NCBI GenBank assembly: GCA_012518685.1
Contig: JAAYRQ010000125.1
Coordinates: 1 to 64,000 of the forward strand
Source of the DNA: Syntrophomonadaceae bacterium
GTDB lineage: Bacteria > Bacillota > Syntrophomonadia > Syntrophomonadales > Syntrophomonadaceae
DNA: 64,000 bases
Direction: 5' to 3'
Position 1 is the stretch's first letter; each line of letters opens with the position of its first letter. Below are positions 1 to 64,000 of this stretch, in pieces. Position numbers and translations under genes: made by a program. The notes under the pieces were generated by a model, which was not told the DNA's origin, did not search any database, and saw only the letters and a list, made by a program, of their open reading frames with translations.

Positions 1-57
1 TTCTAGATTGGATAAGATGGATTCTAGATTGGATAAGATGGATTCTAGATTGGATAA
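1..57 (+). repeat. 21-bp tandem repeat inside a coiled-coil coding region
   Basis: The unit ttctagattggataagatgga occurs at 1-21 and 22-42, and a third copy begins at 43 and decays after about 15 bases. Each unit encodes a seven-residue step (S-R-L-D-K-M-D), which is one coiled-coil heptad. The array may continue upstream of the window. Confidence 0.9.
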
Positions 58-199
58 ATTAGAAAAAGGTCAGAAAAAGATGCAGAAAGATATTACCCAA
101 ATAAAACTTGAAGTTAGTGGGATATGGGAAGATATTAAAAGAATAGATAAAAGGGTTACTAAGCAAGAAAATGAAATAGAATATTTAAAAAGCCTATAA
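2..199 (+). CDS. C-terminal part of a coiled-coil protein (5' truncated by the window)
   Basis: The reading frame is open from the first bases of the window and ends at the TAA at 197-199, so the true start lies upstream. The TTG at 8 is only a possible internal start. The visible 65 residues are strongly charged, with heptads of the type M-D-S-R-L-D-K followed by K-x-x-x-D-I-T-Q-I-K-L-E-V. This predicts a parallel coiled coil with no membrane segment. It resembles the tail of small phage-tail-like or plasmid-type coiled-coil proteins, but no family can be assigned. It precedes a type IV pilin operon, with about 175 bases between them. Confidence 0.6.
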   Translation, partial: SRLDKMDSRLDKMDSRLDKLEKGQKKMQKDITQIKLEVSGIWEDIKRIDKRVTKQENEIEYLKSL

Positions 200-374
200 T
201 ATTGACCTTAGGATAATCTAACCAAACAATAGAATCTATTTGTTGCATTTCGCAAGTTCTAACATTTTTAACCACACCTTTAATATTGATTATAATATTT
301 ACTCACCTAAACTTGCAAAAACCATAAAACTATATTATTTTAAAATCGTTAATATCCAGAATGGAGTGCTAATA

Positions 375-815
375 GTGCTTTTCATTAATAACAAAAAAGG
401 TTTTACTTTAATCGAAGTCTTAACTTCTATGTTATTATTAGTTTTATTAACTATAAGTTTGTATGCAGTTGTTGTTTCTAGTAACATTTGGATATCTAAG
501 GCAGGAAAATCTACTAGAGCTATAACTTTAGCTAATTCTATAATTGAAGATATTAAAGCTAATTCTTATAATATACCAGTCGGAGTTTATAATCGTATAA
601 TGATTTACGAGAGTATTGGAAAAAATGGTCTAGGATTATCTACTAATTACAGTGACGAAAAATGGGGCAATTATGATATATCGATAACTATTAATGAAGC
701 ATCTATGGCGAATACTTCAGCCAATAATCTTTTAGAAGTGATAGTTAAAGTAAGTTGGGAAGAAGATTCTATCAATTATGAGGAAAAGTTAATTTCCATT
801 ATTGCTAGGCGTTAA
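375..815 (+). CDS. type IV prepilin-like minor pilin
   Basis: This is a minor pilin or pseudopilin of a type IV pilus system. It has a short leader ending K-K-G, a cleavage site before F, then F-T-L-I-E-V and a hydrophobic helix of about 22 residues, which is the class III signal cut and methylated by prepilin peptidase PilD. The frame is open from 240, but I start it at the GTG at 375 because a GGAG lies 8 bases upstream and the leader is then the usual 8-9 residues. That gives 146 aa. It is the first gene of a tight operon with a second pilin, a PilX-like protein and pilM/N/O. The globular part is not diagnostic; a GspI/PilV-like role is possible. Confidence 0.8.
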   Translation: MLFINNKKGFTLIEVLTSMLLLVLLTISLYAVVVSSNIWISKAGKSTRAITLANSIIEDIKANSYNIPVGVYNRIMIYESIGKNGLGLSTNYSDEKWGNYDISITINEASMANTSANNLLEVIVKVSWEEDSINYEEKLISIIARR

Positions 816-833
816 TAATAAAAAGGTATAATT

Positions 834-1298
834 ATGCTGGAAAAAAATTTCAATCAGAAGGGATTTAGTTTAATTGAATTAATATTAGCTTTAGGCATTA
901 GCACTTTGGTAATAATCAGCTTATTATTAGTATTTATAGCCTCATTGAATGCTTATAAATGGGGAAGTACTGCAACTGATAATCAATATATGGCGAGAAG
1001 AGCTATTAATGATATTGAAAAAGATGTAAAAGAGGCTAAGCTTGTGAAAATTAACGAAGAAAATGATATATTAACACTTAATGAAGGAAAAGAAGAAATT
1101 AGATACTATACCCAGAAGCAGAATTTGATAAGATATGCTAATAAATCTGCTACTCCTATTGCGGAAAATGTAAGTCTGCTATTGTTTGAATTCCAGGCTG
1201 AAAATGACAATTTACTTGGAATCGAAATAGGGGTTACGAGTGGGGATGGGGACTATTGCCTAAAAGCCCAAATCTTTCCACGCACTTTTAAACCATAA
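834..1298 (+). CDS. type IV prepilin-like minor pilin (PilW/GspJ-like)
   Basis: This is a second prepilin, 154 aa, starting at ATG with the leader M-L-E-K-N-F-N-Q-K-G, cleavage before F-S-L-I-E-L, and a long hydrophobic helix. The N-terminal methylation motif with Glu at position 5 of the mature protein is intact. It follows the first pilin by 18 bases and precedes a PilX-like protein by 17 bases, so the three minor subunits are co-transcribed. By analogy with minor pilins of Gram-positive type IV systems it probably helps prime pilus assembly. Assignment to PilW or GspJ is only by size and order. Confidence 0.8.
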   Translation: MLEKNFNQKGFSLIELILALGISTLVIISLLLVFIASLNAYKWGSTATDNQYMARRAINDIEKDVKEAKLVKINEENDILTLNEGKEEIRYYTQKQNLIRYANKSATPIAENVSLLLFEFQAENDNLLGIEIGVTSGDGDYCLKAQIFPRTFKP

Positions 1299-1315
1299 GT
1301 AGGTGTCGGCAAACA

Positions 1316-2809
1316 ATGTTAAAAGGTGAGCAAGGCAATCTAATCTTAATGACGATAATAATTTTAGCAGTAGTAAGTATATTAGGTATTTCTTTAGTGA
1401 CACTGGCTAGCTTAGAAAACTTGATGGTTGTTAATGTAAATAAAAACAAACAAGCCTATTTAGCTGCTGATGCTGGAATAGAAATAGCTAGAGATATAAT
1501 TATAAACAAGCTAAAAACTAATACCCCCATAGACAAAATAAAGGAAGATATTATGGAAAACTTCCAGAATGAGCTAGAGATAGGTGAAAATTTAACTACT
1601 AAAATAATAGCCTTAGATATAGATAAATATAATTCTGATGAAGAAATAGAAATTACAGCCCTAGGTAGATACCTAGATAATGAGAAAAAGGTAGCAGCAA
1701 TTTTAAAATTTACTAACCTGCCTATAAACCCTATTAAAACTAACAATTTTAAAGCAGCAGGACGATACAATGAAAAAATAGATTATAATAATACATATTT
1801 TATTGAAGAAGAAGAAGGCTGGGTTATTAAAAGCTATTATGAACCTTGGGGTAAAGTAATCACGAGTGATGGTGACATCCTATACAAAAATATTGTAACA
1901 AATGAACCAGATAGTAAATATTTTAATACGGAACTTGCTGAGATTGCTATAGCCCAGATGACACCTCTTACCCCAAAGAATGAGCCAAATCCAGATCGCC
2001 CTCCCCATTTATTAAATTCTCAGGACTTTCTTAATACAGGCTATGAAAGTGAATTTTGCTTGCCAAGTCTTAGCAAAAGTGATGTAGCTTATTTTTACCA
2101 AATTGCTTTGCTAGATAAAGATAATTGGGATATATGGGATGAAAAATACAAGAAGGGCAATAAAGGGAAGTTTTCTCTTGATAAGGTAGAAAAACCATAC
2201 AATTATATTGTCAGCGATTTGGATGATATTTCTGTTAATGATATACCTTCTAAAAAGAATATAAATATTACTATCAAAAATGAATTTAGGCAGAAGTTTC
2301 TTAATTGGCAACACTTTTTTTTAGGCATAAAGACTCCAGCGGTTACTTATGCTCCAGATGATGAAAAAGTCCTGTTAATAGTTACTAATGATAATTTACA
2401 TTTAGAAATAGAGAACCAACTAGATAGTATGCTTCTGGATTTATCGGCTATTACCTTATATTTATTATCATCTGGCAATATTAATTTCACCCATAGCTAT
2501 AATTCACTAAATCAAGCTAATACAAGTACGGAACAAAAACTAAAAGTATATGCACTAGCTGGACAGAGTCTGGCACTAGATAGCAATATTAATAATCTGA
2601 TTATTAATGGGTCACTACAATCCCCTAAGGATCTAACTATTGATATTGATGATAGTGTACTTATTAAGGATGAAGTAAATGATTTAGAGGATTTTATAGT
2701 TAATATAAGTACTAAAAACAATTATACATTAGTAGATAATTTTCCCTTTCGCTGGTCCTTCTTAGGCATAGGCAGAATAATTGATTATAGGCAAGGGGTA
2801 GAAGAGTAA
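1316..2809 (+). CDS. PilX-like pilus assembly protein, large minor subunit
   Basis: This 497-aa protein starts M-L-K-G-E-Q-G-N and then has a hydrophobic helix (about residues 9-33) and the segment A-Y-L-A-A-D-A-G-I-E-I-A-R. That segment is the hallmark of the PilX N-terminal family, the GspK-like minor pilin of type IV pili. The remaining 430 residues are acidic, contain no catalytic motif I recognise, and are probably an extracellular domain at the pilus tip. It is longer than most PilX proteins (around 200 aa) but in the range of Clostridial PilX-like proteins. Its TAA shares one base with the ATG of pilM. Confidence 0.75.
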   Translation: MLKGEQGNLILMTIIILAVVSILGISLVTLASLENLMVVNVNKNKQAYLAADAGIEIARDIIINKLKTNTPIDKIKEDIMENFQNELEIGENLTTKIIALDIDKYNSDEEIEITALGRYLDNEKKVAAILKFTNLPINPIKTNNFKAAGRYNEKIDYNNTYFIEEEEGWVIKSYYEPWGKVITSDGDILYKNIVTNEPDSKYFNTELAEIAIAQMTPLTPKNEPNPDRPPHLLNSQDFLNTGYESEFCLPSLSKSDVAYFYQIALLDKDNWDIWDEKYKKGNKGKFSLDKVEKPYNYIVSDLDDISVNDIPSKKNINITIKNEFRQKFLNWQHFFLGIKTPAVTYAPDDEKVLLIVTNDNLHLEIENQLDSMLLDLSAITLYLLSSGNINFTHSYNSLNQANTSTEQKLKVYALAGQSLALDSNINNLIINGSLQSPKDLTIDIDDSVLIKDEVNDLEDFIVNISTKNNYTLVDNFPFRWSFLGIGRIIDYRQGVEE

Positions 2810-3768
2810 TGTTGTTGAAAAAGAACCATGTAGTTGCCATAGATATAGATGATATCAAAATTAAGTTGATATACTTAAAACAATATAGAGGCAAATATGA
2901 GTTAATTGAAACTATTTCACTAGAAACACCTCCTGATACTGTAATAAATGGAATTATTTTAGAACCCCAAATATTAGGGGAAAGGATTGGCGAGCTTGTT
3001 CGTGATTATAAATTAACGGGTAAAAAGACGATAACGGCAGTTTCGGGCTCCCAAATATACATAAAGAACTTACTTATGCCTAAAATGAAACATACAGACC
3101 TAAGACAAGCAGTCCAATTTGAAGCTACTAAATTCTTACCCGTACCTGTACCAGAAATGGTTATAGATATATTTCCTTTGAAAAATACGGTTACTGAAAA
3201 TGGTCTTAAAACGGAATTGTTTTTTGTGGCAATACGCAGGCAGCAAATAGAAAATTTAGAGAAATGCCTTAAAATAGCTAATCTGAACTTAAAAATAATA
3301 GACTTAAAGCCCTTAGCAATCAACCGTATTATTGCTAATCCTAAGAATTACTCAGTCAAGGCTTTACTAAACATAGAAGCTAGCCGCTCGGACTTCTCTA
3401 TTCTAAATGGGGAAAATTTGTTGTTTTATCATCCTTTTGGGTTGGGTTACCTAGATTTAGATAAAGATGTAGAAGAAGACCATGATAATTATAAACAGGA
3501 AATTATTAATGAAGTGGTGCGTTCTCTGGAATACTATAATAATGAATATCAAATGTATCCTGAAACTATAATTATTACAGGATACAGTCAAATTGATAAT
3601 GTCAGCAAACTACAGCAACTAATAAAAGACAATATTTTTGATAATGTGCAAATAGGGGAAGTAAATTCTAACCTAGTAAATCCCCATAAGATATCTGAAT
3701 TCCCCAGTCCACAGTTTCAAACTGAGTATATGCTTACACTAGGTTTAGCAATAAGGGGTGGACTATAA
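2809..3768 (+). CDS. pilM: type IV pilus assembly ATPase-like protein PilM
   Basis: PilM is an actin-like cytoplasmic protein that binds the N-terminus of PilN and couples the motor to the PilN/PilO inner platform. The 319-aa product begins V-V-A-I-D-I-D-D-I-K-I-K, the phosphate-1 loop of the FtsA/PilM fold, and has the family features A-V-S-G-S-Q-I-Y-I-K, Q-A-V-Q-F-E-A-T-K-F-L-P and E-V-V-R-S-L-E-Y-Y. Length matches PilM (about 330-350 aa). It overlaps both neighbours by one base (TAATG), which implies translational coupling. Confidence 0.85.
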   Translation: MLLKKNHVVAIDIDDIKIKLIYLKQYRGKYELIETISLETPPDTVINGIILEPQILGERIGELVRDYKLTGKKTITAVSGSQIYIKNLLMPKMKHTDLRQAVQFEATKFLPVPVPEMVIDIFPLKNTVTENGLKTELFFVAIRRQQIENLEKCLKIANLNLKIIDLKPLAINRIIANPKNYSVKALLNIEASRSDFSILNGENLLFYHPFGLGYLDLDKDVEEDHDNYKQEIINEVVRSLEYYNNEYQMYPETIIITGYSQIDNVSKLQQLIKDNIFDNVQIGEVNSNLVNPHKISEFPSPQFQTEYMLTLGLAIRGGL

Positions 3769-4310
3769 TGCGAGAAATTAAAATAAATCTTACAACTAAT
3801 CAAAATAAACAAAATATAATATTTACTACCCCAGTCATTATATTTTTGATATTTTTGATAGTGGCTACTAGCCTAGGCATAATCTATGGTTTAGCATCAG
3901 AAGAGCTGCGTCATCAGCAAATGATTAACAATAATCTGAAAATAAAAAATGAAGAAATTATAGCTATAAATAATAATTTAAGCAAAAAATCGGAGTTAGC
4001 TGGGAAATTAAATACAAAAGAAAAGTTAGTAAAGGAATTAAGCAGTGAAATTCCAATACTAAGCAAGGCTTTTGCAGAAGTTGAATCGGCTATAACACCA
4101 GACAGCATGCTACTCAACTTAGTAATTAACTATGAAAAAATAGAAATAACAGGCATAGCTACTAACCATGCCGAAATTGCTTATATTATTGCTAACATCA
4201 GGGAAAGTAAATATTTTATTAATACCAAATTAGTTTCTACCCAGGTGATGTCACATAGTGAAAAACTTATGTTTCATATAGAAACCTATTGGGAGGTATC
4301 TACAAAATGA
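3768..4310 (+). CDS. type IV pilus assembly protein PilN-like
   Basis: This 180-aa protein opens with the sequence R-E-I-K-I-N-L, typical of PilN, where an I/N-L motif near the N-terminus docks into PilM. It then has one membrane helix (about residues 18-42), a coiled coil, and a small ferredoxin-like periplasmic-type domain. It sits between pilM and a PilO-like gene, with one-base and four-base overlaps. The sequence is poorly conserved, so order, topology and the N-terminal motif carry the call. Confidence 0.75.
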   Translation: MREIKINLTTNQNKQNIIFTTPVIIFLIFLIVATSLGIIYGLASEELRHQQMINNNLKIKNEEIIAINNNLSKKSELAGKLNTKEKLVKELSSEIPILSKAFAEVESAITPDSMLLNLVINYEKIEITGIATNHAEIAYIIANIRESKYFINTKLVSTQVMSHSEKLMFHIETYWEVSTK

Positions 4311-4969
4311 GGCTAACCAAGAAGGAAGCTATAGTAATAACCATGTTGCTTGTGATTGCAGCAGTATATATTTTCTATAAATTCATATATGGACCGATTA
4401 TTAACGAAACTAATCAATTAGTTATTAAAAATAGTAAACTAAAGGCTTCACAGGAAAGAGCTCTTAAAGAAGATCTATTAAACGGTGATAATGAGTTAAT
4501 TAATAATATTAATAAACTTAACAGCCTTAATGCACTTATACCCAATATGCCATTTATAGCTGAAAGCTATAAGTTTCTTGATGATACAGCTAGAAATAAT
4601 AACTTAAAGTTCTTTGCTAGTGGTTTAGATAATGAAATAAATGAAAAAACCATAAATGATAATCTAACATACTACGAGTGCCATTATGTTCTTAACCTTA
4701 ATGGTTCTTATCCTAATTTAGTGAAATTTATTAGAGAAATTGAAGAGTCTGAACGCTTATATTGCTTAGATAGTATATCCTTGGTTATAGGTCAGACTAC
4801 TATAGTTCTAGAAGATGGGGTTACTACTACTGATTATAATGCAGATGATATTAGTATGATAGTAGAATTAAAAACTTTTTATGATGATTTAATCTTATCT
4901 GAAATAAATAGCATAAATAAAATTAACTATAATAATGAACCAGGTCTTAACCCCTTTCGCATCCATTAA
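4307..4969 (+). CDS. type IV pilus assembly protein PilO-like
   Basis: I start this gene at the ATG at 4307, which overlaps the previous stop as ATGA and has GGGAGG 10 bases upstream; an in-frame TTG at 4289 lies within that site and is not the start. The 220-aa product has a short cytoplasmic end, one membrane helix (about residues 9-28), a coiled coil and an alpha/beta domain, the PilO layout. PilO pairs with PilN to align the pilus machine. The gene is last in the operon and is followed by a strong terminator. No PilB, PilC or PilT gene is visible, so these must lie elsewhere, probably upstream. Confidence 0.75.
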   Translation: MRLTKKEAIVITMLLVIAAVYIFYKFIYGPIINETNQLVIKNSKLKASQERALKEDLLNGDNELINNINKLNSLNALIPNMPFIAESYKFLDDTARNNNLKFFASGLDNEINEKTINDNLTYYECHYVLNLNGSYPNLVKFIREIEESERLYCLDSISLVIGQTTIVLEDGVTTTDYNADDISMIVELKTFYDDLILSEINSINKINYNNEPGLNPFRIH

Positions 4970-4973
4970 TCAA

Positions 4974-5020
4974 ATGACCTAGCTTACACAAAGTTTTTGT
5001 GCAGGCTAGGTCATATTTTT
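4974..5020 (+). terminator. rho-independent terminator of the pilin operon
   Basis: ATGACCTAGC (4974-4983) pairs perfectly with GCTAGGTCAT (5005-5014). The intervening ACACAAA/TTTTTGTG adds an inner stem, and a run of five T follows at 5016-5020. It lies 5 bases after the pilO-like stop codon. The hairpin may also stop the convergent minus-strand gene. Confidence 0.85.
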
Positions 5021-5046
5021 ATCAGCTATGTTGGGTGGTATGTTTT

Positions 5047-5382
5047 TTATAGTGAACAACTTACATTTTGTACTCCTTTAACTTTTTGAATGCCTTTAAT
5101 AATTAACTTGTTAAAAATCCACCATTTTTTCACATCGATTTCGACGAGTATATTTGGAGCTATGCTAATATCGTTTGATTTCCATATGTCTATATTGCCA
5201 AAATAGCTACTAGTATAATTGCTCATTTCTTTAGGAGCGGGCCGACCCCTACGAACTGCAGGGATGAAGAAGATTTCTAGATGACCTCAACCGCAACCAC
5301 TGTGTCTAGTCTTTACATAAACTGTTATTTCCTTGCCTTTTTCTTCTATATATTTTACTGCTGCAGGGCTAATAATAAACAT
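5047..5382 (-). CDS. candidate selenoprotein of the CC/Se (HesB-like) type with in-frame UGA
   Basis: Minus-strand translation from the ATG at 5382 (AAGGAG 9 bases upstream) gives 111 codons to the TAA at 5049-5047, interrupted only by a TGA at 5289-5287, codon 32. The context is S-G-C-G-U-G, so Sec would form a C-x-U redox pair. The N-terminus M-F-I-I-S-P-A-A-V-K-Y-I-E-E-K-G resembles HesB/IscA-like proteins and the short CC/Se motif (seleno)protein family, where Cys and Sec versions occur. The protein continues for 79 sensible residues after the TGA, ending G-V-Q-N-V-S-C-S-L. A SECIS-like hairpin lies just downstream of the TGA. The alternative is a nonsense mutation in a Cys or Trp codon. 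Function is unknown; a thiol/persulfide or metal redox role is an inference. Confidence 0.75.
5245..5265 (-). promoter_or_regulatory. bacterial SECIS-like hairpin downstream of the UGA codon
   Basis: Read on the minus strand, CCCTGC (5263-5258) pairs with GTAGGG (5252-5247) through five Watson-Crick pairs and one G-U pair, extendable by A-T and T-G. It encloses the five-base loop AGTTC. The loop holds the G-U dinucleotide expected for SelB binding, and the loop G is 31 bases after the UGA, within the usual spacing of bacterial SECIS elements. No folding program was run. Confidence 0.6.
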
Positions 5383-5411
5383 CTACATCAACTCCTTTAA
5401 GTATAGATTAG

Positions 5412-5430
5412 CATACCCCATAAGGGTATG
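5412..5430 (-). promoter_or_regulatory. CsoR/CstR-like operator palindrome
   Basis: CATACCC (5412-5418) and GGGTATG (5424-5430) form a perfect inverted repeat with the spacer CATAA, the C-tract/G-tract pattern recognised by CsoR-family repressors (copper, persulfide or formaldehyde sensors). It lies 30 bases upstream of the selenoprotein start. On the minus strand it would sit between weak promoter elements TTGCCA and TAATCT, so a repressor here would block transcription. No T-run follows, so it is not a good terminator. Confidence 0.45.
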
Positions 5431-5536
5431 GCAAGTAAAAAATGTAGTATAAGTAGGAAATATTATTAATAATGGCGAATAGTTAATTTGTATTTAAAAT
5501 GGGAAAACTATATTACTAAATATCTGGAGGATTTTA

Positions 5537-6964
5537 ATGCTTAATAAAAATGTACTTACTAAAATTTTAGATATTGCTTTAAAAAAAGGTGGAGATTTTG
5601 CAGAAATATATGTGGAAGAAAAAACCGTTAATAATATTTTTTGTGAGGATAATAAAATAGAACGAATTAATGGTGGCATTGAAAAAGGGGCTGGCATTAG
5701 AGTGATTAATGCTGGGAATACTGCCTATGTTTATACAAATGACTTAACTGAATCTGGTTTATTAAACTCGGCGATTACTGCGAGCAATGCATTAGTAAAT
5801 GCTAATTCAGCACCCATATCCAATATTAATTTACAAGTAAGAAAACCTAATTATACCTTAGATTGTTTAAAACAGCCCGATAATATGGGTATTGAGGATA
5901 AGATTACTAAGATATTAGATGCAAATAAGCTAGCTCGTAATATAAGTGAAGAAATTCGTCAGGTTACCATTGCTATAGGGGATAGTAAGAAAAAACTACA
6001 AATAGCTAATAGTAATGGGGTTTATGTTGAGGACGAGCGTCTGCGGGTTAGATTAATCGCCAACATTGTATCTGGCAGAGATAATTTAATCCAAACAGGT
6101 TACGAATCGGCGGGGGGTGTATGTGGTTTAGAATTACTAGATGAATTTTCCTTAGAAGCATTAGCCGAAAAAGCAGCTAATTTATCTCTTAATATGCTAG
6201 ATGCTAAGCCTGCACCTGCAGGAAAGATGCCTATAGTTATGGCTGCTGAAGCAGGTGGAACTATGGTACATGAAGCCTGTGGACATGGCTTAGAGGCAGA
6301 TTTGGTACAAAGAGGATTATCCGTATATAATAAAAAAGGAGAAAAAGTTGCTAATGAAAAAGTGACAGTGATTGATGATGCTTCAATTCCTAGCAAATAT
6401 GGAAGCTATGTTTTTGATGATGAAGGAGAAGTAGGTCAAAAAACCATACTCATTGAAAATGGTTATTTAACTAACTACATGTATGATTATTTAACTGCCG
6501 AAAAGGATAAAGTAAAATCTACTGGTAATGGTAGGCGTGAATCCTATCAACATAAGCCTATACCCCGTATGAGTAATACTTATATAGCTCCAGGATTTGA
6601 TAAACCTGACGAAATTATTAAGTCAACTAAAAAGGGGCTTTTAGTAAAAAAAATGGGGGGCGGTCAAGTTAATACGACTAATGGAGATTTTGTTTTTGAA
6701 GTTTCTGAAGGTTATTTAATAGAAGATGGGGAAGTGCAATACCCAGTAAGAGGTGCTACTCTGATAGGTAATGGACCTATCGCTTTAACTCAAATAGATA
6801 GGGTAGCTAATGACATCGGCTATGCTATAGGTACTTGTGGGAAAGATGGGCAAGGGGTACCTGTAGCCGATGCTCAACCGACCATAAGAATTAAAGAATT
6901 AACTGTAGGTGGTACAGCTATAGACCATGATAATTTGACCATTAAAAGGATTAGAAGAAAGTAG
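5537..6964 (+). CDS. tldD: metalloprotease TldD
   Basis: TldD is the catalytic half of the TldD/TldE zinc metalloprotease that degrades unfolded peptides and trims modified peptides. The 475-aa product has the signature H-E-A-C-G-H-G-L-E-A-D at about residues 245-255; the two His and the Glu form the zinc site. The family motifs G-N-G-R-R-E-S-Y and G-G-x-V-N-T-T-N-G-D-F-V-F-E follow. ATG start is supported by CTGGAGG 8 bases upstream. Its partner tldE follows after about 10 bases, as in most bacteria. Length is as expected. Confidence 0.92.
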   Translation: MLNKNVLTKILDIALKKGGDFAEIYVEEKTVNNIFCEDNKIERINGGIEKGAGIRVINAGNTAYVYTNDLTESGLLNSAITASNALVNANSAPISNINLQVRKPNYTLDCLKQPDNMGIEDKITKILDANKLARNISEEIRQVTIAIGDSKKKLQIANSNGVYVEDERLRVRLIANIVSGRDNLIQTGYESAGGVCGLELLDEFSLEALAEKAANLSLNMLDAKPAPAGKMPIVMAAEAGGTMVHEACGHGLEADLVQRGLSVYNKKGEKVANEKVTVIDDASIPSKYGSYVFDDEGEVGQKTILIENGYLTNYMYDYLTAEKDKVKSTGNGRRESYQHKPIPRMSNTYIAPGFDKPDEIIKSTKKGLLVKKMGGGQVNTTNGDFVFEVSEGYLIEDGEVQYPVRGATLIGNGPIALTQIDRVANDIGYAIGTCGKDGQGVPVADAQPTIRIKELTVGGTAIDHDNLTIKRIRRK

Positions 6965-6974
6965 GTGACTAGCG

Positions 6975-8318
6975 ATTAAAGAACATTTGCAAGCTGTGGC
7001 TGAAAAGGTTTTAAATATAGCTACTGACCAAGGAGTAGATGCCGAAGCTTTTTTACTACACAATAGAGAATTAAGTATAGAAGTTAATAATGCTCAAGTA
7101 GAAACACTAAAACAAGCTGAGGAAATAGGACTAGGAATTCGGATAATTAAAAATGGATGTTTAGGTTTTACTTATACCAGTGATTTAGCTGATAATGCTA
7201 TTATAACGGCAGTTAAAAATGCTATTAATATTGCTCAATTTACTACACCAGATGAACATAATTCATTACCAAAAAAACAGGAAAACTATCCTGAACTAGG
7301 GTTTCTTTATGATGATGAATTTAATACTATTAATATAGATGAAAAAATTAACTTGGCTAAAAGAGTGGAGGAAATAGCCCAAAATTATGACAATAGAATC
7401 AAAATAGTAGAAAGTGCCACTTATGAGGATACTGAATTTAGTTCCTTGATTGTAAATACAAATGGATTGTATGCTTGTGAAAAAGCAAATTATGGAGGTA
7501 TATATGTTTTTTTAGTTGCTGAAGAGCAAGGGATAGCCGAAAATGGTTATGCTATGATGGTTAACAGGAAGTTGTACGATATAAATCCAGAATTAGTAGC
7601 TAAGGAAGCTACCCAAAATGCCCTTAGAAGTCTAAATGCTAAAAGAATAGATTCTGCACAGCTGCCTTCTATTATGGAGCCTTACATAATGACAAAATTT
7701 ATGGGCTTGATTGCTCAAATGATAAATGCTAATGCTGTGCAAAAAGGAAAATCTCTTTTTGCTAATAAAGAAGGTGAAATAGTAGCCTCCCCTATATTCA
7801 ACCTAGTTGATGATGGGCTCTTACAAGACGGCATAGCTAGCTTTCCTTTTGACAGTGAAGGAGTAGGGTCAAGGAAGAATGATATTATAACTAAGGGAAT
7901 TTTGCAAGGGTTTTTATATGATACTTATACAGCGAATAAAGCTGGAATAAATTCTACAGGTAATGCAGCTAGGGGGTCATTTCGAGGATTGCCCACCGTA
8001 GGGACTACTAATTTTACTATATTACCTGGCGATAAAACTCCAAAATCTTTAATCTCTGATATTGAAAAAGGTTTTTATATTACTGAAGTAATGGGTATGC
8101 ATACTGCTAATCCAGTGTCAGGAGATTTCTCAGTAGGTGCTGCTGGCATTATGATAGAACAGGGTGAACTAACTTATCCTGTTAGGGGGGTTACTATCGC
8201 AGGTAATCTTATTGATTTTTTACAAGATATTGATGCTATAGGGAATGATATTCGCTTTTTCGGAGGGCGATCATCACCGACTATTAGACTAAAATCTTTA
8301 AGTATTGGTGGAGAGTAA
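6975..8318 (+). CDS. tldE: TldE/PmbA family metalloprotease subunit
   Basis: This is the non-catalytic partner of TldD; it lacks the HExxxH zinc motif, as TldE/PmbA proteins do, and keeps the C-terminal features N-A-A-R-G-S-F-R-G, V-S-G-D-F-S-V-G-A-A-G and Y-P-V-R-G-V-T-I-A-G. The start is uncertain. An in-frame TTG at 6987 has no ribosome binding site at a usable distance, whereas an ATT at 6975 lies 7 bases after AGGTG. I therefore place the start at ATT (447 aa). The gene follows tldD by 10 bases and is translationally linked to it. Confidence 0.9.
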   Translation: MKEHLQAVAEKVLNIATDQGVDAEAFLLHNRELSIEVNNAQVETLKQAEEIGLGIRIIKNGCLGFTYTSDLADNAIITAVKNAINIAQFTTPDEHNSLPKKQENYPELGFLYDDEFNTINIDEKINLAKRVEEIAQNYDNRIKIVESATYEDTEFSSLIVNTNGLYACEKANYGGIYVFLVAEEQGIAENGYAMMVNRKLYDINPELVAKEATQNALRSLNAKRIDSAQLPSIMEPYIMTKFMGLIAQMINANAVQKGKSLFANKEGEIVASPIFNLVDDGLLQDGIASFPFDSEGVGSRKNDIITKGILQGFLYDTYTANKAGINSTGNAARGSFRGLPTVGTTNFTILPGDKTPKSLISDIEKGFYITEVMGMHTANPVSGDFSVGAAGIMIEQGELTYPVRGVTIAGNLIDFLQDIDAIGNDIRFFGGRSSPTIRLKSLSIGGE

Positions 8319-8346
8319 AACTTATGTAATAGGGGGAACTAAAGAC

Positions 8347-8802
8347 TTGCTTAAAATACTTATCATAAATGGACCTAATTTAAATATGTTGGGGGTTAGA
8401 GAACCAAAAATATATGGTGAAATGAGCCTTAATTTATTGGAAGATGAATTGAAAAGTTATACGAAAAACAAAAATATAGTTTTAGATTTTTTTCAATCGA
8501 ATCATGAAGGTGAAATAATAGATAAGATACATTCAGCATACGATAAGATAGATATTATAATTATTAATGCAGGGGCTCTTACTCATTATAGTATTGCTAT
8601 CCATGATGCTCTTAAGTCAGTAGCCATCCCGACTATAGAAGTTCATTTAAGCAATATTTATAATAGGGAAGAATTTCGCCAGCAATCTTTTATTGCACCA
8701 ATCGCTATTGGCGGTATCTATGGCTTCGGCAAAGATGGTTATAAATTAGCTATAGATGCTGCAATAAGGTATTTAGATGGCAAGGCAGGTGGTTTGAATT
8801 AA
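8347..8802 (+). CDS. aroQ: 3-dehydroquinate dehydratase type II
   Basis: AroQ removes water from 3-dehydroquinate to give 3-dehydroshikimate in the shikimate pathway. The diagnostic type II pattern is complete: N-G-P-N-L-N-M-L-G at the N-terminus, N-H-E-G-E-I-I-D with the substrate-binding Glu, N-A-G-A-L-T-H-Y, the catalytic His in E-V-H-L-S-N, and G-F-G-K-D-G-Y. The frame is open further upstream, but the TTG at 8347 has AGGGGGA 9 bases before it and gives 151 aa, the normal length. Its stop overlaps the proposed ATT start of the next gene. Confidence 0.9.
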   Translation: MLKILIINGPNLNMLGVREPKIYGEMSLNLLEDELKSYTKNKNIVLDFFQSNHEGEIIDKIHSAYDKIDIIIINAGALTHYSIAIHDALKSVAIPTIEVHLSNIYNREEFRQQSFIAPIAIGGIYGFGKDGYKLAIDAAIRYLDGKAGGLN

Positions 8803-9853
8803 TAGGCTAGATAAGTTAAAAGAACAGTTAAATTTACTTAATATAGATGCCTTTTTAGTTACCAAAGCAGAAAACATTTTTTATCTATCTAATTTTACTG
8901 GGGGTAGTGATGCAAAATTATTAGTAAGTGAGATAGATAACTACATAATTACAGATTCTCGTTACACAGAACAAGTAAAACTAGAATCACCTGAATGGGA
9001 ACTTATTGAAACAAAACCTAGCTCTGATAGTAGGTGGCTGGAATTATTAAAAAAATATAAAAAAATAGCTTTCGAGACTTCTATAAGTTATAAGGATTAT
9101 AAAAAAATTCAGGAGGGTTTAGGAGATAATTTAGTAGCCACTGATAATGTTATTGAAAAATTAAGAATGATAAAAGAACCCCAAGAAATAAAATTATTAA
9201 AAGAAACAGCTCAAATCAGCACCAAGGTATTTGCTGAAATAAAAAATTATATTGCGGAAGGCCTAACTGAAAGGGAAATTGCTAACCAAATAGTTTTTTT
9301 ACTAAAGGCCAATGGTTGTACGAAAGAAGCTTTTGATACTATAGTAGTAGCGGGTGAAAATTCGGCTCTACCCCATGGTGCTCCATCGAATAGACAATTG
9401 GCTAGGGGGGACATGTTAACTCTTGATTATGGAGGTTTTTATAGGGGATATGCAGGGGATATGACTAGGACAGTAGTTATTGGCGAAGCTAATTCTAAAC
9501 TAAAAGATTACTATGCCAAGCTATTAGAGGCACAAGAATTAGGAGTTAGTTTAGTTAAAGCTGGAGTAATGGCTAAAGATATTGATAAGGCGGTTCGGAA
9601 TCTACTTATAAATTATGATTTAGCTCGATATTTTGTGCATTCTACTGGTCATGGCCTAGGCTTAGAAGTGCATGAAATACCTTCTATATCCTATAAAAGT
9701 GATATAATATTACAAGAAAATATGGTAATTACAATTGAACCTGGTATTTATATTAAAGGATGGGGAGGAATACGGATTGAAGATACCGTAATCGTTAAGT
9801 CAGATAGTTGTGAAGTGATCACAAAAGCAGACAAGGATTTATTAATTTTTTAA
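8798..9853 (+). CDS. Xaa-Pro aminopeptidase (M24B family)
   Basis: This cytosolic metallo-aminopeptidase releases N-terminal residues preceding proline. The catalytic domain (about residues 125-350) has the M24 metal ligands in L-D-Y-G-G-F-Y-R-G-Y-A-G-D-M-T-R-T, H-S-T-G-H-G-L-G-L-E-V-H-E, I-E-P-G-I-Y and R-I-E-D-T. The creatinase-like N-terminal domain (N-I-F-Y-L-S-N-F-T-G-G-S-D; I-T-D-S-R-Y) is encoded from 8798 with no ATG, GTG or TTG before it. A TGA at 8795 limits the frame, so the start must be the ATT at 8798, 5 bases after AGGTGG and overlapping the aroQ TAA. This gives 351 aa, the usual length. An internal ATG at 9167 would remove the whole N-terminal domain. Confidence 0.9.
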   Translation: MNRLDKLKEQLNLLNIDAFLVTKAENIFYLSNFTGGSDAKLLVSEIDNYIITDSRYTEQVKLESPEWELIETKPSSDSRWLELLKKYKKIAFETSISYKDYKKIQEGLGDNLVATDNVIEKLRMIKEPQEIKLLKETAQISTKVFAEIKNYIAEGLTEREIANQIVFLLKANGCTKEAFDTIVVAGENSALPHGAPSNRQLARGDMLTLDYGGFYRGYAGDMTRTVVIGEANSKLKDYYAKLLEAQELGVSLVKAGVMAKDIDKAVRNLLINYDLARYFVHSTGHGLGLEVHEIPSISYKSDIILQENMVITIEPGIYIKGWGGIRIEDTVIVKSDSCEVITKADKDLLIF

Positions 9854-9865
9854 TGGAGGGATACT

Positions 9866-10423
9866 ATGATATCTGTTAATGATTTTAAAACGGGTGTAAG
9901 TATAGAAATGGACGGGCAAGCTTTTGTAGTAGTAGAATTTCAGCATGTTAAGCCTGGTAAGGGTGCTGCTTTTGTTAGGGCAAAATTAAGGAATATAAGC
10001 TCTGGAGGAATTATAGAAAAAACTTTTAGAGGTGGGGAAAAGGTAGCTAAGGCTCACTTAGATCGCAGAGAAATGCAGTATCTCTATAATGATGGAGAAG
10101 GTTATGTGTTTATGGACAATGAATCTTATGAACAGACTTCTATATCGGAAGAAGCTATTGGTGAAGGCATAAAATGGCTTTTAGAAAACATGAATATTCA
10201 TGTCTTAGTTTTTCACGATAAAATAATTGGTGTTGAACTACCTAATTTTGTAGAGTTAAAAGTAACTGAAACCGAGCCAGGGGTTAAAGGCGATACAGCT
10301 ACTGGTGCTACCAAACACGCCACAGTAGAAACTGGTGCTCTTGTGCAAGTTCCTTTATTTATAGAAGTTGATGATATATTAAGAATAGACACTAGAACTG
10401 GTGAATATATGGAAAGGGCATAA
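9866..10423 (+). CDS. efp: translation elongation factor P
   Basis: EF-P rescues ribosomes stalled at polyproline. The 185-aa product has the three-domain OB-fold layout, with domain [14 protein letters not shown], the loop [11 protein letters not shown] carrying the modifiable Lys of the P-G-K-G tip, and the C-terminal signature Y-x-x-R-T-G-E-Y at the end of domain III. It follows the peptidase by 12 bases with TGGAGGG before the ATG. A Xaa-Pro peptidase next to efp is a common Firmicute arrangement. Confidence 0.95.
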
Positions 10424-10443
10424 TATATATTGTAGGTTTATTT

Positions 10444-10501
10444 CCTCCTTTTTAGACTAATAATAAGCTTAGTTATTAAATGTCTATAAGGAGGTTTTTT
10501 T
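10444..10501 (+). terminator. hairpin with T-run that also contains the next gene's ribosome binding site
   Basis: CCTCC (10444-10448) pairs with GGAGG (10490-10494), AGAC (10454-10457) with GTCT (10482-10485), and TAATAA (10458-10463) with TTATTA (10473-10478). Seven T follow at 10495-10501. It has the form of an efp terminator, but the GGAGG in its 3' arm is the Shine-Dalgarno of the ATG at 10502, so the same hairpin could sequester that site. Confidence 0.65.
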
Positions 10502-10909
10502 ATGAAGGATATTTCTGAAAGGGTTAGTTATTTACAAGGATTAAGTGAAGGGATTAATCTTAACAAGACTAGTCCCCAAGGTAAGATTATAGCTGGTATT
10601 TTAGCGGTTTTAGGTGAATTAGCAGATGAGATAACTTATATGCAAAATGAATTTGATAATATCAAAGAATATGTCGAAAGCATTGATGATGATCTATTGG
10701 ATATTGAAGAACATATTTTTGCAGCAGAAGAGGAGTTCATAGAATTTGATTGTTCACATTGTGGAGAAAATCTATATTTTGAAACTAACCTATTAGATGA
10801 AGAAGAAGCTATAGAAATTATATGTCCTAATTGCGATGAAGTAGTATTTATCAATGATGGGGCTTTTGATTTTGAACATGCCAATATGGAGCCTGATTTT
10901 TTGGCTTAA
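10502..10909 (+). CDS. CD1247 N-terminal-domain protein with a zinc ribbon
   Basis: This 135-aa protein matches what I know of the Clostridial CD1247-type family. It has an N-terminal helical part beginning I-S-E-R-V-S-Y-L-Q-G-L-S-E-G, a very acidic helical linker, and a C-terminal zinc ribbon C-S-H-C-G (about residues 81-85) and C-P-N-C-D (about 104-108). The function is unknown; the ribbon suggests binding to RNA, DNA or a protein partner. It lies after efp, and its ribosome binding site is within the 3' arm of the efp hairpin. It is convergent with the two-component genes. Confidence 0.75.
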   Translation: MKDISERVSYLQGLSEGINLNKTSPQGKIIAGILAVLGELADEITYMQNEFDNIKEYVESIDDDLLDIEEHIFAAEEEFIEFDCSHCGENLYFETNLLDEEEAIEIICPNCDEVVFINDGAFDFEHANMEPDFLA

Positions 10910-11011
10910 AATGCAGATTATAGTAAATAGAAATAAAAGCAATAAACCTAACTAAATCTAGTCTTATTTTACCGTTATTAGATATAGGGAATTTTGTATC
11001 TGCGGACTTAT

Positions 11012-11056
11012 TAATTATCTCTATTGTAAATATTTATTGCAATAGGGATAATTAAG
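11012..11056. terminator. inverted repeat between convergent genes
   Basis: TTAATTATC (11012-11020) pairs with GATAATTAA (11048-11056) and CTATTG (11022-11027) with CAATAG (11041-11046), joined by a T-G pair. This makes a 16-bp stem with a 13-base AT-rich loop. It lies between the convergent CD1247-like gene and the histidine kinase gene and may terminate both, although no clear T-run follows on either side. Confidence 0.45.
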
Positions 11057-11073
11057 TGCGTTCACCATTTAAG

Positions 11074-12381
11074 TTAATTTGCAATCTTGTTAATTGATTT
11101 ATTTAAAGTGAAATAAAATTCAACACCTAAATCAGTATTATTTACTCCAAAATCACTTGCGTGAAGTTCTAATATAGTTTTTACTACAGCTAAGCCTAAC
11201 CCAGTCCCACCAAATTTCCTGTTTCTTGATTTTTCCACTCTATAAAAAGCATCCCATATTAAATTTTTTTCTTCTTTGGTAAAGTAATTTGTATTGTTTT
11301 GAATTTTAATAAGTACCTGGTCAATTTTATCTGTTATTATAATTTTAATAACACTACCTTCTGGGGAATGCCTTATCGCATTACTCAATAAGTTTATTAC
11401 CACATTTTCTATACGCGAGGTATCTCCACTTACAATATAATCTTTTTCTAGATTTATTTGAATTTCTAAATCTTTTTCTTTAAGATTTAGCTTGAATTTA
11501 TTTATACAAATTAATAGTAAATCATTTAAGGAGAAGTCTTCCCAGGTAATTTTTAGAAACCCATATTCAAATTTCGTTAAATCTAGCATGTCTTCGACTA
11601 GATATTTCATTTTCTGGCTTTCATCAATAATAATGTTAATAAACTCGTTTTTCTCGTTCTCTTCTACTATTCCATCATTTAAACCTTCAGCATAACCTTC
11701 GATTATGCTAATAGGGGTCTTTAATTCATGGGAAACAGCCGCAATAAATTCTTTTCTCATATTATCAATATGTGTTTTTCTGTTAACATCTTCTTTAAGT
11801 TTTAGGTTGTGTATAGATAGACTAGTATTGAGGAGAATTAGTTCTTTAATAGCATAACTACTAAAAGCTGCTGCAATCCCTATCCATAGGAAACAAAAAT
11901 ACCTAATTACTAAAGTACCTGATAATGAGCCATCAGGGTACAAAGTAGGATAATAATGTAAAAGAAGCAAATCTCCTAAGATGCATAAAGTAGTGCTAAA
12001 AATCACTAATAATAAATCAAAATAAAAAACAGACATCAGTATTAATAAATAATATATGGCGTAACTTTCAGGTGCATCGTGAGGCACAGTCCTTAATGCT
12101 GTTATCCATATAAAAACTATAGAAATTACTAACCACTTGCTATATGGCCTAACACCATATTTAGCAATATATTTCCAAAGTAAAAAACCTATAATAAAAG
12201 AGAATGCCGTTGCCTTTGCTACTGCTCCAATGTTAATTGCTTTTGTAGCTATACCTAATACTTCTAAAATAGCTGTAACTAATATCATCAAGCTTACTAT
12301 AATTGTAGTAGCTAGCATAACACGATAGTTGTTTTTTTTGCGGTTATTTTCTAATATTTCATTACTTAGAACTTGCTTCAT
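11074..12381 (-). CDS. membrane sensor histidine kinase
   Basis: The N-terminal half contains five to six membrane helices with very short loops, so it probably senses a membrane or intracellular signal. It is followed by a HisKA dimerisation helix with the phospho-acceptor His in A-A-V-S-H-E-L-K-T-P (about residue 218) and an HATPase domain with the N box N-L-L-S-N-A-I-R-H-S and the G box F-G-G-T-G-L-G-L-A-V-V. The ATG at 12381 overlaps the response regulator stop as ATGA; a GTG at 12393 is also in frame. The signal is unknown. It is the kinase of the adjacent regulator. Confidence 0.88.
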   Translation of the reverse strand: MKQVLSNEILENNRKKNNYRVMLATTIIVSLMILVTAILEVLGIATKAINIGAVAKATAFSFIIGFLLWKYIAKYGVRPYSKWLVISIVFIWITALRTVPHDAPESYAIYYLLILMSVFYFDLLLVIFSTTLCILGDLLLLHYYPTLYPDGSLSGTLVIRYFCFLWIGIAAAFSSYAIKELILLNTSLSIHNLKLKEDVNRKTHIDNMRKEFIAAVSHELKTPISIIEGYAEGLNDGIVEENEKNEFINIIIDESQKMKYLVEDMLDLTKFEYGFLKITWEDFSLNDLLLICINKFKLNLKEKDLEIQINLEKDYIVSGDTSRIENVVINLLSNAIRHSPEGSVIKIIITDKIDQVLIKIQNNTNYFTKEEKNLIWDAFYRVEKSRNRKFGGTGLGLAVVKTILELHASDFGVNNTDLGVEFYFTLNKSINKIAN

Positions 12382-13070
12382 ATCCTTTCCCACTTCCTAC
12401 CATCCAACATGTACCCATAACCTCTAACGGTATTAATTAATTCACCTTTCCCCTGTAATTTTTCTCTCAATCTCCATATATGGGTGTCAACTGTTCTTAG
12501 ATCACCATTATAATTAAAGCCCCATACCGCATTTAGTATTTGTTCTCTTGATAATACTTGGTTTTTATTTTTAATTAGATAGATTAATAATTCATATTCT
12601 ATAGGGCTTAAATTAACTTCATTGGCATTTACTTTTATTTTATGGGAGCCAGTATTAACTTCTATTCCTTTATATTTTATGAAATTTTCATTATTTGCTC
12701 CCATGTTATTAAATCTTTTGATTAAAGCTTTTGTTCTAGCCATTAAGATTCTAGGGGTAAAAGGCTTGGTAATATAGTCATCAGCACCTAATTCAAAACC
12801 CATTACTTTATCATCATCCTCAGCCCTAGCAGTAAGGATAATAATAGGTACACTAGAATCCTGTCTAATAATTTTGCATACTTCAAATCCATTGGGTGCA
12901 GGTATCATTAAATCTAAAATTACAATGTTAATTTTATTTTCATGGAATTTTGATAGTGCTTCCTTTCCCGTGCCTGCTTCAAAAGTATTATATCCTTCTT
13001 TATTAAAATATCGTATAAGTAAATTCCTCATCCGTATGTCATCTTCGACTATCAAAACATTTTTTCCCAT
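12378..13070 (-). CDS. OmpR/PhoB-family response regulator
   Basis: The receiver domain has the acidic pair V-E-D-D, the phospho-acceptor Asp in V-I-L-D-L-M-I-P (about residue 53), the Thr in L-T-A-R-A and the Lys in I-T-K-P-F. The C-terminal winged helix carries the family pattern L-S-P-I-E-Y-E-L-L-I-Y-L and V-D-T-H-I-W-R-L-R-E-K-L. An ATG at 13070 and a GTG at 13082 are both possible starts; GGGAGG at 13089-13084 is too close to the GTG. It is expressed with the downstream kinase and lies after the CoA transferase operon, separated by a terminator. The targets are unknown. Confidence 0.88.
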   Translation of the reverse strand: MGKNVLIVEDDIRMRNLLIRYFNKEGYNTFEAGTGKEALSKFHENKINIVILDLMIPAPNGFEVCKIIRQDSSVPIIILTARAEDDDKVMGFELGADDYITKPFTPRILMARTKALIKRFNNMGANNENFIKYKGIEVNTGSHKIKVNANEVNLSPIEYELLIYLIKNKNQVLSREQILNAVWGFNYNGDLRTVDTHIWRLREKLQGKGELINTVRGYGYMLDGRKWERI

Positions 13071-13110
13071 TATAGATACCACACCTCCCTTGAGTAATTA
13101 AAAATGCCTA

Positions 13111-13154
13111 AAACAATAATAAGCAAGGGTATTATTCCTGCTTATTATTGTTTT
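13111..13154 (-). terminator. terminator between the CoA transferase operon and the response regulator
   Basis: AAACAATAATAAGCA (13111-13125) is perfectly complementary to TGCTTATTATTGTTT (13139-13153), a 15-bp stem with a 13-base loop. It lies after the gctB-like stop on the minus strand and before the regulator start, and the stem ends in T-rich sequence in that direction. Confidence 0.7.
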
Positions 13155-13200
13155 AATAAACTATGCTATATAATCGTAATTAACAAATAATATTAAAATA

Positions 13201-13971
13201 CTATAGGGGCATTTTTGTAAAAACTCCAAATGGATCGACCTTATTTCTTAAAATATTAATAGTAGTCTCATCTGGCATTTCGGTTTCAGTAATATCATCG
13301 GATATAATTATTTCAAAACCAGTACACATATCTACTATATCTTTAGTAATACCAGGGTGTAAACTGATAGCCTTCATTCTTTTTGTTTCATCATCAAATC
13401 CATAGACACCTAATTGTGTAATAACTCTCCAAGGTCCTTGTCCAAATAAGTCTAGTTTTTCCCTTTCATCTCCACCATTTAAAAAACCTGGGCTTGTTAT
13501 AAAGTCAACTTTTTCGGGGAATTTTTCCTTAGTTTGTAGTCCGACTAATACGCTTCGGTCACTTAATGAGGCTAAATCATTTCCTCCTCCACTCCCTGTA
13601 AGTCGAACTTTAGGCTCCTCATAAGTTCCTATCAAAGTTGTATTTACATTACCATACTTATCTATTTGAGCACCACCTAAAAAACCTAGATCTACATACC
13701 CGGCTGCACATTGTCCAAAAGAATTAGGCATATCTAAAATAATAGGTGCTTTATAATAAGTCCAAGGACATGCAACTGACCAAGGCATTTTACCTTCGAA
13801 AAGGGGATCTTGGGCACCACTTTCATAAACTAAGGTGCTATTAGGTGCATGGGTTGCCTTAGCTAATAAGGCCCCAACCAAGGGTAGGCCTGTTCCTACA
13901 TATACGATTTCGTTATCATTGATAGTTCTTGATAAGCAATAAGCTAAAATTTCTAATGGATTTGTTTGCAT
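13201..13971 (-). CDS. glutaconate-type CoA transferase, subunit B
   Basis: This is the beta subunit of a class I CoA transferase, which moves CoA between acyl-CoA and a free acid through a glutamyl-CoA thioester. The likely catalytic Glu is in L-V-Y-E-S-G (about residue 50), as in GctB of glutaconate CoA transferase. The glycine-rich stretches Y-V-D-L-G-F-L-G-G-A-Q-I-D-K-Y-G-N-V-N and T-G-S-G-G-G-N-D are typical. The length of 256 aa is normal. The start overlaps the subunit A stop by one base. The substrate cannot be read from sequence; glutaconate, a branched or aromatic acid, or another short acid is possible. Confidence 0.85.
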   Translation of the reverse strand: MQTNPLEILAYCLSRTINDNEIVYVGTGLPLVGALLAKATHAPNSTLVYESGAQDPLFEGKMPWSVACPWTYYKAPIILDMPNSFGQCAAGYVDLGFLGGAQIDKYGNVNTTLIGTYEEPKVRLTGSGGGNDLASLSDRSVLVGLQTKEKFPEKVDFITSPGFLNGGDEREKLDLFGQGPWRVITQLGVYGFDDETKRMKAISLHPGITKDIVDMCTGFEIIISDDITETEMPDETTINILRNKVDPFGVFTKMPL

Positions 13972-15200
13972 TAGATTATCCCCCCTTTGTTATTTTGTGA
14001 TTGCTCAAATTCTTCTAAATTTTTAAGCCTTAATAATGTTTCTGTTTGACGGTTAATTTCTTGTTCATAACTTTCCTCCCAAGGATAACGCCAATAGGGA
14101 TACTGTTCGGAATTTACTTCTTTATAATCATAATCTATCACCCCAATGTCATTGAGCCCTTCAGCTACTTTGGTCAGTTTATTTCTTTTTACTATCTCAC
14201 GAATACCTCCACCTAGTTTATCTACAAAATCATAATGATCTCTGCAGCTAAATACCCAGTAATCCAAAAACTTATTAAAATTCTCATCTGATTGGAAAGC
14301 AATTCTCACACCTTGTTCCCACCATTGACGATGCCAATAATAATACCCTGGTACACTACCTGGAACATTACCAAATGGCATTTCTACAACTGCATCTACA
14401 TACATAAAAGGTATAGAGTTTCCAGAAGTATTATTTCGTATCTCATCTTCACTTACTAATTCTTCACAAGTAATTACTACTTTTCTTGAAGCAACTGATA
14501 ATGCTATATCGTTTACTACTGGTCCCCAAATCATGGCGTTGCCATATTTATCTGCTTTTTGAACATGAATAAAGACTATATCGGGATATAATGCTGGTAT
14601 AAGGCAAACCATATCTTTTTCTGGCTCGTCTTTAAACGCATGGCTTGAAATTTTCACATAAGGATTATGTTTTACCATATCCGAACCAAGCATAACTTTA
14701 CTAGCTAGATAGGGGACTCCCATTTGAGCAGCCTTGAATCCTAAAGCTTGTGCACCATGGCTCCATTCTGATAATGGCTCGACTTTTTTTTCTTTAATAC
14801 TACGATGAAACATTTTGTCAATGCCCCTCATTTCGGCACCAGTATAAGAATTGTGCATATAACCAATAATTCCACCACCTATAGGTATGCCACCTACACC
14901 AATTGGTGCCCCCATTAAAGTAAGCTCTCTTTTTTCTTGCCTAATCATTTCAAAAAATGCTTGGGTACAACCCCTAACCCAACTGAAGCCAGTATCTGAA
15001 ATAATATCTCCATCAATTACGAATTCTTGTACTGCTTCTTTAAGGCTCATACATTTATTAATCCTATTTCTACTTTTTTTAAAATGTACTTCACGCCATG
15101 AATTTGTATCTACTAGCCTATTTCGAGATGTTCTAATATGATAATCTCTTTCTGTCTCATTTGCTTGTTTGTCTGGCATTTTAAAAACATTTTTCTCCAT
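13971..15200 (-). CDS. glutaconate-type CoA transferase, subunit A
   Basis: This is the alpha subunit partner of the preceding entry. Family features are S-L-K-E-A-V near the N-terminus, G-A-P-I-G-V-G-G-I-P-I-G-G-G, I-H-V-Q-K-A-D-K-Y-G-N-A and I-T-C-E-E-L-V. At 409 aa it is clearly longer than GctA (about 320 aa). The extra residues lie at the N-terminus (about 45 charged residues) and at the C-terminus, which ends in a Glu/Gln-rich helix. The pair forms a two-gene operon beginning at ATG 15200 with GGGGGAGGAAG upstream. It is divergent from the spoIIIA operon. Confidence 0.85.
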   Translation of the reverse strand: MEKNVFKMPDKQANETERDYHIRTSRNRLVDTNSWREVHFKKSRNRINKCMSLKEAVQEFVIDGDIISDTGFSWVRGCTQAFFEMIRQEKRELTLMGAPIGVGGIPIGGGIIGYMHNSYTGAEMRGIDKMFHRSIKEKKVEPLSEWSHGAQALGFKAAQMGVPYLASKVMLGSDMVKHNPYVKISSHAFKDEPEKDMVCLIPALYPDIVFIHVQKADKYGNAMIWGPVVNDIALSVASRKVVITCEELVSEDEIRNNTSGNSIPFMYVDAVVEMPFGNVPGSVPGYYYWHRQWWEQGVRIAFQSDENFNKFLDYWVFSCRDHYDFVDKLGGGIREIVKRNKLTKVAEGLNDIGVIDYDYKEVNSEQYPYWRYPWEESYEQEINRQTETLLRLKNLEEFEQSQNNKGGII

Positions 15201-15283
15201 CTTCCTCCCCCTATTTTTGAAATTCTATTCGTGAACATTTTGATTATTTTACATACGACTATTTTAAAAAATGATTGTTACAT

Positions 15284-15294
15284 TTGTGTCACAA
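15284..15294. promoter_or_regulatory. short palindrome TTGTGTCACAA
   Basis: TTGTG and CACAA flank a single T in the 181-base divergent region between the CoA transferase and spoIIIA operons. The half-sites resemble those of Rex or Crp/Fnr-type regulators, but the spacing is too short for either, so no regulator can be named. Confidence 0.25.
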
Positions 15295-15325
15295 GCACTA
15301 GATTTTTTATAAATTTTCTACGAAT

Positions 15326-15355
15326 TATTGGTATATTTTTCTCAGTTTACCAATA
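15326..15355. promoter_or_regulatory. inverted repeat TATTGGTA-N14-TACCAATA
   Basis: TATTGGTA (15326-15333) and TACCAATA (15348-15355) are perfect 8-base arms separated by 14 bases, just upstream of spoIIIAA and in the divergent promoter region. The long spacer with symmetrical arms suits a dimeric repressor or activator better than a terminator. Confidence 0.35.
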
Positions 15356-15381
15356 TCTATTTAGAACAAGGTGGTGATTAG

Positions 15382-16335
15382 GTGGAATTTTCTAATTCAA
15401 TAGTTACTAGGGAAGTTATTCCTTATTTTTCTCCAGTTATTAAATCCTTATTAAGTAATGCCCCTAGTTCACTTTTTAATAATTTAGAAGAAATTAGATT
15501 AAGAATTAATAATCCTTTAATTCTAAAAGTGGGTGAGGATGATTTTACCATCACTAAAAATGGTGAAGTAACTAGAGATGTTAATAGGGGCTATCTTGTA
15601 ACTTCTGAAGATATCTATCGTCTTATAGCCTCTATCAGCGATAATTCTTTATATGCTTTTTCCGAAGAAATTAGACGGGGTTTTATTACTGTTCCAGGTG
15701 GTCACAGAGTAGGACTAGCTGGGCAGGTATTAGTGGAAAATTATGATGTAAAAAATATTACTAATTTTTCAGGTATATGTTTTAGGATTGCTAAAGAGGT
15801 TAGGGATTGCAGCCTTACTTTATATAAAAAGATTTGCAATAAGGAAGGACAGGTTAATAACACCTTAATTATTTCACCGCCTAGATGTGGTAAAACTACA
15901 ATTTTAAGGGACTTAGCTAGATTATTGGCAACGGGAAACAGGGCGATAAATCCTAAAAATGTAGTTGTAGTTGATGAAAGATCTGAATTAGCAGGTAGTT
16001 ATATAGGTGTTCCTCAATTAGATGTGGGCATAAGGACGGATGTATTAGATGCCTGTCCGAAAGCCTTAGGGATGATTATGGCTATTCGTTCTTTATCTCC
16101 CCAAGTAATTATTACGGATGAAATAGGTAGCCTAGCTGATATAGAGGCTATTAATGAATGTATAAATGCTGGTGTAGCCGTTATTGGTAGTGTACATGCT
16201 CTTAATTTAGAAGAAGTTAGGGCTAGACCGCTATTAGCTAAACTTATCAATAGTAAAGCTTTTAAGTTGGGAATAATATTATCTCGGAAAAATGGACCAG
16301 GTACTATTGAGGATATCGTAAGATGGGAGGGCTAA
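15382..16335 (+). CDS. spoIIIAA: stage III sporulation protein AA (ATPase)
   Basis: SpoIIIAA is the secretion-type ATPase of the SpoIIIA-SpoIIQ channel that links mother cell and forespore. The 317-aa product has the family N-terminal domain (E-E-I-R-L-R-I-N, P-G-G-H-R-V-G-L-A-G), a Walker A-type loop S-P-P-R-C-G-K-T-T (about residues 169-177), and a Walker B V-V-V-V-D-E-R-S-E-L. It starts at GTG with GGTGGTG upstream. In the known system the operon is transcribed by sigma-E. Near 15231-15262 there is a GAACATT and CATACGAC pair that resembles a sigma-E promoter, but its spacer is short. Confidence 0.95.
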   Translation: MEFSNSIVTREVIPYFSPVIKSLLSNAPSSLFNNLEEIRLRINNPLILKVGEDDFTITKNGEVTRDVNRGYLVTSEDIYRLIASISDNSLYAFSEEIRRGFITVPGGHRVGLAGQVLVENYDVKNITNFSGICFRIAKEVRDCSLTLYKKICNKEGQVNNTLIISPPRCGKTTILRDLARLLATGNRAINPKNVVVVDERSELAGSYIGVPQLDVGIRTDVLDACPKALGMIMAIRSLSPQVIITDEIGSLADIEAINECINAGVAVIGSVHALNLEEVRARPLLAKLINSKAFKLGIILSRKNGPGTIEDIVRWEG

Positions 16336-16338
16336 AAA

Positions 16339-16860
16339 ATATTTATTAAAACCTTTGGGATTGCCTTTGTTGTAGCAGGGTTTGGTGCAGGTGGCTTATT
16401 AAGAGCTAACAAAATGGTAAAAAGAGTGAGTCAACTTAGGAAGTTACGCTGGGCTCTTAGTTTCTTAGAAAAGGAAATGTCATACAATTATACACCCTTA
16501 AGTAGTGCTATGTATAAGACTTATCAATTTACTCCAGCCCCTATAAATAAAATCTTTCAGGAATGTAGCCAGTATTTGACTGAAAAATCTGGGGTTACTG
16601 GTAATGAAGCATTAACCAAGGCTCTCAGAAAGGTTGCACCTAGCTTAGAACTCTATCCAGAAGATATTGACTTGATTTTAGCTAGCTCTAATCAACTCGG
16701 TATGTCTGATATATATGAACAAAAAAAGTTGTTTAATCTTCTGCAAGAAAATTTGAAAATTCAAGAAGAAAAAGCCCAGAATGATCTTAATTCTAACCAA
16801 AAACTATGGTCCTATGGGGGCTTCATATTAGGCAGCATAATTGTGATACTTTTAATCTAA
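16339..16860 (+). CDS. spoIIIAB: stage III sporulation protein AB
   Basis: SpoIIIAB is a GspF-like membrane partner of the SpoIIIAA ATPase. The C-terminal part, R-V-S-Q-L-R-K-L-R-W-A-L-S-F-L-E-K-E-M and a terminal membrane helix, is diagnostic. The usual N-terminal membrane segment (F-G-I-A-F-V-V-A-G-F-G-A-G-G-L-L) is encoded upstream of the first ATG at 16414, and the frame opens only after the spoIIIAA stop at 16333. The best start is ATA at 16339, 8 bases after GGGAGG; ATT at 16345 is an alternative. With it the protein is 173 aa, the normal length. Confidence 0.88.
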   Translation: MFIKTFGIAFVVAGFGAGGLLRANKMVKRVSQLRKLRWALSFLEKEMSYNYTPLSSAMYKTYQFTPAPINKIFQECSQYLTEKSGVTGNEALTKALRKVAPSLELYPEDIDLILASSNQLGMSDIYEQKKLFNLLQENLKIQEEKAQNDLNSNQKLWSYGGFILGSIIVILLI

Positions 16861-16879
16861 AGAGAAGGGGGTTTTAAGT

Positions 16880-17074
16880 ATGAATATAGATATAATTTTT
16901 AGAATTGCAGGGATAGGGATATTAATTTCAGTTTTATCGATTGTCTTAAAACAGGCTAAGAAGGAAGAACAAGCAGAGATGTTGACTTTGGCAGGTGTGG
17001 TAGTGGTCTTAATTATTGTAGTACAACTTATGAATCAGTTATTTACTGTGGTTAGATCAGTTTTTAATTTATAA
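16880..17074 (+). CDS. spoIIIAC: stage III sporulation protein AC
   Basis: This 64-aa protein has two membrane helices with the family pattern F-R-I-A-G-I-G-I-L-I-S-V-L and a connecting K-K-E-E-Q-A-E. It forms part of the membrane platform of the SpoIIIA channel. It is third in the spoIIIAA-AH order, with GAAGGGGG before the ATG. Its size matches the family (about 65-68 aa). Confidence 0.92.
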   Translation: MNIDIIFRIAGIGILISVLSIVLKQAKKEEQAEMLTLAGVVVVLIIVVQLMNQLFTVVRSVFNL

Positions 17075-17091
17075 AAAAGGGGGCTAACCTT

Positions 17092-17481
17092 ATGGAGATT
17101 GCCCAAATCGTTGGTCTAGCTTTAGTTACTACCATTCTTTTATTAATTCTTAGACAGGAAAAACCCGTTATGGCAGTAGTTTTAAGTATTGTTTTTAGTA
17201 TTATAGTTTTTACCTTAATGATGGGAAAAATGGGTTCCATTATAAATGTTATGAAAGAATTGACCCGAAGAGCAGAAATTAATTATTTTTTTTTAGCCAC
17301 GATTTTAAAAATATTAGGAGTGGCATACTTAGGTGAATTTGCCGCTACAATATGTCAGGATGCTGGGGAAGAAGCCGTAGCTAAAAAGGTGGAGTTCGCT
17401 TCTAAAATTATTATCGCGGTATTAGCTTTACCAATAATAATTGCTATTTTAGAGTCCTTACTTGAACTTATGCCCAGATAA
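17092..17481 (+). CDS. spoIIIAD: stage III sporulation protein AD
   Basis: This 129-aa protein carries four membrane helices and the family motif L-K-I-L-G-V-A-Y-L-G-E-F-A-A-T-I-C-Q-D-A-G-E near the middle. It is a membrane component of the mother cell-forespore channel. It follows spoIIIAC by 17 bases with AAAAGGGGGC before the ATG and precedes spoIIIAE by about 27 bases. Confidence 0.93.
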   Translation: MEIAQIVGLALVTTILLLILRQEKPVMAVVLSIVFSIIVFTLMMGKMGSIINVMKELTRRAEINYFFLATILKILGVAYLGEFAATICQDAGEEAVAKKVEFASKIIIAVLALPIIIAILESLLELMPR

Positions 17482-17508
17482 GATTTCAGTTTTACGGGGG
17501 AAATATTA

Positions 17509-18702
17509 ATGCGAAATAAGAAAATAACCTTACCCCTAAAATACATAATTATATTATTTCTAATTAACTTGTTTCTTTTCTCTTTGGGTACTTATAGTGT
17601 GGCTAGCGAAGTTGAGACCTTTTCCTTGTATGATACTATGGCAAATCTTGACTTGGATAGTTTAGAAGAATACAAGAAAAATGTTGATGAGGAAATTAAC
17701 AATTATTTTGATAACAAATCTGTTAAGGAATGGTTAATAGATTTTGTTAAAGGAGAATGGCAGTTTGATATTAAAGAAGTGGGAGGCAATTTAATTTCAA
17801 CCCTACTCAAAGAAGTAGTTGCGAATTCTGGCTTGTTAGGGAAGTTACTTATACTTTCTATCTTAGCTGCTTTATTAATTAATCTACAGACCGCCTTCTC
17901 CTCTAGTATTGCCAAGGTATCATATTTAGCGACTTTTTTAGCCTTATGTGCTATAGCTTTAGGATCATTTAATATTGTTTTGTCTATAGGACAAAACACA
18001 GTTGATAATATGGTGGCATTTATGATTGGGATGTTACCACAGATGATGGTTCTAGTAGCTGGCTTGGGCAATATTAATACTTCTTTAATGCTTTTTCCTA
18101 TTCTTATGACTACTGCAACTGCTTTAGCCAATGCGATAAAAAATATTGTTTTCCCACTTATTATTTTATCGGCCATTTTAAATATTGTGAACAATATGTC
18201 GGATACTATAAAAGTAGAAAAACTAGCTAAATTCATGGGGCAAATAGCCCAAATAACCTTAGGCTTTTTCCTAACTATTTTTGTTGGTGTAGTAACATTA
18301 AGGGCTATTTATGGTGCTGCCTTAGATAAAGTTACCTTAAGGACTACGAAATTTGTTACAGATAATGCTATTCCAGTAGTAGGTAAAATGTTCTCCGATA
18401 CGATTGAAGTTGCTGCAGGTTATATAGTAATGCTTAAACAGGCTATTGGGGTATTTGGCTTGCTAGTTGTTTTGGGTATAATCATAACTCCTTTATTAAA
18501 AATAGCTGCAATTGCTCTGATATACAAAATAACGGCCGCTATTGTTGAACCACTAGGTGATACTAGAACCGCAACTATTTTAGAAATTATGAGTGCCCAT
18601 TTATTTTTAATGTTATCAGCTGTAGCGGCTGTGGGCTTAATGTTTTTTATTATGATTGCTATAGTTGCAAGCATATCAAATAGTGCTTTTATGATGCGTT
18701 AG
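17509..18702 (+). CDS. spoIIIAE: stage III sporulation protein AE
   Basis: This 397-aa polytopic membrane protein has an N-terminal signal sequence (about residues 10-30), a mostly polar segment of about 90 residues, and then seven or eight hydrophobic helices. The family stretches G-N-I-N-T-S-L-M-L-F-P and K-F-V-T-D-N-A-I-P-V-V-G-K-M-F-S-D-T are present. It is the large membrane subunit of the SpoIIIA channel. Its place between AD and AF agrees with the conserved gene order. Confidence 0.93.
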   Translation: MRNKKITLPLKYIIILFLINLFLFSLGTYSVASEVETFSLYDTMANLDLDSLEEYKKNVDEEINNYFDNKSVKEWLIDFVKGEWQFDIKEVGGNLISTLLKEVVANSGLLGKLLILSILAALLINLQTAFSSSIAKVSYLATFLALCAIALGSFNIVLSIGQNTVDNMVAFMIGMLPQMMVLVAGLGNINTSLMLFPILMTTATALANAIKNIVFPLIILSAILNIVNNMSDTIKVEKLAKFMGQIAQITLGFFLTIFVGVVTLRAIYGAALDKVTLRTTKFVTDNAIPVVGKMFSDTIEVAAGYIVMLKQAIGVFGLLVVLGIIITPLLKIAAIALIYKITAAIVEPLGDTRTATILEIMSAHLFLMLSAVAAVGLMFFIMIAIVASISNSAFMMR

Positions 18703-18712
18703 GTGGTGTTTA

Positions 18713-19297
18713 ATTATAGTTGTTTTAAAAGAAATAGTAAGGAATGTGCTAGTAATTATTCTTCTAGCTAGCTTTTTAGAACTTATTTTACCAAATGGTA
18801 AAATTAAGCCTTTTGTAAGATTTGCCATTGGTTTATTTATTTTAATTTCTATTTTAAATCCTGTTTTAAATTTTTTGAATAGTGATAAAGATTGGCATTT
18901 AGATTTATGGAACTATAATGAAAAAATACTTAACGAAGAGGAAATATTAAAATCTGGTATCCAAATTAATGAACAATTAATAAGCAATAGTGATGAAATA
19001 ATTAAAGAAAAATTAGCTGGACAGATTAGTGCTGTAGCTATGCTTGTCGAAGGTATTGAAACCGTAGAAACGAAGCTTGTTTTATCTAGTAATGGTGAAT
19101 TATCTACTATTTCACTTTTAGTTAGCCCTGAGATATTAGCATCAGATAATAATGAAAAACAGCTAGAAATATTTTCTACTAATAAGATATTAAAAGATGA
19201 AGAAAAAGAAAGGTTAGTTAATAAAATATTAAACATAATGGAAAATATGTATGGTTTAGATAGCAGTAATATTAAAATTGAATTCAAGGAGGGTTAA
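18713..19297 (+). CDS. spoIIIAF: stage III sporulation protein AF
   Basis: SpoIIIAF has two N-terminal membrane helices followed by a ring-building-like domain facing the intermembrane space. The motif F-L-E-L-I-L-P-N-G-K-I-K-P-F-V-R-F-A-I-G-L is diagnostic. A GTG at 18746 is in frame but would remove about a dozen residues that the family has and has only a weak ribosome binding site. The frame extends up to the spoIIIAE stop with no ATG, GTG or TTG. ATT at 18713 lies 6 bases after AGGTGG, so I use it (194 aa). Confidence 0.88.
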   Translation: MIVVLKEIVRNVLVIILLASFLELILPNGKIKPFVRFAIGLFILISILNPVLNFLNSDKDWHLDLWNYNEKILNEEEILKSGIQINEQLISNSDEIIKEKLAGQISAVAMLVEGIETVETKLVLSSNGELSTISLLVSPEILASDNNEKQLEIFSTNKILKDEEKERLVNKILNIMENMYGLDSSNIKIEFKEG

Positions 19298-19300
19298 AGC

Positions 19301-19885
19301 ATGCTAGACGAGTGGTTCAGAAAAAACCCTAATGGAGATGAAAAACCTAGTAAATGGGAATTGTTAAATAATAAAAAAAAGCAGCTTATAATAATTATTA
19401 TTTCCCTAGGATTATTAGCACTTATTTGGCCATCCTCTAAAGTAGAAAACAATAAAACTACAGGAATTTGCAGTAGCATTGAGGTTAAGGAAGGCAATAT
19501 ATCCAAAAGTATGGCACAAGAATTAGAAAGTATTTTAACTAAAATTGATGGGGTGGGAGCAGTAGATGTAAGTTTATCACTATCTTCAGATGGCACAAAA
19601 TCGTATCTTACTAATACACGGGAAGAAAAAAGAGATATCAAAGAAGCAGATAATAAGGGAATGAAAAAGAATACCTTAGAAGAAAATCTTACCCGTGATT
19701 TAGCTGTGTCATCAGGTACCCCTTTACTAATAGAAGAAAAAAGACCAGAAATACTAGGGGTATTAGTAGTTGCAAATGGGGCTAATAATTCAGAAGTGGC
19801 AGAACAGTTAATTAGTGCTACTGCAACTCTGTTTAATATATCTCCACACAAAGTAACAGTAATGCCTAGAAAGGGTGGGGGATAA
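19301..19885 (+). CDS. spoIIIAG: stage III sporulation protein AG
   Basis: SpoIIIAG forms the large ring of the channel in the space between mother cell and forespore. The 194-aa product has a short cytoplasmic end, one membrane helix (about residues 28-46) and a ring-building motif domain with the family features I-D-G-V-G-A-V-D-V and I-L-G-V-L-V-V-A-N-G-A. ATG follows GGAGGGTTAAAGC. Its stop overlaps the spoIIIAH ATG by one base. Confidence 0.92.
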   Translation: MLDEWFRKNPNGDEKPSKWELLNNKKKQLIIIIISLGLLALIWPSSKVENNKTTGICSSIEVKEGNISKSMAQELESILTKIDGVGAVDVSLSLSSDGTKSYLTNTREEKRDIKEADNKGMKKNTLEENLTRDLAVSSGTPLLIEEKRPEILGVLVVANGANNSEVAEQLISATATLFNISPHKVTVMPRKGGG

Positions 19886-20427
19886 TGTTAGTGATTAATA
19901 ACAGACGGCTAAAATGGTATATTATAATAATTGTGATTACATTATTATTATTTGGGGGTATTAATTATTATGATAAATTGACCGCTAATCAAGGGCAGCT
20001 AGAGAATATTGTTGCTGTTAATAATATAGATTCAATTAATAATGCCAGTCTTAATGTAAAAGGAGAATTTAAAGCAAACTTTTTTGCGGATTATCGCATG
20101 GAGAGAGAAAGATTAAGGGGAAGACAATTAGAATTGTTAAAAAACATAATTAACAATGAAGCTACCGAAGAAAAAGCCAGAACTGCTGCTGCCATTAAGA
20201 TAGTTGATATTACAACTGATATGGAAAAAGAAATTCAAGCAGAAAATATTATAAAATCAAAAGGATATATTGATTGTGTAATAATTATGCAAGCAGAAAC
20301 TAGCACTATTATTGTGCAATCAGATAATCTTACTATGATGGAAGAAGAGGAATTATATGATATAGTTGGGAAAATAACTGCTATAAGTAATGATAAAATA
20401 TCAATAATTGCCAAAAAACTAAATTAA
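19885..20427 (+). CDS. spoIIIAH: stage III sporulation protein AH
   Basis: SpoIIIAH is the mother-cell membrane protein that binds SpoIIQ across the septal space. The 180-aa product has one N-terminal membrane helix and an EscJ/FliF-like domain with F-F-A-D-Y-R-M-E-R-E-R-L-R-G-R-Q and G-Y-I-D-C-V-I-I, both typical of the family. It is the last gene of the operon. A new promoter and leader for the biotin carboxylase genes follow. Confidence 0.92.
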   Translation: MLVINNRRLKWYIIIIVITLLLFGGINYYDKLTANQGQLENIVAVNNIDSINNASLNVKGEFKANFFADYRMERERLRGRQLELLKNIINNEATEEKARTAAAIKIVDITTDMEKEIQAENIIKSKGYIDCVIIMQAETSTIIVQSDNLTMMEEEELYDIVGKITAISNDKISIIAKKLN

Positions 20428-20462
20428 AAATAACAATTATGTTGTATACAATGGATTAATCA

Positions 20463-20491
20463 TTGAAATACCAAGACTTTATTTTTATAAT
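20463..20491 (+). promoter_or_regulatory. sigma-A-type promoter before the pycB-accB fusion
   Basis: TTGAAA (20463-20468) and TATAAT (20486-20491) are separated by 17 bases, which is five of six plus six of six consensus bases at optimal spacing. Transcription would start near 20498 and produce a leader of about 100 bases containing two hairpins. It lies 36 bases after the spoIIIAH stop. Confidence 0.75.
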
Positions 20492-20514
20492 AATATAATC
20501 AGGGTAAATTAGAT

Positions 20515-20536
20515 ACTCAGGTTTGCAAACCTGAGT
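20515..20536 (+). promoter_or_regulatory. perfect 22-base palindrome in the pycB leader
   Basis: ACTCAGGTTTG followed directly by CAAACCTGAGT forms a perfect palindrome in the predicted leader. It can be a short hairpin in the RNA or a dimer-binding operator in the DNA. Its position just after the predicted start site suits a repressor roadblock. The sequence after it is T-rich but not a clean T-run. Confidence 0.5.
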
Positions 20537-20550
20537 CTATTTATATATAG

Positions 20551-20581
20551 GCATAAAACCAGGTATTACCTGGAATTATGC
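20551..20581 (+). promoter_or_regulatory. stable hairpin directly upstream of the pycB ribosome binding site
   Basis: GCATAA (20551-20556) pairs with TTATGC (20576-20581) and CCAGGT (20559-20564) with ACCTGG (20568-20573), with an A-A internal loop on both sides and the terminal loop ATT. The GGGGAGG ribosome binding site begins 3 bases after it. It has no T-run, so it is more likely a 5' leader structure or operator than a terminator. Confidence 0.5.
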
Positions 20582-20597
20582 AGTGGGGAGGTCAATT

Positions 20598-22493
20598 ATG
20601 CATAGAGTTAAAATAACTGATACCAGTTTAAGAGATGCTCATCAGAGTTTATGGGCGACTAGAATGACTACAGAGGATATGTTACCTATATTAGAACATA
20701 TCGATAATATTGGATACCATTCTATTGAAGTATGGGGTGGGGCTACCTTTGATGTTTGTATTCGTTACTTAAATGAGGATCCTTGGGAAAGATTAAGGAC
20801 GATTCGCAAGGAGATTAAAAGTACTAATTTACAAATGTTATTAAGGGGTCAATCTTTAGTAGGCTATACTCATTATCCCGATGATGTTGTGGAAAAGTTT
20901 ATTTATAAGGCGGCAGAAAATGGCATAGATATCTTTAGGGTTTTTGATGCCCTAAATGATATTCGTAATTTAGAGACTTCGTTGCAAACTATTAAGAAGA
21001 CGGGTAAACATGCTCAAGCTTGTGTAGTCTATACTATTAGCCCTGTTCATTCTATCGAACATTTTGTAAACACAGCTTTAAGCTTAAAAGATATGGGTGC
21101 TGATTCGATCTGCATAAAGGATATGGCTGGTTTGCTATCACCTTATGTTGCTTATGAACTAGTAGCCTTATTAAAGGAAAAGGTTAAATTGCCTATCCAG
21201 CTTCATACTCATTATATAGGGGGCTTAGCCATTGCTGCCCTTTTAAAAGCTACCGAGGCCGGAGTTGATATAATTGATACAGCTACTGTTCCTATGGCTT
21301 TTGGCTCTTCACAACCACCTGTAGAAACGATTGTTAGGGCCTTACAAGATACTGAACATGATACAGGATTAAAATTGCATGAGCTATTTGAAGTAGCTAG
21401 TCATTTTGAAAAGATAAGAAAACATAAGGGTTTTGAACGCGGAGTCACTAGAATTACGGATATGAAGGTATTTGAACATCAGGTGCCTGGTGGTATGATT
21501 TCTAATTTATTTTCCCAGTTAGAAGAACAGAATGCTTCCCATCGTATGGAAGAAGTGCTGCAAGAAATACCGTATGTTAGGGCAGATATGGGTTATCCGC
21601 CTTTAGTTACTCCGACTAGCCAGATTATTGGTATTCAAGCGGTCTTAAATGTCTTAATGGGCGAAAGGTATAAAATGTGCCCAGGTGAGGTAAAAGACTA
21701 TGTGAGGGGTTTTTATGGTAAACCTCCTATGCCTATTAATCCCGAAATTAAAAGCCTCATCATAGGTGATGAGGAAGTAATAGAAACTAGGCCAGCTGAT
21801 TTAATAGCTCCAGGCTGGGAAAAGGGTAAAAAAGAAATAGGGGATATGGCTAAAAGTGAAGAGGATATATTGACATATATTTTGTTTCCGCAAGTGGCTT
21901 TAAAGTACTTTGCTTATCGGGATGAGATGGGGGCAGATGAAATTGCTCCTATATTAACCACCGAAATAGAAAATACTAATATTAATGAAAAAAAACCTAT
22001 TAAAGAAAAAATAATTCCAACAGCTAAAAAAAGGTCAAACCAAAAGGGGGACGAGGAGATGAATTTTGCAGAAATTAAAGAGCTTATGATGTTACTAAAT
22101 AGTACAGATATAGGGGAAATAGAATTAGAAAAGGAAGATTTTAGACTTAGCCTACGCAAAACAAATGCAGAAGGTGATAATAAAAATAAATCTAATCGTA
22201 CTGTTACATCTAAAGTTACAGCTAATGAAGATGATCTGGAAGTAAACGAAAACATTGAGGAAGTAGTATCTCCTATGGTAGGTACTTTTTATGCTGCTCC
22301 TTCCCCGGATGCCCCGCCTTTTGTTAAGGTTGGCGACCAGGTTGATAGAGGTCAAACCTTATGTATAGTTGAAGCTATGAAATTAATGAATGAAATTAAG
22401 GCAGAAAATGCGGGAGTGGTAGTAGACATTTTAGTTGACAATGCTGAACCAGTTGAATATGGTCAACCAATATTCTTAATTGAAAAAGAATAG
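20598..22493 (+). CDS. pyruvate carboxylase subunit B / oxaloacetate decarboxylase-type carboxyltransferase fused to a complete AccB (BCCP)
   Basis: Residues 1 to about 460 are the carboxyltransferase of pyruvate carboxylase subunit B or oxaloacetate decarboxylase alpha: [19 protein letters not shown], the metal-binding L-H-T-H-Y and the PYC/OADA domain. After a charged linker, residues 488-631 start [13 protein letters not shown], the N-terminus of acetyl-CoA carboxylase BCCP, and end with the biotinyl domain E-A-M-K-L-M-N (Lys about 595). An internal ATG at 22059 is in frame and has AAGGGGG 8 bases upstream. The locus (spoIIIAH, this gene, accC, asp23, nusB) is where free accB normally lies. 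The start at 20598 follows GGGGAGG; an upstream in-frame start at 20583 is less likely. Confidence 0.88.
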
Positions 22494-22506
22494 AGGAGTG
22501 GATAAG

Positions 22507-23844
22507 TTGTTTAATAAAGTTCTCATAGCTAATCGAGGGGAAATAGCTTTAAGAATAATAAGGGCTTGTAAAGAGTTAGGTGTAAAAACAGTAGCGGTTT
22601 ACTCAATTGCTGACAAGAATAGTTTACATGTGACAAATGCCGATGAAGCAATATGTATTGGAGCTTCGCCCGCTAATCAAAGTTACTTAAATGTTTCTAA
22701 TATTATTGCTGCAGCCCAAATATCTGGAGCCGATGCTATTCATCCAGGTTATGGTTTTTTAGCAGAAAACCCACATTTTGCTGCATTATGTGAAACTAAT
22801 AGGATAAAATTTATCGGTCCCAAGCCTGAGGTTATAGAAATGATGGGGGATAAGGTAAAAGCTCGTGATTTAATGGAAAAGGCTGGGGTTCCCTGTGTTC
22901 CTGGCAGTGATGGAGCTGTTAAAAGTTATGAAGAAGCATTTAGTGTGGCGAAAGTTATAGGATATCCTGTAATGATTAAGGCGGCAGCTGGCGGTGGCGG
23001 CAAGGGTATGCGATTAGCACACAACGAAACAACCCTAAAGGATGCATTAGATATGGCAAAACTAGAGGCAGGTACCGCCTTCGGTAATGATGAAATATAT
23101 ATTGAAAAATATGTAGAAGAGCCTAGGCATATTGAAATACAAATCTTAGGTGATGGACAAGGTAATATTATTCATTTAGGTGAAAGGGATTGTTCTATTC
23201 AGAGACGCAACCAGAAATTGTTAGAAGAGTCACCTTCTACCTTGTTAGATGAAACTTTAAGGGAGCAAATGGGCGAAGTTGCAGTTAATGCAGCCCAAGC
23301 TGTTAAATACACTAGTGCTGGTACTATAGAATTTTTAGTAGATAAATACAAAAACTTTTATTTTATAGAAATGAATACCCGAGTACAGGTAGAACATCCT
23401 GTTACAGAAATGGTTACAGGCATTGATATTATTAAGGAACAAATTAAAATAGCTGCTGGACAAGCCTTAAATATTACCCAAGAAGATGTTGTTTTAAATG
23501 GTTGGGCAATAGAATGTAGAATTAATGCTGAAGACCCCGACAATGATTTTGCTCCTTCACCAGGCAAAGTTGGTAAATACATAATACCTGGTGGACCAGG
23601 GGTTAGGATAGACTCGTTTATTCAACAAGGTTATATTATACCGCCTTATTATGATTCAATGCTAGCAAAATTAGTTGTATGGGGGCAGACCCGTGAGGAA
23701 GCTATTACTCGTATGAAAAGGGCACTTAATGAATTTACTATTGAAAACATAAAAACGACCATACCTTTTCACTTAAAGGTATTAGATAATGCTTTTTATA
23801 AAAAAGGTGAGGTATATACTAACTTTATACAAAGGCGTATGTGA
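22507..23844 (+). CDS. accC: biotin carboxylase subunit (AccC/PycA-type)
   Basis: The enzyme carboxylates BCCP-bound biotin with ATP and bicarbonate. The 445-aa product has [13 protein letters not shown], the ATP-grasp glycine loop [22 protein letters not shown] and the catalytic site segment [15 protein letters not shown] use the TTG at 22507, 8 bases after GAGGAG. With the upstream fusion gene it could serve a pyruvate carboxylase (biotin carboxylase in a separate subunit) and, if a free BCCP is made, acetyl-CoA carboxylase. No accA or accD is in the window. Confidence 0.93.
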
Positions 23845-23874
23845 TAAAATAATTTTCGTTACTTATGGATAAAT

Positions 23875-23904
23875 TTGAAAATAATAGTATGCCTATGTTA
23901 CAAT
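23875..23904 (+). promoter_or_regulatory. sigma-A-type promoter before the Asp23 gene
   Basis: TTGAAA (23875-23880) and TACAAT (23899-23904) are separated by 18 bases and lie 33 bases before the Asp23-family start. It probably gives the asp23-amaP-nusB section its own transcription start. Confidence 0.55.
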
Positions 23905-23936
23905 AACGAATATAAATATTGTGGAGGTGGACATTA

Positions 23937-24341
23937 ATGGACACACAAAGACCTGAAATTAATAATGAATTTGGAAGTATAAGGATTGCTGATGAGGTTG
24001 TAGCTACCGTAGCTGGACTAGCTGCTTCTGAAGTCGAAGGCGTTGCGGCTATGAGTGGTAACTGGGGTACTGATTTTGCAGAAAGATTAGGTAGAAAAAA
24101 TTTTGGCAAAGGAATTAGGGTGGAAGTAACTGGAGATGTTACTACAGTAGATATATATATTGTAGTAGAATTTGGTTATGCCATCCCTGAAGTTGCATCA
24201 AATGTACAAAAAGATGTTAAGGCAGCGGTAGAAACTATGACAGGCTTAACTGTTAGCACAGTTAATGTGCATATTTCAGCGGTTTCAATGAAAAAACAAC
24301 CCGTAAACGAATTTGATGCCCTTGACCCAGAAATTGAATAA
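23937..24341 (+). CDS. Asp23/Gls24 family envelope stress protein
   Basis: This 134-aa member of the Asp23/Gls24 family has the typical core I-A-D-E-V-V-A-T-V-A-G-L-A-A-S-E-V-E-G-V and G-Y-A-I-P-E-V-A-S-N-V-Q. In Staphylococcus such proteins are tethered at the membrane by AmaP, and an AmaP gene follows here. The ATG at 23937 has GGAGGTGG upstream. Placement between accC and nusB is conserved in many Clostridia. Confidence 0.9.
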   Translation: MDTQRPEINNEFGSIRIADEVVATVAGLAASEVEGVAAMSGNWGTDFAERLGRKNFGKGIRVEVTGDVTTVDIYIVVEFGYAIPEVASNVQKDVKAAVETMTGLTVSTVNVHISAVSMKKQPVNEFDALDPEIE

Positions 24342-24360
24342 TAGTAAATAAGATAATTAT

Positions 24361-24395
24361 ATAGATAACCCCCTGATTATCAGGGGGTTATCTAT
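24361..24395 (+). terminator. long perfect inverted repeat after the Asp23 gene
   Basis: ATAGATAACCCCCTGAT (24361-24377) is perfectly complementary to ATCAGGGGGTTATCTAT (24379-24395), a 17-bp stem. It lies between the Asp23 gene and amaP. No strong T-run follows, so it may attenuate, stabilise the upstream message or terminate only partly. Confidence 0.6.
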
Positions 24396-24425
24396 ATTCC
24401 TAACTTTTAGAAAGAGGTGTCAATC

Positions 24426-24971
24426 TTGGCTAATGTATGGAGATTAGTAGTATTTTTATATAGTTTATTGTTACTAGCTTTATCTAGTATTGCAATAATA
24501 GCGGCTATAGGAAGACCAGAACCTATAGAATATATTAATTATGCATTATCAACCCCTACCAATCGTATTATGCTAGGCTTAGTAGCCATAATATTTTTTG
24601 TTATAGCACTATTATCAATAATTTCGTCATTTAAAGTAGAAAAATCTATACCAAAACTAAAGCCTAATTCTATAACTGTACAAAGTACTTTAGTGGGACA
24701 AGTTTCCATAACCATCCCAGCTATTAAGGTAATTATAATGAAAGCTATTAAAACTATTGAAGGTGTTAAAGAAGTAAAATCATCAGTTAGTAACGGAGAT
24801 AAAGGCTTAATTATAGACCTACATATTATGATTAACCCTGATTTGAATGTAGCAGAGGTTACTAAAAATATGCAAAGTGTGGTAAAACAATATGTAGAAG
24901 AATTTGGTGGCTTAACTGTTGATGAAGTTAAAATATTAGTAGATGATTTTGGACAAAATCCTTCATCTTAA
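24426..24971 (+). CDS. amaP: alkaline shock membrane anchor protein AmaP
   Basis: AmaP anchors Asp23-type proteins to the cytoplasmic membrane. The 181-aa product has two N-terminal membrane helices (about residues 5-28 and 47-70) and a C-terminal Asp23-like domain with the pattern I-E-G-V-K-E-V and V-K-Q-Y-V-E-E. I start it at TTG 24426, 7 bases after GAGGTG. It is followed by a DUF2273 protein and nusB, the common arrangement. Confidence 0.88.
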   Translation: MANVWRLVVFLYSLLLLALSSIAIIAAIGRPEPIEYINYALSTPTNRIMLGLVAIIFFVIALLSIISSFKVEKSIPKLKPNSITVQSTLVGQVSITIPAIKVIIMKAIKTIEGVKEVKSSVSNGDKGLIIDLHIMINPDLNVAEVTKNMQSVVKQYVEEFGGLTVDEVKILVDDFGQNPSS

Positions 24972-24991
24972 AATATAAAGGGGGATTTAAC

Positions 24992-25216
24992 ATGTGGGAG
25001 AAACTATTACTATCACTTATTAATAAACATCGTGGTAAAACTATTGGTATCTTAATAGGCCTACTAGCTAGTATTTTGTTTATCAGTTATGGTTTTTGGA
25101 AAGCTATATTTATTATTATTTGTATTAGTTTAGGTTACTTTATAGGAAGAAAAATAGATGAAGATAAAAATTTAGAATTATGGATAAAACAATTATTTAA
25201 AGATAAGGAACAATAG
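24992..25216 (+). CDS. DUF2273 small membrane protein
   Basis: This 74-aa protein has the DUF2273 pattern: H-R-G-K-T-I-G-I-L-I-G-L-L, two closely spaced membrane helices, and an amphipathic charged tail beginning G-R-K-I-D-E. Members are regularly found beside AmaP and Asp23, and it is thought to act with them at the membrane. The ATG has AAGGGGG upstream. The function is not known in detail. Confidence 0.87.
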   Translation: MWEKLLLSLINKHRGKTIGILIGLLASILFISYGFWKAIFIIICISLGYFIGRKIDEDKNLELWIKQLFKDKEQ

Positions 25217-25253
25217 CATATATTCATATAGCAATTAAGGAAGGAAGATATGT

Positions 25254-25664
25254 TTGAGCAGACGAAAGGCTAGAGAAGTTGCTTTTAAGGTAATATATCA
25301 AGTTGACATAGTTAAGGCAGATGTAATAGATGCTTTTAAACATACTATAGAAGAGGAAAATTTACCCGATAAGGATAGAGCCTTTGCTTGGCAATTAGTG
25401 TCGGGTTGTTTGGATAACATTGAACTAATCGACAGCAAAATCTCTCATTTTTCTACAGCCTGGGATATAAGTCGTATGCCTTCAGTTGATCGAAATATAT
25501 TACGAATTGGTGCTTATGAAATATTATTTACTGATAGCTCTTTACAAGCAATCCCGATTGATGAGGCCATAGAAGTAGCTAAGAAATATAGTACCGATAA
25601 TTCCCCAGGTTATATAAATGCTATTTTGGATAAAATAAAAGGTGAAAAGGAATGTTCTATCTAG
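25254..25664 (+). CDS. nusB: transcription antitermination factor NusB
   Basis: NusB with NusE binds boxA RNA in rRNA antitermination. The 136-aa all-helical product has the family motifs S-R-R-K-A-R-E-V-A-F-K-V-I-Y-Q, M-P-S-V-D-R-N-I-L-R-I-G-A-Y-E-I and P-I-D-E-A-I-E-V-A-K-K-Y-S. It starts at TTG after AAGGAAG. The 3' end overlaps the next gene by 13 bases. Confidence 0.95.
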   Translation: MSRRKAREVAFKVIYQVDIVKADVIDAFKHTIEEENLPDKDRAFAWQLVSGCLDNIELIDSKISHFSTAWDISRMPSVDRNILRIGAYEILFTDSSLQAIPIDEAIEVAKKYSTDNSPGYINAILDKIKGEKECSI

Positions 25665-26608
25665 GTATTGACACTAGTCTTTATACTACTTCTTTAGCAG
25701 TAGTAGACGAAAAATTTAATATTTTATGGGAAAAAAGAATGCCCCTTACTGTTGAAAAAGGTGAAAGGGGTTTAAGACAATCAGAAGCACTCTTTTATCA
25801 TATTAAAAATCTACCCTTATTATTTCAAGCATTATCTAACCACTTAGAAATTGAATATAAGGCTATAGCTGTCAGTGCTACACCTAGACCTATAGTGGAT
25901 AGTTATATGCCCGTTTTCAAAGCGGGAGAAGCAGTAGCTATTTCACTATGTAGCCTGTTAAGAATTCCTTTGTATTTAGTTAGTCATCAAGAAGGACACA
26001 TTATGGCAGGAATAGCCCATAATCTAGAATTATTAGCTGAAAATGAATTTTTGGCTATTCATTTTTCTGGTGGTACTTCTGAATTACTCCATATTTCAAA
26101 AGGCAAGAGTAATAATTATTTCAAAATAAATGTTAGCTTAGCGGCTCTAGACTTATATGCAGGTCAATTTATTGATCGGATAGGAGTAGCTTTAGGACTG
26201 CCTTTTCCAGCTGGGCAAGAATTAGAAAAACTTGCCCTAAGTGCAACTAATTATAATATTACTATTCCAGCGGCAGTTAAAAAAGAAGGTTTTTCTTTTT
26301 CTGGTGCAGAAACTATGGCAATAAAGTTAATAAAAGAAGGTGTTCCCCGAGCTGAAATTGCCTATGCAGTTTTTAGGAATATTGCAAATTCTATAGAAAA
26401 AGCAATTTTACTAGCTGCTGAAAAACACAAGAATAAAAATGTTTTATTAGTAGGTGGTGTAATGGCTAATTCATTAATTAGAAAAAGATTAAGGGAAAGG
26501 CTAGAACATCCAGCGGTAGGGATGAAATTATATTTTGCTACAGCTCAGTTAAGTACTGATAATGCTGTAGGAATAGCTTTGTTAGGCATGGTTTTAGAAA
26601 CTAAATAA
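25652..26608 (+). CDS. TsaD/Kae1-like ASKHA-fold protein (paralogue)
   Basis: This 318-aa protein begins Y-L-G-I-D-T-S-L-Y-T-T-S, like TsaD, and carries the metal-binding motif H-Q-E-G-H in the position of the TsaD H-M-E-G-H, plus the G-G-T-S-E-L-L loop and the C-terminal V-G-G-V-M-A-N-S. TsaD makes threonylcarbamoyl-adenosine in tRNA. The divergence and the location between nusB and xseA fit a Clostridial TsaD-like paralogue often labelled O-sialoglycoprotein endopeptidase. Whether it is the cell's only TsaD cannot be decided here. Confidence 0.75.
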   Translation: MFYLGIDTSLYTTSLAVVDEKFNILWEKRMPLTVEKGERGLRQSEALFYHIKNLPLLFQALSNHLEIEYKAIAVSATPRPIVDSYMPVFKAGEAVAISLCSLLRIPLYLVSHQEGHIMAGIAHNLELLAENEFLAIHFSGGTSELLHISKGKSNNYFKINVSLAALDLYAGQFIDRIGVALGLPFPAGQELEKLALSATNYNITIPAAVKKEGFSFSGAETMAIKLIKEGVPRAEIAYAVFRNIANSIEKAILLAAEKHKNKNVLLVGGVMANSLIRKRLRERLEHPAVGMKLYFATAQLSTDNAVGIALLGMVLETK

Positions 26609-26664
26609 TTTATAGTATTAGTTTTAATAACTACATTTTTTATTGAGAAAGTGGTATTTATAAT

Positions 26665-27861
26665 ATGGCCGATTTTATTACTGTTACCGAACTTAATAAG
26701 TATGTTGAAAATATTTTAAAAGCAGATATATTTTTAAATAATTTTTGGCTAAAGGGTGAAATATCTGGTTTTAGATTATATCGCCAATCTGGGCATATGT
26801 ATTTTACTTTAAAGGATGAAACTGCACAGGTTAGTTGTGTTATGTTTAAAAGTAGAAATAAAAACTTAGATTTTGTACCTGAAGATGGTCAAAAGGTATT
26901 ACTAAGAGGACAGGTTAGCTTATTTGCTGAACAAGGTAAATATCAAGTATATGTTGAAGAAATGCAGCCCTATGGTTTAGGGGGGCTATTTTTGTACTTA
27001 GAACAACTTAAACAAAACTTGGCTAAGGCAGGTTATTTTGCTGCAGATAAGAAAAAGATAATTCCGCAATTAGTTAATAAAGTGGGAGTGGTTACTTCTC
27101 AAGATGGTGCTGCCTTTCATGATATAGTAAGAGTATTAAGAAGTAGGCATAGTGGGGTAGAAATTATCTTAGCTCATACTACTGTTCAAGGTGAAGAGGC
27201 ACCTATGGAAATTGCTAATGCTATAAATAGATTAAATGAACATAATTATGTAGAAGTTATAATTGTAGGTAGGGGTGGAGGTTCTTTAGAAGATTTAATG
27301 GCTTTTAATAGTGAGGAAGTTGTTAAGGCTATTTATAAATCTACCATTCCTATTATATCGGCAGTAGGGCACGAGATTGATTTTAGCTTAGCTGATTTAG
27401 CGGCTGATGTAAGAGCGGTAACTCCAACCCAAGCTGCACAATTGGCTGTACCTGAAATAGCTTTACTAGAAAAACAAATTAAGGACTATAGGGAAAGATT
27501 AACTTTAGCTGTAACTAGACATATTAATCATAGAAGTGAATTAATAGATAATCTTATGATGCGAAAAGTATGGAAAAATCCTAAAATTCTAATTGAAGAA
27601 AGGGAAGAAAGGCTATCAACTCTTCAAAACAGCCTTTTAAAAGCAATAATTAGCAATATAGATAAAAGACATACACAACTTTCTTCACTATTGTCAACTT
27701 TAGATGCCCTTAGTCCTTTAAAAGTTAAACAGAGGGGCTATGCTATATTACTTAAAGAAGGCAAGTTAATTCGCTCCATTAATGATGTTAATATAGGGGA
27801 TCAGGCTATGGCTAAAATCGCTGATGGCACAATAAATGTACTTATTACAGATAAGGGGTAA
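26665..27861 (+). CDS. xseA: exodeoxyribonuclease VII large subunit
   Basis: XseA is the catalytic subunit of ExoVII, which degrades single-stranded DNA to short oligonucleotides. The 398-aa product has an N-terminal OB fold (F-W-L-K-G-E-I-S-G-F; G-H-M-Y-F-T-L-K-D), the central catalytic domain (V-G-V-V-T-S-Q-D-G-A-A-F-H-D; G-R-G-G-G-S-L-E-D-L; A-V-G-H-E-I-D-F) and a coiled coil C-terminus. Length is normal for Firmicutes. xseB follows after 8 bases. Confidence 0.95.
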   Translation: MADFITVTELNKYVENILKADIFLNNFWLKGEISGFRLYRQSGHMYFTLKDETAQVSCVMFKSRNKNLDFVPEDGQKVLLRGQVSLFAEQGKYQVYVEEMQPYGLGGLFLYLEQLKQNLAKAGYFAADKKKIIPQLVNKVGVVTSQDGAAFHDIVRVLRSRHSGVEIILAHTTVQGEEAPMEIANAINRLNEHNYVEVIIVGRGGGSLEDLMAFNSEEVVKAIYKSTIPIISAVGHEIDFSLADLAADVRAVTPTQAAQLAVPEIALLEKQIKDYRERLTLAVTRHINHRSELIDNLMMRKVWKNPKILIEEREERLSTLQNSLLKAIISNIDKRHTQLSSLLSTLDALSPLKVKQRGYAILLKEGKLIRSINDVNIGDQAMAKIADGTINVLITDKG

Positions 27862-27869
27862 TATATCTA

Positions 27870-28091
27870 ATGGAAAATATTAATTTTGAATTAGCCCTAA
27901 AACGCTTAGAGGATATTGTCAGCTTAATAGAGAAAGGGCAGTTAGACCTTGATGAATCTATTAAATTATTTGAAGAAGGTATGAAGTTATCAGTTTTTTG
28001 CCAAACAGAATTAGAAAAAGCTGATAATAAGATTAAGCTTTTGTTGGCTGATGAAGAAACTGGTGAATTAAAAATTATTTCACAAGATTAA
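27870..28091 (+). CDS. xseB: exodeoxyribonuclease VII small subunit
   Basis: This 73-aa helical protein carries the family pattern F-E-L-A-L-K-R-L-E-D-I-V, L-D-L-D-E-S-I-K-L-F-E-E-G-M and a C-terminal K-I-K-L-L. It binds the XseA coiled coil to form the ExoVII holoenzyme. It directly follows xseA. Confidence 0.93.
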   Translation: MENINFELALKRLEDIVSLIEKGQLDLDESIKLFEEGMKLSVFCQTELEKADNKIKLLLADEETGELKIISQD

Positions 28092-28154
28092 TCACCTTGC
28101 GATAAGTATTAACTTTATAGCATGGGCGATGGTAAAGTTTTTAAGGAGTACTAT

Positions 28155-29051
28155 ATGGATTTATCTATTTTTTCACATGAACTTAATATAAGAAAAAAAC
28201 TTATAGAGGATAATTTAGTTAAATGCATAAATATTAATGCTCATCCACCCTCTATTCATGCTGCTATGGAATATGCCCTATTAAATGGTGGCAAAAGGAT
28301 AAGGCCGATTATGGTTTTAGAAGGGGCGAAGTTGGCGGGTATTGATTATAAAAAGATTCTACCAACTGCTTGTGCACTGGAGTTAATACATACTTATTCT
28401 CTAGTGCATGATGACTTACCCGCTATGGATAATGATGAATTACGCAGGGGTAAACCGACCTGTCATATAGAATATGGAGAAGATATAGCTATATTAACTG
28501 GGGATGCACTACTTACTTTGGCTTTTGAGTTATTAGCCAGTAATAGTCAAGTGGTGGGGATAAATAATCTCAATGTAGTTAAGGTTATAAGCGAAGTTGC
28601 GAATGCAGCAGGGAGCCAAGGTATGATTGGTGGACAAGTAATCGACTTGGCTTCTGAAGGTAAAAGCATTGATTACGATAGCTTGCTTAATTTACATAGT
28701 CTTAAAACTGGTAAATTATTTGAGGCTTCCTTAGTTTCTGGAGCAATTTTAGGGGATATGGGTGAAGAAGATATTAAAAAATTAAGAAACTATGCTTATC
28801 ATTATGGTTTGGCCTTTCAAATAACTGATGATATTTTAGATGTAACTGGAGATGTAAGCAAAGTTGGCAAGCCTATAGGCAGTGATGAAAAAAATTTCAA
28901 AACTACTTATCCTACTTTGTTTGGTATAGAAAAATCTAAAGAATTAGCTAAGGTGAATATAGATAAGTGCATTGATAACCTTAATAGTTTTGGTGAAAAG
29001 GCAGATTTTTTAAAAAGTTTGGCAATATATACTTTATTAAGAAACAATTAA
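28155..29051 (+). CDS. ispA: polyprenyl synthetase (farnesyl or geranylgeranyl diphosphate synthase type)
   Basis: The enzyme condenses isopentenyl diphosphate with allylic diphosphates. The 298-aa product has both Asp-rich motifs, H-D-D-L-P-A-M-D-N-D (first) and D-D-I-L-D-V-T-G-D (second), and G-G-K-R-I-R-P near the N-terminus. A start at ATG 28155, 6 bases after AAGGAG, is better than the upstream frame start at 28122. It sits upstream of OLE RNA, oapA and dxs, an arrangement known from OLE-containing species. Confidence 0.92.
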   Translation: MDLSIFSHELNIRKKLIEDNLVKCININAHPPSIHAAMEYALLNGGKRIRPIMVLEGAKLAGIDYKKILPTACALELIHTYSLVHDDLPAMDNDELRRGKPTCHIEYGEDIAILTGDALLTLAFELLASNSQVVGINNLNVVKVISEVANAAGSQGMIGGQVIDLASEGKSIDYDSLLNLHSLKTGKLFEASLVSGAILGDMGEEDIKKLRNYAYHYGLAFQITDDILDVTGDVSKVGKPIGSDEKNFKTTYPTLFGIEKSKELAKVNIDKCIDNLNSFGEKADFLKSLAIYTLLRNN

Positions 29052-29112
29052 TATTATAATTAAACTAGAACTAATTTTAGAAACTATGTTATAATTACTA
29101 TCTGATAAGAAT

Positions 29113-29690
29113 GCTGGCAAAAGGTTGCAGTATTCTAGTCAACTCTATTGATGTCGAAGACGGGCCTAAAAATCCGTTAAGGGCACATCGATGAAGCTTT
29201 TGGTAGCGGCTTCTGACGCCCAGTTAGGGGTCCTTGCTGGAAGTTAAGGGTAATGGGGCAATCCGCAAAGGCATGCGGGCATGACCCCCTTATCCGTGGA
29301 GGCTCTCTTTGCTTTGGTAAAGGGAGAAAACCTGCATTTGGTGCAAGCTGGGTGCAGTGTAGCCTGCCTTGCGTGGAGACGGCGAATGAGCGTAGGGGGC
29401 ATTACTATCTCGGCCAAGATAGTAACGGCCTGCTCTGAAACCGTATTCTGCAAAAGAGGCTAGACATTGATGTGAGTTGTTGAGGAAAACTCCTAGACTG
29501 TGTGTAGAAATACGCGGTTTGTCGGGGATTAAAGTGTGTACTAAGTGGTAGTCCAGCCTTGCTTTCGGTAACGGAGCAAAGCAAACATAAAGGGAAACCG
29601 CCCATTTGGTAACATTTGGGGGATTTGCTGGGAAAACCTGCTGGACCTAAGTCGCAGTGTTTACTCGATGAACAACCTTTTGCCAGAACT
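29113..29690 (+). ncRNA. OLE RNA (ornate, large, extremophilic)
   Basis: About 660 bases between ispA and the next gene hold no plausible protein but are visibly richer in G and C than the flanks. CTGGCAAAAGGTTG (29114-29127) is perfectly complementary to CAACCTTTTGCCAG (29673-29686), so the ends of a roughly 575-nt RNA pair. The size, the terminal helix, the position in an xseA-xseB-ispA-[RNA]-oapA-dxs-tlyA-nadK-argR-recN series and the membrane protein gene right after it fit OLE RNA, which forms a membrane-bound ribonucleoprotein with OapA. Many internal stems are present, for example ACTATC-ggccaa-GATAGT near 29404-29423. A TATAAT at 29090-29095 could be a local promoter, but its -35 is weak, so the RNA may be processed from the operon message. 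Exact ends are estimates. Confidence 0.9.
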
Positions 29691-29722
29691 GATTATTTTT
29701 TATCTAAGGGGATATAGCAACT

Positions 29723-30295
29723 TTGTTTAGCTATATAAAAAAAGAAAATTTAATATCTGGATTATTAGTAGCCTTTTTAACATTTTTTATTGCCTTGTTT
29801 GTGAGCTTAGGCTCCGAGGCTTTAGTGCGTGCAGTAAATAGTGTTTTATTGGCTATTGTTTTATTGTTGGGTATAATATTTTTAGGAATATTTTTTGATA
29901 TTATAGGAACTGCTGCTACTGCTGCAAAATTGCCGCCTTTTAATGCTAAGGCGGCAAAAAAAATATATGGGGCAAAACAAGCTGTTAAAATTACTATTAA
30001 TGCGGATAAGGTAGCTAATTTTTGTAATGATGTAATTGGTGATGTGGCAGGTACTTTAAGTGGGGCCATTGGTGCAGGAATTGTAATCAGCCTAGTTAAT
30101 TCTTTTAATTTACTTGACATAGTCTTATTAGGAGCGGTGATGACAAGCTTAATAGCTGCCCTAACAGTAGGCGGAAAAGCCATTGGTAAAAAAATCGCTA
30201 TTAATAAAGCTAATAATATTATTTTAAGGGTAGGAATTATCTTAGCCTGGATTGAAAAAATTACTGGTAAAGAATTGTTTGAGAATAGAAGGTGA
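29723..30295 (+). CDS. oapA: OLE-associated protein A
   Basis: This 190-aa protein has about four membrane helices (roughly residues 12-30, 36-60, 115-135 and 140-160) and a basic segment between the second and third (P-F-N-A-K-A-A-K-K-I-Y-G-A-K-Q-A-V-K), as expected for a membrane protein that binds RNA. Its size and position right after the OLE RNA and before dxs match OapA, which tethers OLE RNA to the membrane. The start is TTG at 29723, 11 bases after AAGGGG. The family call rests mainly on context and topology. Confidence 0.82.
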   Translation: MFSYIKKENLISGLLVAFLTFFIALFVSLGSEALVRAVNSVLLAIVLLLGIIFLGIFFDIIGTAATAAKLPPFNAKAAKKIYGAKQAVKITINADKVANFCNDVIGDVAGTLSGAIGAGIVISLVNSFNLLDIVLLGAVMTSLIAALTVGGKAIGKKIAINKANNIILRVGIILAWIEKITGKELFENRR

Positions 30296-30302
30296 AACAG
30301 AT

Positions 30303-32210
30303 TTGATTTTAGATAGAATAGACTCACCAAAAGAATTAAAAAAACTATCCTTTGCAGAATTAACCGTTTTAGCAAACGAAATTAGGCAGTTATTAGTTGC
30401 TAGTGTTTCACAATGTGGTGGACATTTAGCTGCTAACTTGGGAGTAGTCGAATTAACAATAGCCTTACATAAGGTGTTTGATTTGCCTAATGATAAAATA
30501 ATATGGGATGTAGGACACCAAAGTTATGTCCACAAAATTTTGACAGGCCGTAAAGATAAAATGGATTCCTTAAGACAATACGGGGGGCTTAGTGGATTTC
30601 CCAAGTATGAGGAATCGATTTATGATGCCTTTAATACTGGACATAGTTCTACTTCTATATCTGCAGCCTTAGGTTTTGCCCTAGCGAGAGATATTAATAA
30701 TGATGATTACAAGGTAATTGCAGTGATTGGTGATGGTGCTCTAACTGGAGGTATGGCTTTTGAAGCGTTAAATCATGCGGGACATACTAGTAGTGACTTA
30801 ATAGTCATCTTAAATGATAATGAAATGTCTATTTCTAAAAATGTCGGAGCTATGTCTAGTTATTTGAATCGCTTAAGAACTGACCCTTCTTATGCTAGGA
30901 CTAAAGATGATATAGAACAACTTTTGCAAAAAATCCCTGGAATTGGTCCTAATATCTTAAGGGCAGCTGGTCGCTTTAAAAATACGGTAAAATATATAAT
31001 GGTACCTGGTACTTTATTTGAGGAATTAGGCTTTACTTATATAGGTCCTGTGAATGGACATAATCTTGAAGAACTTAATTTAGTCTTATCTAATGCTAAG
31101 AAAATGAAAGGACCCATACTAATCCATACTATTACCCAAAAAGGCAAAGGGTATGAACCAGCTTTGTTAAACCCCGATATTTTTCATGGGGTAGGACCCT
31201 TTGATATTGATACTGGTAGCCAAGTTAAAAAACCGATTAAGACTTATACCGAATTATTTGGTGAGTTTATGGTGAATAAAGCCCTAGAAGATAAAAAGCT
31301 GGTAGCGATTACTGCCGCGATGACTAGTGGTACAGGCTTAAGCGAATTTGCAAATAAGTTTCCTCATAGATTTTTTGATGTAGGTATATGTGAACAGCAT
31401 GCTGTGACTATGTCAGCAGCTATGGCCAGAGCAGGTTTAAAACCTGTAGTTGCTATATATTCAACTTTTTTACAAAGAGCCTATGATCAATTAATCCATG
31501 ATGTAGCATTGCAGAATTTACCAGTAATTTTTGCCTTGGATAGGGCTGGCTTAGTAGGAGATGATGGGCCTACACATCATGGAGTTTTCGATATTTCTTA
31601 TTTAAGGAGTATTCCCAACTTTACCATAATGGCACCAGCTAATGAGAATGAACTTTTAGATATGTTACATACCTCATTCTATATTGGTGGACCTGTAGCT
31701 ATAAGGTGGCCTAGGGGTGTCGGTGAAGGTGTGCAAATTAATAGTAGCAGAAATACTTTGGATATAGGTAAAATAAAAAGGATAAAAGATGGTGACAATT
31801 TAGCCATTATAGCAGTGGGTAGGGGGGTAAGTATAGCAATTGAAGTAGCTAAGTTACTAAAACAGGCTAGTATAGAAGCAGAAGTAATAGATGCTAGGTA
31901 TATTAAGCCCTTGGATAATGACGGCATTTTAGAAACAGCCAGCAAGGCCAGTTATATTATTACGATTGAAGATAACCTGCTAATGGCGGGGTTTGGTAGC
32001 AGTGTGGTAGAATTGCTTTCGGACTATAATGTAAATGTTAAAGTTCATAGGGTAGGGATTCCCGATGAATTTGTTGAGCATGGAAAAATAGATATACTGT
32101 ATGATTTTTTAGGCATGGATGCTAAATCGATTGTGGAATCTATTAGCACTAAATGGCCTGAACTTTTCGGATCATACTCTTGGGAGTTGCTGAAGTTTGG
32201 AAAAAACTAG
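30303..32210 (+). CDS. dxs: 1-deoxy-D-xylulose-5-phosphate synthase
   Basis: Dxs condenses pyruvate and glyceraldehyde 3-phosphate in the first step of the MEP isoprenoid pathway. The 635-aa product has the conserved G-H-Q-S-Y-V-H-K-I-L-T-G-R, the thiamine diphosphate motif G-D-G-A-L-T-G-G-M-A-F-E-A-L-N, E-Q-H-A-V-T and the C-terminal transketolase domain. The start at TTG 30303, about 8 bases after AAGGTG, gives the normal length; the frame is open further upstream into oapA. It lies in the same operon as ispA. Confidence 0.95.
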   Translation: MILDRIDSPKELKKLSFAELTVLANEIRQLLVASVSQCGGHLAANLGVVELTIALHKVFDLPNDKIIWDVGHQSYVHKILTGRKDKMDSLRQYGGLSGFPKYEESIYDAFNTGHSSTSISAALGFALARDINNDDYKVIAVIGDGALTGGMAFEALNHAGHTSSDLIVILNDNEMSISKNVGAMSSYLNRLRTDPSYARTKDDIEQLLQKIPGIGPNILRAAGRFKNTVKYIMVPGTLFEELGFTYIGPVNGHNLEELNLVLSNAKKMKGPILIHTITQKGKGYEPALLNPDIFHGVGPFDIDTGSQVKKPIKTYTELFGEFMVNKALEDKKLVAITAAMTSGTGLSEFANKFPHRFFDVGICEQHAVTMSAAMARAGLKPVVAIYSTFLQRAYDQLIHDVALQNLPVIFALDRAGLVGDDGPTHHGVFDISYLRSIPNFTIMAPANENELLDMLHTSFYIGGPVAIRWPRGVGEGVQINSSRNTLDIGKIKRIKDGDNLAIIAVGRGVSIAIEVAKLLKQASIEAEVIDARYIKPLDNDGILETASKASYIITIEDNLLMAGFGSSVVELLSDYNVNVKVHRVGIPDEFVEHGKIDILYDFLGMDAKSIVESISTKWPELFGSYSWELLKFGKN

Positions 32211-33000
32211 ATTGGATCAAGAGATTCATAGACAAGGTTTAACTGATAGCAGAGAAAAAGCAAAAGCATTAGTCCTGGCAGGAAAAGTTAAAGTAAATGG
32301 AGTAAGAGTAGATAAGCCTGGAACTAATGTAAAAAAAGATGTAACAATAATGATAGAGGCTCCTCCTAAGTATGTGAGTAGGGGTGGTTATAAGCTGGAA
32401 AAAGCTATTAGTGACTTTAATATTGATTTCAAAGACAAAATGGTTTTAGATGTAGGTGCCTCAACAGGCGGATACACAGATTGTGCCCTACAGCATGGTG
32501 CCCAAAAAGTTTGGGCTATAGATGTAGGATATGGTCAACTGGATTGGCGATTAAGAAATGATCCAAGGGTAATTAATATTGAACGGACTAATATTCGGAA
32601 TTTTACACTTGATGATTTAGGTAAACAGATGGATATAGTAACTATTGATGTTTCTTTTATATCTACTAAGTTAGTTTTTCCTATTGTAAAAGATTTAATA
32701 AAAAATACTGGAATTATTATATCCTTGATTAAGCCACAATTTGAAGCGGGAAAAAATAAGGTTGGTAAAAAAGGAGTAATAAGGGATATTAATATTCATA
32801 AGGAAGTTTTATTAACTAGTATTTTTAATGCTAACGAAGTAGGACTTAATTGTATTGGTATCACTTATTCACCCATAACTGGACCAGAAGGTAATATAGA
32901 ATATTTTTTATATCTGCATTTAATTAAGGAAAATTTAACTGATATTGATGATTATGTAGCTAAAGTAACCGCGGAAGCACATAAGAAACTAGGAGGTTAA
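32197..33000 (+). CDS. tlyA: TlyA family RNA methyltransferase
   Basis: TlyA proteins are S4-domain/FtsJ-type methyltransferases that 2'-O-methylate rRNA. The 267-aa product has an S4 domain (L-D-Q-E-I-H-R-Q-G-L; A-G-K-V-K-V-N-G) and a methyltransferase domain with the SAM motif V-L-D-V-G-A-S-T-G-G-Y-T-D-C-A-L and I-K-P-Q-F-E-A-G. It starts at TTG and overlaps the dxs 3' end by 14 bases. In Firmicutes it is regularly found between dxs and nadK. Confidence 0.9.
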   Translation: MEKTRLDQEIHRQGLTDSREKAKALVLAGKVKVNGVRVDKPGTNVKKDVTIMIEAPPKYVSRGGYKLEKAISDFNIDFKDKMVLDVGASTGGYTDCALQHGAQKVWAIDVGYGQLDWRLRNDPRVINIERTNIRNFTLDDLGKQMDIVTIDVSFISTKLVFPIVKDLIKNTGIIISLIKPQFEAGKNKVGKKGVIRDINIHKEVLLTSIFNANEVGLNCIGITYSPITGPEGNIEYFLYLHLIKENLTDIDDYVAKVTAEAHKKLGG

Positions 33001-33007
33001 TGGTATT

Positions 33008-33817
33008 GTGAAAGTGCTTTTAGTTAATAACCGTTTAAAAGCTAGTACAGAAGTAATGGCTAAAGATATTGCTAATAGTCTAATTAAAAGGGATATTTCC
33101 GTAGTTATAGATGAAGGAAATGGCTATATTGATAATATAGATTTAGTAATAGTCTTGGGTGGGGATGGCACTATATTAAGGGCGGCTAGACAATATGCTT
33201 ATGAGAATACTCCTATTTTAGGTGTCAATATGGGTACTGTGGGTTTTTTAAGCACGATTGAGTTAAATGAATTTTATCATTATTTAGAACGCATTATAAC
33301 AGGTGATTATATTTTAGATGCTAGAATGTTACTAGATGTTATGATTTACAAAAATGGACAACTATATAAAAACAACATTTGTCTGAATGAAGTAGTCATA
33401 AAATCTAAGAATCACAAAATGATTAATTTCGATGTAGAAATTGGTGGAGATAAACAAAATTCTTATAAAGGTGATGGTCTATTGGTGGCTACACCCACTG
33501 GTTCAACTGCATATTCCTTATCTTGTGGGGGACCTATTGCAGATCCAGATTTGGAAGTATTTATTATTACCCCTATGGCACCACATCTTATCACGCAAAA
33601 ACCTTTTATCTTATCCGCTACAAAGGAAATTGTTATTAATAATTTTATTGCAGGAGAAGCTATAATTAGTATGGATGGGCAGATTGCTTTTGAGCTTGAT
33701 GCCTCCTTTTCAATACATATAAAAAAATCTGAGCATCAAGTTTTATTAGTAGATTTGAAACAAAAACCTTTTTTTTCTAACTTAGAGGCTCGACTTGGCA
33801 GAAATGGGGTCACCTAG
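33008..33817 (+). CDS. nadK: NAD kinase
   Basis: NadK phosphorylates NAD to NADP. The 269-aa product has the signature V-L-G-G-D-G-T-I-L-R-A, the N-E-V-V-I motif and the glycine-rich G-D-G-L-L-V-A-T-P-T-G-S-T-A-Y with G-G-P-I. It starts at GTG with AGGAGG upstream. It is translationally linked to the methyltransferase gene that follows. Confidence 0.95.
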   Translation: MKVLLVNNRLKASTEVMAKDIANSLIKRDISVVIDEGNGYIDNIDLVIVLGGDGTILRAARQYAYENTPILGVNMGTVGFLSTIELNEFYHYLERIITGDYILDARMLLDVMIYKNGQLYKNNICLNEVVIKSKNHKMINFDVEIGGDKQNSYKGDGLLVATPTGSTAYSLSCGGPIADPDLEVFIITPMAPHLITQKPFILSATKEIVINNFIAGEAIISMDGQIAFELDASFSIHIKKSEHQVLLVDLKQKPFFSNLEARLGRNGVT

Positions 33818-33818
33818 C

Positions 33819-34391
33819 TTGAAAATAACCTATAAAAATGCGGTATTATTTTCACATTTATTTATGCAAAATTTAATATGCCAAGGTGATACTGTACTTG
33901 ATGCTACCTGTGGCAACGGGAATGATACTTTGTTTTTAGCTGATTTAGTCGGGGATACTGGTAAAGTATATGCTTTTGATATTCAGCTTGTCGCCATTAA
34001 TAATACTAAAGAAAAGTTATTAAATAACTTGGTAGCTGAAAGGGTGAAGTTGATTCACGATACTCACGAATCTATCGATTATTATATTGACGACCAATTA
34101 GATGGAGCCATGTTCAATCTAGGTTATTTACCAAATACCGATACTGACTTAATTACTTTACCTTCTTCTACATTATCAGCTATACAAAAAACTTTAATTT
34201 TATTAAAAGAAGGTGGATTAATAACTATAGTTTTTTATACTGGTCATTTTGGTGGATTAAAGGAATTAGAAGTAGTAGAGGCCAATCTGTCTAGTTTAGA
34301 TCAAAATGAATGGGTAGTCAGTCATCATAAGTTTATAAATCAAATTAACCATCCTCCCCAATTAATAACCATACAAAGAATTAGGAGGTAA
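33819..34391 (+). CDS. class I SAM-dependent rRNA methylase (YtqB-like)
   Basis: This protein of about 190 aa has the SAM motif V-L-D-A-T-C-G-N-G-N-D-T-L-F-L-A and the family segment A-M-F-N-L-G-Y-L-P, which places it in the small putative rRNA methylase family that includes B. subtilis YtqB. The frame is open from 33795; the TTG at 33819 lies 8 bases after GGGGT and just after the nadK stop, but the start is uncertain. The substrate is not established from sequence. Confidence 0.82.
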   Translation: MKITYKNAVLFSHLFMQNLICQGDTVLDATCGNGNDTLFLADLVGDTGKVYAFDIQLVAINNTKEKLLNNLVAERVKLIHDTHESIDYYIDDQLDGAMFNLGYLPNTDTDLITLPSSTLSAIQKTLILLKEGGLITIVFYTGHFGGLKELEVVEANLSSLDQNEWVVSHHKFINQINHPPQLITIQRIRR

Positions 34392-34394
34392 TAT

Positions 34395-34847
34395 ATGAAA
34401 TTAAGACGCCAGTTTGCCATAATGGATATTATCGCCAATCACCGTATTACCACACAAGAAGATTTAAATAAGGCTTTAAAAGAGGCAGGTTTTAAGGTTA
34501 CCCAGGCTACTATCTCTAGAGATATAAAAGAATTACAACTAGTCAAAATTCCTTTTCAGGACAGTTATCGTTATGCCTTACCTGAAACAACTACTTTAAA
34601 AGGCACAGAACAAAGAATGGTTAGGGTTTTTAAGGATTCGGTTATTAATATTAATTATAGTGAAAACATTATTGTAATTAGGACTATGCCAGGAGCAGCT
34701 CAATCAGTTGCCTCAGTTATAGATAATGCTGATATGCCTAATATACTAGGCAGCGTGGCTGGTGATGATACAATTATAGTAGTAGTGAAGCCTATTTCGG
34801 CTGTGGAAAAGGTTTTGAAGGATTTTAACCGTATGATAAGGGAATAG
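34395..34847 (+). CDS. argR: arginine repressor
   Basis: ArgR is a hexameric arginine-responsive DNA-binding protein. The 150-aa product has the N-terminal winged helix with T-T-Q-E-D-L-N-K-A-L and V-T-Q-A-T-I-S-R-D-I-K-E-L, and the C-terminal arginine-binding G-S-V-A-G-D-D-T-I. Its site next to recN is conserved from Bacillus to Clostridia, and in those genomes it often also regulates arginine genes elsewhere. ATG follows GGAGG. Confidence 0.95.
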   Translation: MKLRRQFAIMDIIANHRITTQEDLNKALKEAGFKVTQATISRDIKELQLVKIPFQDSYRYALPETTTLKGTEQRMVRVFKDSVININYSENIIVIRTMPGAAQSVASVIDNADMPNILGSVAGDDTIIVVVKPISAVEKVLKDFNRMIRE

Positions 34848-34877
34848 TTTTAATTCTAATTTATAAGAGGGGATATT

Positions 34878-36560
34878 ATGTTAAATGAAATATTTATTAA
34901 TAATTTTGTTTTAATTGACGAATTAAGAATTAATTTTACCCAGGGTTTAAATGTATTAACTGGTGAAACAGGTGCAGGCAAATCTATAATAGTAGATGCA
35001 CTGGGATTAATTGCGGGAGATCGTTTAAAAAATGAAATAATTAGGGATGAGCAAAAAAGGGCAGTTGTTGAAGCTGTTTTTGATATTACTGATGATATTT
35101 CCTTGAATAATTTTTTACTAGAAAATGGACTTAGCCTTGTTGATGATGAACAGTTAATAGTTAGTCGGGAAATTCTGCCTAATGGCAGGAGTATAGCTAG
35201 AATTAACGGAAGAAACATTAATATTAGCACTTTAAAAGAAATTAGTAGCTATCTTTTAGACATGCATCTCCAACACGATCATTTAACCATTTTAAAGCCT
35301 GAAAATTATATAGATTATGTGGATAGTTTTGCCACTAATATTAAGGAAACTTTAACAACGATTAATGATTTATATCTTAATATAAAAGAGATTACAAATA
35401 AACTTACAGAACTAAGGACTAATGAAAATACTAGATTACAAAGAATTGACTTTTTAAGCTTCCAGATTAACGAAATAGGTAATGCTAAATTAACCGATGG
35501 TGAAGAAGAAGAATTAAGCCAGTTGGCAACTAGGGTTCGTAATGCCCAACATCTTGCCACTAATGCGACCGTTATTTATGAAGCTTTATATGCTAACGAA
35601 GTGGGCTTAAGTGCTTATGATCAAATTTCCAATGCTATAGATGCTATAAATGACACAGAAGATGAAATATTAAAATCATATTTACCTACTTTGGAAACTA
35701 TGTATTATAATTTGCAAGATATAAGTCATAACATTATAAAGTTTCGCGATAATCTTGATTTTGAACCTAATTTACTAGAAGAAATCGAAGACCGATTACA
35801 TGAAATTAATAAATTAAAATCGAAGTATGGAAATAATATTAAGGAAATTCTCGTATTTTATAATCAGGCTTTAGCAGAGCTAGAGCTACTTGAAAATAGT
35901 ACGACAAAGGAAGCTGAATTGGAAAAAGAATTGCATAAAGCTAATGAGGAATATAAGGAAACTGCTTTATTAATTACTGAACAGCGAAAAAAAGCGGCTA
36001 AACTTCTCGAGAAAATAGTTAATGAGGAACTATCTGCTTTAAATATGCCTAATTTAAAATTTGCGGTTGAAGTAATGCCTATTAATGAACCCTCTGCTAA
36101 AGGATTAGATAAAATAGATTTTTTATTTTCTCCAAATCCAGGTGAAGCATTAAAACCTTTAGCTAAAATTGCTTCAGGTGGTGAAATATCCCGTTTTATA
36201 TTGGCCTTAAAAATTGCCTTAGCCGAAGTGTATAATATCCCAACATTTATCTTTGATGAAATTGATGTTGGGGTAGGGGGAACTTCTTTATCTGCAATGG
36301 CAAAAAAGTTAGGAGAGCTGGCTAAGGCGAAACAAGTAATATTAGTAACCCACTCACCTCAAGTAGCTAGTTATGCTAATAATCATTTACTAATTGAAAA
36401 GTATGTGGCATATAACCAAACTTATACTACGGTTAAACTTCTCGCATATAATGAAAAAATCAAAGAACTAGCTCGTATGTTAGGTGGAGAAAATTATACT
36501 GATTTAACCTTAAAACATGCGGGTGAGATGTTAGATAAGGCCATTTTAGATAAGGCTTAA
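34878..36560 (+). CDS. recN: DNA repair protein RecN
   Basis: RecN is an SMC-like ATPase acting early in double-strand break repair. The 560-aa product has the Walker A motif T-G-E-T-G-A-G-K-S near residue 30, two long coiled-coil arms, the ABC signature I-A-S-G-G-E-I-S-R-F and the Walker B F-D-E-I-D-V-G-V-G-G. Length is typical. It is the last gene of the long operon and is followed by a terminator. Confidence 0.95.
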   Translation: MLNEIFINNFVLIDELRINFTQGLNVLTGETGAGKSIIVDALGLIAGDRLKNEIIRDEQKRAVVEAVFDITDDISLNNFLLENGLSLVDDEQLIVSREILPNGRSIARINGRNINISTLKEISSYLLDMHLQHDHLTILKPENYIDYVDSFATNIKETLTTINDLYLNIKEITNKLTELRTNENTRLQRIDFLSFQINEIGNAKLTDGEEEELSQLATRVRNAQHLATNATVIYEALYANEVGLSAYDQISNAIDAINDTEDEILKSYLPTLETMYYNLQDISHNIIKFRDNLDFEPNLLEEIEDRLHEINKLKSKYGNNIKEILVFYNQALAELELLENSTTKEAELEKELHKANEEYKETALLITEQRKKAAKLLEKIVNEELSALNMPNLKFAVEVMPINEPSAKGLDKIDFLFSPNPGEALKPLAKIASGGEISRFILALKIALAEVYNIPTFIFDEIDVGVGGTSLSAMAKKLGELAKAKQVILVTHSPQVASYANNHLLIEKYVAYNQTYTTVKLLAYNEKIKELARMLGGENYTDLTLKHAGEMLDKAILDKA

Positions 36561-36632
36561 TCTTTAGTTATTAGCCGATAATACAGTAGAAGAATTTTTA
36601 AACTGCTGCTACATTAAAATATGATTTTATCT

Positions 36633-36666
36633 ATACCTCTTGTTAATACATAACAAGGGGTATTTT
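36633..36666 (+). terminator. rho-independent terminator after recN
   Basis: ATACCTCTTGTTA (36633-36645) pairs with TAACAAGGGGTAT (36651-36663), 13 pairs including one G-T, with the five-base loop ATACA. TTTT follows, then AATT. It separates the recN operon from spoIVB. Confidence 0.8.
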
Positions 36667-36675
36667 AATTTAACG

Positions 36676-36705
36676 GTATATATTCACTTTTCTAGGGAAA
36701 AAATA
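36676..36705 (+). promoter_or_regulatory. sigma-F-type promoter upstream of spoIVB
   Basis: GTATA (36676-36680) is followed after 15 bases by GGAAAAAATA (36696-36705), a full match to the B. subtilis sigma-F consensus GYATA-N15-GGNNANANTR. It lies 31 bases before the spoIVB start at 36737. In B. subtilis spoIVB is transcribed in the forespore by sigma-F and sigma-G. Confidence 0.65.
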
Positions 36706-36736
36706 AATATATTAACTTTTCCTAGGGGTGAAAAAA

Positions 36737-38041
36737 GTGCGTAAATATAGACCTTATTTGGGTGTCATTTTATGTATTATGTTTATAGCTTTATGTACTA
36801 CTAGCTCGGTCAGAACTATATTATCTCTACCTGATAGTCAAAGATTAGTTGTAGGTGAATCTAGTAATATTTCTTTCAAATTACCTAATGCTATAGATGA
36901 AAAGCTAGATATGTTCGTTATTAGCCCAACTAGAAGTGTCTTTGCCAATCCAGATGATCCAACTGTAACGATAAGTAAAAATGAATTAGGTTATGAGATA
37001 ACTGCCATTAAGCCTGGTAAGGCGGATGTACAATTAAAATTACTAGGTTACATACCTATAAAAAACCTGGCTATTGAAGCAATGCCAAATCATAGGGTTG
37101 TAGTTGGGGGACATTCTATTGGTGTAGTTTTACAATCGCGAGGCATAATGGTGGTAGGTTTTGCTCCTATTCTAGATACTAATGGAGAAAAATCTTATCC
37201 TGCAAAAGATCAAGGGATAGAAATAGGGGATTTGATATTAAGGGTTGCTGATGAGAATGTAACTTCGGAGCAAGATTTAGCTAATATTATTGATGAAAAT
37301 AATGATTGTGAAGTTGATTTTACTATTAAAAGAAGGGATAAGTTGATTAATATCAAGGTAATCCCTAATTATTGTGAGGAAACTAAACGAAACCGTATTG
37401 GTTTATATGTTAGAGATGGAGTAGTTGGGGTAGGTACTATGAGTTTTTGGCATCCAGAAACCAAAGAGTATGCCGCCTTAGGTCATATCATTATGGATGC
37501 AGATACGAAGCAAGGCATAGATGTATTAAAAGGAAAAATAGTATCAGCTTCAATAGAAACTATTAAACCAGGAAAGCCAGGCAAACCAGGGGAAAAAATT
37601 GGCGTATTTAATAGCAAGGGAAGTATTAATGGAGATATAAGTAAAAACACCTATTTTGGCATTTATGGTACTACTAATGATGAAGTAAGAAACCCTAATG
37701 TAGCCTATACTATGGAAGTCGGCTATGCACATCAAGTTGTGCCAGGAAAAGCTGAAATATACACAGTTATAAATGGTAGTGATATAGAATGTTTTAATGT
37801 TGAAATAGAAAAAGTATATCCTGATAGGGAAAACGGTAAAGGTATGGTAATTAAGATTACTGATCCGAGATTAATTAGTATAACAGGAGGAATTATTCAA
37901 GGCATGAGTGGTAGTCCTATTATACAAAATTCAAGGATAGTAGGTGCAGTTACCCATGTGTTTTTAAATGACCCAGTTAGGGGTTATGGTGTTTTTATGG
38001 ATAATATGTTGTCTGAATTACCTTCTTTTGCGAATAATTAA
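36737..38041 (+). CDS. spoIVB: SpoIVB peptidase
   Basis: SpoIVB is the forespore signalling serine protease that cleaves SpoIVFA and so activates sigma-K. The product of about 434 aa has an N-terminal membrane anchor (about residues 5-25), a PDZ domain (about 120-200) and an S55 peptidase domain with the catalytic Ser in I-Q-G-M-S-G-S-P-I-I-Q and G-H-I-I-M-D-A-D upstream. GTG codons at 36728 and 36737 are both possible starts; the second is 7 bases after AGGGGT. A sigma-F-type promoter precedes it. It is followed by spo0A, as in most spore formers. Confidence 0.95.
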   Translation: MRKYRPYLGVILCIMFIALCTTSSVRTILSLPDSQRLVVGESSNISFKLPNAIDEKLDMFVISPTRSVFANPDDPTVTISKNELGYEITAIKPGKADVQLKLLGYIPIKNLAIEAMPNHRVVVGGHSIGVVLQSRGIMVVGFAPILDTNGEKSYPAKDQGIEIGDLILRVADENVTSEQDLANIIDENNDCEVDFTIKRRDKLINIKVIPNYCEETKRNRIGLYVRDGVVGVGTMSFWHPETKEYAALGHIIMDADTKQGIDVLKGKIVSASIETIKPGKPGKPGEKIGVFNSKGSINGDISKNTYFGIYGTTNDEVRNPNVAYTMEVGYAHQVVPGKAEIYTVINGSDIECFNVEIEKVYPDRENGKGMVIKITDPRLISITGGIIQGMSGSPIIQNSRIVGAVTHVFLNDPVRGYGVFMDNMLSELPSFANN

Positions 38042-38047
38042 ATATTT

Positions 38048-38056
38048 TTCGACAAA
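38048..38056 (-). promoter_or_regulatory. perfect 0A box in the spo0A upstream region
   Basis: The minus strand reads TTTGTCGAA at 38056-38048, a full match to the Spo0A box. It lies 7 bases after the spoIVB stop and about 210 bases before the spo0A start. With a near match at 38210 it suggests that Spo0A controls its own gene. Confidence 0.5.
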
Positions 38057-38100
38057 TCAATATAAGTTGAATCCCCAATTTTACTGAATACCCAGTTTAT

Positions 38101-38277
38101 ATGAAGATTTTTAAAGATAAAAAATTATCAATACTTTGTATCATTATGGTAATGTCTGAAACATTATTAGCTATTTTGGTAGAAAAAAAAAGCAGGGAAA
38201 AGTTGGCTGTTAGTCGAAAAGAGTTATTAAATCAGATATTATTCAGAGGTGAGGGGGATTTAACTTATGTTAGATGA
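38101..38277 (+). CDS. possible small single-helix membrane protein before spo0A
   Basis: An ATG at 38101 opens a 58-codon frame ending at TGA 38275-38277, 11 bases into spo0A. The product would have a basic end, one hydrophobic segment ([19 protein letters not shown], about residues 9-27) and a charged tail. It fills most of the intergenic region. No clear ribosome binding site precedes the ATG, and a sigma-H-like promoter and a 0A-like box lie inside it, so it may be non-coding. Confidence 0.3.
38194..38219 (+). promoter_or_regulatory. possible sigma-H promoter and second 0A-like box upstream of spo0A
   Basis: AGGGAAA (38194-38200), 12 bases and GTCGAAA (38213-38219) resemble the sigma-H consensus AGGAWWW-N11/12-RNNGAAT with two mismatches. 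TTAGTCGAA at 38210-38218 matches the 0A box at eight of nine positions and overlaps the -10. It lies about 50 bases before the spo0A start. Confidence 0.35.
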
Positions 38278-39070
38278 AGGAACAGGTATTAAAGTTTTGA
38301 TTGCCGATGATAACCGAGAATTTTGTGGAATACTCAATGACTATTTTACTAATGAGCCTGATTTTGAAGTAGTGGATGTTTGTACTAATGGTATGGAAGT
38401 CTTAGAAGTGTTGGAACAAAAAGATGTTGAAGTTTTAATATTAGATTTAATTATGCCTTACATGGATGGAATAGGGGTATTGGAAAAAATTAATGAACTT
38501 AATCTTAAAAATGACTTAAAAATTATTATTTTAACTGCTTTTGGTCAAGAAAATATAACCCAAAAAGCAGTACAACTCGGAGCGGATTATTATATTTTAA
38601 AACCATTTAACCTTCAAGTTTTAGGGGATAGGGTTAGGCAAATAGCTAGGGATATTAAAACTAAAGTGGAAACTAGAGTTAGCACAGCCACAATTACTTT
38701 GCCCACATCGACTCCTAGGAATTTAGAAGTAGAAGTTACGAAGATAATCCACGAGATAGGGGTACCTGCACATGTAAAAGGGTATCAGTATTTACGAGAT
38801 GCTATTATGCTAGTTGTAGAAGAAATTAATTATTTGGGTGCAGTCACGAAAGAATTATATCCTACTATCGCTCAAAAATATGACACTACTCCTAGCAGAG
38901 TTGAAAGGGCGATAAGACATGCCATTGAACTTGCTTGGGATAGGGGAGATATTGATAAAATTAACAAGTTCTTTGGTTACACTGTTAGTGGAGAAAAGGG
39001 TAAACCAACTAATTCCGAATTTATAGCTATCATTGCTGATAAATTAAGACTAGAAAACAAAGTTAGTTAA
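38267..39070 (+). CDS. spo0A: sporulation transcription factor Spo0A
   Basis: Spo0A is the master regulator that commits the cell to sporulation once phosphorylated. The 267-aa product has a receiver domain (I-A-D-D-N-R-E-F; phospho-Asp in L-I-L-D-L-I-M-P, about residue 60; L-T-A-F-G; L-K-P-F-N) and the highly conserved C-terminal DNA-binding domain with [23 protein letters not shown] and F-F-G-Y-T-V. ATG follows GAGGGGG. It lies after spoIVB, as usual. Confidence 0.97.
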
Positions 39071-39086
39071 AATTTAAAGCCAAACA

Positions 39087-39127
39087 ATAACAACCGTCTG
39101 TAAGTTTCAGGCGGTTGTTGTTATATT
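39087..39127 (+). terminator. terminator after spo0A
   Basis: AACAACCGTCTG (39089-39100) pairs with CAGGCGGTTGTT (39108-39119) with one G-T pair and a seven-base loop. The sequence after it is T-rich. It starts 17 bases after the spo0A stop. Confidence 0.75.
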
Positions 39128-39218
39128 TATATATGGAAAGTTTTAATTAGGCTTATCTCGTGGTAATATAGTATGCGGTAATAAGAAAATTATCCCTTGT
39201 TTATAGTAGAGGTGTTTT

Positions 39219-40340
39219 ATGAATATTAAGGGAAGAGCTAGATTAGATAAGAGAACTAAAAATTTAGTGAAGAGATTAAAAAGAAATGATATAGCTATTA
39301 TTAAGCATGATGATATAGATGAAGTTGCAGCCAATTCAATTATTGACATCAAGCCTCAATTAGTTATAAATGCTGAACCTTCTATAACTGGCAAATACCC
39401 CGCCAAAGGTGTGTATAAAATTTTAAAAGCCGGCATACCTGTCTTAGATGAAGTTGAGGTAGATATTTTTGATAAGATTAGGGAAGGTCAGTTAATTACC
39501 ATAAAGGATAATCAGGTGTTTTTGGGTAATAAGCTAATTACTTCTGGTAAAATATTGACTTTGGAAGATGTGGTGCAAAAGTTAAAGGAAGCTAACAGCA
39601 ATATCGGTCAAGCTTTAGATAATTTTGTTGACAATACTTTAGAATATGCTAAAAAAGAAAAGTCTATTCTTCTAGGCAATATAGAGGTACCCATATTAAA
39701 AACTAATATGTTAAATCGCCATGTCCTGATAGTAGTTAGAGGAAGTAGCTACAAAGAGGATTTAAAAACCATTAATTCTTATATACAAGAGGAAAAACCT
39801 GTTATAATTGGGGTTGATGGTGGGGCAGATGCACTTATAGAGTGTGGATTAGTTCCCGATATTATAGTAGGGGATATGGATAGTGTTTCTGACGAATCTT
39901 TAAAATGTGGAGCGGAATTAATAGTCCATGCTTATGCTGATGGTACTGCCCCTGGGATGGAAAGATTGATAGAAATGAATCTGGAAGCTCAACCTTTTTA
40001 TATGCCTGGCACTAGTGAAGATTTAGCTATGATTTTAGCTTGGGAATATGGTGCTAGCCTTATGGTAGCAGTTGGTTCTCATTCTAATATGATTGATTTC
40101 CTAGAAAAAGGTAGGAAGGGTATGGGGAGTACTTTTTTAGTTAGGCTTAAAGTAGGTTCCATATTAGTTGATGCTAGGGGAGTAAGCCAGCTTTATAAGC
40201 AAAATTTACAAACAAAGTATTTAATACAATTATTAGTAGCTGCTTTAGTGCCTATTTTAATAATTTTATGGGTTTCTCCAGCTACGAAACCTTTTTTTAG
40301 ATTAATTTGGTTACAATTAAAAATCTTATTTAGTATGTAA
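39219..40340 (+). CDS. steA: putative cytokinetic ring protein SteA
   Basis: SteA-like proteins have a thiamine-pyrophosphokinase-like fold and a C-terminal membrane helix, and in Corynebacteria SteA acts at the division septum with SteB. The 373-aa product has the conserved N-terminal part (I-K-G-R-A-R-L-D-K-R-T-K-N-L; I-N-A-E-P-S-I-T-G-K-Y-P-A), the fold motif G-V-D-G-G-A-D-A-L-I-E-C-G and G-D-M-D-S-V-S-D (about residues 203-227), and one membrane helix at the end. The next gene is a SteB-like protein. Its role in this organism is inferred. Confidence 0.8.
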   Translation: MNIKGRARLDKRTKNLVKRLKRNDIAIIKHDDIDEVAANSIIDIKPQLVINAEPSITGKYPAKGVYKILKAGIPVLDEVEVDIFDKIREGQLITIKDNQVFLGNKLITSGKILTLEDVVQKLKEANSNIGQALDNFVDNTLEYAKKEKSILLGNIEVPILKTNMLNRHVLIVVRGSSYKEDLKTINSYIQEEKPVIIGVDGGADALIECGLVPDIIVGDMDSVSDESLKCGAELIVHAYADGTAPGMERLIEMNLEAQPFYMPGTSEDLAMILAWEYGASLMVAVGSHSNMIDFLEKGRKGMGSTFLVRLKVGSILVDARGVSQLYKQNLQTKYLIQLLVAALVPILIILWVSPATKPFFRLIWLQLKILFSM

Positions 40341-40356
40341 TTGAGGTGTTTTTTAA

Positions 40357-41262
40357 GTGATAGATATTAAGTACCATATAGCTTCGATAGTAGCTGTGTT
40401 TTTAGCATTGGGTTTAGGCATTCTTATAGGCAGTACTATTGTAGGTGATGAAATATTAGTTGATCAGCAGAAAAAGATGTTAGACAGGTTAGAAGAACAA
40501 TTTACTTTAATCAAGGACAGGGAAACCCAGCTGATATCGGATAATAATTATAAAGATGAAGTTATAAATAATTATGAAAATTTTAGTCAGATTTTACTTC
40601 CACCTTTAGTAAAAGGTCGTTTAGAAGGAGAAAAGGTGGCTATAGTAGTTACAAATAATACTGATATTCCTTCAGGATTAATCAATACCTTGACTATAGC
40701 TGGGGCCAAAGTAGTGTCTAAAACGGTAGTTTTAACTAATATTTCTCTAGCAAATGAGGAAATTCTCACCAAATTAAAACAGTATTATAATATTAATGAG
40801 GATATTGATAATATAGAGGCAGTAATTCGCGGTTATATAGGTGGTAGTGTGTCCACAGTTTTATTGAACGCTGATGATTATGGGATAATCGAATTTTTAC
40901 AAGAAAATCAGTTAATCAACTTTACTGGTGATTATGAAACAGACATTTCTAAGGTGATAATTCTAGGAGGTTCTAATAGTTTAGAAAATAATTATGCAGC
41001 AGATTTTGATACTAGCCTAATCCAACATTTAGACAATCATGGTTTAAAGGTATATGGTGTAGAAAAATCTAAAGCTGAACATTCATATATGTCATACTAT
41101 CAAAAATTTAATATTACTACTATAGACAATATTGATTTAAGTCCTGGGCAAATATCCTTAATCTTTGCTATAGAAGGTGAACTAGGGCATTATGGAACTA
41201 AGGCTACAGCACAGAAGTTTATGCCTTTGTTGCCTATAGAATCATTAGGAAGTGGAGAATAA
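40357..41262 (+). CDS. SteB/MctB-like membrane protein (often labelled copper transporter)
   Basis: This 301-aa protein has the family N-terminus I-D-I-K-Y-H-I-A-S-I-V-A-V-F-L-A-L-G-L-G, a single membrane helix, a coiled coil (K-K-M-L-D-R-L-E-E-Q-F) and a C-terminal soluble domain. The family includes mycobacterial MctB, hence the copper label, and corynebacterial SteB, the partner of SteA. Pairing with steA supports the SteB role. GTG start. Its stop overlaps the next ATG by one base. Confidence 0.75.
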   Translation: MIDIKYHIASIVAVFLALGLGILIGSTIVGDEILVDQQKKMLDRLEEQFTLIKDRETQLISDNNYKDEVINNYENFSQILLPPLVKGRLEGEKVAIVVTNNTDIPSGLINTLTIAGAKVVSKTVVLTNISLANEEILTKLKQYYNINEDIDNIEAVIRGYIGGSVSTVLLNADDYGIIEFLQENQLINFTGDYETDISKVIILGGSNSLENNYAADFDTSLIQHLDNHGLKVYGVEKSKAEHSYMSYYQKFNITTIDNIDLSPGQISLIFAIEGELGHYGTKATAQKFMPLLPIESLGSGE

Positions 41263-41933
41263 TGAAAACTATAAATGTTGTTATTCCGGCATTTAATGAA
41301 GCTAGTCGGATTGGTGATACTCTTAAAGCAGTACAAGAATTAAATAATATAGCTAAAATTATTGTAGTAAATGATGGCTCTACCGATAATACGGCTGATA
41401 TTGCCAGACATCATACTATGGATGTCATTAATTTATATGAAAATATCGGTAAAGGTGGTGCCATGAATAAGGCTCTATCTTACATTAATGCGGATATCAT
41501 TGTTTTTTTGGATGCTGATTTGGGAGAAACTGCTAATGAAGCTGGTAAATTAATTGATGAGGTAATATCTGGGCATGCAGATTTGGCTATTGCGGCTTTT
41601 CCGCCTCCCCAAAAGAAAGGTGGCTTTGGTTTAGTAAAAGGTCTAGCAGTTTATGCCCTAAAAAAGGCTGGGGCAAATAAGGTTACTGCGCCTTTAAGTG
41701 GTCAAAGAGCCATGACTAAAGAAGTGTTAAAAGCAGTAACCCCGTTTAGCGAAGCATATGGAGTGGAGCTAGCTATGAGTATTAAGGCACTTCGTTCAGG
41801 TTTTAAAATTATAGAAGTTCCTACAACTATGAAACATAATGAAACTGGTCGTGACTTAGCAGGTTTTAAACATCGAGGCAAACAGTTTTTGGATGTTTTG
41901 AAGGTTATTATATATGAAAAAGGAGCTAAATAA
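41262..41933 (+). CDS. family 2 glycosyltransferase
   Basis: The 223-aa product is a GT-A fold glycosyltransferase with V-V-I-P-A-F-N-E-A-S-R-I at the start, V-V-N-D-G-S-T-D-N-T and the metal-binding D-A-D motif in V-F-L-D-A-D-L-G-E. It resembles dolichyl-phosphate-mannose-synthase-like enzymes that use a lipid phosphate or an undecaprenyl carrier. It lies between steB and an MraY-like gene, so it probably makes or modifies a membrane-linked sugar. The donor and acceptor are not known. Confidence 0.85.
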   Translation: MKTINVVIPAFNEASRIGDTLKAVQELNNIAKIIVVNDGSTDNTADIARHHTMDVINLYENIGKGGAMNKALSYINADIIVFLDADLGETANEAGKLIDEVISGHADLAIAAFPPPQKKGGFGLVKGLAVYALKKAGANKVTAPLSGQRAMTKEVLKAVTPFSEAYGVELAMSIKALRSGFKIIEVPTTMKHNETGRDLAGFKHRGKQFLDVLKVIIYEKGAK

Positions 41934-42755
41934 GTGGATATAATCATACCTGTTATAATTGGCTTTTTTCTAGCAATTTTCATAGAGTTTATACTATTGT
42001 TTTTATTAAAACCAATGTTAATCGAAGTGAATGCCGTCAGGGAAAATTATAAGGGGAATTATATTCCTGTCAGTGTAGGAATTAGCTGGCCTATGACAGC
42101 TATTATTGTTTTTAGTTTTTTATACATATTTTCATTTTATGAAGATATGTATCATTTATTTATATTAGGTATTGTGTCCATAAGTTTTTTAGGGTTTATT
42201 GATGACATTCTAGGCCAACGCGATACCTTAGGATTTAAAGGTCATTTCACAGAGTTTTTTAAAGGTCGCTTAACAACGGGGGGCTTAAAAGCACTAGGTG
42301 GAGGATTAATAGCCTTTTTTTTAGCTTTATTATTTTCGGCTACCTGGTATGAAGTTATTATTAATACTTTTATTATAGCTTTGTTTACTAATATGCTTAA
42401 CCTATTGGATTTAAGACCAGGGCGGGCAGTAAAGGGTTTTCTCTTTTTTTTGCTAATAATTATTATTTTAGCCAAAGGTAATATAGACTGGATTTTAATT
42501 AGCCCCTTATTAGGTGCAGTGCTGGTTTATTTTCCTCAGGATCTAAAAGCCCAAATAATGATGGGGGATGCGGGCTCTAATGTTTTAGGCTTAATTTTAG
42601 GCTTTTTATGTGTACTTTATTTATCTTGGTATTTTCGCCTTGCAATATTAATATTTTTAATTTTAATGCATATTTATACAGAAAAATATTCTCTAACTAA
42701 AACGATAGAAAATAACAGGTTATTACGAATAATTGATAATTGGGGGCGGGGTTAG
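41934..42755 (+). CDS. MraY-like glycosyltransferase family 4 membrane protein
   Basis: This 273-aa protein has eight or nine membrane helices and the key acidic pair in G-F-I-D-D-I-L-G, then N-M-L-N-L-L-D-L-R-P-G-R-A and M-G-D-A-G-S-N-V-L-G, which correspond to the active-site loops of polyprenyl-phosphate sugar-phosphate transferases (MraY/WecA). The usual D-G-x-D-G-L is replaced by L-R-P-G-R-A, so the donor may differ from UDP-MurNAc-pentapeptide. GTG start directly after the GT2 gene. Last of the steA group. Confidence 0.78.
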   Translation: MDIIIPVIIGFFLAIFIEFILLFLLKPMLIEVNAVRENYKGNYIPVSVGISWPMTAIIVFSFLYIFSFYEDMYHLFILGIVSISFLGFIDDILGQRDTLGFKGHFTEFFKGRLTTGGLKALGGGLIAFFLALLFSATWYEVIINTFIIALFTNMLNLLDLRPGRAVKGFLFFLLIIIILAKGNIDWILISPLLGAVLVYFPQDLKAQIMMGDAGSNVLGLILGFLCVLYLSWYFRLAILIFLILMHIYTEKYSLTKTIENNRLLRIIDNWGRG

Positions 42756-42778
42756 TTATTTTATGAAAGGGGCTTAAT

Positions 42779-43906
42779 ATGATTAACGAAAAGCGTTTAA
42801 TAGACCTGTTCATTAGTTTAGTTGAAACTAGCTCGGAATCAGGCAAGGAAGGCAAGTTTAGGGATTTATTAATAACTGAATTTGCTAGAAGGGGAATTAA
42901 TGCTAAAGAAGATAAAGCAGGGGAAATCTTAGGTGGGGATAGTGGGAACTTATTAGTCTATATACCAGGGACTATTAATGCTACCCCACTTTTGTTTTCT
43001 GCGCACCTGGATACGGTTAAACCTGGTGAAGATATTAAAGCAGTTGTGCAAGAAGGATTAATTAAAAGTGTTGGGCCTACTATTCTTGGAGCCGATGATA
43101 AGGCTGCAATAGCGGCAATTATTGAGGCTTATGATGTTTTAATAGAAAACAATTTAGATTATCCGCCTTTGGAGTTATTATTTACTGTTAGTGAAGAACA
43201 AGGATTAAAAGGGGCCAAGGCTTTTGATTATAGTAAAATTCAGGCGAAAATGGGCTATGTTTTGGATGGTGGAGGTTCACCTGGAAATATTATATTAAAA
43301 TCGCCTGCTCAAAATGAAATTAAATTTCACATATATGGCAAGGCAGCCCATGCGGGTATTAACCCTGAGGATGGCATTAATGCTATTAATCTTGCTGCTA
43401 AAGCATTAGCTAGCCTTCCTTTTGGTAGAATTGATGAGGAAACTACCATTAATTTTGGCTTAATTTCTGGTGGTAAGGCCTCTAATATTGTAGCTGATTA
43501 TTGCTATCTTTTAGGTGAGGTCAGGAGTCTAGATAAGATTAAATTAGATAATATAACTGATAAGATGGTTTCTACTTTTACTAATTCTGTTACGGAACAA
43601 GGCGGCAGGGTAGAAGCTAAAGTAACCTTATTATATCCCGAGATTAATCTTAACCCTAAAGATGAAGTTGTAACTATAGTTACCCATGCCGCACAGAATA
43701 TAGGTTTGACACCAATATTAACCAATACTGGTGGGGGTAGTGATGCTAGTATTATTAATGGGCAAGGTATTAACTGTGCGAACCTAGGAATTGGCATGCA
43801 AAATGTGCATACGATTGATGAATTTATAAGTATAGAGGATTTGGTTAATGATACCAAGCTTATATTGGCTATCATTGCAGAATATATTAGGCATAAGGGG
43901 GCTTAA
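42779..43906 (+). CDS. M20-family peptidase, peptidase T-like
   Basis: This 375-aa cytosolic zinc peptidase has the M20 metal ligands in F-S-A-H-L-D-T-V, G-A-D-D-K-A-A-I and S-E-E-Q-G-L-K-G, a bulge dimerisation domain (H-A-G-I-N-P-E-D-G-I-N-A) and a C-terminal T-G-G-G-S-D-A-S. It belongs to the PepT-like group that cleaves small peptides. ATG follows AAAGGGGC. It precedes a DUF3866 gene by two bases and is probably in one operon with it. Confidence 0.87.
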   Translation: MINEKRLIDLFISLVETSSESGKEGKFRDLLITEFARRGINAKEDKAGEILGGDSGNLLVYIPGTINATPLLFSAHLDTVKPGEDIKAVVQEGLIKSVGPTILGADDKAAIAAIIEAYDVLIENNLDYPPLELLFTVSEEQGLKGAKAFDYSKIQAKMGYVLDGGGSPGNIILKSPAQNEIKFHIYGKAAHAGINPEDGINAINLAAKALASLPFGRIDEETTINFGLISGGKASNIVADYCYLLGEVRSLDKIKLDNITDKMVSTFTNSVTEQGGRVEAKVTLLYPEINLNPKDEVVTIVTHAAQNIGLTPILTNTGGGSDASIINGQGINCANLGIGMQNVHTIDEFISIEDLVNDTKLILAIIAEYIRHKGA

Positions 43907-43908
43907 TT

Positions 43909-45006
43909 TTGCTAGATATTAAAAAAGGAACCATTGTTAAAGAAATATTTACTCGTATAGATGTTAAAGGATATTTAGTAAAGATAGCTGATAAGGAAGA
44001 AAAATGTATAGTTTACCCCGATTTAGTAGGTGATGTTAATATAGGTGATGAGGTTTTGCTTAATACTACTGCGATGGCACTTAATTTAGGTAGTGGTGGT
44101 TATCATTATGTAATAGCTAATTTACAAATGGAAGGTAAGGATTTATCGCCCAAAGGACATATTATGAAGTTACGATATACTCCAATGCAACTTAAAGTAT
44201 TAAGCGTTGAGGAAGAAGACAGTCCCTATTATGAAAAATTATCTAAAATCGATAGTTTAGGGGGGACCCCTGTCTTGGTAGGTACCCTACATTCTATGTT
44301 AGCCCCCTTGTCTTTGGTATTAAAAGAACACAGTTTAAAAATAGCTTATATTATGACAGATGGAGCTGCTCTGCCTATAGCTTTTAGTAATGTGGTGAAT
44401 GGACTTAAAGAAACAGGTTACTTAGAAGGTACGATCACTATTGGGCATGCCTTCGGCGGGGATCTAGAGGCAGTTAATATATATTCGGGTTTATTAGCAG
44501 CTAAGACGGTATTTGAGCCAGATGTAATCATAGTTACTATGGGACCAGGAATAGTTGGCACAGGAACTAAATGGGGATTTACTGGGATTGAACAAGGGGA
44601 AATTTTAAATGCCGTTGCAACCTTGAAAGGAACGCCAGTATGTGTACCTAGGATAAGTTTTGCTGATAAAAGGGATAGACATAAAGGTATCAGTCACCAT
44701 ACTCTAACAGTATTATCGCAAATATGTAAAGTTAAGGCTATAGTACCCTTAGCTAACCTAGCTGAAGATAAATTAACTTATATCTTAGAACAAATAAGGT
44801 CAAACCAACTATTAAACGACTATGAATTCATACTGCAGAATGTTTATTCTTTATTAGCAGTAATGCAAAAGAGTAAATTTAACCTCACTACTATGGGACG
44901 CACGATAGATGATGATCCGGATTTTTTCTTAAATTTAGCTGCTGCAGCATTTACAGCTATTGATGTTATTAATGGACAAAAATTAAATAAGCTGACTTTG
45001 GTATAA
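43909..45006 (+). CDS. DUF3866 family protein
   Basis: This 365-aa protein matches what I know of DUF3866: an N-terminal beta domain (V-L-L-N-T-T-A-M-A-L-N-L-G-S-G-G-Y-H), then M-K-L-R-Y-T-P-M-Q, T-D-G-A-A-L-P-I-A-F-S, and G-P-G-I-V-G-T-G-T-K-W-G-F-T-G. No catalytic motif I recognise is present, and the function is unknown. It starts at TTG. Such genes regularly lie beside Nudix and EndoQ-type genes in Clostridia, and do so here. Confidence 0.85.
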   Translation: MLDIKKGTIVKEIFTRIDVKGYLVKIADKEEKCIVYPDLVGDVNIGDEVLLNTTAMALNLGSGGYHYVIANLQMEGKDLSPKGHIMKLRYTPMQLKVLSVEEEDSPYYEKLSKIDSLGGTPVLVGTLHSMLAPLSLVLKEHSLKIAYIMTDGAALPIAFSNVVNGLKETGYLEGTITIGHAFGGDLEAVNIYSGLLAAKTVFEPDVIIVTMGPGIVGTGTKWGFTGIEQGEILNAVATLKGTPVCVPRISFADKRDRHKGISHHTLTVLSQICKVKAIVPLANLAEDKLTYILEQIRSNQLLNDYEFILQNVYSLLAVMQKSKFNLTTMGRTIDDDPDFFLNLAAAAFTAIDVINGQKLNKLTLV

Positions 45007-45009
45007 TGT

Positions 45010-45135
45010 CTAGTGTATATTAAGCCTAATAAATTCCTGTAGGGTGAGCTCGGGCGGATAATTAGCAAAAATATTCAATATATCTTTTACCTGCCCTATG
45101 AATATAATTTTATTAGATTCAAATATTAATGACAT
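45010..45135 (-). CDS. small 41-aa protein, MciZ-like
   Basis: A minus-strand frame runs from ATG 45135 (GAGGTG 8 bases upstream) to TAG 45012-45010, giving 41 residues. The pattern K-I-I-F-I-G-Q-V-K-D-I-L-N-I-F-A-N-Y, a short turn, and L-T-L-Q-E-F-I-R-L resembles B. subtilis MciZ, the 40-residue sporulation-time inhibitor of FtsZ (hydrophobic-V-G-K, I, L, Y, then F and V). It is divergent from a Nudix gene and on the opposite strand to its neighbours. The resemblance is by eye only. Confidence 0.45.
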   Translation of the reverse strand: MSLIFESNKIIFIGQVKDILNIFANYPPELTLQEFIRLNIH

Positions 45136-45195
45136 TACTAATCACCTCGTAAACTAGTATATGTGTGTTTTGAAAAAATATGAGGAGGGCATCTG

Positions 45196-45747
45196 ATGGA
45201 TTTCACTGAAAAAACTGTCGGTTCTAAAGTAATCTTTTCTGGCAAAATAATTAATGTGCAAGTTGATACAGTTAGACTTCCCAATGGTAGAGAAAGCACT
45301 AGGGAAATAGTAAAACATGCAGAAGCAGTAGCCGTAGTAGCTTTGGATAATGATAATAATATTTATTTGGTTAAACAATATAGAAAACCCGTTGAAGAAA
45401 CCTTACTGGAAATACCTGCAGGCATATTAGAGCCTAATGAGGAATTAATAACTTGTGCCTATAGAGAACTGGAAGAAGAAACGGGGCTAAAAGCAAGTAA
45501 AATGGAGAAATTATTAAGCTTTTATAGTGCTCCTGGATTTACCGATGAAAAAATAACTATATATCTAGCTACAGAGCTGACTAAAGGGGAAATAAATTTT
45601 GATGAAGATGAATTATTAGAAACTCTTAAGATGCCACTTATTGATGCTTTTAATCTTATTAATAGTGGCTTAATTATTGATGCGAAAAGTATTATCGGTA
45701 TTCAATCCCTGTATAATAAAATAAAAATAATAGATGAAAAGGAATAA
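45196..45747 (+). CDS. Nudix hydrolase, ADP-ribose pyrophosphatase type
   Basis: The 183-aa product has the Nudix box in the right form: G-I-L-E-P-N-E ... R-E-L-E-E-E-T-G-L (about residues 77-99), and the preceding V-K-Q-Y-R-K-P of ADP-ribose diphosphatases such as B. subtilis NudF. It hydrolyses ADP-ribose or a similar nucleoside diphosphate derivative. ATG follows TGAGGAGGG. It overlaps or abuts the EndoQ-type gene. Confidence 0.88.
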   Translation: MDFTEKTVGSKVIFSGKIINVQVDTVRLPNGRESTREIVKHAEAVAVVALDNDNNIYLVKQYRKPVEETLLEIPAGILEPNEELITCAYRELEEETGLKASKMEKLLSFYSAPGFTDEKITIYLATELTKGEINFDEDELLETLKMPLIDAFNLINSGLIIDAKSIIGIQSLYNKIKIIDEKE

Positions 45748-45751
45748 TAGC

Positions 45752-46930
45752 TTGCGTAATATATTTTGTGATTTGCATATCCACATAGGTTCGGCCTTGA
45801 ATAAACCTGTCAAGATAACAGCTTCCCGTAAACTAACACTTGAACAGGTCTTATTTCACGATGCTGTCCAAAAAGGCTTGGATGTAGTGGGTATAGTTGA
45901 TTCGGCAAGTCCACTAGTAATAAAAGAAATAGAAATAATGCTGGAAAAGGGCTTACTAATTCCATTGCATGATGGTGGGCTAAGAGCTAGAAATGGCATT
46001 GTTTTATTATTAGGAGCAGAACTAGAAACCAGGGAGGGTATTCATGTTATAACTTATTTACCTGACTTAGATATGCTTAAGAAATATCAAAATTATATTA
46101 AAAGTCGGGTTACTAATGTTAACCTATCTACCCAAAGAGCTAGTGCAAGTATTAAAGAAATTCTTAATTTAAGCTATTTATGTGAAGGGGTTTTTTGTTT
46201 TGCCCATGCCTTTACACCACACAAAGGTGTCTATGGCCTTTTAACCGATAAACTTCTTAAAATATTAGGGCATGACTTAACCCAGATTAAGGTTATTGAA
46301 CTGGGTCTGAGTGCAGATTCCGACTTAGCAGATATGCTAGAGGAAACTAGGAATTTTACTTATTTGTCTAATTCAGATGCCCACTCTTCAGCAAATATAG
46401 CTAGGGAGTATAATTTACTTAAAGTAGCAGGGCTTAATTTTAAGGAGATTAAGCTAGCTCTGCATAATGAGGCAGGAAGAAAAGTAGTGGCTAATTATGG
46501 ATTAGATCCTTTAATGGGGAAATATCACCGTAGTTATTGTCTGGAATGTGAAAAGATTATGGCAGGAGTACCCCCAGTTTTTACTTGTCCTAATTGCCAG
46601 AATAATACTAAAATGGTGGCAGGGGTTTTTGACCGTATTGTAGAGATAAGAGATTATTCGGTGCCACACCACCCCCTTAATAGACCAGCTTATAATTATA
46701 GGGTACCCTTAAAAGATTTACCAGGTGTAGGTCCTAAAACCCTAGCCAAATTACACCAAAACTTTACTAGTGAAATAGAAGTTTTGGAATTGGCAAGTAT
46801 AGATGAGATAAGCCAGATTGTTGGAATTAACATTGCTAATATGATAAATAAAATGCGAACTACTAGACTTGATATTATTCCTGGTGGGGGAGGTTATTAT
46901 GGAAAAGTTGCGAAATATAATAGTAACTAG
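45752..46930 (+). CDS. endonuclease Q family PHP protein
   Basis: This 392-aa protein has an N-terminal PHP domain (F-C-D-L-H-I-H-I-G; F-A-H-A-F-T-P-H; S-N-S-D-A-H) whose His and Asp bind metal, a zinc ribbon C-L-E-C-E ... C-P-N-C (about residues 267-290) and a helix-hairpin-helix L-P-G-V-G-P-K-T-L-A-K. That order is typical of EndoQ, which nicks DNA at deaminated bases. TTG at 45752, 8 bases after AAAGGA, is preferred over the ATG at 45734, which lies inside the Nudix gene. Activity here is inferred from family. Confidence 0.85.
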   Translation: MRNIFCDLHIHIGSALNKPVKITASRKLTLEQVLFHDAVQKGLDVVGIVDSASPLVIKEIEIMLEKGLLIPLHDGGLRARNGIVLLLGAELETREGIHVITYLPDLDMLKKYQNYIKSRVTNVNLSTQRASASIKEILNLSYLCEGVFCFAHAFTPHKGVYGLLTDKLLKILGHDLTQIKVIELGLSADSDLADMLEETRNFTYLSNSDAHSSANIAREYNLLKVAGLNFKEIKLALHNEAGRKVVANYGLDPLMGKYHRSYCLECEKIMAGVPPVFTCPNCQNNTKMVAGVFDRIVEIRDYSVPHHPLNRPAYNYRVPLKDLPGVGPKTLAKLHQNFTSEIEVLELASIDEISQIVGINIANMINKMRTTRLDIIPGGGGYYGKVAKYNSN

Positions 46931-47573
46931 TGACGCTAGTGGGGCAAAAAAGGCTGCACAGGCTGGCATGCTAGTGATTATTGTAGATGTAATAGATATG
47001 TCAACTACCTTAGAAAGTGCTTTAGATGCAGGGGCTTGTTATGTTTTAGGTGCTAGTCCAGATTACACAAATGCTCCAGTAAGTGTAAACCCTTATGCCA
47101 TAGGCTTGTATGCAGGCAACTTAGCCCAAGAAAAGGGCAGTAAAATAATAATAGTATCTGAGCCAAGAGTAGGAACTGATGAGGAAAGGGCTAGGCGTTG
47201 TCAAAATGTTATTAAGGGAATTGGAGAAACTAAAGCTATTATAGAGGCAATTATACCCAATATAGGTGCTGAAGTAGTTAAAATCACTGATTTTAAAGAT
47301 AAAATTGTTATAGCAGTAACTGATACAGGGGGAGTTGCTTTTGATGCGGCATTTATGGAAAATCGCCAGGTTATTACCGCAACTGTAGCCAGAACTTACA
47401 GGCAAAAAGGAGTTGAACCGGCTATAACTGGAGTTAAAAGGGTATTTGATACTATTAAACCTAGCGATACAGGTATAGCAGTAGTAGCAGCTAGCCAAAA
47501 TTCCTTAGAGGATGTTTTAGCAGCTCAGTATATTGCCAATCTTATTATGAATTATAGAAGTTTAAGTGTTTAA
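46899..47573 (+). CDS. ComB-like protein (2-phosphosulfolactate phosphatase superfamily)
   Basis: This 224-aa protein starts at ATG 46899 with GGGGGAGG before it and overlaps the EndoQ gene by 32 bases. V-I-I-V-D-V-I-D-M-S-T-T-L-E-S-A-L-D-A-G-A resembles the V-I-D-V-x-R-A-T-T-T segment of ComB, and a second half contains T-D-T-G-G-V-A-F-D-A. The change of the R-A-T pattern and the lack of other pathway genes make true phosphosulfolactate phosphatase activity doubtful. The function is unknown. Confidence 0.5.
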   Translation: MEKLRNIIVTSDASGAKKAAQAGMLVIIVDVIDMSTTLESALDAGACYVLGASPDYTNAPVSVNPYAIGLYAGNLAQEKGSKIIIVSEPRVGTDEERARRCQNVIKGIGETKAIIEAIIPNIGAEVVKITDFKDKIVIAVTDTGGVAFDAAFMENRQVITATVARTYRQKGVEPAITGVKRVFDTIKPSDTGIAVVAASQNSLEDVLAAQYIANLIMNYRSLSV

Positions 47574-47594
47574 ACATGGAAGGGGGCATAAGCG

Positions 47595-48950
47595 ATGAAG
47601 CCTATTTACATTATAGGACATAAAAATCCTGATATAGATTCTATAGCTGCAGCAATAAGTTACAAATTCTATAAACAAAGCACAGATGAAGGCATATACA
47701 TAGCAGCAGCAGCAGGCGACCTTAATGAAGAGATTAATTTTGTATTGGAGAAGTTTAACTTTGAACCACCTCAAATAATCAGAAATGTCTATACTAAAGT
47801 TGATGACTTACTAGATACTACGGAAATTATTTATGCAACTATTGATATGACAGTTATGGAATTAGGGAATATTATGCAGAAACATAATATCAAAACTATG
47901 CCTGTATTAGATGACCAACATAAGTTTCTAGGCTTATTGACGATTGGCGATTTAGCTATGATTTTTATGGACAATTTAGGACAGGGACGAAACTTAGATA
48001 AAACCCCAGAAATATTAGGCAATATATTAAATTTAAAAGTTGCGGATATAATGCAAACTAGAGGATTAGCACTTTTTGAAAAGGATGAAACTGTTGAAGA
48101 AGTAAGAAAAAATATGTTAGCCACTAGATTTCGTAATTATCCTGTAGTTGATCAGGAAAACCGTTTTCTAGGAATGATTTCCCGATACAATCTGCTAGAT
48201 ATGAAGCGTAAAAAGATTATTTTAGTCGATCATAATGAAAGAAAACAAGCTGTGGAAGGTATCGAACAAGCCGAAGTCTTAGAAATAATTGACCATCATC
48301 GGGTAGGGGATATAGAAACCATTTCCCCTATATATTTTAAAAATGAGCCTGTTGGCTCGACATGCACCTTGATAGCGGAAATGTTTTTGGATAAAAAAAT
48401 GTTCATTAATAAAGATTTAGCGGGTCTTATGTTGTCAGGCTTATTATCAGATACTATGATTTTTAGATCACCTACTACTACTACTAGAGATACTAGAATG
48501 GCGAATAAACTAAGCGAAATAGCTGGGATAGATGCAATAGAGTTAGGTAAGGAGATGTTTGATAATACTAGCCTTTTAGACAAGCTATCTGATGTAGAGT
48601 TAGTCAGCCAAGACTTGAAAGAATATACAAGTAGTAATACTGTTTTTGCAATTTCTCAAATAGAAACAGTTGATTCAAATAGAATAGTTAATAGAAAAGC
48701 TGGCTTTAAAAAGGCTATGGAGAAAATATGTAAAAACTATGATTATGCTTTTATGTGTTTAATGGTAACCGATATTATAGCTGAGGGTACGGAATTAATT
48801 GTCAGCGGTGACAAGAGTATCTTGGTAGAAGATGCCTTCAAATCTTCCTCCTCATCAGAAGAAACTATTTTTCTTAAAGGTATTATGTCTAGGAAAAAAC
48901 AAGTTGTACCAGTATTATATGAAGTGTTAAGAAAGGCTACGATAATGTAG
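47595..48950 (+). CDS. manganese-dependent inorganic pyrophosphatase with CBS domains
   Basis: Family II pyrophosphatase hydrolyses PPi with Mn/Co. The 451-aa product has the DHH domain motifs G-H-K-N-P-D-I-D-S, V-D-H-N-E and I-D-H-H-R-V-G-D-I and the C-terminal DHHA2 domain. Between them is an insert of about 150 residues with a CBS pair (A-T-I-D-M-T-V-M-E-L-G; D-E-T-V-E-E-V-R-K-N), which binds adenine nucleotides as a regulatory module. I see no DRTGG domain between the CBS motifs, which some homologues have. ATG follows AAGGGGGC. Confidence 0.9.
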   Translation: MKPIYIIGHKNPDIDSIAAAISYKFYKQSTDEGIYIAAAAGDLNEEINFVLEKFNFEPPQIIRNVYTKVDDLLDTTEIIYATIDMTVMELGNIMQKHNIKTMPVLDDQHKFLGLLTIGDLAMIFMDNLGQGRNLDKTPEILGNILNLKVADIMQTRGLALFEKDETVEEVRKNMLATRFRNYPVVDQENRFLGMISRYNLLDMKRKKIILVDHNERKQAVEGIEQAEVLEIIDHHRVGDIETISPIYFKNEPVGSTCTLIAEMFLDKKMFINKDLAGLMLSGLLSDTMIFRSPTTTTRDTRMANKLSEIAGIDAIELGKEMFDNTSLLDKLSDVELVSQDLKEYTSSNTVFAISQIETVDSNRIVNRKAGFKKAMEKICKNYDYAFMCLMVTDIIAEGTELIVSGDKSILVEDAFKSSSSSEETIFLKGIMSRKKQVVPVLYEVLRKATIM

Positions 48951-48980
48951 GATAATTTACTAATATTATATAAAACTAAA

Positions 48981-49014
48981 ACGAAGGAATCTTCCTTCGT
49001 TTCTTAATTTTTAT
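48981..49014. terminator. terminator after the pyrophosphatase gene, shared with the convergent DUF5652 gene
   Basis: ACGAAGGA (48981-48988) pairs perfectly with TCCTTCGT (48993-49000) around a four-base loop. TTTCTTAATTTTT follows on the plus side and AAAA-rich sequence on the other side, so it can serve both genes. Confidence 0.75.
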
Positions 49015-49016
49015 AC

Positions 49017-49241
49017 TCAGGATACATAACCATTAGTTGCTTTATATTTGTTGTTAGTAAAAATTAAATATAATATTTCAAAAATCCCAATAGTATTTAT
49101 AAGTAATAATGCAATATACCATCCAAGCTGTTTTAGTCTCGCAGCCCTCCATAAGGCTAAACCTTTCCATAATATAGACCAAATAATCAATAGCAAAAGC
49201 ATATTAGGGTTGTTTAATATTAATTCCAAATTATTAAGCAA
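49017..49241 (-). CDS. DUF5652 small membrane protein
   Basis: This 74-aa protein has two hydrophobic helices joined by L-W-R-A-A-R-L-K-Q-L-G-W-Y, the DUF5652 pattern (W-x-x-L-W-K-G-x-A-L-W-x-A). The start is TTG at 49241 with AAAGGAG 8 bases upstream. It stands alone on the minus strand between the pyrophosphatase and spoIIM. The function is unknown. Confidence 0.8.
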   Translation of the reverse strand: MLNNLELILNNPNMLLLLIIWSILWKGLALWRAARLKQLGWYIALLLINTIGIFEILYLIFTNNKYKATNGYVS

Positions 49242-49386
49242 GTTTTCAACTCCTTTTAGTAATTTTTAGTATCTATTTCTTTCAATTATTTTTTGCATAA
49301 AGTTTAAGATAATTAAATATCTATATAACAGTCCTACATTAATAGTTAATAATGCCTAATTGAACATGATGCAAAAGGAGAAATAT

Positions 49387-50001
49387 ATGAAAGTTAAGTC
49401 TGTTATTAAGCAACATATTAAGGAAAATAAGTGGCATTACTTAATATTAATTATATTTTTTTCTTTGGGTATATTTTTAGGGTACCACAAGATTTTTACT
49501 TTGTCTGGCGAAGTTAAGGAACACTTGTTAAGTCTAGTTAATACTTATATGCTAGGCGGTTTTAAGGGTGAATTATCCTCAGGTCACATTTTTTCTAGTG
49601 CTTATATCCAGCAACTGAAAACTATATTTATTATTTGGTTTTTGGGATTAACTGTAATTGGAATTCCCTTTATTATAGGGGTAGTCTTTTTTAGGGGATT
49701 TTCCTTGGGCTTTACCTTAGGATTTCTAGTTAAAGAAAAGGCAACTACAGGAATTATAATTAGTATTTTTTCAATTTTGCCACAAAACCTAATTTATATA
49801 CCATTAATTATGCTAATAAGTATAATAGCGATTAACTTTTCTATTTATATAGTAAGTGGTTATAATACTGGGGCAATACCTTTAAGTAAAGGATTAATGA
49901 AATATTTGCTTTTGTTAATAATCTTTTTAATCTTAGTTTTGTCTGGGGTTTTAATAGAGACTTACTTAGTTCCTTTTTTATTAGCTTTGTTTTTAAATTA
50001 A
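49387..50001 (+). CDS. spoIIM: stage II sporulation protein M
   Basis: SpoIIM is part of the SpoIID/M/P complex that thins septal peptidoglycan during engulfment. The 204-aa product has five or six membrane helices and the family stretch F-F-R-G-F-S-L-G-F-T-L-G-F with L-P-Q-N-L-I-Y-I-P. The ATG at 49387 has AAGGAG 6 bases upstream. The following genes (a small protein, xerD, deoB, pdp, dacF, spoIIA) keep the order seen in Bacillus, apart from the absence of fur. Confidence 0.92.
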   Translation: MKVKSVIKQHIKENKWHYLILIIFFSLGIFLGYHKIFTLSGEVKEHLLSLVNTYMLGGFKGELSSGHIFSSAYIQQLKTIFIIWFLGLTVIGIPFIIGVVFFRGFSLGFTLGFLVKEKATTGIIISIFSILPQNLIYIPLIMLISIIAINFSIYIVSGYNTGAIPLSKGLMKYLLLLIIFLILVLSGVLIETYLVPFLLALFLN

Positions 50002-50013
50002 AGGAGGATTTTA

Positions 50014-50268
50014 ATGGTTATAATTATTAATAATTGGAAAGGAAAGGCATGCAAATTTATGACTGTATTAGTTTTAGTTCTTGTCTTTTCGGTCGTCATC
50101 CCTTATGTTGCAGGTACTTTTAGCAACATTGTTCCTGTTTTGAATACTTGGTTTGATGATGAACATCCTAGCGGTAATCCTATGCGAGTAGAAACAAAAG
50201 AAAACACTAAATTTGATGAAATGGTTGATTATGTGGTTTTCCAATTACAAGAATTTTATCAGGATTAG
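50014..50268 (+). CDS. small single-helix membrane protein between spoIIM and xerD
   Basis: This 84-aa protein has a basic N-terminus, one membrane helix (about residues 15-37) and an acidic tail ending in a helical F-D-E-M-V-D-Y-V-V-F-Q-L-Q-E-F-Y-Q-D. It lies where B. subtilis has fur and yqzK (DUF4227), so it could be a positional counterpart of YqzK, but I see no firm sequence match. AAAGGAGG precedes the ATG. The function is unknown. Confidence 0.65.
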   Translation: MVIIINNWKGKACKFMTVLVLVLVFSVVIPYVAGTFSNIVPVLNTWFDDEHPSGNPMRVETKENTKFDEMVDYVVFQLQEFYQD

Positions 50269-50326
50269 CAGGAAATTAAAGAAGGTTTGTCAAAATAAGT
50301 AGGAAAACAATGGGAGGAAGGCATTA

Positions 50327-51217
50327 ATGGATATATATATAGCAGCCTTCATGGAGTTTTTAGCCTATGAAAAGGGCTTAGCTAAGAATACTCAAGCAGC
50401 TTATTCAAGGGACTTAAATAAATTTAATTCATTTTTAAAAAATAATGCTTCGATAAATACAGCAGATGAAATTACTAAAGAACATATAATTGATTTCCTA
50501 AACTGGCAGTTAGAATCTGGTATTTCTTATGCTACTGCTGCCCGTACCCTGTCATCCTTAAAAACATTTTTTAAGTTTTTAATCCTGGAAGATATAATTA
50601 AATTTAATCCTTCTTCTGATATTGATACCCCACGCATTAAGCGCAAACTTCCACAAATTCTTACCATAGAAGAAATCGATCATTTATTTAGTCAGCCTAA
50701 CTTAATAAAACCTTTGGGAATTAGGGATAGAGCTATGCTAGAATTAATGTATGGTACGGGGATTAGAGTGTCAGAGTTATTAGCTGTAAAAATGGAAGAC
50801 TTAAATACTACGGCTGGCTTCTTGAGATGTTTGGGCAAAGGGCAAAAGGAAAGGATTATACCCGTTAACCAGACTTCTATTGATTGGATTAATCGCTATA
50901 TTAGCAATGCTAGAAGTCTTTTAGTTAAAAGCCCTATAGAAAGAACGCTTTTTGTCAATGCTAATGGTAAACCTATGACTAGACAAGGTTTTTATAAAAT
51001 ACTAACCAATTATGCGGCTAAATCAAAGATTCAAAAGGAGATAACACCCCATACTCTAAGACATTCTTTTGCCACCCACATTTTAGAAAATGGAGCTGAC
51101 TTAAGGGCTGTACAAGAAATGTTAGGACATGCTGATATTTCTACTACTCAGATTTACACACATTTAACTAGGACCAGATTAAGGGAGGTATATCAATTAT
51201 ATCATCCGAGGGCTTAA
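50327..51217 (+). CDS. xerD: site-specific tyrosine recombinase XerD
   Basis: XerD with XerC resolves chromosome dimers at dif. The 296-aa product has the N-terminal SAM-like domain (F-L-A-Y-E-K-G-L-A-K-N-T) and the catalytic set: Arg in G-T-G-I-R-V-S-E-L, Lys in G-K-G-Q-K-E-R, H-T-L-R-H-S-F-A-T-H, and Tyr in T-T-Q-I-Y-T-H-L. Its place between spoIIM and deoB is the conserved xerD locus. ATG follows GGGAGGAAGG. Confidence 0.93.
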   Translation: MDIYIAAFMEFLAYEKGLAKNTQAAYSRDLNKFNSFLKNNASINTADEITKEHIIDFLNWQLESGISYATAARTLSSLKTFFKFLILEDIIKFNPSSDIDTPRIKRKLPQILTIEEIDHLFSQPNLIKPLGIRDRAMLELMYGTGIRVSELLAVKMEDLNTTAGFLRCLGKGQKERIIPVNQTSIDWINRYISNARSLLVKSPIERTLFVNANGKPMTRQGFYKILTNYAAKSKIQKEITPHTLRHSFATHILENGADLRAVQEMLGHADISTTQIYTHLTRTRLREVYQLYHPRA

Positions 51218-51235
51218 TATTAAGGGGGCTTTATA

Positions 51236-52414
51236 ATGGGAGAAAGAGCGGTTGTAATTGTTTTAGATAGTGTTGGTATTGGGGAATTACCTGATAGTCA
51301 TTTATACGGTGATGAAGGCTCTAATACTTTAAAAAATACTGCCTTAGCAGTAGGAGGCTTATACTTGCCTAATATGCAAAAATTAGGCTTAGGTAACATC
51401 GAAGATATTGCTGGAGTGGCAAGAGAAAAAAATGCGATTGGCAGTTATGGTAAGATGAACGAAAAATCAATAGGAAAAGATACGACAACTGGTCATTGGG
51501 AAATGGTTGGTCTAATTCTAGAAAATGCTTTTCCTACATATCCTAATGGTTTTCCCTCGGATTTAATGGAAAGATTCGAGAAAAAAATTAATTGTAAAAC
51601 CATTGGCAATAAGGTTGCCTCAGGTACAGAGATAATAAAGGAATTAGGAGAGGAACATATAAGAACTGGTTTTCCTATAGTATATACTTCCGCTGATAGT
51701 GTATTTCAAATTGCTGCCCATGAAGAAATAATTCCCTTTACTAGATTATATGAGATATGTGAAATTGCTAGGGAGATGCTAACTGGCAATCATCAGGTCG
51801 GCAGGGTTATTGCTCGCCCTTTTGTCGGTGAAAACGGAAATTTTGTCAGAACCGCTAACCGCCATGATTACTCCGTAAAACCTAATCATAACATATTAGA
51901 TATAATATTAGAAAATAAGTTAGAAGTAATAGGTATAGGAAAAATTAAAGACATATATGGTGGTAAAGGAGTCAGCCAGTCCTTTCCTACTAAAAACAAT
52001 TTAGATGGCATTAATAAAATAAACAATCTATTAAAGGATGATTTTAAAGGACTTTTATTTGCTAATCTAGTTGATTTTGATCAGTTATTTGGGCACCGCA
52101 ATGATCCTTACGGTTATGCTAATGCTTTAGCCCTGTTCGATAATATGTTACCAGAGATAATGCAAAATCTGCAACCCGATGATTTACTAATAATTACCGC
52201 AGATCATGGATGTGATCCTACTACTCCTAGTACGGATCATTCTAGGGAATATGTACCACTTTTAGCTTATGGTCATAATTTCAAAAAGAATGTTAACCTT
52301 GGGATTAGGGATACATTTGCTGATCTAGGCCAAACAGTAGCAGAACATTTGGGGATTAAGGTAGCAGATGATTTAGCAGGTGTGAGTTTTTTAAGGGAAA
52401 TATCCTTATTGTAA
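51236..52414 (+). CDS. deoB: phosphopentomutase
   Basis: DeoB interconverts ribose or deoxyribose 1-phosphate and 5-phosphate in nucleoside use. The 392-aa alkaline-phosphatase-superfamily product has [11 protein letters not shown], the nucleophile loop [19 protein letters not shown] and T-A-D-H-G-C-D-P-T. It is coupled to a nucleoside phosphorylase gene that supplies its substrate. ATG follows AAGGGGGC. Confidence 0.95.
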
Positions 52415-52456
52415 GCTTTAGCGAACCAAAGTAGGATGCAAAAAGGGGAAATTTAC

Positions 52457-53758
52457 ATGCGAATGGTTGATATTATAAACAAGAAAAAAAATGCTAATGA
52501 ACTTACTAATGCTGAAATATCTTTTGCAGTCAATAATTATGTCTGGGACAGAATACCAGATTATCAAATGTCTGCTTTGCTTATGGCAATTTACTTTCAG
52601 GGTATGTCCAGTGAAGAAACTGCTAACCTGACTATGGCTATGGTGAATTCGGGAGATGTTTTAGATTTATCAAGCATTAAGGGTATAAAGGTTGATAAAC
52701 ATTCAACAGGTGGGGTTGGTGATAAGATTAGCCTGGTAGTGGTTCCCTTAGTAGCTGCTGTGGGTGTGCCTGTGGCTAAAATGAGTGGAAGGGGTTTAGG
52801 TCATACAGGGGGAACTATAGACAAGTTAGAAGCCATCCCTAATTATAAAACTGAATTATCTAAAAATGAATTTATTCATAATGTAAATACATATAAGATG
52901 GCTATAGTAGGGCAGACTGCTAACTTAGTTCCTGCAGATAAAAAGCTATATGCTCTAAGGGATGTTACGGCAACCATCGATAGCATACCCCTAATAGCTA
53001 GTTCCATAATGAGTAAAAAAATCGCCTCAGGGGCGGATGCCATAGTATTAGATGTCAAAGTTGGCTCAGGAGCTTTTATGAAATCTTTTGCTAAAGCTAA
53101 AGATTTGGCTCAAACTATGGTGGAAATAGGTCAATCTTTACAACGAAAAACCATAGCTATAATAACGAATATGGATCAGCCTTTAGGTCAAGAAATAGGA
53201 AACGCTAATGAAGTTAAGGAAGCCATAGCAATTTTAAGAAACCAAGGTACAAAAGATGAAACTGAAATCGCCTTAACTGTTGCAGCATATATGGCGGTAT
53301 TGGGAGGAGCTTTTTCAGATTTTAATTTAGCATATAAGGCCTTAGAAGATCTACTAATCTCTGGTGCTGCTATAAATAAATTTGCCCAATTAATTGAAAT
53401 ACAAGGTGGAGATAAGTCAGTTATAGATGATTTAACCCTACTTCCAAATGCAAAATTCAGCATAGAAGTGTTGGCAGAGAAAAGTGGCATAATCCAAAAA
53501 TTAAATGCTGAAGAAATAGGAATAGCGGCGATGCTATTAGGTGCTGGCCGTAAAACTAAGGCAGATAATATAGATTATGGAGCAGGTGTTAGTCTAGTGA
53601 AAAAGGTAGGGGATGTGGTTAAGGAAGGGGAAGCATTGTGTGTTCTCCATACTAATAAAGAAGAATTTTTAACCGCTTTAGACACTGCTAAAAATGCCTT
53701 TCTTATAGGGAAAGATGAAGTAGAATTATCCCCATATATATTGGCAAGGATTACATAA
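52457..53758 (+). CDS. pdp: pyrimidine-nucleoside phosphorylase
   Basis: The enzyme cleaves uridine, thymidine or deoxyuridine with phosphate, giving pentose 1-phosphate for DeoB. The 433-aa product has the signature K-H-S-T-G-G-V-G-D-K, S-G-R-G-L-G-H-T-G-G-T-I-D-K, A-L-R-D-V-T-A-T-I and the C-terminal domain (G-V-S-L-V-K-K-V-G-D-V-V). The ATG at 52457 follows AAAGGGG; an upstream in-frame ATG at 52436 is less likely. In B. subtilis a purine nucleoside phosphorylase occupies this position. Confidence 0.92.
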   Translation: MRMVDIINKKKNANELTNAEISFAVNNYVWDRIPDYQMSALLMAIYFQGMSSEETANLTMAMVNSGDVLDLSSIKGIKVDKHSTGGVGDKISLVVVPLVAAVGVPVAKMSGRGLGHTGGTIDKLEAIPNYKTELSKNEFIHNVNTYKMAIVGQTANLVPADKKLYALRDVTATIDSIPLIASSIMSKKIASGADAIVLDVKVGSGAFMKSFAKAKDLAQTMVEIGQSLQRKTIAIITNMDQPLGQEIGNANEVKEAIAILRNQGTKDETEIALTVAAYMAVLGGAFSDFNLAYKALEDLLISGAAINKFAQLIEIQGGDKSVIDDLTLLPNAKFSIEVLAEKSGIIQKLNAEEIGIAAMLLGAGRKTKADNIDYGAGVSLVKKVGDVVKEGEALCVLHTNKEEFLTALDTAKNAFLIGKDEVELSPYILARIT

Positions 53759-53843
53759 AATATCTATTGTAAATGTACCCCTTCGATTTGTTTAAGCATA
53801 TATTATAAAAAAACTATAAACATAATAGGAAGGGTGATATTAA

Positions 53844-54176
53844 ATGGCTAGTTTTACTACTGGACCTATAAGTAGTAGTAGTGATATAGATACCATTAGG
53901 ATTGAAGTACTTAATAATACTTCATCGCGTAAAACTTCGTCAGTTAGACTTTATGATTTATCTTTTACCCCCAAAAGAAGAATCGTAAGTCAGAGCTTGT
54001 CCTTAGCTGCTTACGCTACAGCAACTATTGATGTTCCTGCGGCAACTATAGAGCGATGGGAAGCTCAGGTTACTGCCCCTAGTACAAGTGTGAGGCTATG
54101 GGCAGGGGGAAGAAGTGGAGGAAGAAATTTAGCTGGGAATACTATAATTAATTCCGAATGGATTCAATATGAGTAA
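53844..54176 (+). CDS. unrecognised Ser/Thr-rich protein at the sporulation locus
   Basis: This 110-aa protein is rich in Ser, Thr and Ala, without membrane segment or signal peptide, and looks like a beta-rich domain: S-D-I-D-T-I-R-I-E-V-L-N-N-T, then S-V-R-L-Y-D-L-S, A-T-I-D-V-P-A-A-T-I and W-I-Q-Y-E at the end. I do not recognise a family; composition suggests a spore-surface protein. CATAATA at 53821-53827 matches the sigma-G -10 element, but the nearest GCATA is 20 bases upstream instead of 17-18. ATG has AGGAAGGG upstream, and a terminator follows, so it is a single-gene unit. Confidence 0.7.
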   Translation: MASFTTGPISSSSDIDTIRIEVLNNTSSRKTSSVRLYDLSFTPKRRIVSQSLSLAAYATATIDVPAATIERWEAQVTAPSTSVRLWAGGRSGGRNLAGNTIINSEWIQYE

Positions 54177-54213
54177 AATATAAAATTAAATGTTAAAATT
54201 ATAATTAGAAAGT

Positions 54214-54254
54214 AAAAGGTATTTGCTAGATAGTTAATACCTTTTATTTTTTTC
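54214..54254 (+). terminator. terminator between the Ser/Thr-rich gene and dacF
   Basis: AAAAGGTATT (54214-54223) pairs perfectly with AATACCTTTT (54236-54245) around a 12-base loop. ATTTTTTTT follows. Confidence 0.85.
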
Positions 54255-54272
54255 CATTGATTAGTAAATTGT

Positions 54273-54302
54273 GCATAATAACTGTTATTACACAATATAA
54301 TC
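54273..54302 (+). promoter_or_regulatory. possible forespore (sigma-F/G-type) promoter before dacF
   Basis: GCATA (54273-54277) and TATAATC (54296-54302) are 18 bases apart and match the sigma-G pattern at five of five and five of seven bases. dacF is a forespore gene in B. subtilis. TATAAT could alternatively be a sigma-A -10, but I see no -35. Confidence 0.35.
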
Positions 54303-54337
54303 TAGCAAGTATAATTTTAATAGGAGGTTTTAATTTG

Positions 54338-55492
54338 ATGTTTAATAAGAAAAATATATCTGTTCTTGTATTGATATCGTTTTTATCTTTAATATATCTT
54401 AATATAGCGACAATCCCGGTAAATGCTGATGTTGTTGAGGTCAAGGCAGCTTCATATATTTTAATTGATGCAGATTCGGGTCAAATATTATTGGCTAAAA
54501 ATGAACATAATAAATTGGCTCCAGCTAGTATGACAAAATTAATGACTTTAATTTTAGCATTTGAAGATTTGGAAGCTGGAAAGGTAGGTCTGAAGGACAA
54601 GGTGATAGCTAGTGAAAATGCTTGGAAAATGGGCGGTTCTCAGATTTATTTAGAACCAGGTGAAGAAATGACTTTTGAGGATATGCTTATTTCAATTGCA
54701 GTAGGCTCGGCTAATGATGCTTGTGTTGCAGTTGCCGAACACTTGGAAGGTACCCATAAAAATTTCGTATTAAGAATGAACCAAAAAGCAAAAATGTTAG
54801 GACTTAAAAATACTAATTTTGTTAATTCTCATGGCTTAACTGCAGAAAATCATTATTCCAGTGCTGCGGATATGGCTACCATGGCTCGTCATGCCTTAAA
54901 TTTTCCGAAATTATTAGAATATAGTTCCATAAAAGAATACAATCTTAGGCAAGGGGACTTTAAATTATATAATACTAATAAGCTCTTATGGTGGTATGAA
55001 GGGGCTGACGGCTTTAAAACTGGTTATACTGATGCGGCTAAATTTTGTTTGACTTCTACAGTTAAAAGAGATGGTTTAAGATTGATATGTGTTGTAATGG
55101 CATCACCTGAACAAAGAGGTAACTTTAGGGATTCTATGCAATTACTTAATTATGGTTTTGCAAAATATGCCTATAAGAGTTTTTTTACCAAAGATAGTGT
55201 AAGCGGAAGCGTGAAAGTAGGGAAAGGCTCAGTAGAAGATGTTGAAGTTGTGGCTGAAGAAGATGTAGGTTTGATTGCACTAAAAGGTGAGGAAAAGGAT
55301 ATTACTTGTGAAAAACAATTAATTACTTATATTGATGCCCCCATTAAAGAAGGGCAAAAATTAGGGGAGATGGTTTTATATAAAGATGGCATTATAAAAA
55401 AGAAAGTTAATTTAATAGCTAACCACGAAGTACCGAAAGGTGGCTTAGTAAAAGAAATTTTGAAAATGCTTGCCGAAACTTATCTATTATAA
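54338..55492 (+). CDS. dacF: D-alanyl-D-alanine carboxypeptidase (DacF-type penicillin-binding protein)
   Basis: DacF trims stem peptides of spore peptidoglycan. The 384-aa product has a signal sequence, the S-x-x-K site S-M-T-K (about residues 64-67), the S-x-N motif in G-S-A-N-D-A and the K-T-G motif in F-K-T-G-Y-T, followed by a beta-rich C-terminal domain and a hydrophobic or amphipathic tail. ATG 54338, or the TTG three bases earlier, follows AGGAGG. The order dacF-spoIIAA is the conserved arrangement. Confidence 0.93.
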   Translation: MFNKKNISVLVLISFLSLIYLNIATIPVNADVVEVKAASYILIDADSGQILLAKNEHNKLAPASMTKLMTLILAFEDLEAGKVGLKDKVIASENAWKMGGSQIYLEPGEEMTFEDMLISIAVGSANDACVAVAEHLEGTHKNFVLRMNQKAKMLGLKNTNFVNSHGLTAENHYSSAADMATMARHALNFPKLLEYSSIKEYNLRQGDFKLYNTNKLLWWYEGADGFKTGYTDAAKFCLTSTVKRDGLRLICVVMASPEQRGNFRDSMQLLNYGFAKYAYKSFFTKDSVSGSVKVGKGSVEDVEVVAEEDVGLIALKGEEKDITCEKQLITYIDAPIKEGQKLGEMVLYKDGIIKKKVNLIANHEVPKGGLVKEILKMLAETYLL

Positions 55493-55507
55493 ATGGAATT
55501 TAGTGGA

Positions 55508-55532
55508 AGGAAACAACCCCTTGATGTGGAAC
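55508..55532 (+). promoter_or_regulatory. possible sigma-H promoter for spoIIA
   Basis: AGGAAAC (55508-55514), 11 bases and GTGGAAC (55526-55532) match the sigma-H consensus AGGAWWW-N11/12-RNNGAAT at 12 of 14 positions. The spoIIA operon is sigma-H dependent in B. subtilis. It lies 33 bases before the spoIIAA start. Confidence 0.45.
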
Positions 55533-55564
55533 TATTATAAGTATGACAAATGGGAGGGGTTGTT

Positions 55565-55900
55565 TTGGTGGAAGTGGATTTTAAACAAGTTAGAAACACC
55601 TTAGTAATTAAAATAATAGGTGAGCTTGACTTAGTGGTAGCAGATAAGCTAAGAAAACAAATTGATAAAAAGCTAAATGAGGGCACTATCAAAAACTTAA
55701 TAATTAATCTAGAAAAGGTAACTTTTATTGATAGTTCAGGATTAGGGATGATAATAGGAAGATACAAGAAAATAAGTGCAAAAAACGGAAAAATATATAT
55801 AGTAGGTGCTAAACCTAATGTAGAAAAAATCTTGTTTTTTTCAGGAATTAACAAACTTATTCCTATGTATAAAAGTGAACAAGAAATAATTAGTATTTAA
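55565..55900 (+). CDS. spoIIAA: anti-sigma F factor antagonist
   Basis: SpoIIAA releases sigma-F by binding SpoIIAB when it is dephosphorylated. The 111-aa STAS-domain product has I-G-E-L-D-L-V-V-A and F-I-D-S-S-G-L-G-M-I (phosphorylatable Ser about 57-58). I use the TTG at 55565, 7 bases after GGAGG; an upstream ATG at 55550 lies before that site. It is the first gene of spoIIAA-AB-sigF. Confidence 0.95.
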   Translation: MVEVDFKQVRNTLVIKIIGELDLVVADKLRKQIDKKLNEGTIKNLIINLEKVTFIDSSGLGMIIGRYKKISAKNGKIYIVGAKPNVEKILFFSGINKLIPMYKSEQEIISI

Positions 55901-55937
55901 TAAAGGGGGTGTATCCAGTATAAATGCTGGAAGGTGT

Positions 55938-56384
55938 ATGAGTGTTAAGAATTTTGTAAAACTAGAATTTTCAAGTTTGCCCGAGAATGTAGCTTTTGCT
56001 AGAGCCTCTGTAGGGGCTTTTGTTACTCAGTTAGACTGCACATTAGACGATATTGAAGAAATAAAACTAGTAATATCTGAAGCTGTTTCTAATAGCGTAA
56101 TTCATGGCTATAATAATGACCCCCATGGACAAATAGTAGTTATCGTATATATTTTTGATAATAATGGTCTAGAAATAATTGTGGAGGATTATGGTAAAGG
56201 TATAACAGACATTAGTAAGGCACTAAAACCCACTTATTCTACGGATCCTGTTCGTATGGGATTAGGATTTACTTTTATGCAATCATTTATGGATGAACTA
56301 GAGGTACACAGTGAGCCTAATAAAGGGACAAGTCTTAAAATGTTAAGAAGTTTTGCCATTATAAACAAGGAAGCTTTAGCTTAA
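55938..56384 (+). CDS. spoIIAB: anti-sigma F factor (serine kinase)
   Basis: SpoIIAB binds sigma-F and phosphorylates SpoIIAA. The 148-aa GHKL ATPase has the N box E-A-V-S-N-S-V-I-H-G-Y, V-E-D-Y-G-K-G-I and G-L-G-F-T-F-M. The ribosome binding site (GGAAGG) is only 3 bases from the ATG, a short spacing, which may lower its translation; I see no better start. Confidence 0.95.
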   Translation: MSVKNFVKLEFSSLPENVAFARASVGAFVTQLDCTLDDIEEIKLVISEAVSNSVIHGYNNDPHGQIVVIVYIFDNNGLEIIVEDYGKGITDISKALKPTYSTDPVRMGLGFTFMQSFMDELEVHSEPNKGTSLKMLRSFAIINKEALA

Positions 56385-56400
56385 ATAAGGGGGAGTTTTT

Positions 56401-57129
56401 TTGTCCTCTGCTAGTTTTGATAATAATAATGAATTAATAGCTAAAGCACAAACAGGTGATGAGCAAGCCAGGGCTGATGTATATGAGGCTAATGTAGGCT
56501 TAATATATATGGTTTTGGAAAGGTTTAAAAACACTTCTTATGACTATGAAGATTTGTTTCAAGTAGGTTCTATCGGACTCTTAAAAGCTATTGAGAAATT
56601 CGATTTTTCTTTTAATGTAAAGTTTTCAACCTATGCCGTACCTATGATTATAGGAGAAATTAAAAAATTTTTAAGGGATGATGGTATAGTCAAAGTACAA
56701 AGGGGGGTTAAAGAGACTTTTACTAAAATTAGATGGGCCCAAGATAAGTTAAGAAATTCTCTTAATCGTGAACCTACTGTCAAAGAATTAGCCCTGTTTT
56801 TAGAAATTGACAAAGAAGAGATAGTATTAGCTTTAGAAGCCTGTCAGACTCCTGCATATTTGTATGATATTGTGCCTGGTGAAGACAAAAACCAGCTATC
56901 CTTAGCGGATAGATTAGCTGATGAAGAACAAAGTGTATCAGTTTTAGAAAAAATGGCCTTAAAAGAGGCTTTGGCCAAATTAAATGAAAGGGAAAGAGAA
57001 GTAATATTAAGGCGGTTTTTTAAAGATGAAACTCAAGCAGTAATAGCTTCAAATTTAGGTGTTTCTCAAGTGCAGATATCTCGTATCGAAAAAGCTGCAA
57101 TTGTAAAACTGAAAAACATACTTGCTTGA
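56401..57129 (+). CDS. sigF: RNA polymerase sporulation sigma factor SigF
   Basis: SigF is the first forespore-specific sigma factor. The 242-aa product has region 2 (Y-E-D-L-F-Q-V-G-S-I-G-L-L-K-A-I-E-K-F-D), region 2.4 (F-S-T-Y-A-V-P-M-I-I-G-E-I), region 3 and region 4 (L-N-E-R-E-R-E-V-I-L-R-R; V-S-Q-V-Q-I-S-R-I-E). It starts at TTG after AAGGGGGAG and is followed by a terminator. Confidence 0.96.
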   Translation: MSSASFDNNNELIAKAQTGDEQARADVYEANVGLIYMVLERFKNTSYDYEDLFQVGSIGLLKAIEKFDFSFNVKFSTYAVPMIIGEIKKFLRDDGIVKVQRGVKETFTKIRWAQDKLRNSLNREPTVKELALFLEIDKEEIVLALEACQTPAYLYDIVPGEDKNQLSLADRLADEEQSVSVLEKMALKEALAKLNEREREVILRRFFKDETQAVIASNLGVSQVQISRIEKAAIVKLKNILA

Positions 57130-57157
57130 TATAAAAAAGATAATATTTATATTTTCA

Positions 57158-57185
57158 AACAACATCTATATAGATGTTGTTTTTC
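57158..57185 (+). terminator. terminator after sigF
   Basis: AACAACATCTA (57158-57168) pairs perfectly with TAGATGTTGTT (57171-57181), followed by TTTT. It separates sigF from the spoVA genes. Confidence 0.85.
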
Positions 57186-57196
57186 TATGGGAAAAA

Positions 57197-57226
57197 GAAT
57201 AAATTTTTTACTTAAGACTAATAATA
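57197..57226 (+). promoter_or_regulatory. sigma-G-type promoter before spoVAC
   Basis: GAATA (57197-57201) and AATAATA (57220-57226) are 18 bases apart, matching the sigma-G pattern GMATR-N18-CATNMTA at all but one defined position. It lies 21 bases before the spoVAC ATG. spoVA genes are sigma-G dependent in B. subtilis. Confidence 0.55.
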
Positions 57227-57247
57227 TTTTTATGAGGAGGCGAAAGC

Positions 57248-57724
57248 ATGAGTGAAGTAAACGATGTAACCAAAGATGCCCTAAAAAAAATAAATGTTAA
57301 GGAATACGGGAATTTAGTAAAAGAGATGAAGCCTAAAAGGGCCCTAATACCAGATTTGATTTGGGCTTTTGTTATTGGTGGTCTTATTTGTTTAGTTGCT
57401 CAATTTATCCAAAATCAATTTATTATTAATGGTGTAAGTATCTTAGATGCCAGAGCTTCGACAGCTATTATAATGATATTTTTGGCCGCACTTGCTACTG
57501 GCCTAGGTATTTATGATATTTTGGGTGAAAGAGCAGGTGCAGGTACAATAGTCCCTATAACTGGTTTTGCTAATGTTATTGTAGCTTCTGCTATGGAGTT
57601 TAAAAAAGAGGGTTATGTTTTTGGGGTAGGTGCCAAGATTTTTAATGTGGCTGGACCTACTTTAGTTTTTGGCATTGTAACTGCAATGTTGATAGGTTTA
57701 ATAAAATTTTTTCTTATATCTTAA
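57248..57724 (+). CDS. spoVAC: stage V sporulation protein AC
   Basis: SpoVAC is a membrane channel protein for dipicolinate movement. The 158-aa product has a cytoplasmic start and four membrane helices, with the family stretches D-L-I-W-A-F-V-I-G-G-L-I-C-L-V-A-Q and G-A-G-T-I-V-P-I-T-G-F-A-N. ATG follows GAGGAGGCG. It begins a four-gene spoVA block. Confidence 0.93.
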   Translation: MSEVNDVTKDALKKINVKEYGNLVKEMKPKRALIPDLIWAFVIGGLICLVAQFIQNQFIINGVSILDARASTAIIMIFLAALATGLGIYDILGERAGAGTIVPITGFANVIVASAMEFKKEGYVFGVGAKIFNVAGPTLVFGIVTAMLIGLIKFFLIS

Positions 57725-57748
57725 TTTAAAGGTAAGTAGGGTGATAAT

Positions 57749-58759
57749 GTGAAAACAGATAAAAAAAGGGGTATGCAAACTATCGCTTTGTCTAATCCGC
57801 CTGTATTAGCTGGTTGGGCTACTATAGTTGGTCCGAAGGAAGGAGAAAGTCCTTGGCAAAATTACTACGACAAGATTTTATCCGACTATATGTTTGAAGA
57901 GGATACATTTGAAAAAGCGGAAAGTAAAATTTTAAGGGAAACGATAAAACTGGTAGTCAATAAGAATAATTTGCAACTTGATGATATCGAAGTGTTTTTA
58001 TCAGGTGATTTGTTAAATCAAACAGTTTCTTCAAATTATGCCGCTAGAGAACTAGAAATTCCATATTTAGGTTTATATGGTGCTTGTTCTACTATGGCTG
58101 AATCTTTAGTTTTGGCAAGTATGTTAGTCGATGGTGGTTTTTATAATAAGGTTATTGCTGCAGCTTGTAGTCACCATTATAGTGCTGAACGGCAGTTTCG
58201 TTTTCCAGTTGAACAAGGTGTGCAATCTAATCCTACAAATCAATGGACAGCGACTGCGGCAGGGGCTCTTATAGTTGAAAACACAGGTATAGGTCCTTAT
58301 ATTACAAATCTAACTGTCGGAAAAGTTGTTGATATGGGGCAAGCCGATATAGCGGATATGGGTAGTGCTATGGCTCCTGCGGCAGTAGCAACAATTAAGC
58401 AACATTTTGCTGATCTTAATATACCGAGTGATTATTATGATTTAGTAATCACTGGTGATTTAGGTAGTTTTGGTATGGCAATTGCTGAACAACTTTTTAT
58501 TAAAGAAGGTATAGTTCCTCAGCCAAATTATACTGACTGTGGTGCAATATTTTTTGATAAAAAACAAAAAGTTAACGCTGGAGCTAGTGGCTGTGGATGT
58601 GCGGCTGCTATGTTGTGTGGTCCTTTATTAAATATGATGAAAATAGGGAAAATTAATAAATTATTACTAGTGGCTACAGGAGCTTTAATGAGTCCTATTA
58701 CATCTTTTCAAGGTGAAAGTATCCCAGCAATAGCACATGCGGTGGCTATTGAAAATTAA
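57749..58759 (+). CDS. spoVAD: stage V sporulation protein AD
   Basis: SpoVAD binds dipicolinic acid in the spore inner membrane. The 336-aa thiolase-fold product has G-L-Y-G-A-C-S-T-M-A-E-S-L, C-S-H-H-Y-S-A-E-R-Q-F-R-F-P and G-A-S-G-C-G-C-A-A-A at the C-terminal half. It starts at GTG (AGGTAAGTAGGGTG region). It is between spoVAC and spoVAE, as usual. Confidence 0.95.
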   Translation: MKTDKKRGMQTIALSNPPVLAGWATIVGPKEGESPWQNYYDKILSDYMFEEDTFEKAESKILRETIKLVVNKNNLQLDDIEVFLSGDLLNQTVSSNYAARELEIPYLGLYGACSTMAESLVLASMLVDGGFYNKVIAAACSHHYSAERQFRFPVEQGVQSNPTNQWTATAAGALIVENTGIGPYITNLTVGKVVDMGQADIADMGSAMAPAAVATIKQHFADLNIPSDYYDLVITGDLGSFGMAIAEQLFIKEGIVPQPNYTDCGAIFFDKKQKVNAGASGCGCAAAMLCGPLLNMMKIGKINKLLLVATGALMSPITSFQGESIPAIAHAVAIEN

Positions 58760-58777
58760 TTAAGGGGGATTGTTAAA

Positions 58778-59137
58778 ATGGGTCCATTATTAAATGCCTT
58801 TTTAACTGGTGGAGGGCTATGTTTAATAGGACAATTAATAATTAACTTGACTGATGCTAAAGTTACGCCTAGCCATATCCTAGTGGGCTACATTACAACT
58901 GGTGCGATTCTTAGCGGATTAGGTTTATATCAGCCACTGGTTGACTTTGGCGGTGCAGGTGCCACTATTCCTCTTTCTGGTTTTGGACATTTATTAGCCC
59001 AAGGCTCTTTAAAAGCTGTAGAAACTTCTGGTTTATTAGGTGCTATAAAAGGAGGAGTAGAAGCGGGTGCTGCAGGAATAACTGCTGCCATTGTTTTTGG
59101 TTATTTAGCGGCAGTAATCTTCAATCCTAGGGGATAA
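58778..59137 (+). CDS. spoVAE: stage V sporulation protein AE (AEb-type)
   Basis: This 119-aa membrane protein has three or four helices and the pattern G-G-G-L-C-L-I-G-Q, G-G-A-G-A-T-I-P-L-S-G-F-G-H of SpoVAEb. Like SpoVAC it is part of the dipicolinate channel, and the two are related. ATG follows AAGGGGG. Confidence 0.92.
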   Translation: MGPLLNAFLTGGGLCLIGQLIINLTDAKVTPSHILVGYITTGAILSGLGLYQPLVDFGGAGATIPLSGFGHLLAQGSLKAVETSGLLGAIKGGVEAGAAGITAAIVFGYLAAVIFNPRG

Positions 59138-59177
59138 TTTTTTTTACTTTGTCTTGAATGAGAAAGGGGAGTCTTAA

Positions 59178-60677
59178 TTGTTTAAAAAAAAAGCACATAT
59201 TCTACTTGATAAAGACTATAACAAAAATCTAGACTTCCTTAAAAAAGAATTAGGGGAAGGAGATAGTTTTGATGTAATAGTACGCGAATTTAAGGTTTTA
59301 AATAAAAGATGTGCCTTGATTGGTATAGACGGTTTTATAAAAGATGATGTATTAATATTTGTTATTAAAAGCTTGAATGGATTACGCAAAAAAAACTTTT
59401 TAATTAATGATTTAAAAGAACAACTAGAAAATACTATTCCATATATAGAACTTAGTTCTGAAAAACAAATAGATAAATTGTTATATGCGGTTTTATCTGG
59501 TTCTGTACTTTTAATAATTGATAGTTTGGATGCAGCATTTATCATTGATGCTAGGACTTACCCAAGTCGAAATCCTGAAGAACCTGAGTTAGAAAGAATA
59601 GTAAGGGGCTCTAGGGATGGATTTACGGAAACTATAGTTTTTAATACGGCCTTAATTAGAAGAAGAATTAGGGATCCAAAATTAAGAATTAAGTTATTAA
59701 ATGTGGGGAAAAGGTCAAAAAGTGATGTGTGTGTATGCTACATAGAGGACATAGCTAACCCCGATTTGGTTGAAAGTATTATAGGTAAGATAGAAGCTAT
59801 TGAAATTGATGCAATTCCTATGGCCGAAAAATCAATAGAAGAATTGATAACTCCAGGAAGTGTATGGAATCCCTTCCCTAAGGTAAGATACACAGAAAGA
59901 CCTGATGTTGCCGCTACTCATTTATTAGAAGGTCATATTTTAATAATGGTCGATACATCACCTAGCGTAATAATTGCACCTGTAACCTATTTTCATCATG
60001 TCCAACATGCAGAAGAATATCGGCAGAATCCAGCAGTAGGAGTCTATATAAGGTGGGTTAGATTTTTGGGGATATTTGCTTCTGTATTTATTACACCCCT
60101 ATGGTTGTTGTTTGTTCTATCACCTGAGTTACTACCTGAGGCGTTAAAATTTATTGGGCCAGAAAAGGTAGGTAAAATACCAATATTTGTGCAGTTTTTA
60201 ATAGCAGAAGTAAGTTTAGACTTAATCAGGATGGCTGCTATACATACCCCTTCACCATTGGCAACCGCTTTAGGAGTTATTGCTGCTTTATTAATAGGAG
60301 ATTTGGCGGTCACGATAGGCTTATTAGCACCAGAAGTCATTATATACACTGCTATAGTAGCAGTAGGGGCCTTCTCTACCCCAAGTTATGAAATGTCTAT
60401 GGCTAATCGGCTAGTGCGGCTGTTTATTTTAATTGGTACAGGTTTTTTCAAACTACCTGGTTTTATAATTACTTCCATATTATCGTTATTATTAGTGGGT
60501 TTTACTAAATCATTCGGAGTGCCATATCTATGGCCTTTAATTCCTTTTGATTTTAGGGCATTAAAAATCATTATTATTAGATCGCCCGTACCCATTCAAA
60601 ATATTAGACCTTCAATACTAAAACCCCAAGATGTTAGCAGACAGCCGATAGTGGCATTAAAACGAAGGAGGCAATAA
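59178..60677 (+). CDS. spoVAF: stage V sporulation protein AF (GerA-family)
   Basis: SpoVAF resembles the A subunits of germinant receptors. The 499-aa product has an N-terminal soluble domain of about 270 residues, G-H-I-L-I-M-V-D-T-S-P-S-V near the boundary, and five or six membrane helices with P-L-W-L-L-F-V-L-S-P-E and A-F-S-T-P-S-Y-E-M-S. It starts at TTG after AAAGGGG. It is probably a germination modulator at the end of the spoVA operon, and it is closely followed by the dehydratase-like genes. Confidence 0.93.
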   Translation: MFKKKAHILLDKDYNKNLDFLKKELGEGDSFDVIVREFKVLNKRCALIGIDGFIKDDVLIFVIKSLNGLRKKNFLINDLKEQLENTIPYIELSSEKQIDKLLYAVLSGSVLLIIDSLDAAFIIDARTYPSRNPEEPELERIVRGSRDGFTETIVFNTALIRRRIRDPKLRIKLLNVGKRSKSDVCVCYIEDIANPDLVESIIGKIEAIEIDAIPMAEKSIEELITPGSVWNPFPKVRYTERPDVAATHLLEGHILIMVDTSPSVIIAPVTYFHHVQHAEEYRQNPAVGVYIRWVRFLGIFASVFITPLWLLFVLSPELLPEALKFIGPEKVGKIPIFVQFLIAEVSLDLIRMAAIHTPSPLATALGVIAALLIGDLAVTIGLLAPEVIIYTAIVAVGAFSTPSYEMSMANRLVRLFILIGTGFFKLPGFIITSILSLLLVGFTKSFGVPYLWPLIPFDFRALKIIIIRSPVPIQNIRPSILKPQDVSRQPIVALKRRRQ

Positions 60678-60682
60678 AAAAA

Positions 60683-61675
60683 ATGGCTAAAATAGGGATA
60701 CCCCATAGCTTATTTTATTATTATCATTATCCATTATGGAAAACATTTTTTGAAATACTAGGGGTAACTGTCATTACATCACCGCCTACTAATCGCTTAA
60801 TAATTAATAAAGGGCTTAATTTAGCTGTTGATGAAGCTTGTTTTCCGATAAAAGTTTATTTTGGACATGTGGAAGAGCTATGCAAGGAAGATATAGATTA
60901 TATCTTTTTACCTAGGATGGTTAGCATTGAAAAGAAAGGCTATATTTGTCCAAAATTTATGGGCCTACCTAATATGATTAAAGCGGCTTTACCTAACTTG
61001 CCACCAGTAATTGATATTACCATTGATTTAAGTAAAACTGATAAAAAGTTGAAAAGTGATGTAATAAAAATAGGTCAGCTATTTACAGATGATAATAAAT
61101 TAATAAAAAGAGCCCTAGTGGCAGCAACTAATGAATTTTATCTATGTCGTTCCTTAACAAAACAAGGCTATTCTATGTCTGAGGCTATTAAAGTATGGGC
61201 GGGTGAAGAAGTAAATTTTAGTAAGGCTAATGATTTAACTATATGTCTTTTAGGTCATGGTTACTCTTTATATGATGAAGCAATTAGCTTAAATGTTATT
61301 AACAAGCTTAGAAATTTAGGGGTTAGGGTAGTTCTTCCAGAGTATCTTGAACGAAAAAAAGTAGAAGAATATGCGGCAACTGTTCCTAAACGAGTTTTTT
61401 GGACCTTAGGACGAAAAATGGTGGGTAGTGCCTTATATAGTGAAAAAAACCCAGAAATTGATGGAATTATTTATTTAGCTTGTTTTGGTTGTGGACCAGA
61501 TTCTTTAATTGGTGAAATAATTGAAAGAAAAGTGAAGGAAAAACCTTTTATGCTTCTTACAATTGATGAACATACAGGAGAAGGCGGATTTATGACTAGA
61601 ATAGAAGCTTTTTGTGACATGCTTAAAAGAAGAAGGGAGATTATATATGAAGGTAACTTTTCCACATATGGGTAA
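60683..61675 (+). CDS. 2-hydroxyacyl-CoA dehydratase-related protein (DUF2229-like), first of a pair
   Basis: This 330-aa protein begins K-I-G-I-P-H-S-L-F-Y-Y-Y-H-Y-P-L-W, the start typical of DUF2229 or activase-related proteins. It has Cys positions E-A-C-F-P-I-K-V, Y-I-C-P-K-F and C-F-G-C-G-P-D, and ends with D-E-H-T-G-E-G-G-F-M-T-R-I-E-A-F. These are the features of the [4Fe-4S]-carrying dehydratase D-component family. In other bacteria this region is often fused to the activase. It starts 6 bases after spoVAF and overlaps the next gene. The substrate is unknown. Confidence 0.78.
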   Translation: MAKIGIPHSLFYYYHYPLWKTFFEILGVTVITSPPTNRLIINKGLNLAVDEACFPIKVYFGHVEELCKEDIDYIFLPRMVSIEKKGYICPKFMGLPNMIKAALPNLPPVIDITIDLSKTDKKLKSDVIKIGQLFTDDNKLIKRALVAATNEFYLCRSLTKQGYSMSEAIKVWAGEEVNFSKANDLTICLLGHGYSLYDEAISLNVINKLRNLGVRVVLPEYLERKKVEEYAATVPKRVFWTLGRKMVGSALYSEKNPEIDGIIYLACFGCGPDSLIGEIIERKVKEKPFMLLTIDEHTGEGGFMTRIEAFCDMLKRRREIIYEGNFSTYG

Positions 61676-62771
61676 TACTCACATACCTATTAAAGCTTTA
61701 TTACACAAACTTAAACTAGAAGTAATACCACCACCCCCAGTAACCAAAAGGACTTTAGAATTAGGCATTAAATATTCCCCTGAGTATGCTTGTATGCCCT
61801 TGAAAATAAATGTTGGTAATTTCATCGAAGCTATTGAAAAGGGGGCTAATACAGTAGTTATGGCAGGGGGGTGGGGTCCCTGCCGTTTTGGCTATTATGC
61901 ACAAGTAGAAAGAGACATTCTACATGATTTGGGTTATAAATTCGATATGGTAGTATTAGAAGCTCCAGATTTCAAATTCAGTGAATTATTTAATCAAGTT
62001 AGGAGTTTGGCTAAAAATGTATCTTTGTATGAAGGCTTAAAAGCTGTAAATTTTGCCTGGCACAAGTTAAATGCGGTAGAAGTATTGGAAAAAAAATTAG
62101 AATACTTGTTACCAAGGGTTATTAACAAAAGGGAAATAGAGAAAATATATGACGAGGGTTTAATAACTATCGATAAGTGTGATAGTAAAATTGAATTAAA
62201 AAGTATAGTTAATGAATATATGAATAAGATGGAGGGTTTATCATTAAATAATGCCCAGATTTTAAAAATAGGTTTAATCGGGGAAATATATACTATTTTA
62301 GAACCTAGTACAAACTATGATATCATCAGGCATTTAGGACGCTTAAATGTTGAAATAACTAGGTCTATTTATACTAGTGATTGGGTAAATGACCATCTGC
62401 TAGGAAGTAAGATTAAAAAATCTAATCGTAAACATATTTTAACGGCCGCTAATCCTTACCTAGATTATTGGGTAGGAGGACATGGCTGGGAAACTATAGG
62501 TTTTGCAGTTGATTTTGCCCAGCGTGGTTTTAATGGGTTAATTCAAATAGGCCCTTTGACTTGTATGCCAGAAATTGTAGCCCACCAAATTTTAGGCAGG
62601 GTAAGTAACGAAGAAAACATACCAACCATGACCTTGTATTTTGACGAACATTCAGGACAAGCTGGAATAAGTACCAGAATAGAAGCTTTTGTAGATATGT
62701 TAAAACGCAAAAATTTTGCTTGCACTAATGAATATGTGGAAAAGGGGGTAGTAAATTGCAGTATTACTTAG
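61647..62771 (+). CDS. 2-hydroxyacyl-CoA dehydratase-related protein, second of a pair
   Basis: This 374-aa protein is paralogous to its neighbour: Y-A-C-M-P-L-K-I-N, then G-G-W-G-P-C-R-F-G-Y-Y, L-T-C-M-P-E-I-V, and the end D-E-H-S-G-Q-A-G-I-S-T-R-I-E-A-F-V-D. The Cys residues are likely ligands of an Fe-S cluster. The ATG at 61647 follows AGGGAGA and overlaps the previous gene by 29 bases, so the pair is translationally coupled and probably forms a heterodimer reduced by the activase encoded next. The reaction is unknown. Confidence 0.78.
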   Translation: MKVTFPHMGNTHIPIKALLHKLKLEVIPPPPVTKRTLELGIKYSPEYACMPLKINVGNFIEAIEKGANTVVMAGGWGPCRFGYYAQVERDILHDLGYKFDMVVLEAPDFKFSELFNQVRSLAKNVSLYEGLKAVNFAWHKLNAVEVLEKKLEYLLPRVINKREIEKIYDEGLITIDKCDSKIELKSIVNEYMNKMEGLSLNNAQILKIGLIGEIYTILEPSTNYDIIRHLGRLNVEITRSIYTSDWVNDHLLGSKIKKSNRKHILTAANPYLDYWVGGHGWETIGFAVDFAQRGFNGLIQIGPLTCMPEIVAHQILGRVSNEENIPTMTLYFDEHSGQAGISTRIEAFVDMLKRKNFACTNEYVEKGVVNCSIT

Positions 62772-63733
62772 GTGTTGATATCGGTTCTGTTTCAAGTAAT
62801 TTTGTGTTATTAGATGAAAAGCTTAAATTACAAGAAAAAGTGTATATGAGAACGAATGGTAATCCAGTGGAAGCTATAAAAAAAGGCTACTATAAGATCA
62901 GTAATAATATGACAAGTGATAAGCTAATTAGGGGTGTAGGCTGTACAGGTAGTGGAAGAACCTTAGCTAGTATTTTATTAGGGGCAGATATAGTAAAAAA
63001 TGAAATAACTGCCCATGGTATAGCTGCTTCCTATTTATACCCTGGTGTTAGAACAATTATTGAAATAGGTGGGCAAGATTCTAAGCTTATTATCTTAAAA
63101 GATGAGGTCATTCAAGATTTTGCTATGAATACAGTCTGTGCAGCTGGTACGGGTTCCTTTATTGACCAACAAGCTGCTAGGTTAAATATACCCATTAGTG
63201 ATTTCGGGGATACAGCTGCCACTTCAAGCCAAGCAGTAAGAATAGCTGGAAGATGTGGGGTTTTTGCAGAATCCGATATGATTCATAAACAACAAATGGG
63301 ATATCCAGTTTCTGATATTTTAATGGGTTTATGTGAAGCATTAGTACGAAACTATCTTAACAATCTTGGCAAGGGTAAGAAAATTGAAGCACCTATAGTA
63401 TTTCAAGGTGGGGTAGCAGCTAATAAAGGAATCAAATTAGCTTTTGAAAAAATATTAAAAATGCCTGTGGATGTTCCAGAATATTATAATGTAATGGGTG
63501 CGGTAGGCGTGGCAATTTTAGCCAAAGAAGCTGTTAGTAAATCTGGAAAGACGAATTTTAGAGGCCATAATTTTATCCAAACTGGGGATTTTGCTTCAAA
63601 TAGTTTTGAATGTAAGGGTTGTCCAAATTATTGTGAGGTAGCTATGATTAAAAGAGATGGTAAGGTATTGGCTTATTCGGGGGATAAATGTGGTAAATGG
63701 GAAACTACTTTGCATAATTTAGCTGTAGTGTAA
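62756..63733 (+). CDS. acyl-CoA dehydratase activase (BadF/HgdC-type ATPase)
   Basis: These ASKHA-fold ATPases hold one [4Fe-4S] between two subunits and drive single electrons into a dehydratase. The 325-aa product has D-I-G-S-V-S-S at residue 8, G-G-Q-D-S-K (about 105-110), and the two cluster Cys in V-C-A-A-G-T-G-S (Cys128) and R-C-G-V-F-A-E-S-D (Cys167). An additional C-x-x-C-x-x-x-C (C-K-G-C-P-N-Y-C) near the C-terminus is an extra feature. It starts at TTG within the end of the previous gene and ends before a terminator. Confidence 0.87.
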   Translation: MQYYLGVDIGSVSSNFVLLDEKLKLQEKVYMRTNGNPVEAIKKGYYKISNNMTSDKLIRGVGCTGSGRTLASILLGADIVKNEITAHGIAASYLYPGVRTIIEIGGQDSKLIILKDEVIQDFAMNTVCAAGTGSFIDQQAARLNIPISDFGDTAATSSQAVRIAGRCGVFAESDMIHKQQMGYPVSDILMGLCEALVRNYLNNLGKGKKIEAPIVFQGGVAANKGIKLAFEKILKMPVDVPEYYNVMGAVGVAILAKEAVSKSGKTNFRGHNFIQTGDFASNSFECKGCPNYCEVAMIKRDGKVLAYSGDKCGKWETTLHNLAVV

Positions 63734-63737
63734 AAAG

Positions 63738-63759
63738 ACCGCTGAGGCGGTTTTTTTTT
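63738..63759 (+). terminator. terminator of the spoVA-dehydratase block
   Basis: ACCGC (63738-63742) pairs with GCGGT (63747-63751) around the loop TGAG, followed by a run of eight further T. It begins 5 bases after the activase stop. Confidence 0.85.
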
Positions 63760-63891
63760 GACTATTTACATTGATAATTGCATAATCATTATAAGATTGG
63801 GCGATAATTTTTTAAATAATTTGTAAGGTTTTGTTTGTAATTACTGTATATTTATAATCAAATTAAAAAATATTTTAAAGGTAGGATAAGA

Positions 63892-64000
63892 TGAAATCTT
63901 TAAGAAGAATTACTACGATAATTATAGCTTTGCTTATATTTATTATATTTTTTGTGGTGGGCTTATCTTTAGCAAAATCGACATTAGGTGTAGCCCAGTT
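63892..64000 (+). CDS. N-terminal fragment of a membrane-anchored or exported protein (truncated by the window)
   Basis: From ATG 63892 the frame is open to the window edge. It starts M-K-S-L-R-R-I-T-T and then has a strongly hydrophobic segment of about 17 residues ending V-V-G-L-S-L-A, as in a signal peptide or membrane anchor. AGGTAGGA precedes it. Only 36 residues are visible, so no family can be given. Confidence 0.6.

What the first reader, a model, noticed from the sequence alone, without database searches (positions are those of the whole stretch)
29113..30295. OLE RNA with its partner gene oapA in an isoprenoid/repair operon
A roughly 575-nt structured RNA, with perfectly complementary 14-base ends, lies between ispA and a four-helix membrane protein gene that precedes dxs. 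This is the known OLE arrangement. OLE is one of the largest, most elaborate bacterial RNAs, and its biochemical role is still not resolved. Each new natural sequence adds covariation data, and a sporulating AT-rich anaerobe is a useful host.
Basis: partly seen in the sequence, partly recalled or inferred. Interest (0 to 1): 0.85.

Follow-up and report, generated by a model that had tools for sequence, protein, structure and literature searches.

The report
An ordinary OLE RNA with oapA
This is a complete, typical copy of the known OLE noncoding RNA with its membrane-protein partner gene, in a Syntrophomonas-family anaerobe; it confirms what is known rather than revealing something new.

Summary
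The Rfam OLE model (RF01071) matches window 29106-29695 (+) over its full length, 471.8 bits, E 2.5e-135, the only Rfam hit in the window. The complementary 14-base ends are exact (29114-29127 / 29673-29686) and form the P1 helix, which covaries across relatives although Rfam's structure leaves it unpaired. A conserved extended -10 box (TGTTATAAT, 29087-29095) precedes the RNA, so it probably has its own promoter inside the operon. oapA (29723-30295) encodes a 20-kDa, four-span, DxxxD protein of the OapA kind. OapB (between map and infA) and OapC/YbxF (between rpoC and rpsL) are in the same genome. In 54 Syntrophomonadaceae genomes, ole and oapA occur together or not at all, once contig ends are allowed for. 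Two side results are of modest interest: ole and oapA lie on different contigs in three draft MAGs, and the CCUCC anti-Shine-Dalgarno mimic reported to bind bS21 in H. halodurans is almost absent from this family's OLE P6. The biochemical role of OLE is still open, and this copy adds no decisive clue. Verdict: a new member of a known, well-studied class.

The parts
29087..29095 (+). extended -10 promoter element TGTTATAAT of the ole gene
   Evidence: TGnTATAAT with at most one change in 46 of 53 OLE upstream regions (some from near-identical species), against 3.8% of control windows; not picked by the generic scanner because the -35 is weak
29114..29127 (+). 5' strand of terminal helix P1
   Evidence: 14 of 14 bases pair with 29673-29686
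29106..29695 (+). OLE RNA (ole), Rfam match; likely RNA about 29103-29690
   Evidence: RF01071 471.8 bits, full length
29187..29196 (+). J4a/5 k-turn strand AUCGAUGAAG (proposed OapC site)
   Evidence: matches the OLE consensus exactly; site from PMC9723947 and PMC12286853
29294..29302 (+). J6/7 strand CCGUGGAGG (partner of the k-turn in the cryo-EM model)
   Evidence: matches the consensus
29410..29417 (+). L9.3 loop UCGGCCAA with the GGCC palindrome of the dimer kissing loop
   Evidence: role of the loop from PMC12286853
29608..29613 (+). GGUAAC of the P13 hairpin loop, region bound by OapB in H. halodurans
   Evidence: assignment to P13 by position in the Rfam alignment (inference)
29673..29686 (+). 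3' strand of terminal helix P1
29723..30295 (+). oapA, 190 aa membrane protein, TTG start
   Evidence: 38 relatives in genome collection, DxxxD at D103/D107 invariant, hydropathy
28122..29051 (+). ispA (polyprenyl synthase), upstream neighbour
30303..32210 (+). dxs, downstream neighbour; probable ribosome-binding site overlaps the oapA stop

Best explanation
The region encodes a full-length OLE RNA and its partner OapA in an anaerobe of the Syntrophomonas family. The RNA is transcribed from its own extended -10 promoter just after ispA, and probably also as part of the ispA-ole-oapA-dxs operon. It closes on itself with the P1 helix and dimerises through domain 1, including the GGCC loop of P9. 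It is held at the membrane by an OapA dimer and is loaded with OapB (P13) and OapC (k-turn at P5). By analogy with H. halodurans the complex adapts the cell to cold, alcohol, Mg2+ and energy stress. Shown here: the RNA sequence and structure, P1 covariation, the conserved promoter motif, OapA, and the genes for OapB and OapC. Inferred from work in other species: dimer, membrane location, protein binding, stress role. The chemistry that OLE performs, if any, is unknown in every species.
For: RNA; P1: 6-7 of the first seven pairs formed in 42 of 43 distinct sequences, against 9% of swapped strands, with two-sided changes at several pairs; promoter motif; OapA, synteny; OapB, OapC; ole and oapA share presence across 54 family genomes; GGCC loop.
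Against: No expression, localisation or binding data for this organism. bS21, a reported partner in H. halodurans, was not found in this assembly, but its usual neighbours (HIT protein, YqeY) were not found either, which points to an assembly gap; those two searches had no positive control. The bS21-binding CCUCC motif is not kept in P6.
Confidence: 0.96

Rival explanations
1. A degenerate OLE relic that no longer makes a working complex.
For: Small genome (1.93 Mb) and a score below the best near relatives (471.8 against 501.8 bits).
Against: Full-length match, perfect P1, conserved dimer loop and k-turn strands, intact oapA, and oapB and oapC present. The score is in the normal family range of 434-509 bits.
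Confidence: 0.02
2. A long structured leader that regulates oapA/dxs in cis rather than a free-standing RNA.
For: It lies directly upstream of oapA in the same operon.
Against: ole keeps its sequence and structure where oapA is on another contig, in three draft genomes. OLE is known as an abundant, separately detectable RNA in H. halodurans (PMC9723947).
Confidence: 0.02

Closest known systems
OLE RNA (Rfam RF01071), full-length type
   Same: Whole model matched, terminal helix, dimer loop, k-turn strands, ispA/oapA/dxs neighbourhood.
   Different: Nothing essential. The hairpin at model positions about 197-245 is shorter, and P6 has CCCCCUUAUCC where the Rfam consensus carries CCUCC (the ASD mimic reported for H. 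halodurans).
OapA (OLE-associated protein A)
   Same: Four main hydrophobic spans, basic loop between spans 2 and 3, DxxxD (D103, D107), 20 kDa, next to ole.
   Different: No difference found. It has no Pfam match at E 0.001 and no NCBIfam match.
CNNM/MpfA Mg2+ exporters (PF01595)
   Same: OapA homologues of relatives match PF01595 weakly (E about 1e-4 to 1e-7).
   Different: No CBS or CorC domains; has DxxxD, which CNNM domains lack (PMC11332333). No CNNM match at all in this genome.

Membership tests
OLE RNA (RF01071) | Significant match to the covariance model over its whole length | tested here: met
   471.8 bits, cut-off 50, model 1-616
OLE RNA (RF01071) | Full-length type (P7, P8, long P9 and P13 loop present) rather than variant 1 or 2 | tested here: met
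   Helices aligned; P9.3 with GGCC loop and GGUAAC loops present; variants defined in PMC11332333
OLE RNA (RF01071) | Terminal P1 helix supported by covariation | tested here: met
   P1 is named in PMC12265935 though Rfam leaves the ends unpaired
OLE RNA (RF01071) | Co-occurrence with oapA | tested here: met
   Adjacent here; 44 of 54 family genomes have both, 6 neither, 4 have oapA only, in each case within about 200 bases of a contig end
OLE RNA (RF01071) | OapB and OapC genes in the genome (common, not universal) | tested here: met
   OapB G000:C6:7431-7694 (-); OapC L040:1504-1752 (-)
OLE RNA (RF01071) | Homodimer formation (P9 kissing loop, L4 A-A pairs, L5/L6 contacts) | tested here: inconclusive
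   GGCC palindrome present; the dimer itself cannot be tested here
OLE RNA (RF01071) | bS21 site: CCUCC anti-Shine-Dalgarno mimic in P6 (reported for H. halodurans; not a defining feature of the class) | tested here: not met
   Absent here and in all but one of the 37 distinct regions extracted (PMC12054373)
OLE RNA (RF01071) | Abundant, membrane-bound transcript of about 600 nt | not testable with these tools
   Needs RNA
OapA | Four-span membrane protein with DxxxD motif | tested here: met
   motif defined in PMC11332333

The most novel reading that the evidence does not exclude
OLE complexes of the Syntrophomonas family work without the sequence-specific bS21 contact described in H. halodurans, so the translation link would be a feature of some lineages only.
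Probability: 0.25. Interest if true: 0.4.

Novelty: new member of a known kind. Interest (0 to 1): 0.2.

Why it matters
OLE is among the largest bacterial RNAs without a known biochemical role. This copy is one more canonical sequence. Its family gives useful comparative material: a long P1 helix, a conserved dedicated promoter motif, ole and oapA genes that stay together in presence but can part in position, and near-absence of the bS21 sequence motif.

Tried and rejected
1) Apparent oapA without OLE (L021, L023, L030, L036): OLE is elsewhere in each genome, so these are unlinked genes or, in G004, a second OapA copy, not orphans. 2) Loss of bS21 in this genome: bS21 is in 50 of 54 family members, and its neighbours HIT and YqeY were not found here either, so an assembly gap is likelier. 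3) Linking bS21 loss to loss of the P6 CCUCC motif: the motif is missing in nearly all relatives, most of which have bS21. 4) OLE and MpfA excluding each other within the family: not seen; many OLE genomes also carry a full CNNM protein, though this genome has none. 5) An intrinsic terminator after ole: none found. 6) The generic KOW model missed OapB; it was found by position and by comparison with the PDB.

Full report
Observation. The Rfam scan of the whole window gave one hit, OLE (RF01071), at 29106-29695 on the + strand, 471.8 bits, E 2.5e-135, over the whole model. It is the only OLE in the 1.93-Mb assembly. The stretch folds far better than shuffled sequence, z -7.25.

Terminal helix. 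Rfam's structure leaves both ends single-stranded. Across 43 distinct sequences, 42 form 6 or 7 of the seven innermost pairs, while strands swapped between sequences whose 5' strands differ at three or more of the seven positions reach that in 9%. Pairs change on both sides, for example A-U, G-C and C-G at pair 6. The register was chosen as the best of five offsets in both the real and the swapped test. Published work names a helix P1 at this place (PMC12265935; figures not held), so this supports the known model and shows an omission in Rfam's.

Promoter. TGTTATAAT lies at 29087-29095, 18 bases before P1. The same extended -10 pattern (one change allowed) is found in 46 of 53 OLE upstream regions (a 54th row of the script's list is a stray match, not OLE), mostly with the TATAAT 34 to 37 bases before the GCAGUAU block in this family, against 3.8% of control windows from sequence further upstream. 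Some rows come from near-identical species, so they are not all independent. H. halodurans ole also has its own promoter besides the operon's (PMC9723947). No terminator-like site was found.

Partner proteins. oapA (29723-30295) has 38 relatives in the genome collection, the nearest in Syntrophomonas, and 32 of those loci carry OLE just upstream. The protein has four main hydrophobic stretches and a basic loop of 7 K/R against 1 acidic residue. D103 and D107 are invariant in 13 aligned sequences and give the DxxxD motif that sets OapA apart from CNNM proteins (PMC11332333); by spacing they correspond to D100 and D104, the residues changed in the H. halodurans PM1 mutant (PMC9723947). OapB is an 88-aa protein between map and infA, matching PDB 7k9b, OLE-associated protein B, at E 5.6e-8. 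OapC/YbxF lies between rpoC and rpsL and matches YbxF structures. The second L7Ae-type protein is in a nusA operon in the place of YlxQ.

Neighbourhood. xseA, xseB and ispA are upstream; dxs, an S4/FtsJ methyltransferase, an NAD-kinase-like gene, an rRNA-methylase-like gene, argR, recN, spoIVB and spo0A are downstream (the names of xseA, the NAD kinase, recN and spo0A are from reading the sequence, the rest from Pfam). This is the usual OLE setting of isoprenoid, repair and sporulation genes (PMC12265935). ArgR is an unpublished candidate OLE partner according to that paper.

Family survey. Among 54 Syntrophomonadaceae genomes, 44 have OLE and 48 have OapA. The four with OapA only (G027, G029, G055, G056) have oapA within about 200 bases of a contig end on the side where ole would lie; six have neither; none has OLE alone (for G027 see the clipped locus L008). 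This agrees with published near-perfect co-occurrence (PMC11332333). CNNM proteins of full size are common among OLE carriers here, so the published anticorrelation is not strong inside this family; this genome has none.

Unlinked genes. In two MAGs of one genus of the family (G001/G026 and G002/G025), ole still follows ispA but oapA is on another contig, in G001 beside unrelated genes. In G003 (Peptococcaceae) ole likewise has no oapA in the 1.5 kb after it, and the oapA found is on another contig. In G004 an OapA-like protein does follow ole (L045 2164-2922), so the distant copy in L036 may be a second paralogue. These are draft MAGs.

bS21. In H. halodurans bS21 binds a CCUCC anti-Shine-Dalgarno mimic in P6 (PMC12054373). 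The motif is missing here and in all but one of 37 distinct regions extracted, although 50 of 54 family genomes have bS21. My pattern failed to extract P6 from several loci and one extracted region (L035) is not P6, so the count is approximate. The paper itself reports that the complex keeps some functions without bS21. The absence of bS21 in this assembly is probably a gap, since the neighbouring genes were not found either.

Verdict. A canonical, full-length OLE RNA with OapA, OapB and OapC: a new member of a known kind, low in surprise.

Noticed in passing
L021, L023 (oapA) and L043, L042 (ole): ole and oapA lie on different contigs in two Syntrophomonadaceae MAGs of one genus; ole stays after ispA.
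   Followed up: partly
L045 2164-2922 and L036 2501-2998: A Clostridia MAG (G004) appears to hold two OapA-like proteins, one right after ole and one elsewhere.
   Followed up: no
L044 1501-2079: In a Peptococcaceae MAG (G003) ole has no oapA just after it; a Spo0A-like gene follows it.
   Followed up: no
window 29247-29302 (OLE P6 region): The CCUCC mimic of the 16S tail reported to bind bS21 is absent in nearly all OLE RNAs of this family.
   Followed up: partly
whole assembly G000: bS21, HIT and YqeY were not found; likely one missing stretch of the assembly.
   Followed up: partly
window 53844-54176: A 110-aa open frame with no family assigned, between thymidine-phosphorylase-like and D-Ala-D-Ala-carboxypeptidase-like genes; not examined.
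   Followed up: no
window 29114-29127 and 29673-29686: The Rfam RF01071 consensus structure leaves the covarying terminal P1 helix unpaired.
   Followed up: yes
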